Source: Shinella granuli (GTDB taxonomy: Bacteria; Pseudomonadota; Alphaproteobacteria; Rhizobiales; Rhizobiaceae). Taken from it: 64,000 nucleotides of DNA. The stretch covers positions 1 to 64,000 of the forward strand of contig NZ_SLVX01000026.1 of assembly GCF_004341885.1 (NCBI RefSeq), written 5' to 3'. Positions 1 through 64,000 of this stretch are shown one piece after another (the first letter of the stretch is position 1; each line of letters starts with the position of its first letter). Position numbers and translations under genes: made by a program. Under the pieces are notes generated by a model, which was not told the DNA's origin, ran no database searches, and was given only the letters and a program-made list of their open reading frames with translations.

Positions 1-29
1 CCTCTTCGCCGGGCATATGCTGTTGGCCC

Positions 30-311
30 TTGTCGAGGATGCGCTGTGGAGGGCCATCGGCAATACGAACACGGCTTGCGGCAAAACGTGCTGACGCTGC
101 CCATGTTCTGCGGTTTGGCGACAGCGAAGGCGACAGCGTATCCCCGACACATTCCATAGATGTCATCGCTGACCGGTTCCTGATTTCTCGGGCCGTCTTC
201 GATCCCGCCTTCGAGCATATCGATAGGCCAGGCCTTATCGGCACTCGTGTCGCGGGCTTCAACATTCGCATTCAGCAAGACCGTCCAAAAATCATCCGCT
301 CGGAGGTCTGA
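30..311 (+). CDS. possible small hypothetical protein (weak)
   Basis: This open frame of 93 codons starts at TTG and ends two bases before the ATG of the next gene, so the two could be translationally coupled. The C-terminal half (roughly residues 40-93) has protein-like composition, but no family is recognised. The same strand in another frame (2-94) also encodes a plausible C-terminal tail that runs in from outside the window, so the first 90 bases may belong to an upstream gene and the true start of this one may be later. It could be a non-coding open frame. Confidence 0.3.
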   Translation: MSRMRCGGPSAIRTRLAAKRADAAHVLRFGDSEGDSVSPTHSIDVIADRFLISRAVFDPAFEHIDRPGLIGTRVAGFNIRIQQDRPKIIRSEV

Positions 312-313
312 AC

Positions 314-553
314 ATGACCGACCGGCAAAAAGAAGTTGAGGTGTACGATACTACCTCGAACCTCGGCGGCAGCCTCACCGTCTCCATCATCGAGGAAATC
401 GATGAAATGACCGTCAAGGTGCGCGTCTGGTATGGACGCGCCACCATCAACGGCTGGGAAACGTGGCGGGAATGGGATGGCTCCATGTTCACCACGACAC
501 GCGACCGCCTCACGAAGAAGCGCATCATGCCGCTTTATTCAAAACGGCCCTAG
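314..553 (+). CDS. small hypothetical protein, 79 aa
   Basis: A GGAGG ribosome-binding site lies nine bases upstream of the ATG, supporting this start. The product is 79 residues, acidic in its first half, with alternating hydrophobic residues suggesting a small beta-rich soluble protein and several tryptophans between residues 37 and 55. I see no signal peptide, membrane segment or known motif. It is followed by two strong hairpins that could end its transcript. Its place next to the plasmid transfer region suggests a plasmid-borne accessory gene, but no function can be assigned. Confidence 0.55.
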   Translation: MTDRQKEVEVYDTTSNLGGSLTVSIIEEIDEMTVKVRVWYGRATINGWETWREWDGSMFTTTRDRLTKKRIMPLYSKRP

Positions 554-568
554 ATCGCGGGGCTGACA

Positions 569-594
569 GAGAAGGGCCGGAACCGGCCCTTCTC
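569..594. terminator. perfect 12-bp stem hairpin after the 79-aa gene
   Basis: GAGAAGGGCCGG and its exact complement are separated by only AA, 16 bases after the stop codon of the preceding gene. No T-run follows, so it may be a transcript-end stabiliser rather than a true intrinsic terminator. Confidence 0.45.
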
Positions 595-680
595 GCAGGG
601 TGACTCTGATCAGGAATTCTCCGCGCAACCTGCCAACGTGATCGGCTGGTTGAAGATGCCGTCCAAATTTGCCGGCTGGA

Positions 681-717
681 GCCCGCGCCGGGGCATCGAA
701 CCCCGGCGCGGGCTTTT
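681..717 (+). terminator. intrinsic terminator
   Basis: A perfect 13-bp GC stem (GCCCGCGCCGGGG, loop CATCGAA) is followed at once by TTTT. It sits between the plus-strand small gene and the end of the minus-strand WGR gene, as expected for a terminator insulating convergent genes. Confidence 0.75.
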
Positions 718-796
718 GCCGCGCAAAGCGTCAAACCGTCCGATCCATCGGGCCGGTTCATTCATCGGATCGCCGGCGGGCTCCACCTGTTGCCGG

Positions 797-1138
797 TCAG
801 CCAACCATTCTTTGCCCGGAGTTATATTTCGACCCGTATCCGCGCAAGCGCTTCTGCCTCAGAAGGGCGAGAAAGAGTTCGACCGCCTCCTCCTCGCACT
901 GAAAATGATGCGCCAGCTTCTGGCCTCCCGTGCCGATACGTCCCCAACGTCGGGTCAGGCAGGTATCCCCGAACAGCGTAGGCTCGATAGACATGGCATA
1001 GTAGCGGGCCATGTTTTTCGAAGCGTCTATTTTCTCAACGTAGAGGTGATAGGGCTGTGCAATCATGGAGGCAGGATCGCGCAGACGAGAGTCCGGGTCC
1101 AACGAGAGATGTGAATCGGTCGACGCCAATTGATTCAT
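797..1138 (-). CDS. WGR-domain protein
   Basis: The core of the product is a WGR domain (named for Trp-Gly-Arg). The motif RRWGRIGTGGQ is followed by a helix rich in Glu and by ARLLRQK-like residues (LALLRQKRLRGY). WGR domains occur in PARP and in stand-alone bacterial proteins, where they are thought to bind nucleic acid; small WGR proteins are common on rhizobial plasmids. The start is uncertain: ATG at 1138 gives 113 residues and ATG at 1066 gives 89 residues with just the domain; neither has a clear ribosome-binding site. It lies downstream of traG and the small membrane protein on the same strand and may be the last gene of that operon. Its role in transfer is unknown. Confidence 0.7.
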   Translation of the reverse strand: MNQLASTDSHLSLDPDSRLRDPASMIAQPYHLYVEKIDASKNMARYYAMSIEPTLFGDTCLTRRWGRIGTGGQKLAHHFQCEEEAVELFLALLRQKRLRGYGSKYNSGQRMVG

Positions 1139-1194
1139 GTCGTTGATGGATGGTCGAATGGTCGGCGTTGCCAACCTTAGATCAATCGGCTGAA

Positions 1195-1605
1195 TCAAGA
1201 CGTAGATGGTCTCGCTTCTACGATCGCGACGCCCTCCGTCTTTTCCTGCCTTCTGTGCTTCGTCGGCGTCGAGCGAATGCGGTTGAAGATTGGCGGGAGA
1301 AACGGAACGTCCTGCCAGACCACGTCGATTTCGAAGAGGGTGTCGCTGTTGCGATTGCGCCAGCGCACCTCCTCCCGCGTGACGAAGGGTGGCGCGATTT
1401 CAGCGAGTGCTGCGAGCGGTGCGAGCGGTGCGAGCACAAGCACGCAGAAGAGACATACGGTTCTGACGAGAACGATGCCAAGTGGTGGGAGAATGTCTGC
1501 GCTGATGATCGCGCTGGCACTCAGAAAGGGCGCAGCTATGATGAACGCGACCCAGATCATCAATGGGCCGACAAGCGAATACCATGTCTTTCTCCAGTGC
1601 TTCAT
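1195..1605 (-). CDS. small membrane protein downstream of traG
   Basis: The product has 136 residues with two hydrophobic segments near the N-terminus (about residues 10-32 and 43-68), followed by a hydrophilic tail with Arg/Asn-rich sequence and a basic C-terminus. The gene begins nine bases after the traG stop, so it is probably cotranscribed with traC-traD-traG. I do not recognise a family. A membrane partner of the coupling protein or an entry-exclusion-like function is conceivable, but only from location. Confidence 0.6.
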   Translation of the reverse strand: MKHWRKTWYSLVGPLMIWVAFIIAAPFLSASAIISADILPPLGIVLVRTVCLFCVLVLAPLAPLAALAEIAPPFVTREEVRWRNRNSDTLFEIDVVWQDVPFLPPIFNRIRSTPTKHRRQEKTEGVAIVEARPSTS

Positions 1606-1614
1606 GTGCTTTGC

Positions 1615-3576
1615 TCACTCGTTATGGCTGGGATTGGCCGCGCGGGTTGTCGCTGGTCCGGGGATCGTTTGATGAAATCTATTCTGGCCGACGCAAGCCT
1701 TCATGTCGTCACGCCGGAACCAGATCGCGCGCCCGCATCTGAGCGGCGGATTGCCTGATGTGAAGACGATCTGTTCGTCGCCGCGCATGCGCAGGACCTC
1801 GTGCGGCATGATCAATGGCCGACGGCTGAGCTGCTTCGAGCGCGAGCGTGACGATCCCTTCATTCCCGTGGAGCGGTTTGTCTGGTCGACCTCGACCGTC
1901 GTGTCGCCGCAGCGCTTCGAGATGTAGTCGGCCGTGTCCGGGTCGTTGATCGCCGCGAACGAGATCCACGATGCGGATTCGAACCATTTGCTTGTCGCGT
2001 CACGGCCACCATAGGCTTCGCGCATCTGGCCGATCGACTGGAAGACCATGGTGAGCGTGATGCCATACTTCCTGCCGGCGTCGCGCGCCGTTTCGAGGAT
2101 GCGCAGATAGCCGAGGCGGGCGACCTCGTCGAGCAGAAATAACGTCCTTCCCGCGACCTCGCCATTGCGATTATAGATGGCATTGAGCAGCGAGCCGATC
2201 ACAACGCGCGCCAGCCCCGGATGTGCCTCCAGCACCTTGAGATCGAGCGCGATGAACAGGTCCGTGCCGCCTCCCGCGAGATCGTCGGTCGAGAAACTGT
2301 TGCCCGACACGAGCGCCGCATAGTTCGGGTAGGACAGCCAGTGCGTTTCCTTCACCGCGTTGGCGTAGACGCCGGAAAAGGTCTCCGGTGTCATGTTGAC
2401 GAAGACGGCAACATTCTCCTTCACGAAATCAGACTCGGACTGCTCATAAATCCGTGTCAAGCGCTCGCGGAGCTTCGGCTCCGGCTCCGACAGATTTGAC
2501 CGGACGCGGCGCAGCGTCTGGTCCTTCTCGTCCGTATGCCCGGACAGGCAGACGTCGGCGATCAGCGCCGTCAGGAGCTGCATGGCGGATACTCGGAAGA
2601 AGTCGTCGCGGGCCGACGCCGTGCGTGCATTGTCGGTCATGATCCAGGTCGCCACCGCGACGATATCCTCTTCCTTGGTGTTGCCGTGTCGGCCGATCCA
2701 GTCGAGCGCGTTGAAACCGATCGCGGGCGTGGCGGGATCGAGCACGATCACGTTTCGGCCGGCCTTGCGCCGATGATCGACGACCATCGGCGCGACCTCG
2801 CTCGACGGATCGAGCACCACGAGGCCGCCGCCCCACCTAAGGGCAGTCGGGATCGTCACCGAGGTCGTCTTGAAGCCACCGGAACCGGCGAAGACGATAC
2901 CGTGCGACGAACCGAACGAGCCGTCGAAGCACAACAAGGGAGACCTGCCGCCGGCGCCCCAGCTCCGCGCGTCACCGGCGCGGAACGGCATCCCCGCTAC
3001 GCTGTCCTTGTCGACGCGGTAACGTTCACCAATCACGATGCCGCCGGCATCGGGAAACAGCTTGACGGCGTCGGCCATCTTCATCCAGTCGGCCTCGCCG
3101 TGCACGGCCCGCTTCCCCGCGATCCGCCGCGGCGCTGCTTTCGCAAAGGCGGCGTTCCCCCTGGTCGCGACGCGCAGTGCGAAGATCCCGCTCAAGACGG
3201 CGGCGCATGCGCCGAGCATCGCCGACGGATCCGTATAGGCGAAAACCGACTGGCCTTGAGGCACCCGATCAGCAAGAGCAAAGAGCCGCCACCCTTCGCG
3301 TGCGATCGCCGCGATGCAGACGACGAAAGCACTAGCCAATACGCTCCAACCGGCTGCCTTGATGTTTGCCGCGCCCGCCGTCGCGAACAGGAAGATGACG
3401 CCGATCGCTGCGGCCGCGGTGTAGGGCAGGGCGAGGCCGATCCGGCCGAGCATCAGTTTCGCCTGGGGCGACGTTCCGAAACCCGAGAGCCAGGTTTCGA
3501 TGCCGAACATTGCCAGCATGGCTGCGATCATGAATGCGGCTGGCAGGATTGTGAGAAGGAGCCTATTCACCGTCAT
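1615..3576 (-). CDS. traG: TraG, type IV coupling protein
   Basis: TraG is the inner-membrane ATPase of the VirD4/TraG family that links the relaxosome to the mating channel and pumps DNA. The product has 653 residues, close to Ti-plasmid TraG. Three or more membrane segments occupy about residues 5-135. A Walker A motif (GSGGFKTT) lies at 231-238 and Walker B ([12 protein letters not shown]) in the C-terminal half. The start overlaps the end of traD by 14 bases and the order traC-traD-traG matches Ti and symbiotic plasmids. Expression is probably activated by TraR from the tra box upstream of traC. Confidence 0.95.
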
Positions 3577-3778
3577 GACCGAATGCCTCTGCGCCGATTG
3601 CGGTCAGGCGCGAGCGCTCGGCTTCGTCTCCGCGGATGCGCCCCGCGGCGTCGATCAGCAGGCCGAGCAACAGTGCCCGTTTCTCGTAGCGCAGCCCGGC
3701 CTTCACGATCAGGCCGCCGAGCTCGATTTTCTCGCGCGTGTCTTTCTTTCGCGCGTCGCTCGAATTGGTTTGCCGCAT
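3563..3778 (-). CDS. traD: TraD conjugal transfer protein
   Basis: TraD is a small protein of the Ti-type DNA-processing set. The ATG at 3778 gives 71 residues, the length of the family, and begins four bases after the traC stop. The sequence contains [18 protein letters not shown], a helix-rich segment typical of the family. The reading frame is open further upstream but that would overlap traC completely. It is probably an auxiliary relaxosome or coupling-protein partner; its biochemical role is not firmly known. Confidence 0.9.
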
Positions 3779-3782
3779 CCGC

Positions 3783-4079
3783 TCAAGCCTCGCCAGCGCC
3801 GCCCGCATCCTCGCCAGGCGCGACCGCCGTGGACGTGTCGCCGCCGGTCCTGCCGTCACCGGCATTCTTCTTCCCGGTCGCAACTTCCTTGCCTCCGCGA
3901 AACCGCCCGGCGATGTCCTCGAACGCTGCCTGAAGTGCGGCTTCCTCGATCTCGATTTCGCCGAGGCCGGCCTTCAGCGCGATCCTGCCAATGCGCTCGG
4001 CCTCGCGTGTCTCGGCTGCTTTGAGCTGATCCTGGAGCCTGGCGATTTCTTCCCTGATCTTCGACGACGGTTTCTTCAT
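3783..4079 (-). CDS. traC: TraC conjugal transfer protein
   Basis: TraC is the small accessory protein of Ti-type relaxosomes. With the ATG at 4079 the product has 98 residues, the expected family length. A charged coiled-coil-like helix (about residues 5-40, [16 protein letters not shown]) is followed by a Gly/Ala-rich acidic tail. It is the first gene of the minus-strand traC-traD-traG operon, just downstream of the tra box at 4154-4171. TraC is believed to help TraA at oriT, as MobC-type proteins do. Confidence 0.92.
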
Positions 4080-4153
4080 TTCGGTGGCACTCCTTTGTGG
4101 TTTTGGCGTTGCATGGGCGACGCCAAAACTCCTCCGGATGCCTAGCCAAGGAA

Positions 4154-4171
4154 ATGTGCAGATTTGCACGT
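4154..4171. promoter_or_regulatory. tra box (TraR operator)
   Basis: ATGTGCAGATTTGCACGT matches the Ti-plasmid tra-box dyad ATGTGCAGATCTGCACAT at 16 of 18 positions. It lies 75 bases upstream of traC and about 155 bases upstream of traA, the same divergent-promoter position as in Ti plasmids. It should be bound by AHL-loaded TraR to activate both transfer operons. Confidence 0.92.
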
Positions 4172-4223
4172 CGGCAAGGCCGACACTTTGGACCATCATC
4201 CCGGCCGTTCCGAAGGAGCGGTT

Positions 4224-4266
4224 CCAAGGGCGCAATTATACGTCGCTGACGCGACGCCTTGCGCTG
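4224..4266. other. oriT: origin of transfer (oriT), Q-type
   Basis: The segment holds AAGGGCGCAATTATA followed by nested inverted repeats: GCGCAA (4230-4235) pairs with TTGCGC (4259-4264), and CGTCGC (4241-4246) pairs with GCGACG (4251-4256). On the complementary strand TTGCGCCCT resembles the nick region of RSF1010/Ti-type oriT sites. It lies between traC and traA, the oriT position on Ti plasmids, and TraA here is a MobA-type relaxase that should nick it. Confidence 0.8.
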
Positions 4267-4326
4267 AGGCCTGAACGGCCTGCCCAGCTCCCGACGAACG
4301 AGGTTCGAACCAGGAGACTCGCCGCG

Positions 4327-7300
4327 GTGGCCATCGCCCACTTCTCCGTCAGCATTGTCAGCCGCGGCGACGGCCGCAGTGCCGTGCTGTCGGCCGCCTA
4401 CCGGCACTGCGCGAAGATGGAGTACGAGCGCGAGGCCCGCACCATCGACTACACGCGCAAACAGGGGCTCCTGCACGAGGAGTTTCTCCTACCGGCCGGT
4501 GCCCCGAAATGGGCGCGGATGCTGATAGCCGATCGCTCGATTGCCGGTGCTTCGGAAACCTTCTGGAACAAGATCGAGGCCTACGAGAAACGCTCTGATG
4601 CCCAGCTCGCCAAAGACCTGACCATTGCCCTGCCGCTGGAACTGACGCCCGAGCAGAACATCGCACTGGTGCGGGATTTCGTGGAGCGGCACATCCTGTC
4701 GAAGGGCATGGTCGCGGACTGGGTCTATCACGACAATCCAGGCAATCCCCACATCCACCTGATGACGACCCTGCGTCCGCTGACCGAGGACGGCTTCGGC
4801 GCGAAGAAGGTCGCGGTAACAGGCGAAGACGGACAGCCATTGCGAAACAAGGCGGGCAAGATCGTCTACGAGCTATGGGCCGGCGGGACGGATGACTTCA
4901 ATGCCTTTCGTGACGCCTGGTTCGAGCGTCTCAACCATCACCTGGCGCTGAACGGGATCTCGCTGCGCGTCGATGGTCGATCTTACGAGAAGCAGGGCAT
5001 CAATCTGGAGCCGACCATCCATCTCGGCGTCGGGGCAAAGGCGATCGAGCGGAAGGCGGAGAAGCAGGGCGTTCGGCCGGAGCTGGAACGGCTCGAGCTG
5101 AATGAGAAACGCCGCAGCGAGAATGCGCGTCGTATTCTTCGCAAGCCCGGGATTGTGGTCGACCTGATCACGCGGGAGAAGAGCGTCTTCGATGAACGCG
5201 ATGTCGCGAAAGTTCTGCATCGTTATATCGATGACCCGGCTGTTTTCCAGCAGCTGATGTTAAGTATCATCCTGAATCCCAAAGTTCTCCGCCTCCAGCG
5301 CGACACGATCGACTTCGCCACCGGCGCGAAGGTGCCGGCGCGCTATTCGACACGGGAGATGATCCGGCTCGAAGCGACGATGGCGCGGCAGGCGATGTGG
5401 CTGTCGGGCCGTGAAACCCATGACGTCGATGACAAGGTGCTGGCGGCGACCTTCGCGCGACATGCGCGCCTGTCCGACGAGCAGAAGGCGGCGATCGAAC
5501 GGATTGCCGGTTCCGCGCGGATAGCAGCCGTGGTCGGCCGCGCCGGCGCAGGCAAGACCACGATGATGAAGGCTGCGCGCGAGGCCTGGGAGCTCGCCGG
5601 ATATCGCGTGGTCGGTGGCGCCCTTGCCGGCAAGGCGGCCGAGGGACTGGAGAAGGAGGCGGGCATCGTCTCCCGCACACTCGCTTCCTGGGAGCTGCGC
5701 TGGCAACAGGGCCGTGACACGCTCGACGCCAGGACCGTGTTTGTCATGGACGAGGCCGGCATGGTCGCCTCGAAACAGATGGCGGGCTTTGTCGATGGTG
5801 TTGTCCGGGCCGGCGCGAAGATCGTGCTGGTCGGCGATCCCGAGCAGCTTCAGCCGATCGAGGCGGGCGCTGCCTTCCGCGCCATCGTCGATCGTATCGG
5901 CTATGCCGAGCTCGAGACGATCTACCGCCAGCGCGAAGAGTGGATGCGGCATGCCTCGCTCGATCTCGCGCGCGGCAACATAGAACAGGGGTTGATGGCC
6001 TATCGCACCCGCGGTCATGTCGTTGGAGAAAAGCTGAAGTCGGAAGCCGTCGAAAGCCTCATCTCGGCTTGGAACCACGACTACGATCCCACGAAGTCGA
6101 TGCTGATGCTGGCGCATCTGCGCCGCGACGTCCGCATGCTCAATGTCATGGCCCGCGAAAAGCTCGTCGAGCGCGGTATCGTCGGAGAGGGACACGTCTT
6201 CAGGACCGCCGACGGCATTCGCCAGTTCGACGCCGGCGATCAGATCGTTTTCCTGAAGAACGAGGGTTCGCTCGGCGTCAAGAACGGGATGATCGGCCGC
6301 GTGATCGAGGCCGCGCCCAGCCGCATCGTCGCGGTCGTGGGCGAGGGCGATCAGCGCCGGCAGGTGACGGTCGAGCAGCGGTTCTACAATGATGTCGATC
6401 ACGGTTATGCCACCACGATCCACAAGAGCCAGGGCGCCACTGTCGACCGGGTGAAAGTGCTGGCTTCACTCTCTCTGGATCGCCACCTGACCTATGTCGC
6501 TATGACGCGCCATCGAGAGGACCTTCAGGTCTATTTCGGGCGCCGCTCCTTCGAAATGAACGGTGGGCTCACCAAGATCCTGTCCCGGCGAAACGCCAAG
6601 GAAACAACGCTCGACTATGAGCGCGGCACGCTCTACCGCGAGGCGCTTCGCTTCGCCGAAAACCGCGGTCTGCGCATCGGTGAGGCTGCGCGGACGCTGC
6701 TGCGCGACCGGCTCGACTGGACGCTGCGCCAGAAAAGCAAGCTCACCGATCTCACCAACCGCCTTCGCCAACTCGGTGAACGTTTCGGCCTGCGGCAATC
6801 CCCGCCAACCCAATCAGCTAAGGAGTCGAAACCCATGGTCGCCGGCATCACCCGGTTCGAGAATTCCGTTGCAGACACGGTTGAGCAAAAACTCGACGCC
6901 GATCTGGCGCTGAAGAAGCAATGGGAGGAGGTCTCGATCCGCTTCCGCTATGTCTTCGCTGATCCCGAGACGGCGTTTCGGGCGATGAACTTTGATGCCA
7001 TGTTGGCCGACAGGGACGCGGCGCGACAGGTGCTTCAGAAGCTTGAGGCCGAGCCGACGTCGATCGGTCCGCTCAGGGGCAAGACCGGCATTCTTGCCAG
7101 CAAGACGGAGCGCGAGGCGCGACGCGTCGCCGAGATCAATGTGCCCGCCCTGAAGCGCGACCTCGAACGCTATCTCCACATGCGCGAAAGCGCCACACAG
7201 CGCATGGCGGCTGACGAACAGGCGCTGCGCCAGCGCGTCTCGATCGACATCCCGGCCCTGTCGCCTGATGCACGCGCGGTGCTCGAGCGCGTGCGCGATG

Positions 7301-7629
7301 CGATCGACCGCAACGATCTTCCCGCCGCCCTTGCATATGCGCTGAGCAACCGCGAGACGAAGCTGGAGATCGACGGGTTCAACAAGGCCGTCACCGAACG
7401 CTTCGGCGAACGCACCCTGCTGACCAATGCCGCACGTGAGCCATCGGGCAAACTCTTCGACAAGCTCTCCGAGGGAATGCAGCCACAGGAGAAGGAACGT
7501 CTCAAGGAAGCCTGGCCGGTCATGCGCACGGCCCAGCAGGTCGCCGCCCATGAGCGTACCACCGAGACCCTGCGGCAGGTCGAGGAACTGCGTCTCGCGC
7601 AACGCCAGACTCCGGTTGTGAAGCAATGA
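4327..7629 (+). CDS. traA: TraA relaxase-helicase
   Basis: TraA nicks oriT, stays bound to the transferred strand and unwinds it. The GTG start at 4327 is chosen because AGGAG lies ten bases upstream and it gives 1100 residues beginning [11 protein letters not shown], the length and N-terminus of Ti TraA. The N-terminal MobA/MobL relaxase domain has a candidate Tyr in SAAYRH (residue 25) and the metal-binding triad [10 protein letters not shown] near residue 135-145. The helicase part has Walker A GRAGAGKT near 405, VFVMDEAG near 472, and a UvrD/RecD-like C-terminal core with TTIHKSQG and [10 protein letters not shown] near 700-730. The stop overlaps the traF start (ATGA). Probably activated by TraR. 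Confidence 0.96.
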
Positions 7630-8156
7630 AGCGGCGCGGTGCGATCATGCTGTTGAGCACGTCAATGGTTGCTATCGCGGGCCTCATCACGGCTGCGGTC
7701 GTCGGTGGCTATCGGCTGAACCTGACGCCGAGCGAGCCGCTCGGGCTCTGGCGCATCGAGAAACTCAATCGTCCGGTCGAGGCAGGAGATCTCGTCTTCA
7801 TCTGCTCGCCCCCGACCGCAAAGTTCGAGGAAGCGCGACTGCGAGGATATCTCCGACGGGGCTTGTGCGCCGGCGGGTTCGCGCCGCTGATCAAGACCGT
7901 CGCAGCGCTTCCCGGACAGCATGTCGAAGTTACCGACCACGTCGTGATCGAAGGCCGTTCCCTTGCCGCATCCGTCGTCCGGAAGACGGACGGAGAGGGC
8001 AGGACGATCACGCCATATCCTGGTGGCATCGTGCCATCAGGACATCTCTATCTCCACTCCTCTTTTGCGAGCTCCTATGACTCCCGATACTTCGGACCTG
8101 TCCCCGACAGCGGCCTTCTCGGCCTCGCCCGGCCGATCCTCACCTTCGATCCGTGA
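7626..8156 (+). CDS. traF: TraF, S26-type conjugal transfer peptidase
   Basis: TraF belongs to the signal-peptidase S26 family; RP4 TraF cyclises the conjugative pilin TrbC. The product has 176 residues with an N-terminal membrane anchor (about 7-28). The nucleophile Ser36 lies in TPSEPLG and the general-base Lys90 in [11 protein letters not shown], both in the expected spacing and context. The ATG overlaps the traA stop. The 3-prime end overlaps traB by about 80 bases. The pilin it would act on (trbC) is not in the window. Confidence 0.93.
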
Positions 8157-9342
8157 TCGCATTTCTGATCGTTGGCGATTTGAGTTGCTCATCGTCGCAT
8201 CCGTCGTCTGCGGCTCAGTCGGCTGGAGCGGCAACGTGCTCGCTCTTCCGGCCGCGATGCTCTTCCCGGCGCTTTGGGCGATGTCGCCATCGCGCACGGT
8301 CGCGGCCCTCGTGTCGGCGGGCTACTTCCTGGCCGCCTCGCGCGGCCTGCCGCAGGGTGTCGCGAACTTCTATTCAGCCGATCTTTGGCCGGGCTTCCTG
8401 CTCTGGTTCGCGGCCTCACTCTCCTTTGTCGCCGTGCATGCGGCTCTTTGGACAAGGCATCCGGGAAGGGGCCACTCGGGAATAGGACGACCGGTGCGTT
8501 ATCTGGCGGCGGCGGTGCTGACGGGGCTGCCGCCCTTTGGGATCACGGGGTGGGCGCATCCGCTGACCGCAGCCGGCGTATTGTTTCCCGGATGGGGATG
8601 GTGGGGATTGCTCGCGACTGCAGCCGGCCTGCTCGTCATGGTGACGAGACTATGGCCGGCTGTGGCAATGGCCCTCTGCGGCTTCTGGCTGTGGTCCGCC
8701 GCATCGTGGACAGATCCGAACCTACCGGAAGCGTGGAGCGGCGGCGATCTTGAATACGGCCAGATGCTCGGTCGCGATGGGTCGCTCGAGTATCACAGTG
8801 ACCTGATCGCAACTGTGCGCAAGGCGGCAGGCAAGGGAACCCGCGTCATCATCCTTCCCGAAAGCGCGCTCGGTTTCTGGACGCCGACGGTCGCTCGCCT
8901 TTGGCGGGAGGGACTGAATGGGCTGGATGTCACAGTCGTCGCCGGCGCCGCCATCATCGATGCGCAAGGCTACGACAACGTCATGGTGGCGGTTGGTTCC
9001 GGCGCAGCGGACATCCTCTACAAGGAGCGCATGCCGGTTCCGGTTTCCATGTGGCAGCCATGGCTTCGGCGGACGGGGCAGGGCGGCGGCGGTGCCCGCG
9101 CCCATCTGTTCGCCAATCCGGTCGTCGAGAGCGAGGGAACCCGGATCGCGCCGCTCATCTGCTACGAGCAGCTCATCCTCTGGCCGGTCCTGCAGTCGAT
9201 GCTGCATTCCCCTGGCGTCATCGTCGCAACGGGTAACGGCTGGTGGACCGCTGGCACTTCGATCATTGCGATCCAGAAGGCGAGCGTGACCGCCTGGGCA
9301 AAGCTCTTCGACCTGCCCGTCGTAATGGCCTTCAACACATAA
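8077..9342 (+). CDS. traB: TraB, nitrilase-like conjugal transfer membrane protein
   Basis: TraB of Ti-type plasmids has membrane helices and a carbon-nitrogen-hydrolase-like domain related to apolipoprotein N-acyltransferase. The ATG at 8077 gives 421 residues, with several hydrophobic segments in about 30-220 and the hydrolase-like part after that ([25 protein letters not shown] with Cys, [10 protein letters not shown]). This start lies inside traF, a long overlap known in this gene pair, and the ribosome-binding site is weak. The open frame continues further upstream to 7963 but those residues look non-native. TraB improves transfer efficiency in Ti plasmids; its substrate is unknown. Confidence 0.88.
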
Positions 9343-9355
9343 CGGAGACAATCAG

Positions 9356-9985
9356 ATGGTCGATGCCGCCCTCATCCAGCAATGCGCCGATCCGGGCTTG
9401 AAGCCCGCGATTGTCGAACAGTTCATTGAGCGGGCGGGGTCGCAGGATCCACTCGCTGTCACGATAAGATCCGGAAGCCGCATGGTGCTGGTGCCGAAGC
9501 CCACCACGTCCGACGAGGCGATGGAACTGATCCGCCAGCATGTCGGCCGCAATATCGTGCGTGTCGGCGTCACCCAATATCCGGCTGGTCTCGGCGTTAT
9601 GGAGGCCGGTGCGCTGAAACCGGACCTGGTCGATCGTTGCGAAAATATCCGGATGGGCACAGCGCTCTTCGCCAAGGTCTATCGTATCGTTACCAAATGG
9701 TACGGCAATCCCACCGAGAGTGAAGTTCTTCCCGAGGTTCTCGACGATGCGATCATCGCCTGGCAGACGGGGTATTTCGAGGGAACGGCGGTGTTTCGGG
9801 CGGCAGACCCTGGCGAAGTGGAGGTGCCGGACCCTGAGAAGGACGAGCCTGCGAGCGATGCTGTCGAACAGTTAGTAGATGCTGCCGAGGAGGAAGTGAG
9901 CGATCCTGTCGATGACGAGGCGCGCGGCGACGATCCAAACAAGGCGGGCATTCGTGTCGATCTCTCAGGAATTGGAGCCGAATGA
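9356..9985 (+). CDS. traH: TraH conjugal transfer protein
   Basis: TraH is the last gene of the traA-traF-traB-traH operon of Ti-type plasmids. The product has 209 residues: a globular N-terminal part (1-145) containing VTQYPAGLGVMEAGALKPDLVD and a strongly acidic, low-complexity tail (about 150-209, many Glu/Asp/Pro). CGGAGA lies 8 bases upstream of the ATG. It starts 13 bases after traB. The exact role of TraH is not established. Confidence 0.9.
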   Translation: MVDAALIQQCADPGLKPAIVEQFIERAGSQDPLAVTIRSGSRMVLVPKPTTSDEAMELIRQHVGRNIVRVGVTQYPAGLGVMEAGALKPDLVDRCENIRMGTALFAKVYRIVTKWYGNPTESEVLPEVLDDAIIAWQTGYFEGTAVFRAADPGEVEVPDPEKDEPASDAVEQLVDAAEEEVSDPVDDEARGDDPNKAGIRVDLSGIGAE

Positions 9986-10024
9986 CCTTGCTTTTGTGAA
10001 ATTCACAGCGCGACCTGCGTGATC

Positions 10025-10042
10025 ATGTGCATGTTTGCACTG
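10025..10042. promoter_or_regulatory. degenerate tra-box-like site upstream of traM
   Basis: ATGTGCATGTTTGCACTG matches the tra-box consensus at 13 of 18 positions, keeping both GTGC and GCAC half-site cores. It lies 39 bases after traH and about 265 bases before traM. In Ti plasmids traM is itself activated by TraR, so a site here is expected, but the match is weaker than at 4154. Confidence 0.55.
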
Positions 10043-10055
10043 GCGAATTCAGCCT

Positions 10056-10146
10056 CCGCCCTCTATAAGGGCGGATAGGGCAGTACGCGCTGCCCCGAGG
10101 TGTGGAAACCTCTATCTGGCGGTTGGTGCCGGCCGTTGCAGCACCA
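10056..10146. ncRNA. run of four hairpins between traH and traM; candidate structured RNA or leader
   Basis: The intergenic stretch 9986-10305 (320 bases) holds no convincing gene. Within 90 bases it contains four successive short dyads: CCGCCC/GGGCGG (10056-10074), GGGCAG/CTGCCC (10078-10095), GAGGT/ACCTC (10097-10112) and TGGTGC/GCACCA (10124-10146). The first may help end the traH transcript, though no T-run follows. The series could be a structured traM leader or a small RNA. From 10147 to the traM ribosome-binding site I see nothing definite. Confidence 0.35.
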
Positions 10147-10305
10147 GAATCCTCTGACCGATTGGCCGGGGGCCTGTGACGTATGTCCAGGTGCTCCGGT
10201 GCTAAAGGTCGCAGGACTGTCCAGGTACAGTTTCCAACCCCCGGCTTGGGATCAGGGATTAACGTTTGCGGGGGCGCACCGCGGACAAGCCGGAGACTGG
10301 ATCGA

Positions 10306-10614
10306 ATGACATCGGACGCGCCGACATCGGAAGATAAACTCGAAATGCGTCCCGTGTACGGGCTGACGCAGGGTCTGCCCAAGGCTGATCTGGAGAGCCT
10401 GACAGTGGATGCTATTCGGACCCATCGACGCTTGGTCGATGAGGCCGACCGGCTCTTCCAGGCACTGCCTGAGAACTACAAATCGGGTAAGGCGACTGGC
10501 GGTGCTCAGCACCTCACTTACATCCAAGCCTGCATGGAGATGCACGCGCAGATGTATGTGGTGAACACGCTGGTCAACATCCTCGGCTATATCCCAAAAG
10601 TGTCGGTGAACTGA
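10306..10614 (+). CDS. traM: TraM, anti-activator of TraR
   Basis: TraM binds TraR and blocks its DNA binding, setting the quorum threshold for conjugation. The ATG at 10306, after GGAGA, gives 102 residues, the exact length of Ti TraM; a longer open frame upstream is not supported. Residues include MRPVYGLTQGLPKADLE near the N-terminus and the helical LTYIQACMEMHAQMYVVNTLVNILGYIPKV at the C-terminus, typical of the family (given here in parts only for recognition: LTYIQACMEM and NILGYIPKV). It converges on traR with a 3-base gap. Confidence 0.93.
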   Translation: MTSDAPTSEDKLEMRPVYGLTQGLPKADLESLTVDAIRTHRRLVDEADRLFQALPENYKSGKATGGAQHLTYIQACMEMHAQMYVVNTLVNILGYIPKVSVN

Positions 10615-10617
10615 GGC

Positions 10618-11322
10618 TCAGATCAGCTTTCGGCGAATGGCGACTGCGGTCAGGTGGGTCAAGGTATGCACGTCGAATCGTTTCTTTGTTTCGGCGATCT
10701 TGACGCGTACGCTGTTGTACTTGACGCCCTCGAGGTCCGCCGCTTCCTCCATCGTCTTGCCGACAGCGATCCAGCTGAGATAGGCGGCCCCCTTGGGATC
10801 GAGACCAATCGGCTCTTCGACACTTGGGGTCGGATCAGCGAGATTGATGCGGGCATGAAGTTGCGCGACCGCGGATGCAGCTTCGACAGGGTCGATCTCG
10901 CGGTCCATGTCGATTGCCGGCTTCTCCGAGGCAAGCGTGAACATCGCTATGGAACCGTGTGCGGCCTTGATGGGCACCGTGATGCCGGAGCGAATTCCGA
11001 AATCGGCTGCATGCGCAAAGAACGAGCGTTCCGCTTTCGATAGCCGTGGGTTGTCCTGTTTACCGCTCCAGGTGAAGGCTCGTTTCAGAGACTTGGCGCG
11101 TCGAATGACGGGGTCGATCGCAAGATAGCCTCGCGCGAAATAGTCAGATTGCCACTCATGACGATAGTTGGAGATTGCGAGCGAGCGCCCTGGCTGGATG
11201 TTCAGATAGGCATAACCTCCAAAACCGATCTGTTCGGTAAAGGTTGCAAGCGCGTCCTTCAAGATGCTTTCGTCGCCAGGAATGGCGGCGAGATCGGTCA
11301 GCTTGTCCAGCCAGTGTCGCAT
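10618..11322 (-). CDS. traR: TraR, AHL-dependent quorum-sensing activator
   Basis: TraR is a LuxR-type activator that binds 3-oxo-octanoyl-homoserine lactone in Agrobacterium. The product has 234 residues, identical in length to Ti TraR. The AHL pocket residues sit at the canonical numbers Tyr53, Trp57, Tyr61, Asp70 and Trp85. The C-terminal helix-turn-helix (about 172-230) contains [20 protein letters not shown]. It should act at the tra boxes at 4154 and perhaps 10025. Its own promoter region (11323-11420) holds a dyad at 11386-11404, which may be the site for a regulator linking transfer to a nutrient signal. The matching synthase gene traI is not in the window. Confidence 0.95.
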
Positions 11323-11385
11323 TCGAAATTCCTTTTAGATCGTCAGGTGGAACAGATCATACGATCCCTTTATGCGTAGCCTAAA

Positions 11386-11404
11386 ATGCAATCTAAAGTT
11401 GCAT
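11386..11404. promoter_or_regulatory. dyad upstream of traR, possible operator
   Basis: ATGCAA and TTGCAT form a perfect inverted repeat around seven bases, 64 bases upstream of the traR start. This is the spacing of a dimeric repressor or activator site. Control of traR by a separate (often opine-responsive) regulator is known on Ti plasmids; the regulator here is not identifiable. Apart from this dyad and the hairpin at 11629, the 11323-11666 interval shows no gene. Confidence 0.45.
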
Positions 11405-11628
11405 AATCCAGTTTATGGAACTAAGACTGCGGCTTAATGTTGCCGCGCTGTTGCGACCGTCCACTTTTTCGCAGGGAGATGCACTAACGCCTCCGCAGCC
11501 GGCTTTACCATACTGTTGATCGCCAGACCGGCACACAATCATTCTGCTATTTGCGCGCTGCCACGTCCGCACGTTCAATTAGCATTCGCCTCTGGTCGGC
11601 GAGTGCATGCACGGGTTGGAAGACTCAA

Positions 11629-11663
11629 GCGGAGGGGAAGGGATTCGACGCCCTTCCCTCCGC
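11629..11663 (-). terminator. hairpin after the aldo/keto reductase remnant
   Basis: GCGGAGGGGAAGGG and CCCTTCCCTCCGC pair over 13 bp with one bulge, loop ATTCGACG. The hairpin begins four bases after the original stop codon (11667-11669) of the damaged aldo/keto reductase gene, read on the minus strand, and is followed by a weak T-rich stretch. Confidence 0.6.
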
Positions 11664-11666
11664 CAA

Positions 11667-12370
11667 TTATGTATTCTTGTCCCATACGGGCGCAAGGCCA
11701 TGGGGTGAAACGATACGGCCATTGGGACTGGAAACACCATGGATGGTAGCCATTTCCTCGGCAGGGCGACAATGTCCCTTAAAATCGGATCGGTGAACAC
11801 CTTACCATCGGCCATGCCGTAGTAGCCGGTCACGGCCATGCCCGCGTTCTTAGCAGCCTCGATCACCGTCGACTGGTCGATATAGGGATGATATTCGATC
11901 TGATTGGTGACGATCGGCGCCTTGGAGAGTTCGGCTGCCTCTGCTATCAGCGCTGTGTTGAAGTTGGAAATGCCGATGTGTCGAACCTTGCCGGCTTCCT
12001 TCACCTCGTTCAGCGCGCCGATCTGCTCAGCAAGCGAAACCGCGTCATTCGGCCAGTGCAGCAGAAGCAGATCGGAAAAATCGATCTTTAGCTTCTTCAG
12101 GCTTTCATCGACGGACTTGATGAGGGCGTCATGTCCATAGTTCTCGATCCAGACCTTGGTGTTCAGGAAGATATGGCCGCGAGCGACGCCGGAATTGGCG
12201 ATGGCTTCACCCACTTCCGCTTCATTGCCATAGATCTGAGCGGTATCTACATTGCGGAAACCGGCCTTCAGCGCATGCGGAACGATCCTGAGAACATCAG
12301 GACCAGGCATGCGGAAAGTGCCGAAGCCGAGGGCCGGAATGGTGGCGCCATTTGCGGTTACAGTGTGCAT
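11667..12370 (-). pseudogene. aldo/keto reductase, internal deletion and frameshift
   Basis: The intact part (about 195 residues from ATG at 12370) is a clear NADPH-dependent aldo/keto reductase: GFGTFRMPG, the catalytic Asp/Tyr in NVDTAQIYGNE, TKVW for Lys, and GISNFN. After DPILRDIVAL the frame runs into unrelated residues (a longer open frame continues to 11579). In a different frame, a normal family C-terminus resumes at once (AEEMATIHGVSSPNGRIVSP, then GLAPVWD and a stop at 11667). About 40 codons that normally lie between these points are missing, with a length not divisible by three. The gene is therefore almost certainly inactive, unless the shortened protein folds. It is the last gene of the MFS-LLM-AKR operon, 14 bases after the flavin oxidoreductase. 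Confidence 0.85.
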
Positions 12371-12384
12371 TGATTTTTCCCCGA

Positions 12385-13410
12385 TTAATCCGCAGCGGTC
12401 TTCGCCGGGGAGGATTGGCGGTTGAGGACAGGCAGGACATCGCGCGACAATTCGTCGATCACCTCATCCAGCGGTCGTCGTGACGGCCGTAGCAGGAGTG
12501 CGAGATGATCGACGCCGCCATCTTCCAGCGCGTGCAGATGATCAATGAGGGCGTTGCGCCCGATCCGCGCCCCGAAACGGCGCGGTGTCGGTCGCTCGTC
12601 CGGATCGTCAGCAAGATCGAGATGGAAGGCGCTGACAAAGGCACCGCGCGGCAGGCCTAGGTTTTTGCGGGCAGCTGTCCAATCCTGGGCTTGGGCGGCA
12701 AGCCGCTCGAGCCCGTTCGGATAGACGAACCGCCCCTGCATGTTGGCTGCGATCCAATGCGGCGATTGGCGGCCCTGCCCGGCGATAATCATCGGGATCT
12801 GGGTCTGCTGCGGCTTCGGCAGTAGCTCGAGGCTCGGTTCAATCCGGCCGTCTCCGATCGGCAAACCACCGGTCTTCCAGGCATCGCGCAGATAGGCGAC
12901 GGCACCACGAAACGCTTCGCCGCGGCCCTCGAAATCGAGACCGAGCAGCGGATATTCCACCGGCCGGTCGCCGGAGGCGACGCCGAGGATCAGTCGGCCG
13001 CCGGAAAGCTGATCGACGGAGGCTGCGGCCTTTGCGACCATCATCGGGTGGCGTAGCGGCAGGACGATGGCCGCCGTGCCGAGCGCCACGTTTTCGGTGA
13101 TACCGGCGAGGTAGCCGAGATTGACGAAGGGATCATAGACCGAACCGGCATCGCCGAAATTATTCGGATCGAAAACCGGCACGTCGCGCATCCACACCGC
13201 GGCAAAACCGGTACGGTCGACCTGGCGGACGAGGTCGGGATAGCGGGTGAGATCGGGAACGCCGAAGGGACGGCCTTGCCGTGCGCGCTGTTCTTCCCGC
13301 TCCGATGACCAGTCATTGTCGAGCGGCAGTTCGATGCCAAGCGTCAGGCCACCTGCGGGTTTGCGAATGAGGTCAAGCGCGGAAGAATGGCCTGTGTTTG
13401 AAGGGGACAT
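12385..13410 (-). CDS. luciferase-like (LLM class) flavin-dependent oxidoreductase
   Basis: The 341-residue product has the bacterial-luciferase TIM-barrel features: GFAAVWMRDVPVF, a central LGTAAIVLPLRHPMMVAKAAAS, and LSGGRLILGVASGD, which form the F420/FMN-site side of the barrel. Such enzymes use reduced FMN or F420 for oxidations of diverse small molecules; rhizobia usually use FMN. It lies in a minus-strand operon between an MFS exporter gene and a damaged aldo/keto reductase gene and is probably controlled by the divergent LysR gene. The substrate is unknown. Confidence 0.88.
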   Translation of the reverse strand: MSPSNTGHSSALDLIRKPAGGLTLGIELPLDNDWSSEREEQRARQGRPFGVPDLTRYPDLVRQVDRTGFAAVWMRDVPVFDPNNFGDAGSVYDPFVNLGYLAGITENVALGTAAIVLPLRHPMMVAKAAASVDQLSGGRLILGVASGDRPVEYPLLGLDFEGRGEAFRGAVAYLRDAWKTGGLPIGDGRIEPSLELLPKPQQTQIPMIIAGQGRQSPHWIAANMQGRFVYPNGLERLAAQAQDWTAARKNLGLPRGAFVSAFHLDLADDPDERPTPRRFGARIGRNALIDHLHALEDGGVDHLALLLRPSRRPLDEVIDELSRDVLPVLNRQSSPAKTAAD

Positions 13411-13442
13411 CAGAATTCTCCGGAATATAATCGGGTGGGTTC

Positions 13443-13466
13443 GGCCCGGCGCATATACGCCGGGCC
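13443..13466. terminator. intercistronic hairpin between MFS and LLM genes
   Basis: GGCCCGGCG and CGCCGGGCC pair perfectly around CATATA in the 64-base gap between the MFS stop and the LLM start. No T-run follows on the minus strand, so it may attenuate or stabilise the operon mRNA rather than end it. Confidence 0.4.
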
Positions 13467-13474
13467 TTCAGGCA

Positions 13475-14656
13475 TTAGGCGGCCTTCAGCACGGGGGCTG
13501 CGCGGCGGTCGAGTGCGCCGCTCCAGATGGTCAGCAGCAGGGCGACGGCGACGAGGATGGCACCAACCCACGGGGTTGCTACGAGCCCCAGCGGCGATTC
13601 AACGACCAGACCGCCGAGCCATGCACCGATGGCAATGCCGAGGTTGAAGGCGGCGATGTTCAGCGCCGAGGCGACATCGACGGCACCCGGACGGTGTTCC
13701 TTAGCGAGTTGCACGACATAGAGCTGCAGGCCCGGGACGTTGGCAAAGGATAGGAAGCCGAGTGCCACCAGCGTGATGAGGGTCAGGGCCGGCGAGACGG
13801 CTGTGAGGGAAAAGACGAGCAACACGATGGCTTGCGCCAGGAAGAGACCGATCAATGCCTTGACCGGGTTGTGGTTGGCGATCTTGCCGCCGCCGATATT
13901 ACCGGCTGCAATGGCGATGCCATAGAGCACGAGGATCAGGCTGACGCTGGATTCGGAGAAGCCGGTGACATCCTGAAGGATCGGCGCCAGGAAGGTGAAG
14001 GCGACGAAAGTGCCACCGTAACCGAGCGCCGTCATGGCAAAAACGATGAGCAGGCGGCCGGAACCGAGCACGCGGACCTGATCGAGAATGCTCGCCGGAG
14101 GGGCTTTTTTCAGCGTCTTCGGCAACAGGGTCGCAATGCCGGCAAGGGCGACGATGCCGAGAGCGGCCACGGCCCAGAAGGTCGCACGCCAGCCGAAGAT
14201 CTGGCCGATATAGGTGCCGAGCGGTACGCCGGTGACGATGGCGACGGTCAACCCCATGAACATCATGGCGATGGCGGAGGCGCGACGGTTTTCCGGCACG
14301 AGATCGGCGGCAATGGTGGAGCCCACCGAGAAGAAGACACCGTGGGCGAAGGCCGCAAGGACGCGGGCGACGAGCAGAATCTCATAGCTCGGCGACAAGG
14401 CCGCGACGGTGTTGCCGACGATGAACAGGGCCATAAGGCCAAGCAGCAGCGGCTTTCTTTCAATCTTGCCGGTGAGCGCCGTCAGGATCGGCGCACCGAA
14501 GGTCACGCCGAGCGCGTAGACGCTGACGATGAGGCCGGCAAGCGGCAGGGTGATGTGAAGATCGCTCGCCACCGTGGGCAGAAGGCCGACAATGACGAAT
14601 TCCGTTGTTCCGATCGCATAGGCCGCGATCGTCAAGGCGAAGATGGCTAGGGGCAT
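13475..14656 (-). CDS. MFS transporter, AraJ/YdhP-like drug or sugar efflux family
   Basis: The product of 393 residues from ATG 14656 has twelve predicted membrane segments starting PLAIFALTIAAYAIGTTEFV, the signature of the DHA1/AraJ subfamily of sugar and drug exporters, with the motif A-like loop GAPILTALTGKIERK between helices 2 and 3. The start is set by GAGAGGAAC just upstream; a longer start at 14677 is not favoured. It is the first gene of the operon with the LLM oxidoreductase and the damaged aldo/keto reductase. The divergent LysR gene 155 bases away is the likely regulator. The exported compound is unknown. Confidence 0.9.
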   Translation of the reverse strand: MPLAIFALTIAAYAIGTTEFVIVGLLPTVASDLHITLPLAGLIVSVYALGVTFGAPILTALTGKIERKPLLLGLMALFIVGNTVAALSPSYEILLVARVLAAFAHGVFFSVGSTIAADLVPENRRASAIAMMFMGLTVAIVTGVPLGTYIGQIFGWRATFWAVAALGIVALAGIATLLPKTLKKAPPASILDQVRVLGSGRLLIVFAMTALGYGGTFVAFTFLAPILQDVTGFSESSVSLILVLYGIAIAAGNIGGGKIANHNPVKALIGLFLAQAIVLLVFSLTAVSPALTLITLVALGFLSFANVPGLQLYVVQLAKEHRPGAVDVASALNIAAFNLGIAIGAWLGGLVVESPLGLVATPWVGAILVAVALLLTIWSGALDRRAAPVLKAA

Positions 14657-14811
14657 GACAGGTTCCTCTCCACTCACCGCCCGGGTGAGGGTTGCAGGGA
14701 CAGCGTCGCTGTCGGTTGGAATTGCTGTGATGCAATATTGTCGAAGAGGGCTTGTGTGATAATCGACACTACTGGATAAATAGCTTTGAATTTAATTCAC
14801 AGGACAAGCAC

Positions 14812-15735
14812 ATGGATAATCGCACGGGTGAAATGGAAGTGTTTGTAAGCGCTGCGGAATTGCAGAGTTTTTCGGCAGCGGGGCGACGCCTGAAACTCTC
14901 ACCATCAGCCGTCAGCAAGCTTGTCACCCGCATCGAGGACCGGCTCGGAACCCGCCTGTTCGTCCGTTCCACCCGCATGATGACCCTGACGCCGGAAGGG
15001 GAGGTCTATCTGGCACGGGCCCGGAGAATTCTGGCCGATATCGCCGAGACGGAGCAGATCGTGGCGAGCGGCGGCAAGGTGGTGCCGCGCGGACTGCTTC
15101 GCGTTAATTCGTCAGTAGGCTTTGGCGAGCGGCACCTGCTTCCGCTGATACCGGCTTTTCTTGAACTCTATCCTGAAGTTCGGCTCGACATCTCGCTGAC
15201 AGACGGAATCATTGGCCTGATCGAGGAACGCACTGATATAGCAATTCGATCTGGAGCGATGGACGACTCGTCCTTGAAGGCGCGCAAGCTCCTAGAAAGC
15301 CGGCGAGTCATCGTCGGGTCCCCCGCCTATCTTGAAGCAAAGGGCATGCCGAAAACGCCACAAGATCTGGCCAGCCACAACTGTTTCAGCTTCAACTTCC
15401 GGCGCACGCTCAACGAATGGCCATTCCGGAACCCTGGCACATCAGACGTGTACCGAATTCATGTGGCGGGAAACACTGCGGTCAACAGCGGTATGATCAT
15501 GCGCCAACTTTGCCTTGCCGGCAGTGGATTGGGCAGGGTGGGACAATTCCATGTACAACCGGATATCAAAGCCGGAAGATTGATCCCTTTACTCGAGGCT
15601 TTCAATCCTGAGGACCTTGAAGAAATTCATGCCGTCTTCGCTGGACATGAGCATCTTGCAGCGCGCATTCGCGCGTTCATCGACTTTCTGGCGCAAAATC
15701 TTAGTAAAAATGGAATGCCGAAGCTGCTCTCGTGA
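14812..15735 (+). CDS. LysR-family transcriptional regulator
   Basis: The ATG at 14812 follows AGGA and gives 307 residues. The N-terminal winged helix-turn-helix is clear (SFSAAGRRLKLSPSAVSKLV, residues about 19-40, then LGTRLFVRSTRMMTLTPEG). The C-terminal part is a periplasmic-binding-like effector domain. It is read away from the MFS-LLM-AKR operon, so by the usual LysR layout it regulates that operon and itself from the 155-base shared promoter region. The effector is unknown. The frame is open upstream to 14752 but that start is not supported. Confidence 0.93.
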   Translation: MDNRTGEMEVFVSAAELQSFSAAGRRLKLSPSAVSKLVTRIEDRLGTRLFVRSTRMMTLTPEGEVYLARARRILADIAETEQIVASGGKVVPRGLLRVNSSVGFGERHLLPLIPAFLELYPEVRLDISLTDGIIGLIEERTDIAIRSGAMDDSSLKARKLLESRRVIVGSPAYLEAKGMPKTPQDLASHNCFSFNFRRTLNEWPFRNPGTSDVYRIHVAGNTAVNSGMIMRQLCLAGSGLGRVGQFHVQPDIKAGRLIPLLEAFNPEDLEEIHAVFAGHEHLAARIRAFIDFLAQNLSKNGMPKLLS

Positions 15736-15963
15736 AACTTTGATCAATCGGCCTTTTTCCAGCAATGCGCCGCTACTGCGATATCATCGTGTTCATCTGC
15801 CGCGGGCAAGACTTACAACGCATGACCAGCCAATGGCCTTCCTGGGGCATCTCGATTATCTCCGCACATCATGCCAACCGCCTTCACAAGAAGAATAAAA
15901 ATTTATATCACAAGATTTTAAATGAATGGAATTTATTCTCTCATGGAAAAATAGGAGGTAACC

Positions 15964-17817
15964 ATGCGCATGACATTGAATGCCACGTTGATAGTGATGG
16001 GCTCTATCGTGGTCCTGGCTTCGGTCGGATCGCTCGGCGTCCAGGCAACCGCGATAGACCAGTTCAATGTCGGCGGCCCTGCCTATCAGGAGATTATTAT
16101 GAAGAAGGACTTTGTCGCTGACGTCGCGCCACCGCCGATAAATCTCGTGCAGCCCTATGCGTTGGCACTTGAGTCGATGAGCTTTCATCGCACTAGTGAA
16201 AGAAACCTCGACAGGCTTGACCGGCTACATGCTGAGTACGAACGCAAGAAACAGATCTGGACGAACTCCACGCTTCCCGGTGAGATCCGCGAGACGCTCG
16301 CGAAAGACGTCTTTCCGAGCACCGACAAATTCTGGGATATTGTCGAAACTCAGCTGAAGCCGGCAATCAAAGACCGGGACAAGCCGGCCATCGCCATCGC
16401 CAGCCAGAACCTGCGCGACGGATTTGCCGAACATCAGGCCGTCATGGAATCCGCGATGAAACTGGCTAACACCGCCGTGCTTGCCGATCAATCCCACGCC
16501 CTTACTACCGCATCGACCCTGCAACTCATTGGGTCGATTGCGGCGCTTACCTCGATCGCCATTCTGGTCTTGGGCCTCGTCATGCTGCGAACTCGCGCCA
16601 TCGGGCCGATCCTGCGCATGAGTGAAACGATGGATCATCTGACCGCCGGCCGGACGGATGTGGCGATTCCCTATCTTAACCGGCGAGATGAAGTTGGCAC
16701 CATGGCGGCAGCCGTCGAGGTCTTCAAGGAAGCGGCAGCATCAAAGGCGCGCCTGGAAGCAGAAGCGACTCAGCTGCGGATCGAAGCGGACAAGGAGCGT
16801 CTGGCGATCCAGGCCGAGTCGGAAGCAGCGGCGGAACTCAGGCTGAAACAAGCAACAAGCGGACTTGCCGGCGGCCTGAACAGGCTCGCGTCCGGCGATC
16901 TGACGGTCGAGCTCGCCGACGCGTTTTCACCCGAATTCGAAGGGTTGCGGGCAGATTTCAACCAGGCCGCCCTTCAGCTCGGCACCCTGCTTGCCGACAT
17001 TTCCTCCACCGCGGGTGTAATTGCCGGGGCGACGAAGGAAATCAATACCGATAGCGCCGACTTGTCCTCAAGGACGGAGCGACAGGCGGCGAGCCTCGAA
17101 GAGACCGCAGCCGCGCTTGAGGAAATCACCGGCAATGTCACCTCGGCTTCGGGACGGGCGGATGATGCCCGCAAGATTGCCGATATTGCCAACCGCAGCG
17201 CCGAGCGGTCGGAAGATGTCGTCAATCGCGCCATCGAGGCGATGAGCCGGATCGAGCAGTCCTCCGGCCAGATGTCGAAGATCGTCGGCGCGATCGATGA
17301 AATCGCATTCCAGACCAATCTTCTCGCCCTGAACGCCGGCGTCGAGGCCGCACGCGCCGGTGACGCGGGCAAGGGATTTGCCGTTGTTGCGCAGGAGGTC
17401 CGCGAACTCGCTCAGCGGACGGCAAAGGAAGCGCGCGACATCAAGCAACTGATCGCCAGCTCCAATGCCGAGGTGGAAAATGGCGTGCATTTCGTTCAGG
17501 AGGCTGGCCAGTCGCTGAACGAGATCGGCACGCATATCCGCGAAATCCACCAGCTCATCCAGGCAATCGCCACATCGGCGCGCGAGCAGGCCGTTGGCCT
17601 TGCAGAAGTCAACGCCGCCGTCAACATGATGGATCAGTTTACCCAGCAGAACGCCGTCATGGTGGTGCAGACGAATGGCGCCAGCGCCAGCCTCGCCGAG
17701 GAAGCCGATCGCTTAGCCCAATTGCTCGGCCGCTTCCGCTATCCGTCATATGCGGCCCAGTCTCAGCAGGACCGGACGGCACAAGTCCCCCCTCTTCGGG
17801 TCGTCAGTAGTCGGTAG
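15964..17817 (+). CDS. methyl-accepting chemotaxis protein
   Basis: The 617-residue product is a membrane chemoreceptor. An AGGAGG site lies five bases before the ATG. It has TM1 (about 7-28), a periplasmic sensor of about 155 residues, TM2 (about 186-208), HAMP domain (about 208-260, with RRDEVGTMAAAVEVF), a coiled coil, and the cytoplasmic signalling hairpin with EIAFQTNLLALNAGVEAARA, the CheA/CheW contact tip. No CheR-binding pentapeptide is evident at the C-terminus. The sensor domain is a helical-bundle type; its ligand is unknown. The gene stands alone; a hairpin follows it. Confidence 0.93.
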   Translation: MRMTLNATLIVMGSIVVLASVGSLGVQATAIDQFNVGGPAYQEIIMKKDFVADVAPPPINLVQPYALALESMSFHRTSERNLDRLDRLHAEYERKKQIWTNSTLPGEIRETLAKDVFPSTDKFWDIVETQLKPAIKDRDKPAIAIASQNLRDGFAEHQAVMESAMKLANTAVLADQSHALTTASTLQLIGSIAALTSIAILVLGLVMLRTRAIGPILRMSETMDHLTAGRTDVAIPYLNRRDEVGTMAAAVEVFKEAAASKARLEAEATQLRIEADKERLAIQAESEAAAELRLKQATSGLAGGLNRLASGDLTVELADAFSPEFEGLRADFNQAALQLGTLLADISSTAGVIAGATKEINTDSADLSSRTERQAASLEETAAALEEITGNVTSASGRADDARKIADIANRSAERSEDVVNRAIEAMSRIEQSSGQMSKIVGAIDEIAFQTNLLALNAGVEAARAGDAGKGFAVVAQEVRELAQRTAKEARDIKQLIASSNAEVENGVHFVQEAGQSLNEIGTHIREIHQLIQAIATSAREQAVGLAEVNAAVNMMDQFTQQNAVMVVQTNGASASLAEEADRLAQLLGRFRYPSYAAQSQQDRTAQVPPLRVVSSR

Positions 17818-17873
17818 CATTACAAAATTGACGAAACAAACTGTGCGATGAGGATGAGAGCAGAGAAAATAGA

Positions 17874-17901
17874 AGAGCGGGGAGCATCGGCCTCCCCCTC
17901 T
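17874..17901 (+). terminator. terminator after the chemoreceptor gene
   Basis: GGGGAG and CTCCCC pair around CATCGGC, extended by AGAG/CTCT across a bulged C, and are followed by TTTGCGGTTT. It lies 57 bases after the chemoreceptor stop. Confidence 0.6.
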
Positions 17902-17960
17902 TTGCGGTTTGGGTGAGTGCGCAACTTCCGGTGAGAAAACGGGTTCCCTCCGAAATACAG

Positions 17961-17980
17961 ATGAGGCCTTTCGGCCCCAT
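17961..17980 (-). terminator. hairpin after pntB
   Basis: ATGAGGCC and GGCCCCAT pair, with one mismatch, around TTTC, 9 bases beyond the pntB stop on the minus strand. The following bases are only weakly T-rich. Confidence 0.45.
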
Positions 17981-17988
17981 CCTTGTGT

Positions 17989-19422
17989 TCAGGAGATCAT
18001 CGGCAGCAATTGGTCGATGCTCTTCTTGGCATCGCCGTAGAACATGCGGGTTTTGTCCTTGTAGAACAGCGGGTTCTCGATGCCAGAATAGCCGGTGCCC
18101 TGGCCGCGCTTGGACACGAACACCTGCTTGGCCTTCCAGACCTCGAGCACCGGCATGCCGGCGATCGGCGAGTTCGGATCCTCCTGGGCGGCCGGGTTGA
18201 CGATGTCGTTGGAGCCGATGACGATGACGACGTCGGTACTCGGGAAGTCCTCGTTGATCTCGTCCATCTCCATGACGATGTCATAGGGCACCCTGGCTTC
18301 GGCAAGCAGCACGTTCATGTGGCCAGGCAGCCGACCGGCGACAGGGTGGATGGCAAAGCGCACAGTCTTGCCGGCGGCGCGCAGCTTGCGGGTCAGTTCC
18401 GAGACCGACTGCTGCGCCTGTGCCACCGCCATGCCGTAACCCGGCACGATGATGACACTGTCGGCATCGTTGAGGGCGGACGCCACGCCATCGGCATCGA
18501 TGGCGATCTGCTCGCCCGAGATCTCCATCGCGGGTCCTGTCGTGCCGCCGAAGCCGCCGAGGATGACCGAGATGAAGGAGCGGTTCATCGCCTTGCACAT
18601 GATGTAGGACAGGATCGCCCCCGAGGAGCCGACCAGCGCGCCGGTGACGATCAGGAGATCGTTGCCGAGCGTGAAGCCGATGGCGGCGGCGGCCCAACCG
18701 GAATAGCTATTCAGCATCGACACGACCACCGGCATGTCGGCGCCGCCGATGCCCATGATCAGGTGATAGCCGATGAAGAAGGCGAGCAGCGTCATGACGA
18801 TCAGCGTCCACGCGCCGGCACCATTTGCATACATCAACAACAGCAACAGCGACAGGATGGCGGCAGCGGCGTTGAGGAAATGGCCGCCAGGCAGTTTCTT
18901 TGCCTTGCCATCGACCTTGCCGGCCAGCTTGCCGAAGGCGACGACCGAGCCGGTGAAGGTGACGGCGCCGATGAACACGCCGAGGAAGACCTCGACCTTC
19001 ATGATGCCCAGTTCGACCGGGGTCTTGTGGGCGAGAATGCCGGCAAAGCCTGAGAGGGCCGAGCGCGCCGTCTCGTCCATGCCGGCAATGTTGGCCGCTT
19101 CGATATGGGCGTTGAAGCCGATGAAGACGGCTGCCAGGCCGACGAAGGAATGCAGCGCTGCGACAAGCTGCGGCATCTCGGTCATCTGCACGCGGGAAGC
19201 GACATAGGCGCCGAGCACCGAGCCGCCGGCGATCATCAACAGGATGATGAACCAGTTGCCGACACCCGGTCCGGAGATTGTGGCGACGACGGCGAGTGCC
19301 ATGCCGACAATGCCGTACCAGACGGCGCGCTTGGCGCTTTCCTGGCCGGACAGGCCGCCGAGCGAGAGGATGAAGAGGACAGCAGCCGAGATATAGGCGG
19401 CCGAAACAATACCGATGGTCAT
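17989..19422 (-). CDS. pntB: PntB, NAD(P) transhydrogenase beta subunit
   Basis: PntB carries the NADP(H) site (domain III) and part of the proton channel of the proton-translocating transhydrogenase, which uses the proton gradient to make NADPH from NADH. The product has 477 residues with eight or nine membrane helices in about 1-270, then the NADP-binding domain with [33 protein letters not shown] and [14 protein letters not shown], all diagnostic. It begins 16 bases after the pntA stop. Together with pntA it would supply NADPH for the reductive enzymes encoded nearby. Confidence 0.96.
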
Positions 19423-19438
19423 GATGGTGGCCTCTGGC

Positions 19439-21025
19439 TCAGGACTTCTGGAACATGGCGAGCATGCGGCGCGTCACGAGGAAGCCGCCGACAATGTTGA
19501 TCGTGGCGACCAGCACCGAAAGGGCCGAGAGTGTCACCACCAGCCAGTGGCTTGAGCCGACCTGCAGCAGCGCCCCGAGGATGACGATGCCGGAGACGGC
19601 GTTCGTCACCGCCATCAACGGCGTGTGCAGCGAATGGCTGACATTCCAGATCACCTGGAAGCCGACGAAGCAGGCGAGCACGAAAACCACGAAATGGCTC
19701 ATGAAGCTTGCCGGCGCCACCGCACCCACCACCAGCAGCAGCGCGGTTGCCACGAACAGCAGGATGCCTTGGCTCTTCGTCTGCGCCTTGAAGGCGGCAA
19801 CTTCGGCTGCTCGCTTCTCCTCCGGCGTCAGCTCCTTCACCTTCTCCTTGGGCTTCTGCGCCGCGATCGCCTGGATTTTTGGCGGCGGCGGCGGATAGGT
19901 GATGTCTCCCCGGTGGGTAACGGTCGCCCCCCGGATGACATCGTCGTCCATGTTGTGAACGAGGACACCATCCTTGCCCGGCGTCAGATCGCTCAGCATG
20001 TGGCGGATATTGGTCGCATAGAGCGTTGAAGCCTGCGCGGCCATCCGGCTCGGGAAGTCGGTATAGCCGACGATGGTGACGCCGTTCGGCGAAACGACCT
20101 TCTGGTCAGGCACTGTGAGGTCGCAATTGCCGCCGCGTTCAGCCGCGAGGTCGACCACGACCGAACCGGGCTTCATCAATGCCACCATGTCTTCGAGCCA
20201 GAGTTTCGGCGCCTCACGGCCGGGGATCAGCGCCGTGGTGATGACGATGTCGATCTGGGGTGCGAGTTCGCGGAACTTGGCCAGTTGCTTCTCGCGGAAC
20301 TCAGGCGAGGACGGCGCGGCATAACCGCCGGTCGCGGCGCCATCCTGCTGGCCTGCCCCCTGACCATCGGCGAAATCGAGATAGACGAATTCTGCGCCCA
20401 TGCTCTCGATCTGCTCGGCGACTTCAGGCCGCACATCGAAGGCGTAGGTGATAGCGCCGAGCGAGGTTGCAGTTCCGATCGCGGCCAGACCCGCGACACC
20501 CGCACCGATCACCAGCACCTTGGCCGGCGGCACCTTGCCAGCCGCCGTCACCTGGCCGGTGAAAAAGCGACCGAAATTGCCGCCCGCCTCGATTACCGCG
20601 CGATAGCCGGCAATATTGGCCATCGACGACAGGGCGTCCATCTTCTGGGCGCGCGAGATGCGTGGCACCATGTCCATGGCGATCACGTTCGAGCCGGTCG
20701 CCTTCGCGGCCTCCAGAAGCTCCTTGTTCTGCGCCGGATAAAAGAACGAGATCAGCGTCTTGCCGGGCGACAGCAGCGCCACCTCGGACGGTTCCGGCGG
20801 ACGCACCTTGACGATCACATCCGCCCCGGCCCAAACCGACGCCGCAGACGGCGCAATCTCCACACCAGCAGCCCGATACGCGTCATCCGAAAAGCCGGCA
20901 GCCAACCCGGCGCCAGTTTCGATCACGCAACCAAACCCAAGCTTCTGCAATGCCTGAGCACTCTCCGGCGTCATCGAAACACGCGATTCACCAGGAAATA
21001 CCTCCCGCGGTGTCGATATCTTCAT
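19439..21025 (-). CDS. pntA: PntA, NAD(P) transhydrogenase alpha subunit (single chain)
   Basis: The start is the ATG at 21025, which follows GGAGGAAGG; the open frame extends to 21268 without support. The product has 528 residues: an alanine-dehydrogenase-like NAD(H) domain I ([20 protein letters not shown] at the N-terminus, NAD-binding [17 protein letters not shown] near residue 175-190) and a C-terminal membrane domain of about four helices after residue 430. Many alphaproteobacteria split this subunit into PntAA and PntAB, but here it is one chain as in enterobacteria. Operon with pntB. Confidence 0.95.
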
Positions 21026-21089
21026 GTCAAACCCTTCCTCCACCGGCGTGAACCGGTTCATCCTGTTCTGAAATTTCGAATTGCCGGCG

Positions 21090-22367
21090 TCAGCCGGCCG
21101 GCCTGTTTCTGTACGTGCCCAGCCTGCGGAGCCTGAACCCGCACCAACCGAGGAGCGGCAAAAAGGCAAGGCCGAGCGCGAGACCGCTGTTGCGCGGCTG
21201 AACCACCACGATGTCGCGGGTGAAAGCAGATGCAGAGCTAGTCTGCGTTGAGACCTGACCGGAGACAATATCTCCGTCGGAGGGGACTGTCACGGCAAAG
21301 GCGGTCAAATCCTCCTTCTCGCCCGACTTGACGGAACGGACCCGATAACCGAACCCCGACCCCGCCGCCTGTTCGACCTTGAACCGCGCAAGCGACGCCT
21401 GGGCCTTGGCACCGCCGAAATGCACATCGACCACGTCAATGTCTGCGGGTTTGCGCCGAACCACGATATCGCGGCCTTGCACGACATCCGTCTGCGGCGA
21501 GACGACGGACAGGTAGTCCTGCTCCTGAAAACGATCTGCCGCCGCAAGCGTCAGGTAAAAGGTCGAGCCCGGCCTGACGAATATGCGCTCGCCAGGATGA
21601 TCGCTCTGGATTGGGCGCGTCCAGCGCTCCTCCGGAACGACGTCTGCAACAACCACGCCCCGGCCGTTCATGTCGATAACATCGAGCGTCCGCGCGGTTC
21701 CCTCGATTGGCCGTTCCTCCGTATATAACGCCATGTCGTAGCGGCCAGCGGGGACAGAAAGCCGATAGGCCCGGACAGGCGCCGTCACAAGCCTGAGGCT
21801 TGGCGTCGGCAAGGCTTCGGGAGGCGAGATAACTTCAGCGGGTGCGCCCTTGATCCGGGCAGTGCCGGCCTTGACGAGCCTCTTTTCGAAAGCGGTCTGG
21901 CGGGCCAGTGCCTCGGAATAGCGACGATTGAACGATCGCTCATCATCTTGATAGGTCCTGTAAGCAGCCAAGGCGGAATCGCCCCATAACAATCGCCCGT
22001 GGCCGTTAACGGCGCCCTGCGGATAGAGGATCACATAGGGTGACGGGTGGATGACCGCGATGTCCTTGCCGTCCTTGCTGATCTTCAGGACGCCATCGAT
22101 ATCCTGCCGTTTCGCTTCGAAATCGACATAGACCTGCCGCGAGAGCGGCCAGTAATACTCCTTGGTGCCGACAAAGGAGAGCGCACTGTCTTCACCGGCG
22201 ATCAGGTGGAGCGAAGACGACCGCGAGGGCAGGAACATTTCCTGGAAGGCAAAGCCCTCCCAGACACGTCCGGTTACAACAATTGCATCCCGGCGCTCGG
22301 GCTCGATTGCCACGGCGCTGCCAGCCGTCATCGCGGCAAGGAAAAGGGCCAGAAGAACGGACCTCAT
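21090..22367 (-). CDS. secreted/periplasmic hypothetical protein with C-terminal membrane anchor
   Basis: The 425-residue product has a signal peptide (residues 1-20, cleavage after AVA) and a single hydrophobic segment near the C-terminus (about 393-410) followed by an Arg-rich tail, so most of it should be periplasmic and tethered to the inner membrane. No family is recognised; the middle is beta-rich. The ATG overlaps the stop of the ABC-2 permease gene by four bases, so it is very likely part of that exporter, perhaps a periplasmic partner or substrate-handling subunit. It is the last gene of the long operon. Confidence 0.75.
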
Positions 22368-23224
22368 GCGCTGGCTCCCTTCAGGCGCGCCGTGAACCGG
22401 GCAGCGACCAGCAGGATTATCGTCAGCCCGAATGAGGATGCGATCTGCGCAAGAGCCGGTGTCGTGTGTTCGAAGGCGCTTTGAACAAGCAGGCCAACGC
22501 CGGCAACGGGAGAAAGCACATGAACAAGTGGTGCGGTGCTTTCCAGCCCGGCGCGCAGATAGAGCGCAAACAGGCTCATTTCATCGGCGGTCATACCGCG
22601 CAACAGGCCGAGCATGGCCTCATAACCGGTCATCACCGATACCAGCGACAGATAGGCGACGACCGCGCCACGCACGGAACCGGCCCAGGCAGACACCAGA
22701 AGCCCCAACCCCATCACCGGGAGGACGAAAATGACGGATGCTCCAAGCGAGACGAATGCCGGGAGGTGGATCACGCCAGCACCGAGTGGCTGGGCGAGCA
22801 GCAGATAGCTGCAATAGAGCGTTATCAGTCCGACAAGCACGATCACTTCGACCAGATATTTCGACAGGATGATCGCGGACCAGGAAACCGGCCCGACCAG
22901 AAGTACCTCCAGCGTGCCGTGTTCCCGCTCCCAGCTCAGACCTCCGGCGAGGCGCAGCCCCAGGACAAGACCGAGAAAGATGACGACGGCAACGTTCAAT
23001 CCAGCGAGGGGATCGGCAGCCACGATGACGGATTCGGTCTGGAAGGTGTTCTGGAAGCCGGATCCATAGGCATAAGCCATCAATGCGATGATGGTGGCCA
23101 CCAGCCAGAACCAGATCGCGTGGAATTTTACCGCCGTCTCCCGCCTGACCAGGAGCACGGTCTGCCGTATGAAACCCGGGGGTTTAAGGTCCAATCCGAC
23201 AAAGACGGGGCGAACATGTTCCAT
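22364..23224 (-). CDS. ABC-2 type transporter permease
   Basis: The 286-residue product has six predicted membrane helices and, between helices 2 and 3, the segment GGLSWEREHGTLEVLLVGPVSWS, typical of ABC-2 (exporter-type) permeases; related proteins are often labelled NatB- or CcmB-like. It would pair with the ATPase encoded at 24040-25023, although an SDR gene sits between the two. ATP-driven export of an unknown substrate is inferred. Confidence 0.85.
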   Translation of the reverse strand: MEHVRPVFVGLDLKPPGFIRQTVLLVRRETAVKFHAIWFWLVATIIALMAYAYGSGFQNTFQTESVIVAADPLAGLNVAVVIFLGLVLGLRLAGGLSWEREHGTLEVLLVGPVSWSAIILSKYLVEVIVLVGLITLYCSYLLLAQPLGAGVIHLPAFVSLGASVIFVLPVMGLGLLVSAWAGSVRGAVVAYLSLVSVMTGYEAMLGLLRGMTADEMSLFALYLRAGLESTAPLVHVLSPVAGVGLLVQSAFEHTTPALAQIASSFGLTIILLVAARFTARLKGASA

Positions 23225-23235
23225 GGCCGGTTCTC

Positions 23236-24024
23236 TTACATGACAGTACGGATGAGACCGCCATCGATCCGCAGGGCCGATCCATTGACGATACCGGTCC
23301 GTGACGAACCGAGGAAGGTGACGAAATCCGCGACTTCTTCCGGCCTGGACAGGCGCTGAATGAGCGATGTCGGGCGATTTTCCGCGACGAAGCGGCGCTC
23401 CGCCTCCGGCGTCGGCACGCCGGGATAGAGACCGGCGATGAGGTCGGCGACGCCTTCGGTGCTACACGGGCCGGGCAGGACAGAATTGACGGTGACATTG
23501 GTGCCCTTCGTCGTCTCGGCAAGATTGCGGGCAAGCGAGAGCTGCATCGTCTTCGTCGCGCTGTAGGCTGGCATTTCGGGAGCGGGATTGATGCCGGATT
23601 CACTCGCCATGAAAACGACGCGGCCGGCGTCCCGCGCCAGCATCTTCGGCAGGTAATGGCGGGCGAGGCGCACACCGCTCATCACATTGACTTCTATGAG
23701 TTCATACCAGCGGTCGTCACCGGCCTTGTAGATATCGACCGCCTCGTAGATTCCGAGATTGACGACCAGCACGTCCACATCAGGACAATTGGCAATCAAT
23801 TCGTCGCAGCCTTCGCGCGTGCCGGAATTGCCGACGGCGGCTTCCAGTTTGGCCGCCGGCACCTCGGCGCTCAGGCGCGTGATCGCGCGCTCGATCGTCT
23901 CGGCACTGCGCCCGTTGATCACCACGGTCGCGCCTTCGCGGGCCATGGCCCGCGATATGGCAAAGCCGAGGCCGCCGGTCGAGGCGGTGATCAGGCAGCG
24001 GTGGTTTTTATAACCCAGGTCCAT
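23236..24024 (-). CDS. SDR-family oxidoreductase (paralogue A)
   Basis: The 262-residue product is a classical short-chain dehydrogenase: cofactor turn TASTGGLGFAIS near residue 13, NLGIYE in the NNAG position, catalytic Tyr-Lys in YSATKTMQLSLARNLAE, and a C-terminal substrate loop. The Asn-Gly-Arg (INGRSAE) after the second strand suggests NADP(H) use. It closely resembles the SDRs at 31051 and 40374 (shared TKGTNVTVNS/TRGTNVRVNS region), and the open start MDLGYKNH matches theirs. It lies between the exporter ATPase and permease genes in the operon. Substrate: probably a sugar, sugar alcohol or lactone intermediate (inference). Confidence 0.9.
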   Translation of the reverse strand: MDLGYKNHRCLITASTGGLGFAISRAMAREGATVVINGRSAETIERAITRLSAEVPAAKLEAAVGNSGTREGCDELIANCPDVDVLVVNLGIYEAVDIYKAGDDRWYELIEVNVMSGVRLARHYLPKMLARDAGRVVFMASESGINPAPEMPAYSATKTMQLSLARNLAETTKGTNVTVNSVLPGPCSTEGVADLIAGLYPGVPTPEAERRFVAENRPTSLIQRLSRPEEVADFVTFLGSSRTGIVNGSALRIDGGLIRTVM

Positions 24025-24039
24025 CGGACATATCCTTTC

Positions 24040-25023
24040 TTACATCAGGGCGGCGGCCGGTTCATGGCCTGCCACACATTCCGGCCGGGTCAGGCCGAGA
24101 AACACATCCTCCAGCGTCGGCATATCCACGTCGACGGAAAGAACCGTCAGTCCGGCCGCCGACAGCAAGCTGGCGGCTTGGGCGCGCGCGGTGCGCGCAT
24201 CCCCGGGAGAAGCCTTCAGATGAAGCCGTAGATGTTGCGGTCCGACCTGCCGGGCTTCGACGATCTCGGGCACGGCGGAGATCGCCTTCAGCGCGTTATC
24301 CATTGCCTCGAAGACCTCGGCTCGCAGGCCACCATTGGCCCAGCCCGTCGGTGCGATCTCGGATGGGCGGCCCGCGGCGATCACCTCGCCTTCGCGCATG
24401 AAGACGACCCTGTCGCAGACGCGCTCCATCTCCGCAAGCTGATGCGAGGAAAACAGGAGCGTGACGCCATCCGACTTCATCTCGCGGAAAATCGCCCGCA
24501 TATCGGCAACGCCGTTCGGGTCAAGGCCGAGCGTGGGTTCGTCCAGCATCAGGAATTCCGGCCTATGCAGCATGACGCGTGCCAGACAGGCCCGCTGTTG
24601 CATGCCGCGCGAGAACGCGCCGAGCCTGCGTTCGGCGGCGGTACGCAATCCGACGCGATCGAGGACCTCTTTCACCCGCATCGACGCATCCGGCACACCA
24701 TAAAGATCGGCGAAGAAACGGAGATAATCCCGCGCGGACATGTCGGGATAGATTCGCGGTCGCTCCTGAAGATAACCGCTGCGCGCCCGGGCAATAGAGA
24801 GATCGCCACGGTCGCGACGGCCAAAGAACTCGATCGTCCCTGCATCCGGCTCCAGCAAGCCCATGATCATGCCCATGACTGTCGTCTTGCCTGCACCATT
24901 TGGCCCGAGAAAACCGGTGATCTCGCCACGCGCCACCGAAAAGCTTGCATGCCGGACAGCCTGTTTCGTGCCGAAAGCCTTGACGAGACCGTCAACGACA
25001 AGAGCATGGGTTGCCATCGCCAT
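24040..25023 (-). CDS. ABC transporter ATPase, ABC-2 exporter type
   Basis: The 327-residue product has Walker A GPNGAGKTTVMG (about 39-50), Q-loop GYLQERPRIYPDMS, signature FSRGMQQR (a common exporter variant of LSGGQ), Walker B FLMLDEPTLGLDP and the His switch SSHQLAE, in the usual order, followed by a C-terminal regulatory segment found in CcmA/NatA-like ATPases. It should energise the ABC-2 permease encoded downstream. It is cotranscribed with the carbohydrate importer genes, an unusual combination. Confidence 0.9.
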   Translation of the reverse strand: MAMATHALVVDGLVKAFGTKQAVRHASFSVARGEITGFLGPNGAGKTTVMGMIMGLLEPDAGTIEFFGRRDRGDLSIARARSGYLQERPRIYPDMSARDYLRFFADLYGVPDASMRVKEVLDRVGLRTAAERRLGAFSRGMQQRACLARVMLHRPEFLMLDEPTLGLDPNGVADMRAIFREMKSDGVTLLFSSHQLAEMERVCDRVVFMREGEVIAAGRPSEIAPTGWANGGLRAEVFEAMDNALKAISAVPEIVEARQVGPQHLRLHLKASPGDARTARAQAASLLSAAGLTVLSVDVDMPTLEDVFLGLTRPECVAGHEPAAALM

Positions 25024-25030
25024 TTCCCTC

Positions 25031-25273
25031 TCAGTAGACCACCGGCATCATGTAGAGCCGCGCGAGATTGATCACGATCATCGTGACACCGGCTGCGAGC
25101 AGGAACTCCATCGGCCAGGCGAGCAGCTTCACGCGGTCGTTCCAGAGCTTCAGCGCCACGATGACCACAACCGCGGTCAGCGAGGCGGGCCAGTGCGACA
25201 CGTTGCCGGTCATGACCGTGCAGGACCCGAGAAGCAGCGCCAGGATCAGGCAAAGAACGAATTTTCCCTGCAT
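25031..25273 (-). CDS. small membrane protein, possible lipoprotein
   Basis: The 80-residue product has a hydrophobic N-terminus ending LLLGSC, which could be a lipobox, then two more hydrophobic segments (about 28-43 and 53-77). It lies one base after the importer ATPase gene and seven bases before the exporter ATPase gene. Small membrane subunits occur beside glycerol-type CUT1 importers in rhizobia, so a role in one of the two transporters is plausible, but the family is not identified. Confidence 0.65.
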   Translation of the reverse strand: MQGKFVLCLILALLLGSCTVMTGNVSHWPASLTAVVVIVALKLWNDRVKLLAWPMEFLLAAGVTMIVINLARLYMMPVVY

Positions 25274-25274
25274 C

Positions 25275-26420
25275 TCACATCTCCTCGTTTTCAGACCGGC
25301 TGGCAGTAGCCTGCGCGATCGTTCGGCCGGAGCCCGGCTCGAAAAGGTAGATCCAATTCGGATCGAACCCGGCGTAGAGGCGACTGCCCTCCCCCTTGTC
25401 CAGGTGGGCGGTTTCCGTTGTCGAACTGCGCGTCGTGATCGTCACGCCGCCACACTGCAGGACATAGAGGTTCTCCGCACCGGTCGGCTCGAAGGAATAA
25501 AGCTCGGCGGCAACACCGTGGCTGCCATCGGCCTTGTCGCTGACCGAGATATGCTCCGGTCGAACGCCGAGCCGGACACCTTGTCCGACCAGGTTCTCCA
25601 CGCCCTTCTCCTGCACCCAAGTCCCATCGAGCGGGATGACGAAATCCTCCGTCATGGCCGCGACCTTGCCCTCGATGCGGGTGATGCGAACATCGAAGAC
25701 ATTCATCTGCGGTTCGCCGACGAAGGTCGCGACGAACTCGGTTGCCGGGCGTTCGAAGATTTCGCGCGGGGTGGCGAATTGCAGCATCTCACCGTCCTTC
25801 ATGACGATGATGCGGTCCGCCATCGTCATGGCTTCGAGCTGGTCATGCGTCACGAAAATCGTCGTGACGCCGACACTCTTCTGGATGTGGCGAAGCTCTG
25901 CGCGCATCTGGCCGCGCAGTTGCGCGTCGAGATGGGACATCGGCTCATCCATGAGGAAGACATCGGCATCGCGCACCAGCATGCGGGCGATCGCCACGCG
26001 CTGCAGTTGTCCTGCCGAAAGCTGATCCGGCTTGCGCTGCAAGACCTCGGTGATCTGCATGGTACGGGCAACCGCATTCACCTTGCGGGCGATCTCGGCC
26101 CGCTGCAGGCGGCGCACTTCCAACGGATAGGCGATATTGCCGAACACCGTCAGGTGACGATAGAGGCCGTAATCCTGGAAGACCATGCCGACATTGCGGT
26201 GGCGTGGGCGTAGGAATGTGACATTGCGGCCGCCGATCGCGATCCGCCCGCTGCTCGGCATTTCAAGGCCGGCGATCATGCGCAGCGTCGTGGTCTTCCC
26301 GCAGCCGGACGGGCCGAGAAGGAAGACGAACTCGCCATTGTTGACGGTGATATTCACATCGTTGACGGCCTGGAAAGCACCGAACTGCTTCATGAGGCTG
26401 TTGATCTCGATTTCAGCCAT
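25275..26420 (-). CDS. carbohydrate ABC importer ATPase (second of two)
   Basis: The 381-residue product is a MalK/UgpC-like CUT1 ATPase: Walker A GPSGCGKTTTLRM (about 38-45), Q-loop MVFQDYGLYRHLTV with the normal Gln, signature LSAGQLQR (an Ala in place of the second Gly), Walker B DVFLMDEPMSHLDAQLR and His switch THDQLEAM, followed by a TOBE-type regulatory domain (about 240-370). It complements the ATPase at 29875; the two are probably a heterodimer that drives the importer of this operon. Confidence 0.93.
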   Translation of the reverse strand: MAEIEINSLMKQFGAFQAVNDVNITVNNGEFVFLLGPSGCGKTTTLRMIAGLEMPSSGRIAIGGRNVTFLRPRHRNVGMVFQDYGLYRHLTVFGNIAYPLEVRRLQRAEIARKVNAVARTMQITEVLQRKPDQLSAGQLQRVAIARMLVRDADVFLMDEPMSHLDAQLRGQMRAELRHIQKSVGVTTIFVTHDQLEAMTMADRIIVMKDGEMLQFATPREIFERPATEFVATFVGEPQMNVFDVRITRIEGKVAAMTEDFVIPLDGTWVQEKGVENLVGQGVRLGVRPEHISVSDKADGSHGVAAELYSFEPTGAENLYVLQCGGVTITTRSSTTETAHLDKGEGSRLYAGFDPNWIYLFEPGSGRTIAQATASRSENEEM

Positions 26421-26462
26421 GGTGGCACTCCAATGTCTTGCCTGCGCTGGTGGGGAGAGGGA

Positions 26463-27320
26463 TCATTTGCGCACGACCCCTTGGGAAAGACCGCTGATCA
26501 GCTGACGCTGCAGCAACAGGACGAAGAGGATGAGCGGCGCGGTGATGAGGACCACGGCAGCGCCCAGCACGTTCCACTTGATATCGGCGCCGATGGAGTA
26601 GGCCATGATGGCCGGCGGCATGGTCTTCGCCTGGTTGCTGGTCAGGAAAGTGGCAAAGGCGAACTCGTTCCACGACAGGATCATCACGAAGATCGCGGTT
26701 GCCGTGATCGACGGCGCCATGATCGGCAGGGTGACCTTGCGGAAAGCCGCAAACCAGGTGTCGCCATCCACCATGGCGGATTCCTCATAACGGCGGGGAA
26801 TGTCACGGAAATAGCCGGTCAGCATCCAAACAACAAAGGGAAGCTGCATGGCGGTGTAGAGGATGATCAACCCCAGCAGGGTGTCGAGCAGGCCGGCAGT
26901 CTGGAACGTCACGAAGATCGGGATGAGCACGGCGACCGGCGGCATCATGCGGTTGGTGAGCACCCAGAAGGACACGTCGTCTCGTCCCGGAAAATCATAG
27001 CGTGCTAGCGCATAGGCGCAGAACATGCCGATCGTTACGGAGAAGAAGGTGGAAGCGAGCGACACAACGACACTGTTGAAGAAGTTCTTCATGATCCCCT
27101 TTTCGAAGATCAGGTAATCGAAGGCTTCCAGAGACGGTGTGAAGAACCAGATAGGCGTGGCGGACGAGGAAGTCGCGCCATCCATGAAGCCGGTCATCAC
27201 GACCCGAAGATAGGGCAGGAAATTGACGACGCAGACGAGGATGAGGACGACATAGACCCACCAGTTGCGTTGCACCGGCGGTGCACTGGGCGATTCCGGC
27301 ATGGAACTGAGCTTCTTCAT
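26463..27320 (-). CDS. carbohydrate ABC importer permease (MalG-like)
   Basis: The 285-residue product has six membrane helices and the binding-protein-dependent transport EAA-type loop (ESAMVDGDTWFAAFRKVTLPIMAPS, contact helix for the ATPase), typical of CUT1 MalG/UgpE permeases. It starts after the MalF-like permease gene in the same operon. Forms the membrane channel with the permease at 27330. Confidence 0.93.
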   Translation of the reverse strand: MKKLSSMPESPSAPPVQRNWWVYVVLILVCVVNFLPYLRVVMTGFMDGATSSSATPIWFFTPSLEAFDYLIFEKGIMKNFFNSVVVSLASTFFSVTIGMFCAYALARYDFPGRDDVSFWVLTNRMMPPVAVLIPIFVTFQTAGLLDTLLGLIILYTAMQLPFVVWMLTGYFRDIPRRYEESAMVDGDTWFAAFRKVTLPIMAPSITATAIFVMILSWNEFAFATFLTSNQAKTMPPAIMAYSIGADIKWNVLGAAVVLITAPLILFVLLLQRQLISGLSQGVVRK

Positions 27321-27329
27321 GGCAACCTC

Positions 27330-28295
27330 CTATTCGGCCACTTCGGTCTTGGACCGGAAGACGCGGATGAACACGAAGCTCATCACGATGATGATCATCA
27401 TCATGATCAGCGAGAGCGCTGCGGCCTTCGATGCGTCGAAGAACTCGAGGCCCGTCTTGGTGAGAAACACGTTGAGTGTGGTGGTGGCATTGCCCGGCCC
27501 GCCACGGGTCATGATGACGATCAGTTCGTAGGTGCGGAAGGCATCCATGGTGCGGATGATCACGGCGATCAGGATCGCCGGACGCAGCAGCGGCATGGTG
27601 ATGGTCCAGAACACGCGCCAGGATCCCGCCCCGTCTATTTCCGCTGCCTCATAGGGCTGACGCGGGATGGAGGCGAGCCCGGCCGATAGCATCAGGAACA
27701 TGAAGGGCGTCCATTCCCAGACATCCACAAAGACGAGCGTCTGGAAGGCGATAACCGGATCGGAGAGGAACGGGATTTCACCGAGACCCAGAGCCCGTGT
27801 CACGGCACCGACATAGTAGGTCATGAGACCGGCGCCGGGATAGAACATGTAGCGCCAGACCAGCGCGGCAACGAGCGGTGGGAGAATCATCGGAATGAGG
27901 ATGAAGATGCGCATGAAGGCGACGCCCTGCAGCTGCCGCTGGACGAGCAGCGCCAGGCCGAGGCCGAGCCAGAATTCGATGAAAACCGCCTGGACCGTGA
28001 AGAGCAAAGTCTTGCGCAGGGCATGCCAGAATTCCGGATCCTGCACGACGGCCTGGTACTGATAGAGCCCGACGAAGTACTGCGGAATGTAAGGCTTCGA
28101 CAGGATGACGTTATGGCCGGCGATATAGAGCGAGTAGAGGAACGGATAGATACCGATCGCGAACAGAATGATCAGCGTCGGTGCCATTAGCACCCAGGGG
28201 AACATCGTCCGGTTCGAGGGGCCGAAACGGGACAGGAAGCCCCGCTGCCCGAAGGTCAGCGCATGGGCTGCAGTGGTGTGTTCCGAGATCGACAT
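27330..28295 (-). CDS. carbohydrate ABC importer permease (MalF-like)
   Basis: The 321-residue product has about six membrane helices and the EAA loop AAEIDGAGSWRVFWTITMPL near residues 220-240. It is the UgpA/MalF-like partner of the preceding permease in a CUT1 importer. The gene follows the binding-protein gene, separated by an intercistronic hairpin at 28363-28389. Confidence 0.93.
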   Translation of the reverse strand: MSISEHTTAAHALTFGQRGFLSRFGPSNRTMFPWVLMAPTLIILFAIGIYPFLYSLYIAGHNVILSKPYIPQYFVGLYQYQAVVQDPEFWHALRKTLLFTVQAVFIEFWLGLGLALLVQRQLQGVAFMRIFILIPMILPPLVAALVWRYMFYPGAGLMTYYVGAVTRALGLGEIPFLSDPVIAFQTLVFVDVWEWTPFMFLMLSAGLASIPRQPYEAAEIDGAGSWRVFWTITMPLLRPAILIAVIIRTMDAFRTYELIVIMTRGGPGNATTTLNVFLTKTGLEFFDASKAAALSLIMMMIIIVMSFVFIRVFRSKTEVAE

Positions 28296-28362
28296 GTCTC
28301 AGTCCCTTTGCATTGATAGTTAGAAAAAGGCGACGCTTCTGTAATGACCGTCCCGGGTTGTC

Positions 28363-28389
28363 CGTCCGGGCGTCAGACACGCCCGGACG
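28363..28389 (-). terminator. intercistronic hairpin after the binding-protein gene
   Basis: CGTCCGGGCGT and ACGCCCGGACG pair perfectly around five bases, 11 bases past the binding-protein stop on the minus strand. A hairpin at this place in ABC importer operons typically raises the binding-protein mRNA above that of the permeases; partial termination is also possible. Confidence 0.6.
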
Positions 28390-28399
28390 CACGCAATAA

Positions 28400-29824
28400 T
28401 TAGTTCCAGGTGGACGGCAGACGGTCGTAGTAGGTCAGGTCGCGCCACTGCTGCTTCGGCAGATCGTCACGGCCCGGAATGTAATAGCCGCCCTTTCGCA
28501 TGGCTTCGGTCATGCGCTTTTCCATGTTGGCGGCCGCCGTCTTGCTGTCGATCTCGCCGATCCAGACCCGGTTGCCTTCCTCGCCCATGATGTCGGAGAT
28601 TTCAGCCCATTCCGGCACGCGAATTCGCTCGTCCGGATTGGTTTCCTTCAGCATGAATTCATAGACTCCCGGCCACCAGGGCTGGTATTTTGCCAGCGTT
28701 TCGCTCTTGTAGGTCGAGTGCCGCGAGGGGCCTGCGCCATACTGCGTCGCGCGCGCCTGAATGTCCTTGGACGTCAGCCACTGGATAAAGGTCCAGGTCG
28801 CTTCCTTGTTCTTCGAATCCTTCGACAGACCGAGCGACCACGCCCCGAACCAGGGGTCGATCACGCCATTCGGGCCGACCGGCGTATGCAGATGCACATT
28901 CTTACCGGCGACCTTAGCCTGGGTTTCCGGGTCTTCAAAGAAGCCCTTAATGAAGTCCTGATAATTCCAGGTCCCGAAGGCATTGCCCGCCTGGTAGACG
29001 GCCGTAGCCTCGCCGATACCCCAGTTGGCACTGTCCGACGGCATGAACTGCTTGAAGCTTGTAAAGTAATCGATCGACGCGACCGTCCGCTCGTTGTTAA
29101 TCGAGATCTTCCAGTCCTTGTCAACATATTCGTCGCCTTTGGTCTCCGGCGTCTGGAATGCGTAGAGATAGGGCAGATAGGTGACCCCCCAGAACCAGCG
29201 GCCCGGAATATTGGCGAACCCGATCATGTTGCTTTCGGGATTGTTCACCTTCTTGGCGGCATCAAACATGTACTGCGTGGTGAATTCCGGAGAGAAGCGC
29301 TCCGGCAGCTTGAAGCCGGCCTTTTCCGCCACATCCGTGCGGAAGGTCGTTCCGACCGGACCGGCGCCGATCGGGATGGTGAAGAGTGTGTCGTTGAAGA
29401 CGCCGGTACCGCTGATAACGCGGGGCAGGAAGTCATCGATATCGTAGTCGGCGTCCGTAAGATCGGTATTCTTCACATAGGGCATCAGCGGCTCGAGAAA
29501 GCCTGCGGCGGCATATTCGGCGAGCCACATAACGTCGACGGCGAAGAAGTCGTAAGTGCCGGTGCCCTGCTGCATTTCGACCAGGGATTTCTGCCGGTAG
29601 TTTTCGAAAGGCACCTCGTCGACGACGACCTTGATGCCGTACTTCTGCTCGAATTCCGGCAGGAACTTTACGAGCGCGGCAAACTGCGGCATGGACGGGG
29701 CCAGGAAGTGGATGGTCGTGCCGGCAAGTGCTTTCTGCGCCTCGGTCTGGGCGTGCGCGGGCAGCGCTAGTGTCCAGAGCGCAAGTCCGGCCGCCAGTGC
29801 GGCCGTGGTTTTTATGACGTTCAT
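28400..29824 (-). CDS. carbohydrate ABC importer solute-binding protein
   Basis: The 474-residue product has a signal peptide (residues 1-25, cleavage after AHA) and the extracellular solute-binding family 1 fold (TIHFLAPSMPQFAALVKFLPEF near residue 37, YDFFAVDVMWLAEYAAAGFLEPL near residue 95, with a typical C-terminal lobe). GAGGAGAGA precedes the ATG. It is longer than MalE-like proteins and resembles rhizobial glycerol/polyol-type binding proteins more than maltose ones (recollection, not tested). It captures the unknown substrate in the periplasm and gives it to the permeases at 26463 and 27330. Confidence 0.92.
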   Translation of the reverse strand: MNVIKTTAALAAGLALWTLALPAHAQTEAQKALAGTTIHFLAPSMPQFAALVKFLPEFEQKYGIKVVVDEVPFENYRQKSLVEMQQGTGTYDFFAVDVMWLAEYAAAGFLEPLMPYVKNTDLTDADYDIDDFLPRVISGTGVFNDTLFTIPIGAGPVGTTFRTDVAEKAGFKLPERFSPEFTTQYMFDAAKKVNNPESNMIGFANIPGRWFWGVTYLPYLYAFQTPETKGDEYVDKDWKISINNERTVASIDYFTSFKQFMPSDSANWGIGEATAVYQAGNAFGTWNYQDFIKGFFEDPETQAKVAGKNVHLHTPVGPNGVIDPWFGAWSLGLSKDSKNKEATWTFIQWLTSKDIQARATQYGAGPSRHSTYKSETLAKYQPWWPGVYEFMLKETNPDERIRVPEWAEISDIMGEEGNRVWIGEIDSKTAAANMEKRMTEAMRKGGYYIPGRDDLPKQQWRDLTYYDRLPSTWN

Positions 29825-29874
29825 TCTCTCCTCCTCAGGTTTGGTGATGCATGCGTACCCTTCGCCACGCCCTG

Positions 29875-31029
29875 TCAGGCGTGGAGTCTTGCTTTTCCCC
29901 TTGTCGTGAAACGTGCCTGACGCACGGTGCGGCCCCGATCGGCATCGAAGAGATAGACGAAGTCCGGATCGATCCGGAACGAGATCGGCGCGCCGATCGT
30001 GCGGGGATATTTGAGTGCCGCGTCGATGGTGGACATCGCGCGGATCACGGTGCCCTCAACGTCGATATCGAAGACGACGCGCGACCCGAGCGTTTCGACA
30101 GCAAAGATCGTGCCGTTGACCCGGCAGGCATGCGTGCTGTCCGCCGGGCACAGGGAAAGATGTTGCGGCCGCAAGCCCAGCAGATACTTATCGCCCGGCC
30201 GGAGCGCCTCGCCATCCTGCATCCAGTCCTTGTCGACCTCGATATAGGCCTCGCCGATGCGCAGGAACCTGCAGCCGTTCGATTCCGAAATCACCGCCTG
30301 CATGACATTCATGGGCGGTTCGCCGATGAAGGTGGCTGCAAACAGCGTTGCCGGCCTGTCGAACAGCTCCTGCGGCGCGGCGATCTGCTCGATCCTTCCC
30401 TTGTTGATCAGCACGATCCGGTCCGCCATGGTCATGGCTTCCAGCTGATCGTGCGAGACGTAGAGCATCGTCGCACGGAAATCGCGCTGCAACCGCTTGA
30501 ACTCGACGCGCATGCGTGCCCTCAACTGGGCATCGAGATGCGAGATCGGTTCATCCAGCAGGAATACATCCGCGTCGCGCACAAGCGCACGGCCGATGGC
30601 CACCCGCTGCTGCTGGCCACCCGACAGCTGATTTGGACGGCGCTCCAGCAGTTTTTCGATCTGCAAGGTTTCCGCGACGCTGGCGATCTGGCGGCGGATA
30701 TCCGCATCGGACATTTTCCGGATGCGCAGCGGATATGCGAGGTTTTCGTATATCGTGAGATGCGGAAACAGCGAATGCTTGTCGTAGACCATGGCGAGGT
30801 TGCGCTCGCGTGGCGTCCAACGGGTTACGTCGCGGCCGCCGATCATGATGCGCCCGGCGGTCGCGTCCTCCAGCCCGGCGACGAGACGAAGGGTCGTGGT
30901 CTTGCCAGCCCCCGAAGGGCCGAGCAGGAACACCGCCTCGCGGTCCGCCACATCGAGCGAGACGCCGTTAAGTGCGGTGAACCCACCCTTGAAAGCTTTC
31001 GCCAGGTTTTCGATCTGAAGGTCAGCCAT
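29875..31029 (-). CDS. carbohydrate ABC importer ATPase (first of two; altered Q-loop)
   Basis: The 384-residue product is a MalK/UgpC-like ATPase: Walker A GPSGAGKTTTLRL (about 37-44), signature LSGGQQQR, Walker B DVFLLDEPISHLDAQLR, His switch SHDQLEAM, TOBE-type C-terminal domain. Where the Q-loop should read MVFQ it reads MVYDKHSLFPHLT, with Asp in place of the conserved Gln. Compared with the second ATPase (25275) the pattern is complementary. It precedes the binding-protein gene, separated by 50 bases. Confidence 0.92.
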   Translation of the reverse strand: MADLQIENLAKAFKGGFTALNGVSLDVADREAVFLLGPSGAGKTTTLRLVAGLEDATAGRIMIGGRDVTRWTPRERNLAMVYDKHSLFPHLTIYENLAYPLRIRKMSDADIRRQIASVAETLQIEKLLERRPNQLSGGQQQRVAIGRALVRDADVFLLDEPISHLDAQLRARMRVEFKRLQRDFRATMLYVSHDQLEAMTMADRIVLINKGRIEQIAAPQELFDRPATLFAATFIGEPPMNVMQAVISESNGCRFLRIGEAYIEVDKDWMQDGEALRPGDKYLLGLRPQHLSLCPADSTHACRVNGTIFAVETLGSRVVFDIDVEGTVIRAMSTIDAALKYPRTIGAPISFRIDPDFVYLFDADRGRTVRQARFTTRGKARLHA

Positions 31030-31050
31030 GGTCTCTTCCGGTGTAAGAAT

Positions 31051-31833
31051 TCAAAGAATTGCGCGGATGGTGCCGCCTTCGGCGCGCATCGCCATGCCAT
31101 TCAGGGCAGGAGACGCGGCAAGATGAACGACACTCGCCGCCACCTCCGCCGGAGCGATCATCCGGCGGATAAGCGAGGTCGGCTCCGTCTCGTCGAAATA
31201 GTCGGATACGACCTGTTCACGCGTGACGCCTTTTTCGCGGGCGATTTCCTCGTGATAGCGGCGCACGGCCGTCGTATCGGTCGGTCCCGGCAGGATGGTG
31301 TTGACCCTAACCTGCGTGCCGCGCGTCAGCTCCGACAGCGCCCGCGACACGCCAAGCAGGCAAGCTTTCATGGCGCCGTAATGCGGCATCCAGGCCTGCG
31401 GCTTCACCGCGCTTTCGCTGCTGATGAAGACAATCGAGCCTTCGCCCCGCTCCAGCATGTTCTTCAGGATGAGGCGCGACATCCGCACGCCGGTCATGAC
31501 ATTGACGTCAAAGAAGCGGAACCAGTCTTCATCCCGCGTCTCGAAGAAGGGACGGACTTCGAAAATCCCTACGGAATTGATTAGAAAGTCCACGGGCGCT
31601 GCAGCCTCGGCGAAATCCGCGAGCCGCTTGTCTTCACCCGCAACCGTCAGGTCGCACGCCATTCCCTGGGCATGCCGGCCGAGTTGCGCGACGGCAGCAT
31701 TGATCTCCGCTTCGGAAAGGCCGCTGACTGTGGCGCGTGCACCTTCGGCAACAAACGCCTCGGCAACCGCCAGGCCAATGCCCGTCGCCCCTCCCGTTAC
31801 AAGCACGTGCTTGCCTTCCAGCCCATAATCCAT
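31051..31833 (-). CDS. SDR-family oxidoreductase (paralogue B)
   Basis: The 260-residue product has the SDR cofactor motif TGGATGIGLAVA (about 13-24), NSVGIFE at the NNAG position, and catalytic Ser/Tyr/Lys (SSESAV... HYGAMKAC). It shares its start (MDYGLEGK), length and central region (ELTRGTQVRVN) with the SDRs at 23236 and 40374. It is the first gene of the long transporter operon; the promoter should lie in the AT-rich stretch 31930-32020. A dehydrogenase acting on the transported compound is inferred. Confidence 0.9.
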   Translation of the reverse strand: MDYGLEGKHVLVTGGATGIGLAVAEAFVAEGARATVSGLSEAEINAAVAQLGRHAQGMACDLTVAGEDKRLADFAEAAAPVDFLINSVGIFEVRPFFETRDEDWFRFFDVNVMTGVRMSRLILKNMLERGEGSIVFISSESAVKPQAWMPHYGAMKACLLGVSRALSELTRGTQVRVNTILPGPTDTTAVRRYHEEIAREKGVTREQVVSDYFDETEPTSLIRRMIAPAEVAASVVHLAASPALNGMAMRAEGGTIRAIL

Positions 31834-32028
31834 TGACCAAACCTCCTTGGCATACGAAGCGATCAGCTCCGGCGCACCGCCCCTCCAGGCAGCTCGCGCG
31901 TTCCTCTCCTGTCGGCCTGACAGCCATCAGCCTCTCGACCAAGGAACTTGCCTTGCCCGATAGAACTAATTTTTTTTTATATAATTTGCAAGAAAAAAAA
32001 TTTTACACGATTAAACGGCAGTTTGCCG

Positions 32029-32934
32029 TTACTGCGTTGGCTTCTCGCTGCTTCCGCCCGCGAAATGCTGCAAGGCGAAATCGATGAAAGCCGCTGTACG
32101 CGCCGGAAGCCTTCGCCGTGTATCGCTGATCAGGCTGACACGGGCCGCCGCCGGCTCGAAGGGCGCGAGAATTGGCACCAGCCTTCCCAAACGAAGCTCC
32201 GGCTCGATATCCGCACGCGCCGTGCGCAAGACGCCAAGTCCCTGCAGGGAAAGGGTTTTCAGGGTTTCCGGATCGCTTGCCCGGAACCGCCCACCAACGG
32301 CAATGCTGCGCTGGGCGCCCGCCTCGAATGTCCAGACATCACCGCCGATCATCGAGCCTTCAAGACGCAGACAGTCATGATCTCCCAGCGCTTCCGGCGA
32401 TGCCGGGATACCGTGCTCCGCCAGATAACCGGGAGTGGCGGCCGTCACGGTTTCCATCGTGAACAATTTCCGGATCGTCAGGCCAGAGTCCTTTACAGGA
32501 CCGGCGCGAAGGGCCGCATCGAAATGAATTTCATTGAGGCTGCCGGGCGGATCATACCGCAGCGAGAATTTGACATGCGGATGAGTGCGGGCAAAAGCAT
32601 GGACGAGTGGCAGCACATGACCGCGTCCGATATCGGTAGCGCAGGAGACCACCAGCCCACCCTCGACCGCATGCCGCCGGCCGTCCATTTCGCGCTCGAG
32701 ATCCGCAAAGCCGGAGAGCACCGGCTCCGCACGCTCCAGCAACAGCCTGCCCTCCTCCGTCAGAAGAAGCGAGCGCGTCGTGCGCCGAACCAGTGTCATG
32801 CCGTAGTAGTCTTCCAGCGCCTTCAATCGCCCACTGATCGTCGCCGGCGCCATGCCGAGGCGATTGGCAGCACTCGCCATGCTCTGTGAGCGGGCGATTT
32901 CCGAAAACATCCTGAGATCGGCCAAACAGTTCAT
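32029..32934 (-). CDS. LysR-family transcriptional regulator
   Basis: The 301-residue product has an N-terminal helix-turn-helix (SMASAANRLGMAPATISGRL, about residues 18-37; then YGMTLVRRTTRSLLLTEEG) and a LysR effector-binding domain. It is read toward the transporter operon with its stop 195 bases before the SDR start, so it is not in the classic divergent position; it may still regulate that operon. Effector unknown. Confidence 0.92.
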   Translation of the reverse strand: MNCLADLRMFSEIARSQSMASAANRLGMAPATISGRLKALEDYYGMTLVRRTTRSLLLTEEGRLLLERAEPVLSGFADLEREMDGRRHAVEGGLVVSCATDIGRGHVLPLVHAFARTHPHVKFSLRYDPPGSLNEIHFDAALRAGPVKDSGLTIRKLFTMETVTAATPGYLAEHGIPASPEALGDHDCLRLEGSMIGGDVWTFEAGAQRSIAVGGRFRASDPETLKTLSLQGLGVLRTARADIEPELRLGRLVPILAPFEPAAARVSLISDTRRRLPARTAAFIDFALQHFAGGSSEKPTQ

Positions 32935-33109
32935 CCGCAGTCCTCCGTTCAGGCAGGCTCGCCTGGCGGATCTGGTTTCCCAAGCGCCGTTTCGGGGCGC
33001 CCTCCTTCTGAAAAACCGGAGCCGTCATCAAGCAGTAACACCGCCCAACGGAATCCCTCTGCGAATATTAGTCATTTCATTATGGAAAAAACGTCACAAA
33101 TCGAAATCG

Positions 33110-34012
33110 CTATGGCGCGATGTGCTGGATCAGGTAGTCGATGAAGACACGGATACGTGGTGCCAGCGGCGATTGGTCGGCATAAATGATGGAAACGGGC
33201 TCGCGATCGCCAGGGTTGAACGTCTCAAGAACGGAGGCAAGCCGCCCGGCCTTGAGATCATGCCCGATATGGAAATCCGAAAGGCGCGCGAGGCCAACTC
33301 CATCAAGGGCGAACCGGCGAAGGCTTTCGCCATTGTCGAGGCTGAGATTGCCCTTCACAGCCAGATCGAGTTGGGTAACGACGCCATCCTGATCGACGCG
33401 GAACGGCCATTTGCCATAACTACGACTGAAGCCGAGCGTCAGGCAGTTGTGCTCCAGGAGATCGCGGGGTTCGATCGGCACGCCATGCCGCTCAAGATAG
33501 GCAGGAGAGGCGACAACATGGCGGGGCGATGACGCGAGACGACGAAAGCGGATCGTGGAATCGGTCAGTACGCCCGTGCGGATGGCGACATCGACACCCT
33601 CACGTATCAGGTCGGCGGTCGTATCCGCCAAGGAAAATTCCAAGGCGATATCGGGAAAGGTTTCGAGAAAACCGGCAACCAGCGGCGCTACACGATGAAT
33701 GCCGAAAGGCACATTGCAACTGACCCGAAGTGTACCGCCGATCTGGCCGGCGCTTTCGCGTACACCCCGCTCCAGGCTGGATATGTCCTGCAGGATCTGC
33801 TTGCCGCGGGCAAAATAATCCTCACCCTCGACAGTCAGACGCAGTTTTCGCGTCGAGCGGATGGCAAGCGGCAGACCAAGGCGCGCTTCGATGCGGGCGA
33901 CAATCTTGCTGATGGCCGACGGGGACAGGCGAAGGGCATCCGCAGCTGCAGTGAAGCTGCCGGTCTCGACGACTTTGACAAAAACCTCGATTTCGGAAAT
34001 GCGGCCGGACAT
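33110..34012 (-). CDS. LysR-family transcriptional regulator
   Basis: The 300-residue product has the LysR helix-turn-helix (SFTAAADALRLSPSAISKIV, about residues 18-37) and effector domain. It is divergent from the PRISE-type reductase gene at 34124, with about 110 bases between the two starts, and probably regulates it. It resembles the LysR at 14812 in the DNA-binding part (LSPSAVSKLV versus LSPSAISKIV). Confidence 0.92.
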   Translation of the reverse strand: MSGRISEIEVFVKVVETGSFTAAADALRLSPSAISKIVARIEARLGLPLAIRSTRKLRLTVEGEDYFARGKQILQDISSLERGVRESAGQIGGTLRVSCNVPFGIHRVAPLVAGFLETFPDIALEFSLADTTADLIREGVDVAIRTGVLTDSTIRFRRLASSPRHVVASPAYLERHGVPIEPRDLLEHNCLTLGFSRSYGKWPFRVDQDGVVTQLDLAVKGNLSLDNGESLRRFALDGVGLARLSDFHIGHDLKAGRLASVLETFNPGDREPVSIIYADQSPLAPRIRVFIDYLIQHIAP

Positions 34013-34123
34013 AGTTGCCTCATTCGTGACACCTGATCACTTCACTTATGACAGAGTGCTGCTTACTGCGGCAAGCCGGAAATGGCAGTGGTCTCCTTCG
34101 ACCCCAATGGAGGAGACTGAAAC

Positions 34124-35191
34124 ATGTATCAGAAACGGGCACTCGTGGCCGGTGCGACCGGCATTGTCGGGCTCAACGTGGCCGAACACCTACGCGATCT
34201 CGGCGGCTGGGAGATAACCGGGTTATCGCGCCGCCCCCCCATCGGCGCATCCTATATGCAGACCCACGCTGTCGATCTGCTGGATCGCGAAGCAGCACTG
34301 AAAACGCTGGCGACGCTTCGTCCGACCCATGTCTATTTCTGCACATGGACGCTCGGGAAAAACGAGGACGAAAACATCCGGCTCAACGGAGGCATGCTTC
34401 GGACTCTGCTCGACGGCATTGCAGCCGCCGGCACGGTGGAGCATGTCGCCGTTGTCACCGGCACCAAGCATTATCTCGGACCATTCGAGGACTATGGCAA
34501 GGTAACGCCGGTCACCCCCTTCCGCGAGGACGCGCCACGCCTGACGAAGAAGAACTTCTATTACGAACTCGAAGACGTCGTCATGGACTATGCCGCCCGC
34601 CATGGCTACGGCTGGTCGGTACACCGCTCGCATACGATCATCGGCTATGCCGTCGGCAATCTGATGAATATCGGCGCCACACTCGCAACCTTCGCCTCCA
34701 TCTGCAAGGCGACCGGCCGCCCCTTCACCTTCCCCGGCACCCCAACGGCCTATCATGGCATCAATGACATCACCGATGCGCGCCTGCTTGCCAAGCATAT
34801 CGTCTGGGCCTCGACGGAGCCGAATGCCCGCAACGAAGCCTTCAACGCCACGAATGGCGACGTCTTCCGCTGGGACCAACTGTGGAAGCGCATCGCCGAT
34901 TATTTCGGTATTGAGGTGGGCGCCTATCCCGGCCAGTACAATTCACTGACGGATCGAATGCAGGGCCTCGATCCGGATTGGCAGGCATTGGTGCGACAGC
35001 ATGGCCTCCAGCCGCACGCTCTCGACCGTCTCGCTTCCCCCTGGCATACGGATCTCGACCTTGGCCGCCCGATGGAATGCCTGCACTCCATGGCCAAGAG
35101 CCGGGCGCTCGGCTTCGGGGAAATTCAGGACACGGAAAAGTCTTTCATCGACGTCTTCGACCGGCTGCGCGCGGAGCGCATCATTCCCTGA
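34124..35191 (+). CDS. PRISE-type (progesterone 5-beta-reductase/iridoid-synthase-like) SDR
   Basis: The 355-residue product is an extended short-chain dehydrogenase. It has the NAD(P) motif GATGIVGLN (about residues 9-17), CTWTLGKNEDEN in the middle, and NFYYELEDVV around residue 143-152, the FYY.LED hallmark of the PRISE family, which reduces activated C=C bonds of enones and iridoid precursors in plants; bacterial members act on small enones or unknown substrates. AGGAGA precedes the ATG. It is single and divergent from a LysR gene. An intrinsic terminator follows. Confidence 0.88.
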   Translation: MYQKRALVAGATGIVGLNVAEHLRDLGGWEITGLSRRPPIGASYMQTHAVDLLDREAALKTLATLRPTHVYFCTWTLGKNEDENIRLNGGMLRTLLDGIAAAGTVEHVAVVTGTKHYLGPFEDYGKVTPVTPFREDAPRLTKKNFYYELEDVVMDYAARHGYGWSVHRSHTIIGYAVGNLMNIGATLATFASICKATGRPFTFPGTPTAYHGINDITDARLLAKHIVWASTEPNARNEAFNATNGDVFRWDQLWKRIADYFGIEVGAYPGQYNSLTDRMQGLDPDWQALVRQHGLQPHALDRLASPWHTDLDLGRPMECLHSMAKSRALGFGEIQDTEKSFIDVFDRLRAERIIP

Positions 35192-35217
35192 GGTCATCCT
35201 CAGCACCGCTTACGAAA

Positions 35218-35253
35218 AGAGCGCATCGGAAGGCCGGTGCGCTCTTTCTTTTT
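35218..35253. terminator. strong bidirectional intrinsic terminator
   Basis: AGAGCGCATCGG pairs with CCGGTGCGCTCT (12 bp, one G-T) around AAGG and is followed by TTCTTTTT on the plus strand; on the minus strand TCTTTTCG follows. It serves the converging PRISE gene (plus) and the long minus-strand operon ending with the NifU gene. Confidence 0.88.
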
Positions 35254-35274
35254 GCGTTGATAAAAGTCCCGCCC

Positions 35275-35571
35275 TCAGGCGGCGGGATAGGGATGGGCGT
35301 TGAGCAGTCTAGCGAGGCGCGACAACGCCCGCGGCCCGGCATTCACCTGATCACATTCGACGGCGCTGACCCCAGGCACCTCCATCAGAAAGGTGCGGAC
35401 AGGACCGACAAAGGTCATGGCGAGGTTTGGGCAGGCACGGCAAGCGCCGGCCAGCGCAACACTGACCACGCCATCCCCACTCACATCAGTGATAGTGATA
35501 TCGCCCCCATGCCCGAGGATAAGGGGCCGCGCACGGCCGAGAGCCGCGTCAAGGAGAACACGATCGATCAT
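35275..35571 (-). CDS. NifU-like Fe-S/metal scaffold domain protein
   Basis: The 98-residue product is a stand-alone NifU C-terminal-type domain: LILGHGGDITITDVSGDGVV followed by LAGACRACPNLA with the CxxC pair that carries an Fe-S cluster or metal. Its ATG overlaps the amidohydrolase stop by four bases, so the two are translationally coupled. It may mature the amidohydrolase or deliver a cofactor to it; why such a domain sits in a sugar operon is unclear. It is the last gene of the operon. Confidence 0.85.
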   Translation of the reverse strand: MIDRVLLDAALGRARPLILGHGGDITITDVSGDGVVSVALAGACRACPNLAMTFVGPVRTFLMEVPGVSAVECDQVNAGPRALSRLARLLNAHPYPAA

Positions 35572-36578
35572 GCCACCAGCCCCAGTTCACGCTTCTTCGC
35601 CTCGATGTCGATGCCCATGCCACGCGCAAACGCCTTGCCGAGGATATTTTTCTTCATCTCCCGCGTGATTTCCGGATAGCCATAACGCTCCTGCAGTTCC
35701 TCGGGCATTTCGAGATTGGCGAGCGTGTCGATATAGGTCTGGACATGCGGCCAGATGAAAGCTTCCGAGCCATAGCAGATGCGATCGGAGCCGACGTAAA
35801 GCAGCGCTTCGCCGAGCCGCTGCAGCATTTTCCAGGGCTGGAGATAATACTGGTTAAACCAGAGCGGCAGGATCAGGTAGATATTCTCGAACCGGCTCGC
35901 GATGGAGATCGTCTCGTCGACATAGGGATCGCCGAGATGGTGGATGCCGAAATTCAGTTCCGGGAAATCGGCGGCGGCATACTGGATGTCGTTCGGCTTG
36001 AAGGCCTCGACCGGTCCGAGTTCCAGCGGGAATCCCTTGTGGAACTGAACCATCTTCACGCCGAGCTCGATCGCCTTTTCCCAGAGAGGATAGGCGATGT
36101 CACGGTCATCGGCCCGCCAGGAACACCCGCGAGACTGATACTGGTAGAACTTGAAGCTGACGGCGCCAAGCTCATGCACCTGCCGCTCCATCTCCTTCAG
36201 GGCCGGGCCGAGGCCATGATAGGCAGGATCGACACCACCTGTCAGCACGATGCGCTTGGGATCTTTCTGGGCGAGGGCATGGCTGAGTTCCACGGGACCG
36301 AGACCCGCGCGCCAATGCGAAAACAGTGGCACGGAGCAGGCGCAGGCCATGTCCGTATCGGCCTTGCCGAACAGCATATCCACCCCCCAGTCGAGATCAG
36401 GATTGGAAAACGTTTCGGTTTCCGGCGGCGGCCCGCGCCGGCCGGTCAAATTGATGAAACCGGTCAGCTGTTCACGCAGGATGCGCACGCGCCGGCCGTC
36501 ACTGCCATCCTTGATCTGGCCATTGCTGAAATCCTGGCAATGCACCGCCGCGTCAAAGACAAACATTCCGTCTTTCAT
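35568..36578 (-). CDS. amidohydrolase (amidohydrolase_2 family)
   Basis: The 336-residue product has a TIM-barrel metal-hydrolase layout: an N-terminal FDAAVHC where families often have HxH, a His in MVQFHKGFP near residue 175 and HHLGDPYVDE near residue 210, and a C-terminal YGSEAF in the position of the usual GSD. The metal-ligand set is therefore incomplete compared with classical members. The family includes decarboxylases (ACMSD-like) and hydrolases. The gene overlaps the NifU gene. In some actinobacterial diiron monooxygenase clusters a similar amidohydrolase and metal-sulfur protein occur together (recollection). Confidence 0.8.
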   Translation of the reverse strand: MKDGMFVFDAAVHCQDFSNGQIKDGSDGRRVRILREQLTGFINLTGRRGPPPETETFSNPDLDWGVDMLFGKADTDMACACSVPLFSHWRAGLGPVELSHALAQKDPKRIVLTGGVDPAYHGLGPALKEMERQVHELGAVSFKFYQYQSRGCSWRADDRDIAYPLWEKAIELGVKMVQFHKGFPLELGPVEAFKPNDIQYAAADFPELNFGIHHLGDPYVDETISIASRFENIYLILPLWFNQYYLQPWKMLQRLGEALLYVGSDRICYGSEAFIWPHVQTYIDTLANLEMPEELQERYGYPEITREMKKNILGKAFARGMGIDIEAKKRELGLVA

Positions 36579-36723
36579 TCGCTTTCTCCCATCGATCCAA
36601 AGGCGCGGATGCGCCGTCGCAGCCCTGAAAAGGCCATTTGGATCAATAGCATGGAGACGAATGCAGCAGTCTTCGAGTTATCCGAAGACTGCCTTCATGA
36701 GGGACAGGGTCAGACGTGCTGAC

Positions 36724-37533
36724 TCAACCAATCTGGAAGAGGTCGACGAAATCCCGATACAGAACCGGGCCACTAGCAAGCACCATCCCGCCCTTGGGAA
36801 GCGCCGTTCCGGGTTGAGGATAGTTTAGAAAACGGCCACCGGCCGCCTTGATGAGAGCGAGACCGGCAACGGCATCCCAAGACCACATATGGCGCTCGAA
36901 ATAGCCATCCACCCGACCGGCAGCCACGTAAGCAAGCATCAAAGCGCCGGCGCCGACCTGCCGGAAGCTGCCGCCGGCCGAGAAGAGCCGTTCCGCATCG
37001 ACGGCAAAAGCGGCTGGTGGAACACGATGATTGTGGCCGAGGCCCAAGCTCGTCTTGTCGATACTGCCGGTGGTGCTGACCGAGACCGGTACGCCGTTGA
37101 CAGTTGGCGATATCCCGTCCGCACCGGCAAAAAGTTCGTCGCGGAGCGGATCGTAGATGACGCCGAGGATCGGCTCTCCCTTTGACCACAGACCGATCGA
37201 AACACACCAGTTATGCGCGCCCTTCAGAAAATTCGAGGTGCCATCGAGAGGATCGACGCACCAGATGAGGTCTGCTTCCTGCGCCCCGGAAATACCGGTT
37301 TCCTCGCCCAAAAATCCGTCCTCCGGAAAGGCCGGACGAAGAATGGCGGCGATCGCGTCTTCCGCTTCGCGATCGGCGATGGAGACGAAGTCGTTCAGCC
37401 CCTTCTGCTCAATGACCAGTTGGCTGCGGCGGTCATAATGGGACAGCAACAAGCGCCCGGCTTCACGGGCGGCATGTTCGGCGGCAGCGAGGCGGGCTTC
37501 CAGCCCTGCAGCGGAAGAAGGCGTATCGGGCAT
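36724..37533 (-). CDS. inositol-monophosphatase-family phosphatase
   Basis: The 269-residue product has the complete lithium-sensitive phosphatase motifs: EETG around residue 75, WCVDPLDGTSNFLKG (about 90-104), and WDAVAGLALIKAAGG near the C-terminus, giving the metal-binding Glu and Asp residues. Family members dephosphorylate inositol phosphates, histidinol phosphate or sugar phosphates. The position in a polyol/ketose operon, next to the RpiR regulator gene, points to a sugar-phosphate substrate. Confidence 0.92.
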   Translation of the reverse strand: MPDTPSSAAGLEARLAAAEHAAREAGRLLLSHYDRRSQLVIEQKGLNDFVSIADREAEDAIAAILRPAFPEDGFLGEETGISGAQEADLIWCVDPLDGTSNFLKGAHNWCVSIGLWSKGEPILGVIYDPLRDELFAGADGISPTVNGVPVSVSTTGSIDKTSLGLGHNHRVPPAAFAVDAERLFSAGGSFRQVGAGALMLAYVAAGRVDGYFERHMWSWDAVAGLALIKAAGGRFLNYPQPGTALPKGGMVLASGPVLYRDFVDLFQIG

Positions 37534-37544
37534 TCGTGGATCCT

Positions 37545-38447
37545 TTAATAGCGGGTCAGCGCGGTCACGTCGGAGGTCCGCTCCAGGCCTTCGATGGCCC
37601 GACCGAAATTTCGCACCGCATAGAGGGAATAGAGCGTGTCGATGACCTGAAGCTGCGCAATCTTCGAGACCATGGATTCGTGATATTCGCCTGGGCCGAC
37701 GACGCCGGTGATGGTCGGCGTGAAGAGGCAGATATCCGCGTGCCGCACAATTGGCGAATCCGGGAAGGATGTGATCGCCAAGGTCGTTGCACCCTGCAAC
37801 TTCGCCTGCTGCAGGCTGTCCACGGTCGAAATGGTACGGCCGGAATTCGAGACGCCGATCGCCAGCGATTTCGGTCCCAGCGTCGAGGTGGAAATCTGAC
37901 GGATACCCAGGTCACGGAAGAACAGGCAACGCTTGCCGACCCGCATGAAACGCAGCAGCGCATTTTCCACACAGAGCAACGAGGCACCCATGGCGAAGAA
38001 GCCGAGCACATCAGCCTCCTCGATCGCCTCCACAGCGCGCTCCAGCTCCTTCTCCGCAAGGCCCGCGCGGGTGTCGGAAACGGTCATCGCATAGCGGGCG
38101 GCGACCTTGGACAAAACCGAGGACGTGTCGTCCTGGTCGGTTATGTCCTCATAGACGTGGCGTTCGGAAAGCGGCTCGGCCGGCGCCGTACCCTGGGACA
38201 ACTCCTCGGCGATGAGGATTTTAAACTGCTGGAAACTCGGCACATCGATTTCACGCACGAATCGGGTGACGGTGGATTCCGATACTTCACACTGTAAAGC
38301 GAGATCCTTGATCGAGATGGATTTGATCTCTTCCGGTGCCTTTAGCACTCGATCCGCAATACGCCGCAAGGCAGGGTTCATATAACCCGCCTTCCAGCGA
38401 ATCCGCATCAGGATGGATTGTCTGCTGTCCGTTGCGTTATCCATCAA
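37545..38447 (-). CDS. RpiR/MurR-family transcriptional regulator
   Basis: The 300-residue product has an N-terminal RpiR helix-turn-helix (LALQCEVSESTVTRFVREI, about residues 48-66) and a C-terminal SIS (sugar isomerase) domain that binds a phosphosugar, about residues 120-260, including VSNSGRTISTVDSL. It lies inside the operon. A motif AGAATGAAATT occurs upstream of this gene (38496-38506) and again at the operon head (50173-50183), and could be part of its operator. Confidence 0.93.
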   Translation of the reverse strand: MMDNATDSRQSILMRIRWKAGYMNPALRRIADRVLKAPEEIKSISIKDLALQCEVSESTVTRFVREIDVPSFQQFKILIAEELSQGTAPAEPLSERHVYEDITDQDDTSSVLSKVAARYAMTVSDTRAGLAEKELERAVEAIEEADVLGFFAMGASLLCVENALLRFMRVGKRCLFFRDLGIRQISTSTLGPKSLAIGVSNSGRTISTVDSLQQAKLQGATTLAITSFPDSPIVRHADICLFTPTITGVVGPGEYHESMVSKIAQLQVIDTLYSLYAVRNFGRAIEGLERTSDVTALTRY

Positions 38448-38512
38448 TCACGACTCCTGGTGTTCGTCGCAATTCTATAGCTGGCAAATGCCTGAGAATG
38501 AAATTTCTTTTT

Positions 38513-39391
38513 TTACCAAACTTTGCGGCTGGCCCTCGCAGTCTCCCGCGTAACGCGCAGAACGTCATAGGCGGAACGCGCGGCAACGAGCGAATCCTGC
38601 CAGGCCTCGCGCCATAGCCGCACCCCCCCGACAAGCGCCTCGCCCAGTACACGGGAAGAGAAGGCTTCGACTGTGTAGTCTCCGGCGTATCCGACGCTTT
38701 CGAGCGCCCGGAAATAGGACGAAATATCGAAGTGACCGCCGCCGAGCGCTCCACGGTTACTGTCCGCGACATGGGCGTAGCCTAGCAGCGCGGCATTGCG
38801 CTGGATGGTCGCCGCGATATCGCCCTCCTCGATGTTCATGTGGAAGGTGTCCATGTGAATGAAGAGGTTGGCGCCACCCGAAGCGCGGATCAGCGACGCA
38901 GCCTCATCAAGCGTATTGACGAGATAGCTCTCGTAACGATTGACAGGTTCCAGTCCGAGCCGCACACCGAGTTCGCCAGCGCGGCGGTCTAGACGTGAGA
39001 GGCTTTCCGTGACCCGCGCCCGCGCGTCCTTGGTCGCCGGCGCACCATAATTGGAAAAAGCCGCGTAGGTGATACCTGAAACGGCAGGTGCGTGAAGTTC
39101 CGACGCTATCTCGAGGGCACGTGCAACTGTTGCTTCACCTCGTCGGGCGACTGACGCATCGGAAGAGGAGATATCCGTGTCGGACCCCAGCGCCATACCG
39201 AGACGCAGTTCCAGTCCCGCCTCGCGCGTTACCCGGCGAGTGAGCGGAATATCAAGCGCCGCCGGATCGAACATCAGAACTTCGATCAACTCGTAGCCGA
39301 TTTCCGCCGCCGCTTGGCACGCCGTGCTTGCGTTGGCCGCGTCCCACCGGTCCGTGAAGAGGAGGGCATGAACACCTAACTTGCCGGACAT
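38513..39391 (-). CDS. sugar epimerase, ketose 3-epimerase-like (copy 2)
   Basis: The 292-residue product is a TIM-barrel sugar isomerase/epimerase of the AP-endonuclease-2 superfamily. It has the four metal/catalytic positions of the D-tagatose/D-allulose 3-epimerase group: Glu in LGLEPVNRYES, Asp-His in HMDTFHMNIEE, His in YAHVADSNRG, and Glu in VEAFSS. It is a tandem partner of the following gene (about 60 bases between them). The physiological ketose is unknown. Confidence 0.87.
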   Translation of the reverse strand: MSGKLGVHALLFTDRWDAANASTACQAAAEIGYELIEVLMFDPAALDIPLTRRVTREAGLELRLGMALGSDTDISSSDASVARRGEATVARALEIASELHAPAVSGITYAAFSNYGAPATKDARARVTESLSRLDRRAGELGVRLGLEPVNRYESYLVNTLDEAASLIRASGGANLFIHMDTFHMNIEEGDIAATIQRNAALLGYAHVADSNRGALGGGHFDISSYFRALESVGYAGDYTVEAFSSRVLGEALVGGVRLWREAWQDSLVAARSAYDVLRVTRETARASRKVW

Positions 39392-39451
39392 GATATACTC
39401 CTTTCATGCAGTCCAATCTTGGGGTTGGAGCCCCCTCCGGTCGGATCTACC

Positions 39452-40363
39452 CTAAACAAATGGGCTGTTGACTTCTCGACGAGGCAACGGATGCCGGGCG
39501 ATCAAACTCGTGGTCGCCGCATCAATCTGGCCGCGCATGAAGCGCAGCCCCTTGGTCGCCAAATCCTCGCTGTCCGTCCAGTGTGTGGTCCAGGCGGCAA
39601 GGGCGTCCGCCACCCCTTCCTTGAGGACGGCCGGCGAGAAGGCCTCGAACACGACCGGCCCGTTATATGAAGCACGTACCAAGGCACGGAAATAGTCTGG
39701 GAAATCCACCGACCCAGACCCGAGATAGCCTCGATTACTCTCCCCGGCATGGACGTGGCCAATGGTGTCGATGTTCCGCGCGATCGCATCCGCGGTGTCG
39801 TGTTCCTCGATGTTCATATGGTAGCTGTCGATATGGGCGAACAAAGCCGGCGACCCGATGGTCCGCACGATACGGGCCGCATCGTCGATGGTGTTGACGA
39901 CATTGCTCTCATAGCGATTGACCGCCTCGATGCCGAGCCGAATGCCAGCAGCCTCAGCGCGTACGGCAAGACGGCCATAGGTTTCGATGACACGGTCGAT
40001 GGTACCCGCTGCGGCTGCCTGTCCATAACGGTGCATGGCCGAATGCGTGACGCCGCCGAGCAGATTCGAGCCCATGTCGCGCGTCGCAAGGATGGCGTCC
40101 GAGATAAACTGCTCGCCTGCCTTCGCCACGGCGGGATCGGCGCTGGAGATGTCTGCGGCCGGATTAAGCGCCATGCCAGTCACCACGCCGATTCCGGCCG
40201 CCGCGATCGCCTTTGCGGTCGCGGCAGGGCGTGCGTCCCGTGGGTCGAAGATGACCGCCTCAATCAGGTCGTAGCCGGTCTCTGCCGTCTTGCCAATGGC
40301 ATAGCAAATCGTGTCCTCGGTCCAATCGGTGACCCAGACTAACGCGTGGATACCAAGCTGCAT
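39452..40363 (-). CDS. sugar epimerase, ketose 3-epimerase-like (copy 1)
   Basis: The ATG at 40363 follows GAGGAG and gives 303 residues (MQLGIHALVWV at the N-terminus). The same catalytic set as in copy 2 is present: Glu in LGIEAVNRYESN, Asp-His in IDSYHMNIEE, His in HVHAGESNRG and Glu in VFEAFS. The longer frame to 40423 overlaps the SDR gene and is not favoured. Together the two copies may form a heterodimer or act on two different ketoses. Confidence 0.87.
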   Translation of the reverse strand: MQLGIHALVWVTDWTEDTICYAIGKTAETGYDLIEAVIFDPRDARPAATAKAIAAAGIGVVTGMALNPAADISSADPAVAKAGEQFISDAILATRDMGSNLLGGVTHSAMHRYGQAAAAGTIDRVIETYGRLAVRAEAAGIRLGIEAVNRYESNVVNTIDDAARIVRTIGSPALFAHIDSYHMNIEEHDTADAIARNIDTIGHVHAGESNRGYLGSGSVDFPDYFRALVRASYNGPVVFEAFSPAVLKEGVADALAAWTTHWTDSEDLATKGLRFMRGQIDAATTSLIARHPLPRREVNSPFV

Positions 40364-40373
40364 TTCACGCTCC

Positions 40374-41159
40374 TCACCCGAAGATCGAGCGAATTGTGCC
40401 GCCGTCGGCACGATGGCAGACACCGTTCATGGCTGCGTTGGTCATCAACTGCACCACGCCGCGCCCGTGCAGGGCTGGATCAATGAGCTTCTGCGTCAGG
40501 TTCGAGGGCTGGACGTCGCGGTAGAAATCGACGAGCGCCTGCTCGACTGTCTTGCCCTGTTGCTTGGCGAGATCGGCAAAGTAGGTTTCGACCGACTCTG
40601 TCGCGGTCGAGCCTGGCATATAGCTATTGACGCGCACATTCGTCCCGCGCGTCAGTTCTGCCAGCGAGCGGCTGAGCCCAAGCATCGCGGTCTTGGTGAC
40701 GGAATAGGGCGTCATGTTGCCAATCGAACGGATGGCCGCTTCAGAGGAAATGAAGACGATGCTGCCATCGTTACGCGCCAGCATGTCCTTCATGACAAGG
40801 CGGGAGATGCGGATCGACGTCATGAGGTTGTGCTGGAAATATTCCATCCAGCGCTCGTCGCTGACCTCGAAGAAATCATTAACGTCGAACACGCCGATAT
40901 TGTTGACGAGGAACGAGACTGGGCCAAAGCCGGCGGCGAAGTCCGCAAGTGCAAGCGCGCCCTCCTGCGTCAGGAGATCGGCGACTACGCCATGGGCACG
41001 TGTACCGATAGCCGCGACAGCCTTGCTGAGCTTGGCCTGATCGCGGCCGTTAATGATGACTATCGCGCCCTCTTCGTGAAAGGTACGTGCTATTGCGTGA
41101 CCGATGCCCGTCGCGCCGCCGGTGACGATAACAATCTTGTCCTTAAGTCCGAAATCCAT
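40374..41159 (-). CDS. SDR-family oxidoreductase (paralogue C)
   Basis: The start MDFGLKDK at 41159, with GGGAG nine bases upstream, matches paralogues A and B; a GTG three codons upstream is the alternative. The 261-residue product has TGGATGIGHAIA, NNIGVFD, SSEAAI and YSVTKTAMLG (Tyr-Lys). INGRDQ after the second strand suggests NADP(H). It lies between the epimerase and lactonase-phosphatase genes, so it probably oxidises or reduces a ketose or polyol. The 17-base overlap with the upstream gene indicates coupling. Confidence 0.9.
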   Translation of the reverse strand: MDFGLKDKIVIVTGGATGIGHAIARTFHEEGAIVIINGRDQAKLSKAVAAIGTRAHGVVADLLTQEGALALADFAAGFGPVSFLVNNIGVFDVNDFFEVSDERWMEYFQHNLMTSIRISRLVMKDMLARNDGSIVFISSEAAIRSIGNMTPYSVTKTAMLGLSRSLAELTRGTNVRVNSYMPGSTATESVETYFADLAKQQGKTVEQALVDFYRDVQPSNLTQKLIDPALHGRGVVQLMTNAAMNGVCHRADGGTIRSIFG

Positions 41160-42486
41160 GTTCCTCACTCCCTTGTCCGATGTTCTGCTGTGCTGCCCGT
41201 GCGAAGTGCGCCAGCCGCTCGCAGGCTACGCTGATTTGGTCGAAGACCGCCTCGAACGCGTCCCGCTCTTGCCCCCACGGATCGATGATCGTTGTTTCCT
41301 CGCCCGGAATGGCATAGGCGCCGAGCCGGCCGATTCGGGCGTGGCCGCCCTCCGGACGGAGTGCCCGGATGGCCTCCATGTTGAGATCGTCCATGCCAAG
41401 GATCAAGTCGAATTCTTCGAAGTCAGTCTTCCGGATTTGTCGCGCAACGAGCGTCTCCAACGCAACGCCGCGGGCGGCTGCGACAGAAATGGTTTCGGAG
41501 TGGGGCGGTTTTCCGACATTCCAGTCCATGATCGCGGCGCTGTCGATCCGGTGACCAGGTAGAGCGGCGCGCAGAACGCCGTCAGCGGTGGGCGAGCGGC
41601 AGATGTTGCCACGGCAGACGAGGAGTACAGATAGTGGGGGCCGGATGAGAGGTTGGACGCGGTAGGTGGTCGAGACCGTTGCGAGCCGCACCTCGACCTT
41701 CGGCGTCAGTGTAGCGAGCTTTCGCGCACCCTCCTCGGGATTGAGCGTGTTGAACTCGAAGAGACCGAAATGATGGCCGATCATTGCCCGCGCGCCGATC
41801 TCGTCCGCAAGTGCGACGGCCTCCTCCAGCGACAAGTTGCCAGGTACGCCATTGGCGGCGCGCGTTGCATCCCGCCCGTTCACCGGCAGCAGCGCGAGAT
41901 CGACCCGGAAAGGCATCAGCCATTCCGCCAGACCGGGAAATGGGATGGTGTCACCCGAATGCCAGAGCGTCACCCCGCCGCCGCTAAGCACATACCCCAG
42001 GAAGAGGTAACCCTCCGTCGTGCGGCGAAGGTCCTCGTGCGCTGCTGGCGTCGCCGTAACGATAACACCGCCGAGATCGATGCTCTCACCCGCGTCGATC
42101 AACGTTAGGCGATTTTCTGGTACGCCACGCTCAATGGCCCGCGCTTTCTCTGCACGGGGCACGAGCGCCCGTGCCCGCGGATTTGCGGCGAGCAGGGCCG
42201 GGATCGTTCCCGGATCCATGTGATCGGTGTGCGCATGAGTGCAAAGCAGCCAGTCAACGTCGCGCAGGTCGCCCGGTTTGACGGGCACGGGCATCATCCG
42301 CTGATGCGGAAACCGGGTTCCCCGGTATTTTTCCGCAAGAGAATCGGAGAGATAGGCGTCGATGACGATCTTGAGACCGGCCTGCCGGATGAGGAATCCC
42401 GCCTGACCGAGCCAGACGAGTGTAGCGCCTTCTCCAGCATCAAAGGCTTCCATGGCCACTAGGGGTTCAATCTCGACGACGCTCAC
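41143..42486 (-). CDS. fusion: UlaG-like metallo-beta-lactamase lactonase + low-molecular-weight protein tyrosine phosphatase
   Basis: Two domains are fused in 447 residues. Residues 1-275 are a metallo-beta-lactamase-fold protein with THAHTDHMD (83-91), SGDT at 177-180 and GHHFGLF at 237-243, the pattern of UlaG, the L-ascorbate-6-phosphate lactonase. Residues 285-435 are a complete LMW-PTP: P-loop CRGNICRS (Cys291, Arg297) and the acid Asp402 in IIDPWGQ. The start is GTG at 42486 overlapping the upstream stop; ATG at 42453 is the alternative. A lactonase and a phosphatase on one chain would fit hydrolysis of a phospho-sugar lactone with dephosphorylation, or a regulator fused to an enzyme. 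I have not seen this fusion described. Confidence 0.88.
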   Translation of the reverse strand: MSVVEIEPLVAMEAFDAGEGATLVWLGQAGFLIRQAGLKIVIDAYLSDSLAEKYRGTRFPHQRMMPVPVKPGDLRDVDWLLCTHAHTDHMDPGTIPALLAANPRARALVPRAEKARAIERGVPENRLTLIDAGESIDLGGVIVTATPAAHEDLRRTTEGYLFLGYVLSGGGVTLWHSGDTIPFPGLAEWLMPFRVDLALLPVNGRDATRAANGVPGNLSLEEAVALADEIGARAMIGHHFGLFEFNTLNPEEGARKLATLTPKVEVRLATVSTTYRVQPLIRPPLSVLLVCRGNICRSPTADGVLRAALPGHRIDSAAIMDWNVGKPPHSETISVAAARGVALETLVARQIRKTDFEEFDLILGMDDLNMEAIRALRPEGGHARIGRLGAYAIPGEETTIIDPWGQERDAFEAVFDQISVACERLAHFARAAQQNIGQGSEEHGFRT

Positions 42487-43406
42487 GGCCGCACCAAGTT
42501 CTTCAAGAGGTTGTCGACAGCTACACTCGTTGCCCTATCGACACTTTCCTCGGTGAACCCGCCGGCATGCGGCGTCAGGATCACGCGTTCGTGGCTGAGC
42601 AGCGCCGAACTTTCAGGAGGCTCGTGATGGAAGACGTCGGTTGCCAGCGTCGTTACCTGTCCCATCTCCAACGCCGCCAGCATCGCGCCATCGTCGATCA
42701 GTTCCGCACGCGCGGTGTTGACGATGATCACGCCTTTCTTCATGCGTGAAAGCATGGCGTCGTCGAGGATAGGCTTTTCGCCTGGCGGGCAGTGAAAGGA
42801 CACGGCGTCGGCGGCCATCAGCGCATTCTCAAGTCCCGCAAAACGGAACCCGGTGGGCGCGAAGCTACAATCCGGATACGGATCGTAACCGATCACCTTC
42901 ATGCCCAGCCCGAGCGCCATGTTCACGACCTCCCGGCCGATTGCGCCACATCCGACAACAGCGAGCGTCCGCCCCTTCACTTCCTGGCCGATCCGCCTGC
43001 ACCATTCGCCCTTGGCGAGATGCTGATGGGACCATGGAATGTGTCGATACGCGGAAAGGAGGAGGCCGACGGCGAGTTCGGCGACGCCGCGGGCATTCGC
43101 GCCCATGGCGCGCTCAACGGTAATGCCGCGCGCCTCCGCCTCGCGGAGGTCGATATTGTCGACCCCCGTCCCGTTGCGGCTGATGACCCGCAATCCCTTG
43201 GCCGCATCGAGCACCCGCGTGCTGATCGGTTCGACACCGGCAAGCCAGCCGACGCAGCCGGGTATAGTACGCAACAGCTCCTCCTCCGACGGCGTCTTGC
43301 CGGGCGCGGGAAAAACGATCTCGAACCCCTCGTCCAGCAGGCGCGTGAGAACCGGATGGCCGGAGCCGGAGAGAGAACGGGGCGTGATGGCGATCCGACC
43401 GGGCAT
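42483..43406 (-). CDS. D-isomer-specific 2-hydroxyacid dehydrogenase
   Basis: The 307-residue product belongs to the PGDH/GhrB-like family: catalytic domain at both ends, NAD domain in the middle with VVGCGAIGREVV, catalytic Arg in NTARAELID, Glu in VFHHEPPE and His in LTPHAGG. It could reduce or oxidise a 2-keto acid such as glyoxylate, hydroxypyruvate or a 2-keto-3-deoxy sugar acid derived in this pathway. It overlaps the fusion gene by four bases (GTGA) and follows the cupin isomerase gene by 12 bases. Confidence 0.9.
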   Translation of the reverse strand: MPGRIAITPRSLSGSGHPVLTRLLDEGFEIVFPAPGKTPSEEELLRTIPGCVGWLAGVEPISTRVLDAAKGLRVISRNGTGVDNIDLREAEARGITVERAMGANARGVAELAVGLLLSAYRHIPWSHQHLAKGEWCRRIGQEVKGRTLAVVGCGAIGREVVNMALGLGMKVIGYDPYPDCSFAPTGFRFAGLENALMAADAVSFHCPPGEKPILDDAMLSRMKKGVIIVNTARAELIDDGAMLAALEMGQVTTLATDVFHHEPPESSALLSHERVILTPHAGGFTEESVDRATSVAVDNLLKNLVRP

Positions 43407-43418
43407 CGTTCTATCCGC

Positions 43419-43994
43419 TCAACCGTTCCAGCGGGGATTGTCGATGACGGTCGGCTTGCCGTCGCGCTCGACCATCAGTTTGCGGAAGCCTTTGCTTTCG
43501 ATTGTACCGTAGTCGTGGCCGGCATTGCCAGGAAAGGCGAAGAAGGTGACCAGCGGCTCGGTTGGATGAACGTTGATCGAGCGATGCGCCCAGCGCCCTG
43601 GCACATATACCGCCTTGCCGGGAAGGAACTCCAGCCACTTGGTTTCGCCTTCCGGCGTTTCCATCATCATGTAGCCATGGCCGCGCAGGCAGTAGTACAC
43701 TTCCGCCGTGTCGATGACGGTATGAAAGTGACCCTTGGTCATGTGATATTCGTCACCGACCTTGCCGGGATAGGTGATCGATGTGCCATAGGCGACGTCC
43801 TTTTCGCTGTCCGGTACACCCATGTCGTAGAATTCATAGAGCAGCGAATCGCCGTTCGCCAATTGCGCCTCGAAGGCAGCTTCATCGTGAAACATACCTT
43901 TCATCTTGGACAATGTGCGGCGGATGGGCTCGCGCGTTGAGCTCAGGCCGTTGTTGAGATTAAATTCGTGAAGGCTGGGAAATACGGTTGTCAT
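43419..43994 (-). CDS. cupin-type phosphoglucose isomerase
   Basis: The 191-residue product is a single cupin with metal-binding HMTKGHFH, then EVYYCLRGHGYMMME and PGRWAHRS, the pattern of archaeal-type cPGI, which interconverts glucose-6-phosphate and fructose-6-phosphate. In this operon it may act on another aldose/ketose phosphate. It has no relation to the usual bacterial PGI. It follows the shikimate-dehydrogenase-like gene by 12 bases. Confidence 0.9.
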   Translation of the reverse strand: MTTVFPSLHEFNLNNGLSSTREPIRRTLSKMKGMFHDEAAFEAQLANGDSLLYEFYDMGVPDSEKDVAYGTSITYPGKVGDEYHMTKGHFHTVIDTAEVYYCLRGHGYMMMETPEGETKWLEFLPGKAVYVPGRWAHRSINVHPTEPLVTFFAFPGNAGHDYGTIESKGFRKLMVERDGKPTVIDNPRWNG

Positions 43995-44006
43995 TTCTTT
44001 GTCCTT

Positions 44007-44954
44007 TCAGGCAGTTGCGTCACGGGCGATGCGGCTCAAGGCCTCGAAGGCTGGCCCGGACATGGGGATGTCGATGTCGAAAACTTCGGCGATGACGCGC
44101 GTCCATCCGTGGATGAAGTAGACCCACCCGTCATGGACCGTGAGGTTGCGCGCTTGCTCCGCCGCGCGGGCCTGGTCGAGGAAAACGAGGTCGCCGCGGT
44201 AATTGAATTCCCAGATGAGGCCGTTCTCTGGAAAACGGACCGCGTCGGTGAGCGGTGACCCGGGACCATCCTTGCCAAGGCCGGTGGCGTTGACCACCAT
44301 TGAGCCCGCAGGCAATTCGCCGACCACTTGATCCGCTTCCTCGGACGTGGGCGCAAGCCGGTATTCCATTGGGATCGAGAAGCCGATCTCGCCGTGAACA
44401 TGGCGCATCTCGGCGAGCGAAGCCTCGCGCCGGGCAGTTACGACCAGGCGCGCGGGAACGTCGCCGCCGGCCTGCTTCTTGTTGTGCAGGTAGAGGGAAA
44501 GCGCCAGCGAGGAGCCGCCGGAGCCGAGAACGCAGAGCGGCGCGCCGGTTTTCGTCCAGTAACCGTCCGGCACGATCGCCTCGAAGCTCGCCCCCGCCGT
44601 AATCGGGTCCTTGGCGTGGCCGACGAGGAGGCCGCCGCGTTTCGAAATCGAGCTGATCTCGTGCAGGGTGCGGGCATAGGGATCGAGATTGTCAAAAAGA
44701 TCGCGCGATGCTTTCAGCAGATTGACCTTGTGGGTCGTTACCAACGCACCCAGCGACAGAGGATCGGCCTTGATAAATTCCACCGCGCCGCGATAGGCGA
44801 CCGGATCGGAGTTAGGCGCGAAATCGATGCCCTTCATCTCGGCATCGAGATCGAGATGCGCCGACCAGGCCGGAAAGACCTTCATGATCGACGATTTTCC
44901 GGTGGTGACCCCGATGAAATACATCGTGCGCCGGGTTGCGGGGGCGTATTGCAT
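44007..44954 (-). CDS. shikimate dehydrogenase-like protein, divergent (catabolic)
   Basis: The ATG at 44954 gives 315 residues, longer than AroE (about 270-290); the open frame to 45146 overlaps glpK and is not used. It has the AroE layout: N-terminal catalytic domain with TTHK, C-terminal NAD(P) domain with VLGSGGSSLALSLYL. The shikimate-carboxylate site that normally reads HSxSPxxHN is here KSSIMKVFPAWS, so a different substrate is likely. By position in a polyol/ketose operon, a sugar- or quinate-like compound is possible. Confidence 0.82.
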   Translation of the reverse strand: MQYAPATRRTMYFIGVTTGKSSIMKVFPAWSAHLDLDAEMKGIDFAPNSDPVAYRGAVEFIKADPLSLGALVTTHKVNLLKASRDLFDNLDPYARTLHEISSISKRGGLLVGHAKDPITAGASFEAIVPDGYWTKTGAPLCVLGSGGSSLALSLYLHNKKQAGGDVPARLVVTARREASLAEMRHVHGEIGFSIPMEYRLAPTSEEADQVVGELPAGSMVVNATGLGKDGPGSPLTDAVRFPENGLIWEFNYRGDLVFLDQARAAEQARNLTVHDGWVYFIHGWTRVIAEVFDIDIPMSGPAFEALSRIARDATA

Positions 44955-44964
44955 CAGAGCGTCC

Positions 44965-46464
44965 TCATTCGTGCTCGGCCCAGTCCCGCGACCGGTCAAC
45001 AGTGCGGCACCAGCCGTGATAAAGATGGTCGGCGGATGCGCGATCCGTCGAAGGCTGAAATTCCCGGTCGAGCGCGAAGGCGGTATGCAGTTCGGCCATA
45101 TCCTTCCAATAACCGACCGCAAGACCCGCCAGGAACGCTGCACCACGTGCCGTGGTGTCGATGACCTTGGGCCGCAGCACCCGCACTCCGAGCTGATCGG
45201 CCTGGAACTGCAGCACGAAATTATTCATCGCCGCCCCGCCATCGACCTTGAGTTCGGCGAGCGCGATCCCGGAATCAGCCTCCATCCGGTGGATCACGTC
45301 GCGGATCTGGTAGGCCATCGATTCCAGCGAGGCGCGGATCAGGTGATTTCGGTTCGCGCCGCGCGTGATGCCGACGATTGTGCCGCGCGCGTACTGGTCC
45401 CAGAAAGGTGCTGACAGTCCATTGAAGGCCGGCACGATGTACACACCGTTCGTATCGGGCACCTCGAGTGCGGCAGCTTCCGTTTCCGATGCGCTATGAA
45501 TAATTTTCAGCTCGTCGCGCAGCCATTGGACCACTGAACCGACGGAAAACAGCGTCCCTTCCAGCGCGTACTCAAGCTTCCCGCCGAGTCGCCAGGCGAC
45601 CGTTGTAAGCAGACCGTTTTCCGATGTGCGGATCCGAGCGCCCGTGTTCATCAGGAGTGTGCCGCCGGTCCCATAGGTCGCCTTGACCATGCCCTCGGTA
45701 AAGCAGGACTGGCCGAAAAGCGCGCCCTGCTGATCGCCGATCGACGCTGCGACCGGGATCTCCGCACCAAAGAGATCGGGATCGGCGAACCCATAAACCT
45801 CGGAACTGTCGCGCACATCGGGTAGGATGGAACGCGGCACGTTCAGCTCGGCCAGAAGACGCTCGTCCCAATCGCCGGTATGGATGTTGAACAGAAGTGT
45901 CCGCGAGGCGTTCGAAGCATCTGTCACGTGCGCCTGACCGCCTGTCAGGTTCCAGATCAGCCACGTATCGATCGTGCCTGCTGCTAGTTCACCGCGTTCT
46001 GCTCGCTGGGGCGCACCGGGTGTGTTTTCAAGGATCCAGGCAAGCTTGGTGCCCGAGAAGTAGGCATCAATGACAAGGCCAGTCGTCTCCTTGACATAGG
46101 GTTCAAGTCCCCTCGCCTTCATCTGATCACAGATGCCGGCGGTGCGGCGGTCCTGCCAGACGAGCGCATTGTGAAGCGGGATGCCCGTCTTGCGGTCCCA
46201 GATCAGGCATGTCTCGCGCTGGTTGGTGATGCCGATTGCTGCGACTTGGGCCGCGTCGATGCCGGCGTTGTGGATCACTTCCCGTGCGACAGAGAGTTGG
46301 GTTGACCAGATCTCGTTGGCATCGTGCTCGACCCAGCCCGGGCGTGGATAGATTTGCCGGAACTCTCGCTGCGCGAGCGAGACGATGTTGCCAGCCCTGT
46401 CGAACAGGATCGCCCGCGCGCTGGACGTTCCTTCGTCCAGCGCCATGACATAGCGCTCCATCAT
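44965..46464 (-). CDS. glpK: FGGY carbohydrate kinase, glycerol-kinase-like
   Basis: The 499-residue product has glycerol kinase features: [13 protein letters not shown] at the N-terminus, [32 protein letters not shown] and the C-terminal [23 protein letters not shown] lies eight bases upstream of the ATG. Family fit to GlpK is good, but the neighbours (ketose epimerases, dehydrogenases, aldolase) leave open a related polyol. The operon runs on to the AroE-like gene ten bases away. Confidence 0.85.
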
Positions 46465-46487
46465 AATGTCTTCCTCCCAGAAATGCG

Positions 46488-47537
46488 TCAGTCGTTCGGC
46501 TTGAACAGAATCTTGTGATACCGGCCGAAATTTCGCTCTTTTAGCGCCTTGAAGATGGATGGCGCCTCCTCCAGGGCCACCCTGTGCGTGATGAGCGGAT
46601 CTACCTTCAGGCGCCCGTCAGCAAGCAAGCTGATGATGTCAAACCACTCCTTTCCAGGAAATGGCAGCGAATAGGAATTCCACGATCCTATGACCTCGAG
46701 TTCCTCGCGCACAATCCGCGCAAACGCCTTCTCCGCGAAGGTCACGTCGCCATAGGCTGTTCCGTAGAGCATGATCGCGCCCTGCTTGGCGGTGACCATG
46801 ATGGATAGGTTGCGGCCCGGCTCAGAGCCCGCGCATTCCAGTGACACTGCAACGCCGCGCCCCCCTGTCGCCTCATGTACCCGTGCGAGCACATCGTCGC
46901 GCGACGGGTTGAGGCAGAGATCCGCGCCGACCTCGCGTGCCAGCGACAGCTTATCGTCATCCACGTCGATGGCGATCAACGGCCGTGCGCCCGAAAGTTT
47001 GGCGAATTGCAGGGCGAAGTAACCGAGCGCTCCGCAGCCGACCACCGCAACAGCGTCGCCAAGCTTGACGTCGAGCTTGTGGATACCATGCAGGATGATC
47101 GCCGCAGGCTCGATGGTCGCCGCAACCTCGTACGGTACGCTGTCGGGCACCTTCAGCACGTTAGTGAAGGGTGCGCATATGTATTGCGCGAAGGCGCCAT
47201 CGCTGCGCGAACCCATAAAGCCATAGTCATCACAGAGGTGGAACTTTCCCGCCTCGCACCACTGGCATTTGCGGCAAGGCATAAGCGGCGCGACGGCCAC
47301 TCGGTCACCGATCTTCAGATGGCCGACGGACGCACCGACCTTTTCCACCCGCCCAGCGAATTCATGGCCGGGAATGGTTGGAAAGTTATAGGTACCCGTC
47401 ATCATGACGCGGCCAATATCAGAACCGCAAATGCCGGCAGCCTTCACTTCAACCAGAACGTCACTGGGTCCGATCTCGGGGATAGGCACGTCCTCTACCC
47501 GCAGATCGCCGGGTGCATGTAATACTGCCGCTTTCAT
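46488..47537 (-). CDS. zinc-dependent alcohol/polyol dehydrogenase
   Basis: The 349-residue product belongs to the medium-chain dehydrogenase family (sorbitol/threonine-type): catalytic-Zn residues in CGSDIG and GHEFAG, a four-Cys structural zinc loop ([15 protein letters not shown]), and the Rossmann motif [13 protein letters not shown]. The ATG at 47537 follows GGAGGAG and overlaps the stop of the next dehydrogenase gene by four bases. It is likely to oxidise a sugar alcohol. Confidence 0.9.
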
Positions 47538-48592
47538 TGCAGCCTCTCCTCCTGCGGACAAATAATGGTTTTCATGCCCCTGCCGGACAAAGCGTGGTCG
47601 AAGGCGGCAACTGCCTCGCACATGCCAAAACGATGGGTCACAACTTCAGTCACGCGGACCTGGCCGGTCTCAACGAGCCGGAGCGCCCGCGCATAATCCT
47701 CGATGCTGGAGCCGGTCGAACCCAGGAGCTTCAGGCCCCAGTAGTGGACCTTGTTCGTATCGAGTTCGACGAGCGTTCCCTTGTTAAGACCGGAAAAGAA
47801 ATTGATCCGGCCGAGCCGCGCGAGACAAGACAGTGCCTGAACCTGCAGTTCAGCCGCGGGAGCACAGGTCAGCGCGACATCGACGCCGTGGCCGCCCGTC
47901 AGGCGCATCACTTCATCGACGACGTCGACCTTGCTCGAATCCACGGTATGCGTAGCCCCCAGCGGGGCAATCTCCTCCAGTCGTTCGGCGCGACGGCCGA
48001 CGACGATCACCTGCCGGGCGCCATAGGCACGGGCAAGCTGGAGGAACATGCCGGCTATCGGCCCCGTTCCCAGGATCAGCACCCGATCCTCCGGCGTCAC
48101 CGAAAGGTCCTTCCAGGCGTTGAAGCAGCACGACAACGGCTCGACGAGCGAGGCTTCTTCATAGCTCATCGTCTCGGGAATCTCGAAAAGGTTGCCGCCC
48201 GAGATGGCTCCGGCCGTGACGATCATATGCTGCTGGAAGCCACCATCTATGTCGATACCGAAGGCTTTGTAATCGGGGCACATATTGTTGAGCCCCTTGC
48301 GGCACATGTCGCAGTGCCCGCAGCCGATGTTCGGAACCACCGAAACCCGCTGTCCCAGCCGCCAGTGCGAAACGTGCTGGCCGATCTTGATGATCTCGCC
48401 TGCGAGCTCGTGACCGAGCACACGCGTGTCGTTTACACCGACGCGAAAATGGCCGCCGCGAAGGACCTTGGTGTCCGTGCCACAGATCGAGGCAGCAAAG
48501 ACGCGAACCAGCACCTCATCGTCCCGGGGTTCCGGTTGAGGTCTCTCATCGAGAGCGATCCGGCCTTGACCCTTATATACGGCGGCCTTCAT
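47534..48592 (-). CDS. zinc-dependent alcohol/polyol dehydrogenase
   Basis: The ATG at 48592 gives 352 residues; the frame is open upstream to 48706 but that would overlap the SDR gene. It has CGTDTKVLRG, GHELAG, four-Cys structural zinc (CGHCDMCRKGLNNMC) and LILGTGPIAGMFLQL. It is a second MDR of the sorbitol/xylitol-dehydrogenase type in the same operon, coupled to the preceding one, so the pathway has at least two alcohol-oxidation steps or a single heterotetramer. Confidence 0.9.
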   Translation of the reverse strand: MKAAVYKGQGRIALDERPQPEPRDDEVLVRVFAASICGTDTKVLRGGHFRVGVNDTRVLGHELAGEIIKIGQHVSHWRLGQRVSVVPNIGCGHCDMCRKGLNNMCPDYKAFGIDIDGGFQQHMIVTAGAISGGNLFEIPETMSYEEASLVEPLSCCFNAWKDLSVTPEDRVLILGTGPIAGMFLQLARAYGARQVIVVGRRAERLEEIAPLGATHTVDSSKVDVVDEVMRLTGGHGVDVALTCAPAAELQVQALSCLARLGRINFFSGLNKGTLVELDTNKVHYWGLKLLGSTGSSIEDYARALRLVETGQVRVTEVVTHRFGMCEAVAAFDHALSGRGMKTIICPQEERLQ

Positions 48593-48596
48593 TGGC

Positions 48597-49430
48597 TTAG
48601 ACCTCCATGCCGTAGCGGTGAGCCTTATGGGTCGGGTAGAGGGAGATTGTCGGAATGGTAACGTCGGGCGTGCGGGTGGCAACGTAGAGGGCCAGCCACG
48701 CGACATTGTCGACGTCTATGCAGGAGGCATGGATGCCTTCCTTAATTTCCTTCTCGTCCAGCCAGCCATCGACATAGGCTTCCAGGTCGCCGTCATAGAG
48801 ACCCTTGTCGATGATCTCCGTCATCGGAGTCTTGACGTGGCTCGGATTGAGGACGGTGACGCCGATCTTCTTGTCTTTGCCTTCCAGAAGAATGTTTTTG
48901 GAGAAACCCAGCATACCATGCTTCGAGGCGCGGTAAGGGCTGTGACCTGGGCCTGAGGCGACACGCGTGGACGACGAGCCCATGTTGATGATGCGGCCGC
49001 CCTCGGCCTGCTTTTCCATGTAGATGAATGCTTCACGGCAGCAGAGGAAAACCGCTGTGAGGTTCGGGCCGATCGTCTTGTTCCACTCTTCCAACGTGAC
49101 GCGAGTAACCGGCGGAGCGAGGCTGTCTCGACCGGCGGAATTGACCACCACGTCAACGGATCCGAACGTATCGTTCACCTGCTTAAAGAATGAGCGGACC
49201 GTCTCCTCTTCACAAACGTCCGCAAAGATCGGAAGGACAGTTCCGCCTTCGGCCTTAATCTCGCCGGCCACCCGCTCCAGGCGCTCACGATCGAAATCGA
49301 CCATAGCGACCTTGGCGCCGTTTTGGGCATAGATTCGGGCGACAGCTTCGCCGATTCCGGATGCCGCGCCCGTGATAATGCAGGATTTGCCTCTGAGAGA
49401 CAGACCCTCGGATAGGGTATTGCTGGCCAT
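48597..49430 (-). CDS. SDR-family dehydrogenase
   Basis: GGAGG six bases upstream sets the ATG at 49430 (277 residues). It has TGAASGIGEAVA, VNSAGRDS, and Tyr-Lys in SPYRASKHGML. Asp in MVDFDRE after the second strand suggests NAD(H). It differs from paralogues A-C. Classic sugar-alcohol or keto-acid dehydrogenase function is inferred from its place after the KDPG aldolase gene. Confidence 0.9.
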   Translation of the reverse strand: MASNTLSEGLSLRGKSCIITGAASGIGEAVARIYAQNGAKVAMVDFDRERLERVAGEIKAEGGTVLPIFADVCEEETVRSFFKQVNDTFGSVDVVVNSAGRDSLAPPVTRVTLEEWNKTIGPNLTAVFLCCREAFIYMEKQAEGGRIINMGSSSTRVASGPGHSPYRASKHGMLGFSKNILLEGKDKKIGVTVLNPSHVKTPMTEIIDKGLYDGDLEAYVDGWLDEKEIKEGIHASCIDVDNVAWLALYVATRTPDVTIPTISLYPTHKAHRYGMEV

Positions 49431-49488
49431 TCTAAACCTCCGTGTTCGCTCCTCTCGGAGCTTGTTTTCGTTGTCGTTGAATACGGCT

Positions 49489-50130
49489 TCACCCCTTACG
49501 GGCGAGTGCGACGGCATCCTCCGTCAGACGAGAAATCTCTTCGAAATTCCCGTCGCGAATGAGTTTGGCATCCACCATCCATGAACCGCCGCAAGCCAGG
49601 ACGGCAGGCACTGTGAGGTAGAATGCGAGATTGGCTGGACTGATGCCGCCCGTTGGCACGAAGCGCATGCCTGGATAGGGACCTGTGAGCGCCTTGATGA
49701 ACGGTATGCCGCCAGTCGGCTCGGCCGGAAAAAACTTCACCGTTTCCAGCCCATAGACCATCGCCTGCTCGACACCGGTCGGATTGTTCACACCCGGGAT
49801 GATCGGCAATCCTGCGCTCTGCGCGGCTTCGACGATCGCCGGATTGAACCCCGGGGTAACGATGAATTGGGCGCCAGCAGCCCCGGCATCGGCAAGCTGC
49901 TCTTGAGTGAGGACCGTCCCGGCACCAACAAGCATGTCCGGTACATCCTTGCGCATACGGGCAATTGCTTCGGCGGCAGCAGGCGTCCGGAAAGTAACCT
50001 CGGCCACGGTAAGGCCGCCCTTCAGCAACGCCTTGGCCAATGGCACTGCATCATCGGCCCGCTCCAGCACTACGACCGGCAGGAGGCGAGCGGCGGCAAT
50101 CCGTGCCTGAATATCTGTTGCAGCAACCAC
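49489..50130 (-). CDS. KDPG/KDPGal-type aldolase
   Basis: The 213-residue product is a class I aldolase of the Eda family, which splits 2-keto-3-deoxy-6-phospho-sugar acids into pyruvate and glyceraldehyde-3-phosphate. The Glu in AEVTFRT, TPGFNPAI and the Schiff-base Lys in ETVKFFPAE are all present. It is the first gene of the long operon. No sugar-acid dehydratase or keto-deoxy-sugar kinase was seen in the window. Confidence 0.93.
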   Translation of the reverse strand: MVAATDIQARIAAARLLPVVVLERADDAVPLAKALLKGGLTVAEVTFRTPAAAEAIARMRKDVPDMLVGAGTVLTQEQLADAGAAGAQFIVTPGFNPAIVEAAQSAGLPIIPGVNNPTGVEQAMVYGLETVKFFPAEPTGGIPFIKALTGPYPGMRFVPTGGISPANLAFYLTVPAVLACGGSWMVDAKLIRDGNFEEISRLTEDAVALARKG

Positions 50131-50143
50131 CTCACGGCCCCTC

Positions 50144-50200
50144 GATCAAATTTGTTTCGGTGTAATTTTGATAGAATGAAATTCGTTATTGCGCAACAGC
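50144..50200. promoter_or_regulatory. divergent promoter region with candidate operators
   Basis: The 184-base gap between the aldolase and HAD genes is AT-rich. ATCAAA (50145-50150) and TTTGAT (50167-50172) form an inverted repeat, and next to it AGAATGAAATT (50173-50183) repeats a string found upstream of the RpiR gene (38496-38506). These are candidate RpiR or other regulator sites for the long catabolic operon. No experimental basis. Confidence 0.35.
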
Positions 50201-50314
50201 AAAAAAAATGATTTTTATTTTTTACGACAGGTGGACTTCTGTATTGCGGACGATCTGCGTCCCAAGACGAGTTTTCCTCCAGAAGCGAGCGGATCAGATA
50301 GAAGCGGTGGAGAT

Positions 50315-50950
50315 ATGATAAAGGCTGTCTTGTGGGACATGGATGGCACGCTGGTTGACAGCGAGGACATTGCCGTCGATGCGCTCGGCCTAGCAATGAC
50401 GGAGGCCGGGTTGACCCCGCCGACGGATCTGAAAGAGCGCGTCGTCGGCCGCTCGTCCGATGATATCTATCGTTACGTCGTCGAGACATTCGGCCTGAAA
50501 GCCAGCCCAACCGACTGGGAGCGGCGCAAGCACCATTTCTACTTCCGCGCCGCCGGAGCGTTGCGGGGATACGATGATGCCATTGAGACGTGGAGGAGAT
50601 TCGACGCCGTGGGCATACGTCAGGCGGTGATTTCCAATAGCGATCGCGCCATCATGGATATTAATCTGCGCGCTGCCGGCCTTGTTCGTCCCGGTCTGAT
50701 AACCGTGGCACGCAATGATGTCCTGCACGGCAAACCGCATCCTGAAGGCTATTTGCGCGCCGTCTATCTCCTGGGGGTCAATCCCAGCGAATGCATCATT
50801 GTGGAAGACAGCGTAAGCGGAGCCGCAGCCGCCGAGGCGGCGGGGATCGAGACTGTCTTCGTTCCCCACAGCCACAGCGAGGCGCCCCAAGGCGTTAGAG
50901 CACTTTGCTCCATGCGGCTGTTTGGAGACGAAATACTCGCGCGTCGATAA
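50315..50950 (+). CDS. HAD-family phosphatase (beta-phosphoglucomutase/GS-like)
   Basis: The ATG at 50315 is preceded by GGTGGAG and gives 211 residues; the longer frame to 50189 is not needed. Motifs: DMDGTLVDSE (residues 8-17), ISNSDR, KPHPEGYL and VEDSVSGAAAA, matching the subfamily that dephosphorylates sugar phosphates or glycolate. It diverges from the long operon and may be coregulated; it would remove phosphate from an intermediate. Confidence 0.92.
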   Translation: MIKAVLWDMDGTLVDSEDIAVDALGLAMTEAGLTPPTDLKERVVGRSSDDIYRYVVETFGLKASPTDWERRKHHFYFRAAGALRGYDDAIETWRRFDAVGIRQAVISNSDRAIMDINLRAAGLVRPGLITVARNDVLHGKPHPEGYLRAVYLLGVNPSECIIVEDSVSGAAAAEAAGIETVFVPHSHSEAPQGVRALCSMRLFGDEILARR

Positions 50951-51729
50951 TATTAACTGTGGGGGGGCTTCATCGCGGGCTTATGAAGGTGGCGGTGAGA
51001 TGGCTTCAAACGTGGCGTGGTCGACCAGCGGGGCGGCGCTGCTAATATCAAGCGGTTGCAGAGCATCACATGCAAGCACACGAGGTTGCCTAAAACCTCT
51101 GTGGGCAATGCGACTATCTACGCTATGCCACCCTTCCCGCGGCCGCTGACCCAGGTCCCAGTCCCAACTTCACGCCCCGGCCGGGCCAGTCAACCTTTGT
51201 GACGGTGGCGCCGACCATGTCATATTCCTTCTTCGGACTCTCGCGGCAACGCATCGAACTCTACTTGAAAACATCGGCGTCAGGCCCAACCCCGAAGTGA
51301 CCTGAACGCCGGGCTCCAGTTGCCGAACATCGCACGCAGATAATGCGAGGACGGCCCGCTTTGCCAATCGACAGACCAGCCATAGTTCCAACCGCTGCGC
51401 CCCGGAGCGGCTTTCCCACACAAATCGGCTCAATTTTCACTATTCGGAGGCCGGGCAGTGCAAAACTTCGTCCAACGCGCGGACCGCCCGGCAAGTTGTG
51501 AATCCTGTTAAGCCCGAATGCCCCATTTGCGAGCTTCCAGAAGGCTGTCCATTCGGTCCTGGCCAAGGAAGCTATTGAACAGTCTCTTCAAGCTCTCATA
51601 CACGTATTGGCAACGAGCGGCGTTTTAACGTGCCATATTGAACCACCTGTTGAAGACACGCGAATCATGTTGTGGCGTTAAGCGCCATGCCCGATGACAC
51701 CGAAAGCCGCCGGACAACTGCCGAAAGCC
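50951..51729. other. 779-base stretch without a supported gene
   Basis: No reading frame here has a recognisable family, a good ribosome-binding site or continuity with its neighbours. There is a run of Gs near 50960. The segment separates two catabolic loci and may be a decayed former gene or mobile-element scar, but no inverted repeats, transposase remnants or target duplications were identified. Confidence 0.5.
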
Positions 51730-52704
51730 TCAGATCTGAACGACCCGATTGCCCGGATTGGGGCCGGATTTCAGGCGCGCGAGTGCTTCCGGCAGCGCTT
51801 CGAAAGTGGCGGTTTCAACGATCTGGGGATCAAAGCGGCCTTCGGCAATATCCTTGGCGATGGCGGCTCCAGCCGCGACGAGATTGCCCCATTGCCGGTC
51901 GTCTGCATGGTTGTGCATGGCGTTAAGGCCGACCTCATGCAGGGAGATCGTGGTGGTGAAGGCCGGCAGGGGAGCCTGTTCCTGCCGGTCCTGAATGCAG
52001 ACGAGATGGCCGTTTGCCGTCAGGAGCGGTGCAAGCGAGGTGGCGTGCGCACCGCTCACCATATCAAAGACCGCCTGCAGTGGCTGGACACGGGTCTTTT
52101 CCTGGATTTCCGCGCGCCAGGGCGGACGGTGATAATCCGTCACGGTGGCGGCGCCCAAGCGCAGCACCCGCGTGGCCTGAGACGCGGAGCAGACGGCGTG
52201 GACAATCCAGCCGCGTGTGCGCGCAAGCTGCAGCAGCGCGCCGCCGACAGCACCGGAGGCGCCGGTCACCAGGACATGCGCGCCGGGGCCGAGCGGAACC
52301 TTGGAGATTGCCTGGAAGGCCGTCAGCGCCGGGCACGGGATGGTAGCGGCGGCGGCAAAGGGTAGCGCGGCCGGCAGCGGGATCAGCGCTCGCGCCGGTA
52401 CGACCGTATATTCGGCAAAGGAACCAGGGCGCACGAGATCGTTGTGATAGGCGACCCGGGCACCGCGGGCGATATGCTGCACGCCCTCGCCCAGCGCCTC
52501 CACCTCGCCCGCGCCGTCGACCCCCGGAACATGCGGCCATTCCCAGGCAGGATGACCCCACTCGATGAATTTCCAGTCGACGGGATTAAGACCGATGGCG
52601 CAGTTGCGCACCAGCGCCTCGCCCCTGCCCGGCTTTGGCCGCGGCCGTTCTTCCAGCCGCAGGACGTCAGGTGCGCCGGTTTCGTGATGAACCCAAGCTT
52701 TCAT
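51730..52704 (-). CDS. quinone oxidoreductase-like zinc-type alcohol dehydrogenase
   Basis: The start at 52704 fits AGGAG eight bases upstream; ATG at 52710 is too close to it. The product has 324 residues with an MDR fold (NPVDWKFIEWGHP, GVDGAGEVEALGEGV, VTGASGAVGGALLQLA) but no structural-zinc Cys cluster, as in QOR-type enzymes. It is the third gene of the set with an SDR and a glycerol-dehydrogenase-like gene. Substrate unknown. Confidence 0.88.
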   Translation of the reverse strand: MKAWVHHETGAPDVLRLEERPRPKPGRGEALVRNCAIGLNPVDWKFIEWGHPAWEWPHVPGVDGAGEVEALGEGVQHIARGARVAYHNDLVRPGSFAEYTVVPARALIPLPAALPFAAAATIPCPALTAFQAISKVPLGPGAHVLVTGASGAVGGALLQLARTRGWIVHAVCSASQATRVLRLGAATVTDYHRPPWRAEIQEKTRVQPLQAVFDMVSGAHATSLAPLLTANGHLVCIQDRQEQAPLPAFTTTISLHEVGLNAMHNHADDRQWGNLVAAGAAIAKDIAEGRFDPQIVETATFEALPEALARLKSGPNPGNRVVQI

Positions 52705-52717
52705 TGTCATTCTCCTT

Positions 52718-53419
52718 TCAGCAAACGGAATAGCCGCCGTCGATCGGCAGCATGGTGCCCGTGACATAGGCTGCGTCGGGCGACAGCAGGAAACGGATGA
52801 CCGAAGCGACCTCGGACGGCTGCGCCCAGCGCCCCATCGGAATGCGGCCGTTGATACGCGCGGCGCGTTCAAGGTCTGCGCGTGCCCGCGCCGACATGCG
52901 CGTCTCCACCCAACCCGGCGCCACGGAATTTACCCGCACCCCCTTCGACGCCCAGGCAACGGCCATCGAGCGGGTGAGCGCCGCCACCGCCCCCTTGCTC
53001 GCCGTATAGGCCGGCGCGCCAGCCGAGCCGAAGATCGCCCACATCGACGCGAGCATCACAATGGAACCACGGGCCACCTCCAGACGCGGCAAGAGCGCAT
53101 TTGCAAGCGCGAAGCCGGCGCTGACATTGACCTGCATGACGGCATCGAAATCCGCGATCTGCCATTCCCGCTCATGACGCAGGATGCCCGCGCAGTGAAC
53201 GAAACCGTCTAAGCCCTCTTCGCTATCAATGGCCGCAAGGATGGCGTTCGTATTTGTCACATCTGCTTTATGGAAGCGAATGCCTTCCGGCAGGTCGTCG
53301 TCGCGATCAAGGCCGACCGCGATTACCCGCCAGCCTGCGGCTAATAGGGACTCCGCGGTGGCGCGGCCGATGCCGGTTCCACCACCGGTGATAAGGGCGA
53401 GTGGGTGTGGCTTGATCAT
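52718..53419 (-). CDS. SDR-family oxidoreductase
   Basis: The 233-residue product has TGGGTGIGRATA, HCAGIL and YTASKGAVAALTRS (Tyr-Lys), the usual 3-oxoacyl-reductase-like SDR set. It overlaps the upstream dehydrogenase gene by four bases and the next gene begins 13 bases on. Not part of the A-C paralogue group. Confidence 0.9.
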   Translation of the reverse strand: MIKPHPLALITGGGTGIGRATAESLLAAGWRVIAVGLDRDDDLPEGIRFHKADVTNTNAILAAIDSEEGLDGFVHCAGILRHEREWQIADFDAVMQVNVSAGFALANALLPRLEVARGSIVMLASMWAIFGSAGAPAYTASKGAVAALTRSMAVAWASKGVRVNSVAPGWVETRMSARARADLERAARINGRIPMGRWAQPSEVASVIRFLLSPDAAYVTGTMLPIDGGYSVC

Positions 53420-54546
53420 ACGCTAATCCTCCGATTTGGGGCCTTTTCCTCGACGCGCGTGATGGCAGTCACGAGTGTTTGCGCTTCGAGTTTGAATGGC
53501 ATGTTCTTTATGTGACGGACGGCAAGCGTCGCGTCGGCAAGGGCGGCCAGTTGAGCACGCGATGGCGCACCGAGACCCATGTCCTGCAGTGACAACGGGA
53601 GCCCGAAAATCTTATAGAGCCGCATCAGTTCAGGCGGGGGCTCTAGGGCCAGCGCCTCGAAATGCACGATCAACGCCCAGGCGACCTGGATACCGTGCAG
53701 CACGCTGCCGCCGCCCGGCAGAAGCGGGATGCCGCGCGTCAGCGCATGAGGCAGCGAAAGGCCACCGCTTTCGAAACCGAGGCCAGCCATGAGGATCATC
53801 GCTTCCACGGCCGCGTCGAAATCGTCGGTGACCGTGCCCGTTCCCACGACCGCCCAGGCGCCGGCGCCGTGCTTCAAAAGCGTCTCGTAGCAGGTGTTGG
53901 CGATCTGGTGAGCAAGCCGTGTCGAGCGCGCCATGAACATCGTGCCTCCGCCACTGTTGAAACAGGCATCCGCCTCGAATTTCTTGGCGAGCGCATCACC
54001 CATTCCTGCGCTGAACAATGCCTTGGGCGCCTTGGATAGGATATCGGTATCGACGATGACGAAATCCGGATTGCGCATGAGATGGCGCACTTCGAGCATT
54101 CGGTGGCCGTCTTCGTAGAGGACGAAATTCTTCGAGGTCGGCGCGTCGTTGGAGGCTACGGTTGGCAGGGTGATGAGACCGGAGCCGATGCGTTCGGCCA
54201 GCGCCTTGCCGGCATCGATCGCCCGGCCGCCGCCGGCCGCAAGCACCGCCGCGACCGGACCATCAAGCTGCGCCTGCAAGTCCGCGCCGGTGTTCGCGCC
54301 GAGATGTCCGGCAAAGGGCAGGATCTGAAGGTCCACGCCAGCAGCTGCGCAGTTTTCCTCCACCTGTCCGGCCAGCATGTCGCGGATCGTCGCGTCGATG
54401 ACGAGCACCGCGCGCGCACCCAGTGTAGCGGCGCAATCCCCCACCAGTCGCCAGGCGCCCTGCCCCTGGATATAACGCCCCGGTGCGCCGAAGACGGTGA
54501 CGCGCGTATCGAACATCTCCATGATGGGTTTGTGTTGCAACGGCAT
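53416..54546 (-). CDS. iron-containing alcohol dehydrogenase, glycerol-dehydrogenase-like
   Basis: GGAGG eight bases upstream supports the ATG at 54546 (376 residues). The GldA-like pattern is clear: GGGRAIDAGKALAER (cofactor loop), TLPTVASNDAPTS, SAGMGDALAKKFEA with the metal Asp, and two His ligands in LSLPHALTRG and GSVLHGIQVAW. Glycerol dehydrogenases oxidise glycerol to dihydroxyacetone; relatives act on other polyols. Probably controlled from the operator at 54580. Confidence 0.9.
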   Translation of the reverse strand: MPLQHKPIMEMFDTRVTVFGAPGRYIQGQGAWRLVGDCAATLGARAVLVIDATIRDMLAGQVEENCAAAGVDLQILPFAGHLGANTGADLQAQLDGPVAAVLAAGGGRAIDAGKALAERIGSGLITLPTVASNDAPTSKNFVLYEDGHRMLEVRHLMRNPDFVIVDTDILSKAPKALFSAGMGDALAKKFEADACFNSGGGTMFMARSTRLAHQIANTCYETLLKHGAGAWAVVGTGTVTDDFDAAVEAMILMAGLGFESGGLSLPHALTRGIPLLPGGGSVLHGIQVAWALIVHFEALALEPPPELMRLYKIFGLPLSLQDMGLGAPSRAQLAALADATLAVRHIKNMPFKLEAQTLVTAITRVEEKAPNRRISV

Positions 54547-54575
54547 TTCGGTTTCCTCCGCGGATTCGCGTTTAC

Positions 54576-54597
54576 GTGATATATGATATATTTTAAA
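54576..54597. promoter_or_regulatory. operator-like motif 1
   Basis: GTGATATATGATATATTTTA contains the core TATATGATATAT (54580-54591). It lies between the divergent GldA-like and AroE-like genes. The string TATATGATATATTTTAAA is shared at 16 of 18 positions with the motif at 59287, and its core is found in reverse orientation at 61263. Confidence 0.6.
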
Positions 54598-54632
54598 GAA
54601 GTATCGTTTTCACCCGTGAGGAGGCTCCATCA

Positions 54633-55439
54633 ATGGATCGACGCATTACCGGCACGACGCACGTCGTCGTGCATCTCGCCTACCCATCCCATCACCTGCG
54701 CACGCCGACCTATTTCAACGCTTACTGCGCCGAGCACGGCCACGACGCCGTGCTCGTGCCTTGGCAGGTCGCGCCGGAAAATCTTGCGGCCGCCTTCGAG
54801 GGGCTGCGCCGGATCGACAGCCTTGCCGGCGTCATCGTCACCATTCCGCACAAGACGAGCGTCGCCGGCCTGTGCGACAGCCTTTCGGACACGGCCGGCT
54901 TCCTCGGCGTCGCCAATGTCGCGCGCCGCACCCCAGATGGCCGCTTCCACGGCGAGATGTTCGACGGCGCGGGTTTCGTGCAGGGTCTCGTCCGGGAGGG
55001 CCGGAGTATTAACGGCCGGAACGCCCTGCTGCTGGGCGCCGGCGGTGCGGCCACGGGCATCGCCGAGGCGCTGGTGCGGGGCGGCGTTGCCCGTCTCGCC
55101 ATCGCCAACCGTTCCATGGACAAGGCCGAAGAGCTCGCCGTGCGGCTGCGTAGCGCCTTTGCCGGCCGCGATATCGTCGCGGCTCCCGCCGATGCACGCG
55201 GTTTCGACCTCGTCGTCAACGGCACCTCGCTCGGCATGAAGGCCGGCGATCCGCTGCCGGTCGATCCTGAAACGCTGGAACCGGGCGCTCTGGTGGCCGA
55301 GGTCGTGATGGAACCCGACGTCACGCCTTTGCTGCGGCTGGCGTCGAAACGGGGATGCGGAACGCATAGGGGCGTGCATATGATCACCGGACAGATCGAG
55401 TTGCTGGCAAGGTTTCTGCTGGACGAACCGGGCGCCTGA
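54633..55439 (+). CDS. shikimate dehydrogenase-like protein, divergent
   Basis: The ATG at 54633 follows GAGGAGG. The 268-residue product has the AroE layout with TIPHK (Lys, near residue 71), FDGAGFV for the Asp position and LLGAGGAATGIAEAL for the nucleotide site. The substrate-carboxylate motif that normally reads HSxSPxxHN is PSHHLRTPTYFN, so shikimate is unlikely. It is in a polyol-type catabolic locus, divergent from the GldA-like operon and probably sharing its operator. Confidence 0.82.
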   Translation: MDRRITGTTHVVVHLAYPSHHLRTPTYFNAYCAEHGHDAVLVPWQVAPENLAAAFEGLRRIDSLAGVIVTIPHKTSVAGLCDSLSDTAGFLGVANVARRTPDGRFHGEMFDGAGFVQGLVREGRSINGRNALLLGAGGAATGIAEALVRGGVARLAIANRSMDKAEELAVRLRSAFAGRDIVAAPADARGFDLVVNGTSLGMKAGDPLPVDPETLEPGALVAEVVMEPDVTPLLRLASKRGCGTHRGVHMITGQIELLARFLLDEPGA

Positions 55440-55455
55440 GCGCCCGGCATTCGCC

Positions 55456-56442
55456 TCAGGTGCGCTTCGTCTCGCCGCTGATATTCTGCAGCAGCACGGC
55501 GAAGACGATGATGACGCCCTTGATGATCTGCTGCGGATAGGCGGGCACCGACAAAAGGTTCATGATGTTGCCGATCAGGCCGAGGATGAGGACGCCGATC
55601 ATCGTGTTGATCACCGACCCCTTGCCGCCCGAGAGCAAGGCGCCGCCGATGACGCAGGCGGCGATCGCATCGAGTTCCAGACCGAAGCCGGTATTGGCCG
55701 TGCCGACCGCCGTGCGTGCGGTCGCCACCACGCCGGCCAGCGCCGAAAGCCCGCCGGCGATGGCATAGACGAGGAATTTGTAGCGCGCGACCGGGATGCC
55801 GGCGAGGCGCACCGCGACCTCGTTCGAACCGGTGGCGATGACGAGCCGGCCGAACTTGCTCTGCGCCATGAGGACGACGAACAGCACGATGAAAACGAGC
55901 GCGATCAGCACCGGCCAGGGCATGCCGATGCCGGGCAGCGCGCCACTGCCGAAGGCGCGCATCAGATCGGCCGCTCCCGTATCCCGCGGAAAGCGCACCG
56001 GCTGCCCGTTCGACATCATGAAGGCGATGCCGCGCGCCACCGTCATCATCGCGAGCGAGGCGATGAACGGCGCCATGCGGAAGAACGCGACGAGCGCACC
56101 CGTCACCGCCCCCAGCAGCGCGCCGGCGGCAATGGCCGCTACGATGCCGACGAAGAGACCGACGGCAGCCTGCGACGGCAGATAGGGCAGCAGCATCGCG
56201 ACCACCATGGCCCCGATGGCCGCCAGCGCCCCGACCGACAGGTCGATGCCGCCGGTCAGGATCACCAGCAGCATGCCGATGGAGACGAGCGCCAGGGGCA
56301 CGAGCTGGCGCAGCAAGTTCCACAGGTTCTGCGGTGTCAGGAATACATCCGACAACAGCGCGGAGGCGACGACGAGCAGCGCCAGCATCAGGAAGATGTT
56401 GTAGCGGATCAAGAAGGTGGCGATACCGGTATTCTTTTGCAT
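55456..56442 (-). CDS. sugar ABC importer permease, RbsC-like
   Basis: The ATG at 56442 has GGAGG ten bases upstream; a GTG at 56451 overlapping the ATPase stop is possible but has its site too close. The product of about 328 residues has nine or ten membrane helices and the BPD_transp_2 features of RbsC/XylH (GGIDLSVGALAAIGAM, and GKGSVINTMIGVLILGLI near the end). It forms the channel of the CUT2 importer with the ATPase and binding protein next to it. Confidence 0.92.
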   Translation of the reverse strand: MQKNTGIATFLIRYNIFLMLALLVVASALLSDVFLTPQNLWNLLRQLVPLALVSIGMLLVILTGGIDLSVGALAAIGAMVVAMLLPYLPSQAAVGLFVGIVAAIAAGALLGAVTGALVAFFRMAPFIASLAMMTVARGIAFMMSNGQPVRFPRDTGAADLMRAFGSGALPGIGMPWPVLIALVFIVLFVVLMAQSKFGRLVIATGSNEVAVRLAGIPVARYKFLVYAIAGGLSALAGVVATARTAVGTANTGFGLELDAIAACVIGGALLSGGKGSVINTMIGVLILGLIGNIMNLLSVPAYPQQIIKGVIIVFAVLLQNISGETKRT

Positions 56443-56447
56443 GAGGG

Positions 56448-57935
56448 TCACGCCTCCATTCCCATGGCGAGGTCGATGATGGCTTCCTCGCTGATTTGAT
56501 GTTTGAGAAGTTCGCCGGCGACCGCGCCCTGGCGCATGACGACGACCCGGTCCGACATGCCGATAACCTCCAGCATGTCGGAGGAGACCATGATCACGGC
56601 GGCACCCGCCTCGGCGAGTTCGTTCATCACGCGGTAGATCTCGATCTTGGCGCCGACATCGACGCCGCGCGTCGGCTCGTCAAAGATGAGCACGCGGCAC
56701 TTGGCGGCGATCCATTTCATGATTGCCACCTTCTGCTGGTTGCCGCCCGAAAGCGTTCCGGCAGAAATGTCGATGCCGGCCGACTTCAGGCGCAGACCCT
56801 TGGCGATCTCCTCGACGGCGGCGATCTCTTCGCGGTTGCGGATGAAACCGAAGGCCGAGATGAAGGGATTGGCCGGCGTCATCATGGCATTGATGCGGAT
56901 TGGCAGGTCGAGCAGCACGCCCTGGTGCTTGCGGTCCTCCGGCAGCATGCCGATGCCGTTGGCGACAGCCTCGCCCGGTGAGGCGTTGACGATCTCGCGA
57001 CCCGCCAGCCGGATGCGGCCGGACTGGAGGGGATCGGCACCGAAGATGGCGCGCATGGTTTCCGTGCGCCCGGCCCCCACCAGCCCGCTCACGCCGAGAA
57101 CCTCTCCGGCCCGGACGAAAAAGGAGACGTCACGCACCATCGGCCCGGCATTGAGGCCTTCCACTTCAAGCAAGGCCTCACCCACCGTCGCCTTGCGCGG
57201 CGGAAAGAGATCGGACAGTTCCCGGCCGATCATCTGGCGCACGAGGCCCTTCTGGTCGATCGCGTCGATCGGCCAACTGCCGACGGTCTGGCCGTCCTTC
57301 AGCACCGTGACCCGGTCGCAGAGCGTAAAAATCTCCTCCAGCCGGTGCGAGATATAGAGAATGCAGACGCCGCGCTCGCGCAGCAGGCGGATGAGGCGGA
57401 AGAGTTTTTCCGTTTCATGGCGAGTCAGCACGGCGGTCGGTTCGTCAAACACCAGGATCCGGCTATCGCGCGACAGTGCCTTGCAGATCTCCACCACCTG
57501 CTGATAGGCGACCGGCAATTCGCCCGCGGGCTGCATCGGGTCAATGTCTTCGAAACCCATGTCGGAGAGCAGCGCGCGGGTCCGCCGGACCATCTCCGAC
57601 CACGGGACCCGAATGCCGGGCCGTCCCAGTTCTTCGATCAGCACGTTCTCTGCCACGGAGAGATGGCCGGCAAGAGAGAATTCCTGGTAGATGACGGATA
57701 TGCCCCTGATAATCGCCTCGTGCGGTGAGGTGATATCGGCGGGCTGACCGTCGAGACGGATCTCACCGGAATCGCGCCGGTAGGCGCCGGCCAGGACCTT
57801 CATCAGGGTGGACTTGCCCGCCCCGTTCTCGCCCATCAGGCCATGGACCTCGCCGCCGAACGCTTCGAGGCTTGCGCCCTGCAAAGCCGCGACGCCGCCG
57901 AAGGCCTTGTCGATCTGCAACATCGAAAGATGCAT
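56448..57935 (-). CDS. sugar ABC importer ATPase, RbsA-like (two nucleotide-binding domains)
   Basis: The ATG at 57935 follows GGGGAGGAG. The 495-residue product has two NBDs. The first has Walker A GENGAGKSTLMK, Walker B ILVFDEPTAVLT. The second has a degenerate Walker A GLVGAGRTETMR and signature LSGGNQQK plus LIFDEPTRGVDVG, as normal in RbsA/XylG-type proteins. It energises the RbsC-like permease. Confidence 0.93.
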   Translation of the reverse strand: MHLSMLQIDKAFGGVAALQGASLEAFGGEVHGLMGENGAGKSTLMKVLAGAYRRDSGEIRLDGQPADITSPHEAIIRGISVIYQEFSLAGHLSVAENVLIEELGRPGIRVPWSEMVRRTRALLSDMGFEDIDPMQPAGELPVAYQQVVEICKALSRDSRILVFDEPTAVLTRHETEKLFRLIRLLRERGVCILYISHRLEEIFTLCDRVTVLKDGQTVGSWPIDAIDQKGLVRQMIGRELSDLFPPRKATVGEALLEVEGLNAGPMVRDVSFFVRAGEVLGVSGLVGAGRTETMRAIFGADPLQSGRIRLAGREIVNASPGEAVANGIGMLPEDRKHQGVLLDLPIRINAMMTPANPFISAFGFIRNREEIAAVEEIAKGLRLKSAGIDISAGTLSGGNQQKVAIMKWIAAKCRVLIFDEPTRGVDVGAKIEIYRVMNELAEAGAAVIMVSSDMLEVIGMSDRVVVMRQGAVAGELLKHQISEEAIIDLAMGMEA

Positions 57936-57993
57936 CTGCTTCTCCTCCCCGAACGGCATCGCCGGCTCTCCGGCGATGCCCAGGATCAAGCCG

Positions 57994-59232
57994 TCAGCCG
58001 CGGATCTGCGGGATCGTGCGGAAGGGCGGAACCTCGTATTTGAAGAACGGGTTCGACTGGTCGGGATCGATCAGACTGTCGACATTCTCCTCGGTGATGA
58101 TCTCAGCCGGGAAATAGGAGCCGAGCGGCAGGTTGTTGGCGTCGAAGCCCTTGCGGAAGATCTCGTTGATCAGCACCATCACGCCCTCGCCCGTGGCACG
58201 GCCGCTGTTGGCGCCGGTCACGAGAAGGTCGCCGCTCTTGACGAGATCGAGTGCGACGCGGAAACCGTCGGCAGCGCAGGCAACCGGGATCTGGCCCTTC
58301 TTGCCGATGTTCTCGATGGCCGTCAGCGCGCCGATACCCATGAAGTCGTTTTCGGCGAGCATCAGGTTGATGCGGTCGCCATGGCCGGCGAGCAGGTCTT
58401 CGGCACCCTTCAGGCCGCCCTCTTCCGTCCAGCCGCCCGGCTGGATGCCAACGACCTCGAACTTGCCTTCAGCCCAGTTGAACGAACCCCCGGTCTTCAG
58501 GTCCTGGAACAGGTTGAAGCCCTTCAGCATCGCGTCCTCGCGGCTGAGACCGAGATTGAACTGGTTGGAACGCTCGAAGACGATGCCCGAGAGCAGGCCG
58601 GTGATGCGGCTTTCGGAGGTCGAATTGCCAAGCGTGCCGATGGTGACACCCGAGACGATCGCCGCGTCCTTGCCGATATGCTTAGCCGCATAGATGCCGG
58701 CCTCGAAGCCGTTGCCGAAGGGATTGGCGAGGACCGTCGAGACGAAGGGTCCCGAGGCATCCGGCACCGTGCCGAGTGCGATGACGGGAATGCCGGCATC
58801 GACGGCGCGCTGGGCGTCGGTCGCAGCGCCCGCCACGTCGGTCGGGTCGACCACGATCACGTCGACGCCTTTGGTGATGAACGAATCGAAATGCGCCGAG
58901 GTCTTGGACGGATCGCCGTCGGCCACCTGGATGTCGATCGTGTAGCCGCCGTATTCGGCGGCCTTGCGCTTGGCCGCTTCGACTACCTCTACGAACCAGG
59001 CATTGCCGAGCGTGATCTCGGTCCAGCCGATCACGATGTTCTTCGGGTCCTTCGGCGTCTTCGGCAGCGCCTTGACGATATGGGCGCGGTCGTCCATCTG
59101 CGGGTCGATCACGCCCGACAGCGCGGTGTTCGGCATGTGCGAGTAAAGCTCATGCTTTTCGGCGGCGAAAGCCGGACCGGACAGCGCCGTCAACAACAGC
59201 GCCGCGGCGGCGAGGTTTCCATAGGTCTTCAT
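57994..59232 (-). CDS. sugar ABC importer solute-binding protein, RbsB-like
   Basis: The 412-residue product has a signal peptide (residues 1-23, cleavage near AFA-A) and a type I periplasmic-binding fold (VIGWTEITLGNAWFVEV, VIVVDPTDVAG, LMLAENDFMGIGA). It is longer than typical RbsB (about 300). It begins the operon with the ATPase and permease genes 58 bases on, downstream of the operator at 59287. It recognises an unknown pentose or polyol. Confidence 0.93.
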   Translation of the reverse strand: MKTYGNLAAAALLLTALSGPAFAAEKHELYSHMPNTALSGVIDPQMDDRAHIVKALPKTPKDPKNIVIGWTEITLGNAWFVEVVEAAKRKAAEYGGYTIDIQVADGDPSKTSAHFDSFITKGVDVIVVDPTDVAGAATDAQRAVDAGIPVIALGTVPDASGPFVSTVLANPFGNGFEAGIYAAKHIGKDAAIVSGVTIGTLGNSTSESRITGLLSGIVFERSNQFNLGLSREDAMLKGFNLFQDLKTGGSFNWAEGKFEVVGIQPGGWTEEGGLKGAEDLLAGHGDRINLMLAENDFMGIGALTAIENIGKKGQIPVACAADGFRVALDLVKSGDLLVTGANSGRATGEGVMVLINEIFRKGFDANNLPLGSYFPAEIITEENVDSLIDPDQSNPFFKYEVPPFRTIPQIRG

Positions 59233-59286
59233 CTGCGTCCTCCTCCAGGATGGGCCGGCGACACTCCCGCGCAGGCCCGATTAAAA

Positions 59287-59304
59287 TACATGATATATCT
59301 TAAA
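59287..59304. promoter_or_regulatory. operator-like motif 2
   Basis: TACATGATATATCTTAAA, 55 bases upstream of the binding-protein start, matches the motif at 54580 at 16 of 18 bases. It stands in the promoter gap of the importer operon. Confidence 0.6.
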
Positions 59305-59340
59305 TGCGGACAATCTCCCGCTGCCGACACATGCCCTCCG

Positions 59341-60330
59341 TCAGCCGATAGCTTTCAGCACCAGTTCCTCGATGCCCTTCGCGTCGAGCTTGTAGTGGGC
59401 GTAGAGATGGGTCGGCGGAGCGATCAGCGCGTATTCGTCATGGATGCCGTGACGGATGAGCCGCTTGCCGACGCCTTCGTCCGCCAACACCTCGGCAACG
59501 GCCGCCCCGAGACCACCGATGATATTGTGCTCCTCGATGGTCATCAGCAGCTTTGAACGGGCCGCCGCTTCGAGCACCGCATCACGGTCGATCGGCTTGA
59601 CGGTCGCCATGTCGATGACGCCAACCGAACGGCCGGCGGCATTGAGCCGCTCGGCCACTTGCACGGCGGGGTGCACCGGCAGGCCGCAGGCGATGATCGT
59701 CAGTTCCTCGCCGCGCGCATGCTCTATGGCCTTGCCGAAGACGAAGTCGGCCTTGGGATCGTAGAGGTCCGGCTCACGGCCTCGGCCGGTGCGGAAGTAG
59801 ATCGGCCGGTCGTGATCGATGCTGGCGCGGATCGCCGCCTCGAGCTGCGGGCCGTCGGCCGGCGACACCACAGTCAGGTCGGCGATCGAGCGCATCGTGC
59901 CGATGTCCTCGGTGGCGTGATGCGAGGTGCCGTAGAAGCCCATGGAAATGCCGGTGTGGTGGCCGATCAGGCGCACCGGCAGGGCGCAATAGGCAACGTC
60001 CATGCGGATCTGCTCGCAGGTGAGCAGACCAAGGAACGAGGCGAAGGTGGCGACATAGGGCATCATGCCGGTCGTCGCGATGCCGGCGGCGGCAGAAACC
60101 ATGTTCTGCTCGGAAATGCCGAAGCCGACATAGCGGTCCGGGTAGCGCGCCGCGAAACGGTTGAGGCCATTGGAATATTGCAGGTCGGCCGACCCCGCCA
60201 TGACGGGATGGCCCGCCTCCACCAGCGAGATCAGGCCGTTCGACAGATGGTCGAGGCCAGGATTCTTCTGGTTCAGTTCACGGTAGTGCCAGGAATTCGG
60301 AGACTGGGGACGTGCGAGGGCTTGGCTCAT
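59341..60330 (-). CDS. transketolase C-terminal subunit
   Basis: The 329-residue product corresponds to the pyrimidine-binding and C-terminal domains of transketolase (VGFGISEQNMVSAAAGIATTG with the catalytic-type Glu, HHTGISMGFYGTSHHATED). The gene follows the N-terminal subunit with one base between stop and start. Split transketolases occur in catabolic pathways (for example apulose-phosphate cleavage) as well as in archaea. Confidence 0.92.
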   Translation of the reverse strand: MSQALARPQSPNSWHYRELNQKNPGLDHLSNGLISLVEAGHPVMAGSADLQYSNGLNRFAARYPDRYVGFGISEQNMVSAAAGIATTGMMPYVATFASFLGLLTCEQIRMDVAYCALPVRLIGHHTGISMGFYGTSHHATEDIGTMRSIADLTVVSPADGPQLEAAIRASIDHDRPIYFRTGRGREPDLYDPKADFVFGKAIEHARGEELTIIACGLPVHPAVQVAERLNAAGRSVGVIDMATVKPIDRDAVLEAAARSKLLMTIEEHNIIGGLGAAVAEVLADEGVGKRLIRHGIHDEYALIAPPTHLYAHYKLDAKGIEELVLKAIG

Positions 60331-60331
60331 G

Positions 60332-61195
60332 TCAGATCACCTTCGAAAGGATTTCGGCGCGGGCGGCGTCGGCGTCGCTCGGATCGAGATAGCCGAGATG
60401 CCAGCCGGGCTCGGTCTCCATGTAGCTCACGCCCTTGCCCTTGAGGGTGCGGGCGATGATGCAGCACGGACGCGTGCGGGCTTCATCTGCCTTCGCCCGG
60501 CGCAGCGCCGCCGTCAGTTCGGCGATGTCGTGGCCATCGACGACATGCACCTCCCAGCCGAAGGCACGCCATTTCTCGTCGAGCGGCTCGATGCCCATGA
60601 CATCGTCCACGGCACCGTCGAGCTGATAGCCATTGCGGTCGACGATCGCGACCAGGCGGTTGAGCTTGTGGTGCGCCGCCCCGATGGCAGCCTCCCAGAC
60701 CTGGCCTTCCTGCATCTCGCCGTCGCCCAGCATGACGAAGGTGGTGAAGCTGCGGCCCTGCATGCGCCCGGCGAGCGCCATGCCGAGTCCATTCGACAAG
60801 GCATGACCAATGGAGCCGGAGGAAAAGTCGACGCCCGGCACCTTGCGCATGTCGGGATGGTCGCCGAGCGGATTGCCGAAGCGGGTATAGCCGTTCAGCA
60901 CATCCACCGGCAGGTAGCCGAGATCAGCAAGGATCGGGAACAACCCGACGGCCGCATGGCCTTTGCCCATCAGGAAGCGGTCGCGGTCGGCCCATTTCGG
61001 GTCGTCGCTGAGCCGCATCACATCATAATAGAGCGCGGCGAAAATCTCGGCCGCCGAGAAGACGGACGTGTAATGGCCGACCTTGGCGATCTCGATCAGG
61101 CGGATCGTTTCCAGCCGCACGAACTGCGCCCGGTCGCGAAGCCGCGCGATGGTCTCCTCGTCGGGGCGAAAATCATTTCTCAGTGCCGAATTCAA
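60332..61195 (-). CDS. transketolase N-terminal (TPP-binding) subunit
   Basis: A TTG start at 61195 is chosen because GGGAGGAC lies seven bases upstream; the frame is open to 61264 without that support. The 287-residue product has the TPP motif GDGEMQEGQVWEAA ... NRNGYQ-like (VDRNGYQLDG) and GKGHAAVGLFPILAD. It pairs with the adjacent C-terminal subunit gene to give a two-chain transketolase, presumably acting on the sugar phosphate of this locus. Confidence 0.92.
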   Translation of the reverse strand: MNSALRNDFRPDEETIARLRDRAQFVRLETIRLIEIAKVGHYTSVFSAAEIFAALYYDVMRLSDDPKWADRDRFLMGKGHAAVGLFPILADLGYLPVDVLNGYTRFGNPLGDHPDMRKVPGVDFSSGSIGHALSNGLGMALAGRMQGRSFTTFVMLGDGEMQEGQVWEAAIGAAHHKLNRLVAIVDRNGYQLDGAVDDVMGIEPLDEKWRAFGWEVHVVDGHDIAELTAALRRAKADEARTRPCCIIARTLKGKGVSYMETEPGWHLGYLDPSDADAARAEILSKVI

Positions 61196-61262
61196 TCTGC
61201 GTCCTCCCTGCGCTCGTTGCCCAATGGCAGCAACATTCGCTTGCCTGAGGGGATTTAACATC

Positions 61263-61274
61263 ATATATCATATA
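61263..61274. promoter_or_regulatory. operator-like motif 3
   Basis: ATATATCATATA is the reverse complement of the TATATGATATAT core, between the divergent transketolase and aldehyde dehydrogenase genes and 29 bases upstream of the latter. It thus stands in the third promoter region of this locus. Confidence 0.6.
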
Positions 61275-61302
61275 TGTCACGCACAAATTTAGGGAGGAGA
61301 GC

Positions 61303-62799
61303 ATGACCCTTCAACTGTCGAAATCCGACATCCTTGGAATCCGCAACCGCCTTGAAATCAAAGGCCAAGCCTTTATCGACGGCCGCTTCGTCGATGCGGC
61401 ATCCGGCGAAACCTTCGATAATATCTCGCCGCGCGACGGCCAGGTGATCGCCAAGGTGGCGGCGTGCGATACCGCCGATGTCGACCGTGCGGTCACAGCC
61501 GCCCGACGTGCCTTCGAGGCCGGCGTCTGGCGCGACCGCTCCCCAAAGGAGCGCAAGAAGGTCCTGCAGCGTTTCGCGGCCCTGTTCGAAAAGCATATGG
61601 ACGAACTGGCGGTGCTGGAAACGCTCGACATGGGCAAGCCGATCAGCGAGAGCCGGACCATCGACGTCAATGTCGTGCTCGACACGCTGGAATGGTATGC
61701 CGAGTGCCCCGACAAGCTCTACGACGAGATCGCGCCGACCGGCCCGAACCAGCTTGCCATCATCACCCGCGAGCCGGTGGGCGTCGTCGGCGCTGTGGTG
61801 CCCTGGAATTTCCCGATGCTGATGGCGACCTGGAAGCTCGCCCCGGCGCTTGCCATGGGCAATTCCGTCATTCTCAAGCCCGCCGAACAATCGCCGCTGA
61901 CGGCGATCCGCATGGCGGAACTGGCGGCAGAAGCCGGCATTCCGGACGGCGTCTTCAATGTCGTTCCGGGCTTCGGCCCCACCGCCGGCAAGGCGATGGG
62001 CATGCATATGGATATCGATTGCCTCGCCTTCACCGGCTCGGGCGGGGTGGGCAAGCTCTTCCTGCAATATGCCGGCCAGTCGAACATGAAGCGCGTCTAT
62101 CTGGAATGCGGCGGCAAATCGCCGAACATCATCCTCGACGACGTACCGGAACTGCGGGCCGCCGCCGAGCGCGCCGCCACCGCGATTTGCTTCAACCAGG
62201 GCGAAGTTTGCGTCGCGCCGTCGCGCCTCATCCTGTCGGAACGGATCCAGGACCAGTTCCTCGATATCGTCGTCGATACCGCCAAGTCGATCCGGCCGGG
62301 CGACCCGCTCGACCCTGAAACGAAGCTGGGCGCGCTGGTCGAGGACGGCCACCGCTCACGTGTCGAGAGCTATATCGCCAAGGGTCGCGAGGAAGGCGCG
62401 CGCCTGGTGCTTGGCGGCGAGCGGCCGGAGACCGGTCTTGACGGCTACTATGTCAACCCCACCATCTTCGCCGACGTCAAGAACTCGATGACGATTGCGC
62501 GGGAGGAAATCTTCGGACCGGTCCTGTCCGCCATCACCGTGAAGGATGACGAGGAAGCCGTGCGGGTCGCCAACGATACGAACTACGGCCTGGCCGCCGC
62601 AGTCTGGACACGTGACCTCTCACGCGCCCACAAGATTTCCCGCAAGCTGCGGGCCGGCAGCGTGTGGGTCAATTGCTACGACCACGGTGATGTCACGGTG
62701 CCCTTCGGCGGCTTCAAGCAATCCGGCAACGGGCGTGACAAGTCCCTTCATGCGCTCGACAAATATACCGAGCTGAAGACGACCTGGATCGAACTCTAA
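61303..62799 (+). CDS. aldehyde dehydrogenase, PuuC-like
   Basis: The 498-residue product is a complete NAD(P)-dependent aldehyde dehydrogenase: VPWNFPML, KPAEQSPLTA, FTGSGGVGK, catalytic Glu in LECGGKSP and Cys in NQGEVCVAPSR, and REEIFGPVLS. The N-terminus resembles gamma-glutamyl-aminobutyraldehyde and related dehydrogenases. GGAGGAG lies upstream. In this locus it probably oxidises a short hydroxyaldehyde (for example glycolaldehyde, an expected transketolase product); this is inference. Confidence 0.93.
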   Translation: MTLQLSKSDILGIRNRLEIKGQAFIDGRFVDAASGETFDNISPRDGQVIAKVAACDTADVDRAVTAARRAFEAGVWRDRSPKERKKVLQRFAALFEKHMDELAVLETLDMGKPISESRTIDVNVVLDTLEWYAECPDKLYDEIAPTGPNQLAIITREPVGVVGAVVPWNFPMLMATWKLAPALAMGNSVILKPAEQSPLTAIRMAELAAEAGIPDGVFNVVPGFGPTAGKAMGMHMDIDCLAFTGSGGVGKLFLQYAGQSNMKRVYLECGGKSPNIILDDVPELRAAAERAATAICFNQGEVCVAPSRLILSERIQDQFLDIVVDTAKSIRPGDPLDPETKLGALVEDGHRSRVESYIAKGREEGARLVLGGERPETGLDGYYVNPTIFADVKNSMTIAREEIFGPVLSAITVKDDEEAVRVANDTNYGLAAAVWTRDLSRAHKISRKLRAGSVWVNCYDHGDVTVPFGGFKQSGNGRDKSLHALDKYTELKTTWIEL

Positions 62800-62807
62800 A
62801 CCACTAG

Positions 62808-62829
62808 GAAGGCGGCTCCGGCCGCCTTC
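62808..62829. terminator. hairpin between aldehyde and iron-alcohol dehydrogenase genes
   Basis: GAAGGCGGC and GCCGCCTTC pair perfectly around the stable tetraloop TCCG, eight bases after the aldehyde dehydrogenase stop. The next gene starts 20 bases later on the same strand, so partial termination or mRNA processing is likely rather than a complete stop. Confidence 0.6.
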
Positions 62830-62849
62830 GCATCTTCGGATAGGATAAT

Positions 62850-64000
62850 ATGAGCACTCAAGACACCTATCAGATCACCCTGCCGACGCGTGTGAGATTC
62901 GGCCCCGGCTCCATCGAAGTCCTCCCGCAGGAAACCGTGAAGCTTGGCCGCCGCGCCTTTTTCCTTGTCGATCCATTTCTCAAGGGCTCCCCCCTTGGAG
63001 GCAGGATCGTCGATGGACTTGCCGCAGCAGGCATCGAAGCCCGTCTCTGGCATGACATCGTACCCAATCCACGCGCGGCGACCTGTGACGTTGCCGCAGC
63101 GGAGGCTCGCCAGTGGCAAGCTGATGTCATCATCGCGGTCGGCGGTGGCTCGACCATCGATGCTGCCAAAGCTGTTTCGCTCGCAGTGACGAATGGCGGC
63201 CCATCCTGGGACTTCACCGCCCGCACCAACGCCATGGTCCGCCAGCCGGAGAAACGCGGGCTGCCGCTGATCGCCGTGCCGACCAATGCCGGAACGGGCG
63301 CGGAAGTCACACCCTTCGCCGTGCTCTCCAATCCCGACCTCAAACTGAAGGCCACGATAATCCACCCCTTCTGCTACCCGGATGTGGCGTTGATCGATCC
63401 GGCTTTGCATCTCACAAAGCCGCCACGTCTCACTGCGTCGACAGGCATCGACACCTTTCTGCATGCTTTCGAGGGCTATATCGGCAACCGGCCAAACAGC
63501 TGGACGGACGTGTTCTCGATCCGCTCCATGGAGCTGGTCGCCACCTACCTGCCGCTCGCCTGCGCCGACCCGTCGAATCTGGAGGCTCGCATCCGGATGG
63601 CCGAAGCCTGTTACATGGCAGGGGTGACTCTCGGCAATATTGGCGTCGGCATACCTCACGCGCTCGGCCAAGCGCTAGGCGCGCTTAGGGATACCCCGCA
63701 CGGCGAGAGCTGCGCCGCCTTTCTCCTTTCCACCGTGCGCTGGACACTGCCGCATGCGGGCAAACGGCTGGCAAGGGTGGCTACGATCTTCCAGCCGGAC
63801 TTGGCTGGCCTGACGGAGGCCGAACAGGCCAGTGCGCTGCCGGAAGCCCTCCATGGCTTCTTCTCGGCAGTCGGCCTTTCGAGCGGGATTGGCTCGCTGG
63901 GCCTTCAGCGGAACGAAACTGACGCCTTGGTGGAGATTGCGATGACGAACTACGGGCAGGACGTCGCCTGCTCGCTCAGGCCGGCCGATCGGAACGACCT
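62850..64000 (+). CDS. iron-containing alcohol dehydrogenase (partial, runs off the window)
   Basis: AGGAT precedes the ATG at 62850, and the frame stays open to the end of the window (383 codons seen). Residues show GGGSTIDAAKAVS, PTNAGTGAEVT, and the iron-ligand run DTFLHAFEGYI, VGIPHALGQALG and DTPHGESCA. This is a class III (AdhB/maleylacetate-reductase-like) enzyme. It is probably cotranscribed with the aldehyde dehydrogenase gene. Such enzymes interconvert small alcohols and aldehydes. Confidence 0.92.
   Translation, partial: MSTQDTYQITLPTRVRFGPGSIEVLPQETVKLGRRAFFLVDPFLKGSPLGGRIVDGLAAAGIEARLWHDIVPNPRAATCDVAAAEARQWQADVIIAVGGGSTIDAAKAVSLAVTNGGPSWDFTARTNAMVRQPEKRGLPLIAVPTNAGTGAEVTPFAVLSNPDLKLKATIIHPFCYPDVALIDPALHLTKPPRLTASTGIDTFLHAFEGYIGNRPNSWTDVFSIRSMELVATYLPLACADPSNLEARIRMAEACYMAGVTLGNIGVGIPHALGQALGALRDTPHGESCAAFLLSTVRWTLPHAGKRLARVATIFQPDLAGLTEAEQASALPEALHGFFSAVGLSSGIGSLGLQRNETDALVEIAMTNYGQDVACSLRPADRND

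Follow-up and report, generated by a model that had tools for sequence, protein, structure and literature searches.

A conserved fusion of a metallo-β-lactamase-fold, lactonase-like enzyme to a complete low-molecular-weight phosphatase in a sugar operon of Shinella granuli

The best fold match of the metallo-β-lactamase-fold (MBL) half of the protein described here is 2wyl, listed as a metallo-b-lactamase, which we take to be E. coli UlaG, the L-ascorbate-6-phosphate lactonase. The sequence is 18–19% identical to 2wyl and to the V. cholerae MBL protein 3bv6, from which the fusion differs in its added phosphatase domain, 27% identical to TM_1162-type UPF0173 hydrolases (3x2z), and 20% identical to human NAPE-PLD (4qn9). 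The UlaG equivalog model NF008688 (NCBIfam) reached 37.7 bits where its cut-off asks for 306, and the metal-dependent hydrolase model NF001911, presumably UPF0173, scored 48.2 bits against a cut-off of 144, both falling short. An earlier note, made from the letters of this DNA, had called this half a UlaG-like lactonase; the likeness holds for the fold, with 2wyl closest, and the UlaG name is not supported.

The second half belongs with the low-molecular-weight protein tyrosine phosphatases (LMW-PTPs). The domain is common to Wzb and other bacterial LMW-PTPs, with the Wzb model (NCBIfam) at 78 bits, below its cut-off of 243. Classical LMW-PTPs (1xww/1phr human/bovine, Acp1 2p4u, and Primo-1 7cuy) stand alone, whereas the PTP half here is joined to an enzyme, is basic at the position of L13, and is mostly Gly at that of Y132. 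The chain 4egs, which matches LMW-PTP, is named ribose 5-phosphate isomerase RpiB, and is presumably an LMW-PTP fused to RpiB, has an isomerase as its partner and not an MBL hydrolase; a literature search found no paper on this LMW-PTP/RpiB link. The structure of the engineered human L13R/I16K enzyme, 6y2v, made for activity on phosphoinositides (PMC7316235), was among the fold matches of our fusion model; the fused family shares the L13R-type change while its I16 position stays Ile. In the study of Egbe, Levy, and Tabernero (PMC7316235), L13R raised the PI(3)P activity of human LMW-PTP from 0.53 to 4.43 nmol/min/mg, about 8-fold, and PI(5)P activity from none to 4.44 nmol/min/mg, with activity on pNPP kept (1215 vs 1303), beside which the phosphoinositide activities are small. 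The same authors (PMC7316235) ascribe phosphoinositide binding to the added basic residues, cite K125 and K128 of PTEN for specificity, and call Y132 part of a wall incompatible with a phosphoinositide ligand; in the engineered enzyme, W49 needed no change and Y131A was almost dead.

The window is the whole stretch of 64,000 nucleotides of Shinella granuli analyzed here. The fusion gene (Table 1) is one open frame on the minus strand, for which the earlier note had named no strand, and the plus strand is interrupted by stops when read in the register of 41143–42486. The motif residues THAHTDHMD occupy positions 83–91 of the protein, CRGNICRS positions 291–298, and IIDPWG positions 400–405. Pfam Lactamase_B_2 matched residues 40–240 (E 4e-25, 89 bits, above the cut-off of 27), and LMWPc (PF01451) matched residues 287–425 (E 1.4e-34, 119.8 bits, gathering cut-off 23.2), spanning model positions 1–143 of 144. 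An AlphaFold2 model built with 54 relatives gave two confident domains (pLDDT 91.8, pTM 0.92). With both Pfam domains over cut-off and the catalytic residues kept, the 447-residue frame holds an MBL fold and a complete LMW-PTP, as had been noticed from the letters, and the fusion of a metal-dependent lactonase-like enzyme to a complete small phosphatase is confirmed as real.

Table 1. Coordinates of the fusion gene, its domains, and the neighboring genes in the window
Feature	Position	Strand	Remarks
Inositol-monophosphatase-family phosphatase	36724..37533	minus	
RpiR/SIS regulator	37545..38447	minus	
Second epimerase-like TIM barrel	38513..39391	minus	below model cut-off
Ketose 3-epimerase-like TIM barrel	39452..40423	minus	below model cut-off
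SDR dehydrogenase	40374..41168	minus	start overlaps fusion end
Fusion gene, MBL fold + LMW-PTP	41143..42486	minus	447 aa, GTG start, single open frame
LMW-PTP domain, residues 285-430	41197..41634	minus	
General-acid Asp D402, DPW loop	41281..41283	minus	kept in 86/88
P-loop CRGNICRS, residues 291-298	41593..41616	minus	
Linker, residues 265-284	41635..41694	minus	weakly conserved (88-protein alignment)
MBL domain, residues 20-260	41707..42429	minus	ligands H84 H86 D88 H89 H150 D179 H238
D-2-hydroxyacid dehydrogenase, phosphoglycerate-dehydrogenase-like	42483..43406	minus	4-base overlap with fusion
Cupin-type phosphoglucose isomerase	43419..43994	minus	match 1j3p, E 1e-54
Shikimate/quinate-dehydrogenase-superfamily oxidoreductase, ~316 aa	44007..44957	minus	folds like SDH, 5-ketofructose reductase
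FGGY kinase	44965..46464	minus	above GlpK model cut-offs
Zinc alcohol dehydrogenase	46488..47621	minus	
Second alcohol-dehydrogenase-like gene	47534..48706	minus	longest frame; name from Shinella annotation of matching gene
SDR dehydrogenase	48597..49517	minus	
KDPG/KHG aldolase	49489..50130	minus	match 4e38, E 2e-69
HAD-family phosphatase	50189..50950	plus	

The fusion start overlaps the upstream gene by 4 bases, and its end shares 26 bases with the downstream SDR gene, taken at its longest frame; because of these overlaps with both flanking genes, the fusion appears to belong to a compact operon. The placement of the gene in a sugar operon, proposed earlier, was borne out by its neighbors. 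Farther along the window, another gene with Shikimate_dh_N and Shikimate_DH domains (54633–55439, plus strand) is divergent from an Fe-ADH/glycerol-dehydrogenase-like gene, and a NifU-like domain protein of 98 aa (35275–35571, minus strand) adjoins an amidohydrolase gene in the operon region.

The same 447-aa fusion, at 94% protein identity and with matching neighbors, was identified on the Shinella zoogloeoides plasmid NZ_CP132313, which by coordinates is one record with G007 (same genus as the window) and is counted once. Among the best 120 of 2625 protein matches, 87 relatives were of fused length (at least 380 aa), with identity down to 50%; these and the window protein make up the 88-protein alignment, which covers both halves. 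A frameshift or misassembly joining two adjacent genes, against which the earlier note had warned, is ruled out by the S. zoogloeoides copy, the 87 more fused-length proteins (88 in all), and 8 fused cases among 77 genome loci. Its other caution, that the fusion might be widespread and already characterized, was partly justified: the fusion turns up repeatedly in Alphaproteobacteria, some JGI names read UlaG/protein-tyrosine-phosphatase, and no paper describing an MBL + LMW-PTP fusion was found among the open-access papers listed. Database names already pair both parts, so the architecture is not unseen; the parts are known and the architecture is new.

All 7 MBL ligands (H84, H86, D88, H89, H150, D179, and H238, an HxHxDH motif with downstream His, Asp, and His) were each kept in 88/88 fused proteins. 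In the PTP half, C291 was kept in 87/88, R297 in 86/88, and D402 in 86/88, and the complete C-R-D triad was present in 85 of the 88; the window protein has C291, R297, S298, and D402. Pairwise dN/dS against the window was 0.07–0.21 for the MBL half in 9/9 relatives and 0.07–0.25 for the PTP half in 8/9, the ninth (L019) being undefined with synonymous sites saturated; dS exceeded 1 in 7/9 MBL comparisons, which makes the dN/dS values rough. These ratios indicate that both halves are under purifying selection. That the PTP half merely rides along and does little is very unlikely, with the triad kept in 85/88 and dN/dS well below 1, although it would account for three defective copies and for the faster divergence of the PTP half than of the MBL half in L017–L019 (dN 0.28–0.49 vs 0.15–0.18). 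The defective copies, P0063, P0073, and P0085, are of fused length with a broken PTP active site; one is degenerate (P0063, with N at P-loop position C+1), one shortened, and one scrambled.

The residue next to the catalytic Cys sets the fused family apart from its stand-alone relatives. Residue 292 (P-loop C+1), which aligns with human LMW-PTP L13 via the mouse Acp1 alignment, is R in 45 and K in 39 fused proteins and hence basic in 84/88; the exceptions are N in P0029 and P0063 and L in P0071 and P0072, the latter two keeping CLGNICRS. In PTEN, K125 directly follows the catalytic Cys. The early-branching fused proteins of the MBL tree (P0075, P0076, P0077, P0081, and P0087) have R at this position. 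In contrast, among 117 stand-alone LMW-PTPs (P0125–P0241) the residue is L in 59, M in 38, T in 17, and S, A, and R in 1 each, so that only 1/117 is basic; this set comes from the best 120 of 542 matches to the PTP half, leaves out three fusion pieces (P0122–P0124), and holds the nearest relatives and not a random sample. Nine further stand-alone classical LMW-PTPs, six from same-order genomes and three from the genomes of L013, L014, and L015, all have L. One stand-alone protein, P0125 (194 aa, 51% identical), has the loop CRGNICRS and may represent either an ancestor from before the fusion or one partner of a split.

Elsewhere in the pocket, the position of human Y132 is Gly in 67/88 fused proteins vs 0/117 stand-alone ones, in a loop that is hard to align, and the position of human I16 (I295, C+4) is Ile in 87/88. 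The position of human R53 is R/K in 79/88 fused vs 18/117 stand-alone proteins, which is not telling alone because the human pTyr-specific LMW-PTP carries R53 itself (PMC7316235). The aromatic wall is retained as in pTyr enzymes, with W322 (human W49) in 86/88 and W/Y404 (human Y131) in 84/88. The basic C+1 residue suggests that the PTP half may take a sugar phosphate rather than a protein substrate, and, on its own, the proposal that this half acts on a small anionic phosphate in place of pTyr is in our judgment somewhat likely.

The retained W322 and W/Y404 would also suit a genuine protein tyrosine phosphatase controlling some enzyme or regulator of the operon, to which the fusion would deliver it. 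Among LMW-PTPs of known structure, those that match best in sequence bear the name phosphotyrosine phosphatase, and the fold-match rows are listed at 28–39% identity. Such a role is nonetheless rather improbable given the basic C+1 residue in 84/88, the Gly at the Y132 equivalent in 67/88 vs 0/117 stand-alone proteins, and the Pfam scan of 20 genes of the window, which showed no protein kinase domain. Two related activities fit the loop poorly. The arginine phosphatase YwlE has Thr at C+1 and C+4 (CTGNTCRS), and a YwlE-type enzyme was rejected on the window loop CRGNICRS, with C+1 R/K in 84/88 and C+4 Ile in 87/88. LMW arsenate reductase ArsC has an extra resolving Cys pair, and at 16 loci in the genus and order a CTGNSARS loop was read in other LMWPc genes. 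Some database names for the fused proteins start 'arsenate reductase/protein-tyrosine-phosph...', but an arsenate reductase of LMW-PTP type is disfavored to the point of being scarcely credible: the loop is C[RK]GNICRS and not CTGNSARS, and in a 20-sequence alignment the only conserved Cys of the domain are C291, which never varies, and C296, which rarely does, leaving no extra resolving pair.

The MBL gene keeps constant company. Scored by tblastn thresholds, its partners in 77 loci (one genome per species) were cupin-type phosphoglucose isomerase (cupin-PGI) in 72, the shikimate/quinate-dehydrogenase-like (SDH-like) gene in 74, 2-hydroxyacid dehydrogenase in 66, KDPG aldolase in 54, and RpiR in 60; the three loci without the SDH-like gene are contigs under 10 kb. 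In full-length unfused loci, cupin-PGI and the SDH-like gene accompany the MBL gene in 55/55. The SDH superfamily takes in 5-ketofructose reductase, a sugar enzyme. The module of PGI, SDH-like, and MBL genes occurs repeatedly, in Alphaproteobacteria and Actinomycetes as well as in a Pirellulaceae MAG and Lokiarchaeota MAGs, and no title on such a pathway was found among the open-access papers listed. Nine loci (L020, L040, L045, L050, L057, L068, L071, L076, and L081) have these three genes with neither 2-hydroxyacid dehydrogenase nor KDPG aldolase above threshold, possibly a minimal three-gene core. In the Lokiarchaeota MAGs L062 and L067, an MBL protein of 36–40% identity occurs with cupin-PGI, SDH-like, and 2-hydroxyacid dehydrogenase genes, either through ancient interdomain transfer or through an error in binning.

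The fusion itself is confined to few of these loci, 8 of the 77 being fused and 69 unfused. The fused loci belong to Rhizobiales (five, L012–L016), a Rhodobacterales MAG (L017), and Gemmobacter (L018 and L019), and all fused members bearing names are alphaproteobacterial. Whole-genome searches found the fused form in 3/101 relatives, 1/385 genomes of the class (the own genome), 3/394 of the family (own genome included), and 1/394 of the Gemmobacter family; because G010, G676, G726, and G830 coincide by coordinates with the genomes of L016, L012, L013, and L019, the only new genomes from these searches are the own genome and G007. In the 69 unfused loci, over the stretches covered, not all of which are full length, a search at E 1e-6 found no separate PTP gene near the MBL gene, and none was found in six short unfused loci (L006–L011). 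Among the 33 loci L122–L154, some of which coincide in position and 27 of which extend just ~1.5 kb beyond the gene, a PTP match at E 1e-3 occurred only in the fused L125 and L126; the scan for a neighboring PTP left out L160–L163. For the unfused loci examined, a split-gene ancestor with PTP beside MBL was rejected, there being no separate PTP match. Since 69/77 loci are without a PTP gene in the stretch examined, the PTP appears from these gene contents to be an add-on to the MBL module. Two genomes have both a fused and an unfused MBL copy, with PTP on one only: G010 (L005 and L011) and G676 (L126 and L148), the latter by coordinates the MAG of L012 and L040.

In the MBL tree (FastTree, 188 rows), the fused proteins group with unfused ones nested among them, namely P0089–P0121 except the fusion fragment P0092; in these MBL-only proteins either loss of the PTP or a split of the gene may have occurred. 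The fused and unfused labels need 12 changes, 5 of them forced by well-supported branches, and for this reason gains and losses of the fusion are not separable and a single origin is not established.

The absence of PTP from 69/77 loci would also suit a phosphatase of metabolite repair, one that removes some harmful phosphorylated by-product and is no pathway step. The PTP is found with one operon type and other phosphatases are present, but the by-product is as yet hypothetical, and we regard this role as unlikely. That the PTP substitutes for another phosphatase was rejected for the window, where HAD and inositol-monophosphatase-family genes are present.

We tentatively favor a reading in which the fusion is a bifunctional enzyme, hydrolyzing an aldonolactone phosphate and dephosphorylating a small anionic sugar phosphate of the same pathway. 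Cupin-PGI would interconvert a ketose-phosphate and an aldose-phosphate, the SDH-superfamily enzyme would oxidize the sugar, giving an aldonolactone phosphate for the MBL half to hydrolyze, and the resulting phospho-aldonate may be processed further by 2-hydroxyacid dehydrogenase and KDPG aldolase. The LMW-PTP half would be an active cysteine phosphatase retuned for a small anionic phosphate by the basic residue beside the catalytic Cys, its substrate most likely being the phospho-aldonate or its lactone, in a normal step or in side-product clearance. We infer the reaction order, the substrates, and the coupling of the two sites. Taken alone and judged by context, the MBL half probably opens an aldonolactone phosphate; the joint reading, in which each of the two proposals lends weight to the other, is held more cautiously than either half by itself. 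The suggestion in the earlier note of lactone opening combined with phosphate removal fits the partners (PGI and SDH-like in 55/55) and the basic P-loop residue, with the substrates being our proposal. Its alternative, in which the phosphatase domain acts on a sugar-kinase partner, drew no support from the analysis. Counting against our bifunctional reading are the kept W322 and W/Y404, the 69/77 loci without PTP, the HAD and inositol monophosphatase genes already in the window, and the non-basic C+1 residue of P0029, P0071, and P0072.

More broadly, LMW-PTPs are treated as protein phosphatases, and the fused lineage joins the domain to a metabolic hydrolase. It is conceivable, if doubtful, that here an LMW-PTP left protein signaling and became a sugar-acid phosphatase by acquiring a basic P-loop residue like that of PTEN. 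Its fusion partner would then be the lactonase of a so far undescribed module for sugar-phosphate oxidation, in which cupin-PGI, the SDH-superfamily dehydrogenase, and the MBL lactonase, as unrelated enzymes, would carry out chemistry of the Zwf-Pgl type across several bacterial phyla and Lokiarchaeota. The L13R-type substitution, natural in 84/88 fused proteins, is of the type introduced by protein engineering to extend LMW-PTP activity to phospho-cyclitols (PMC7316235). The fused lineage would make substrate switching in the LMW-PTP fold directly testable, and the module of PGI, SDH-like, and MBL genes makes an obvious target in the search for pathways.
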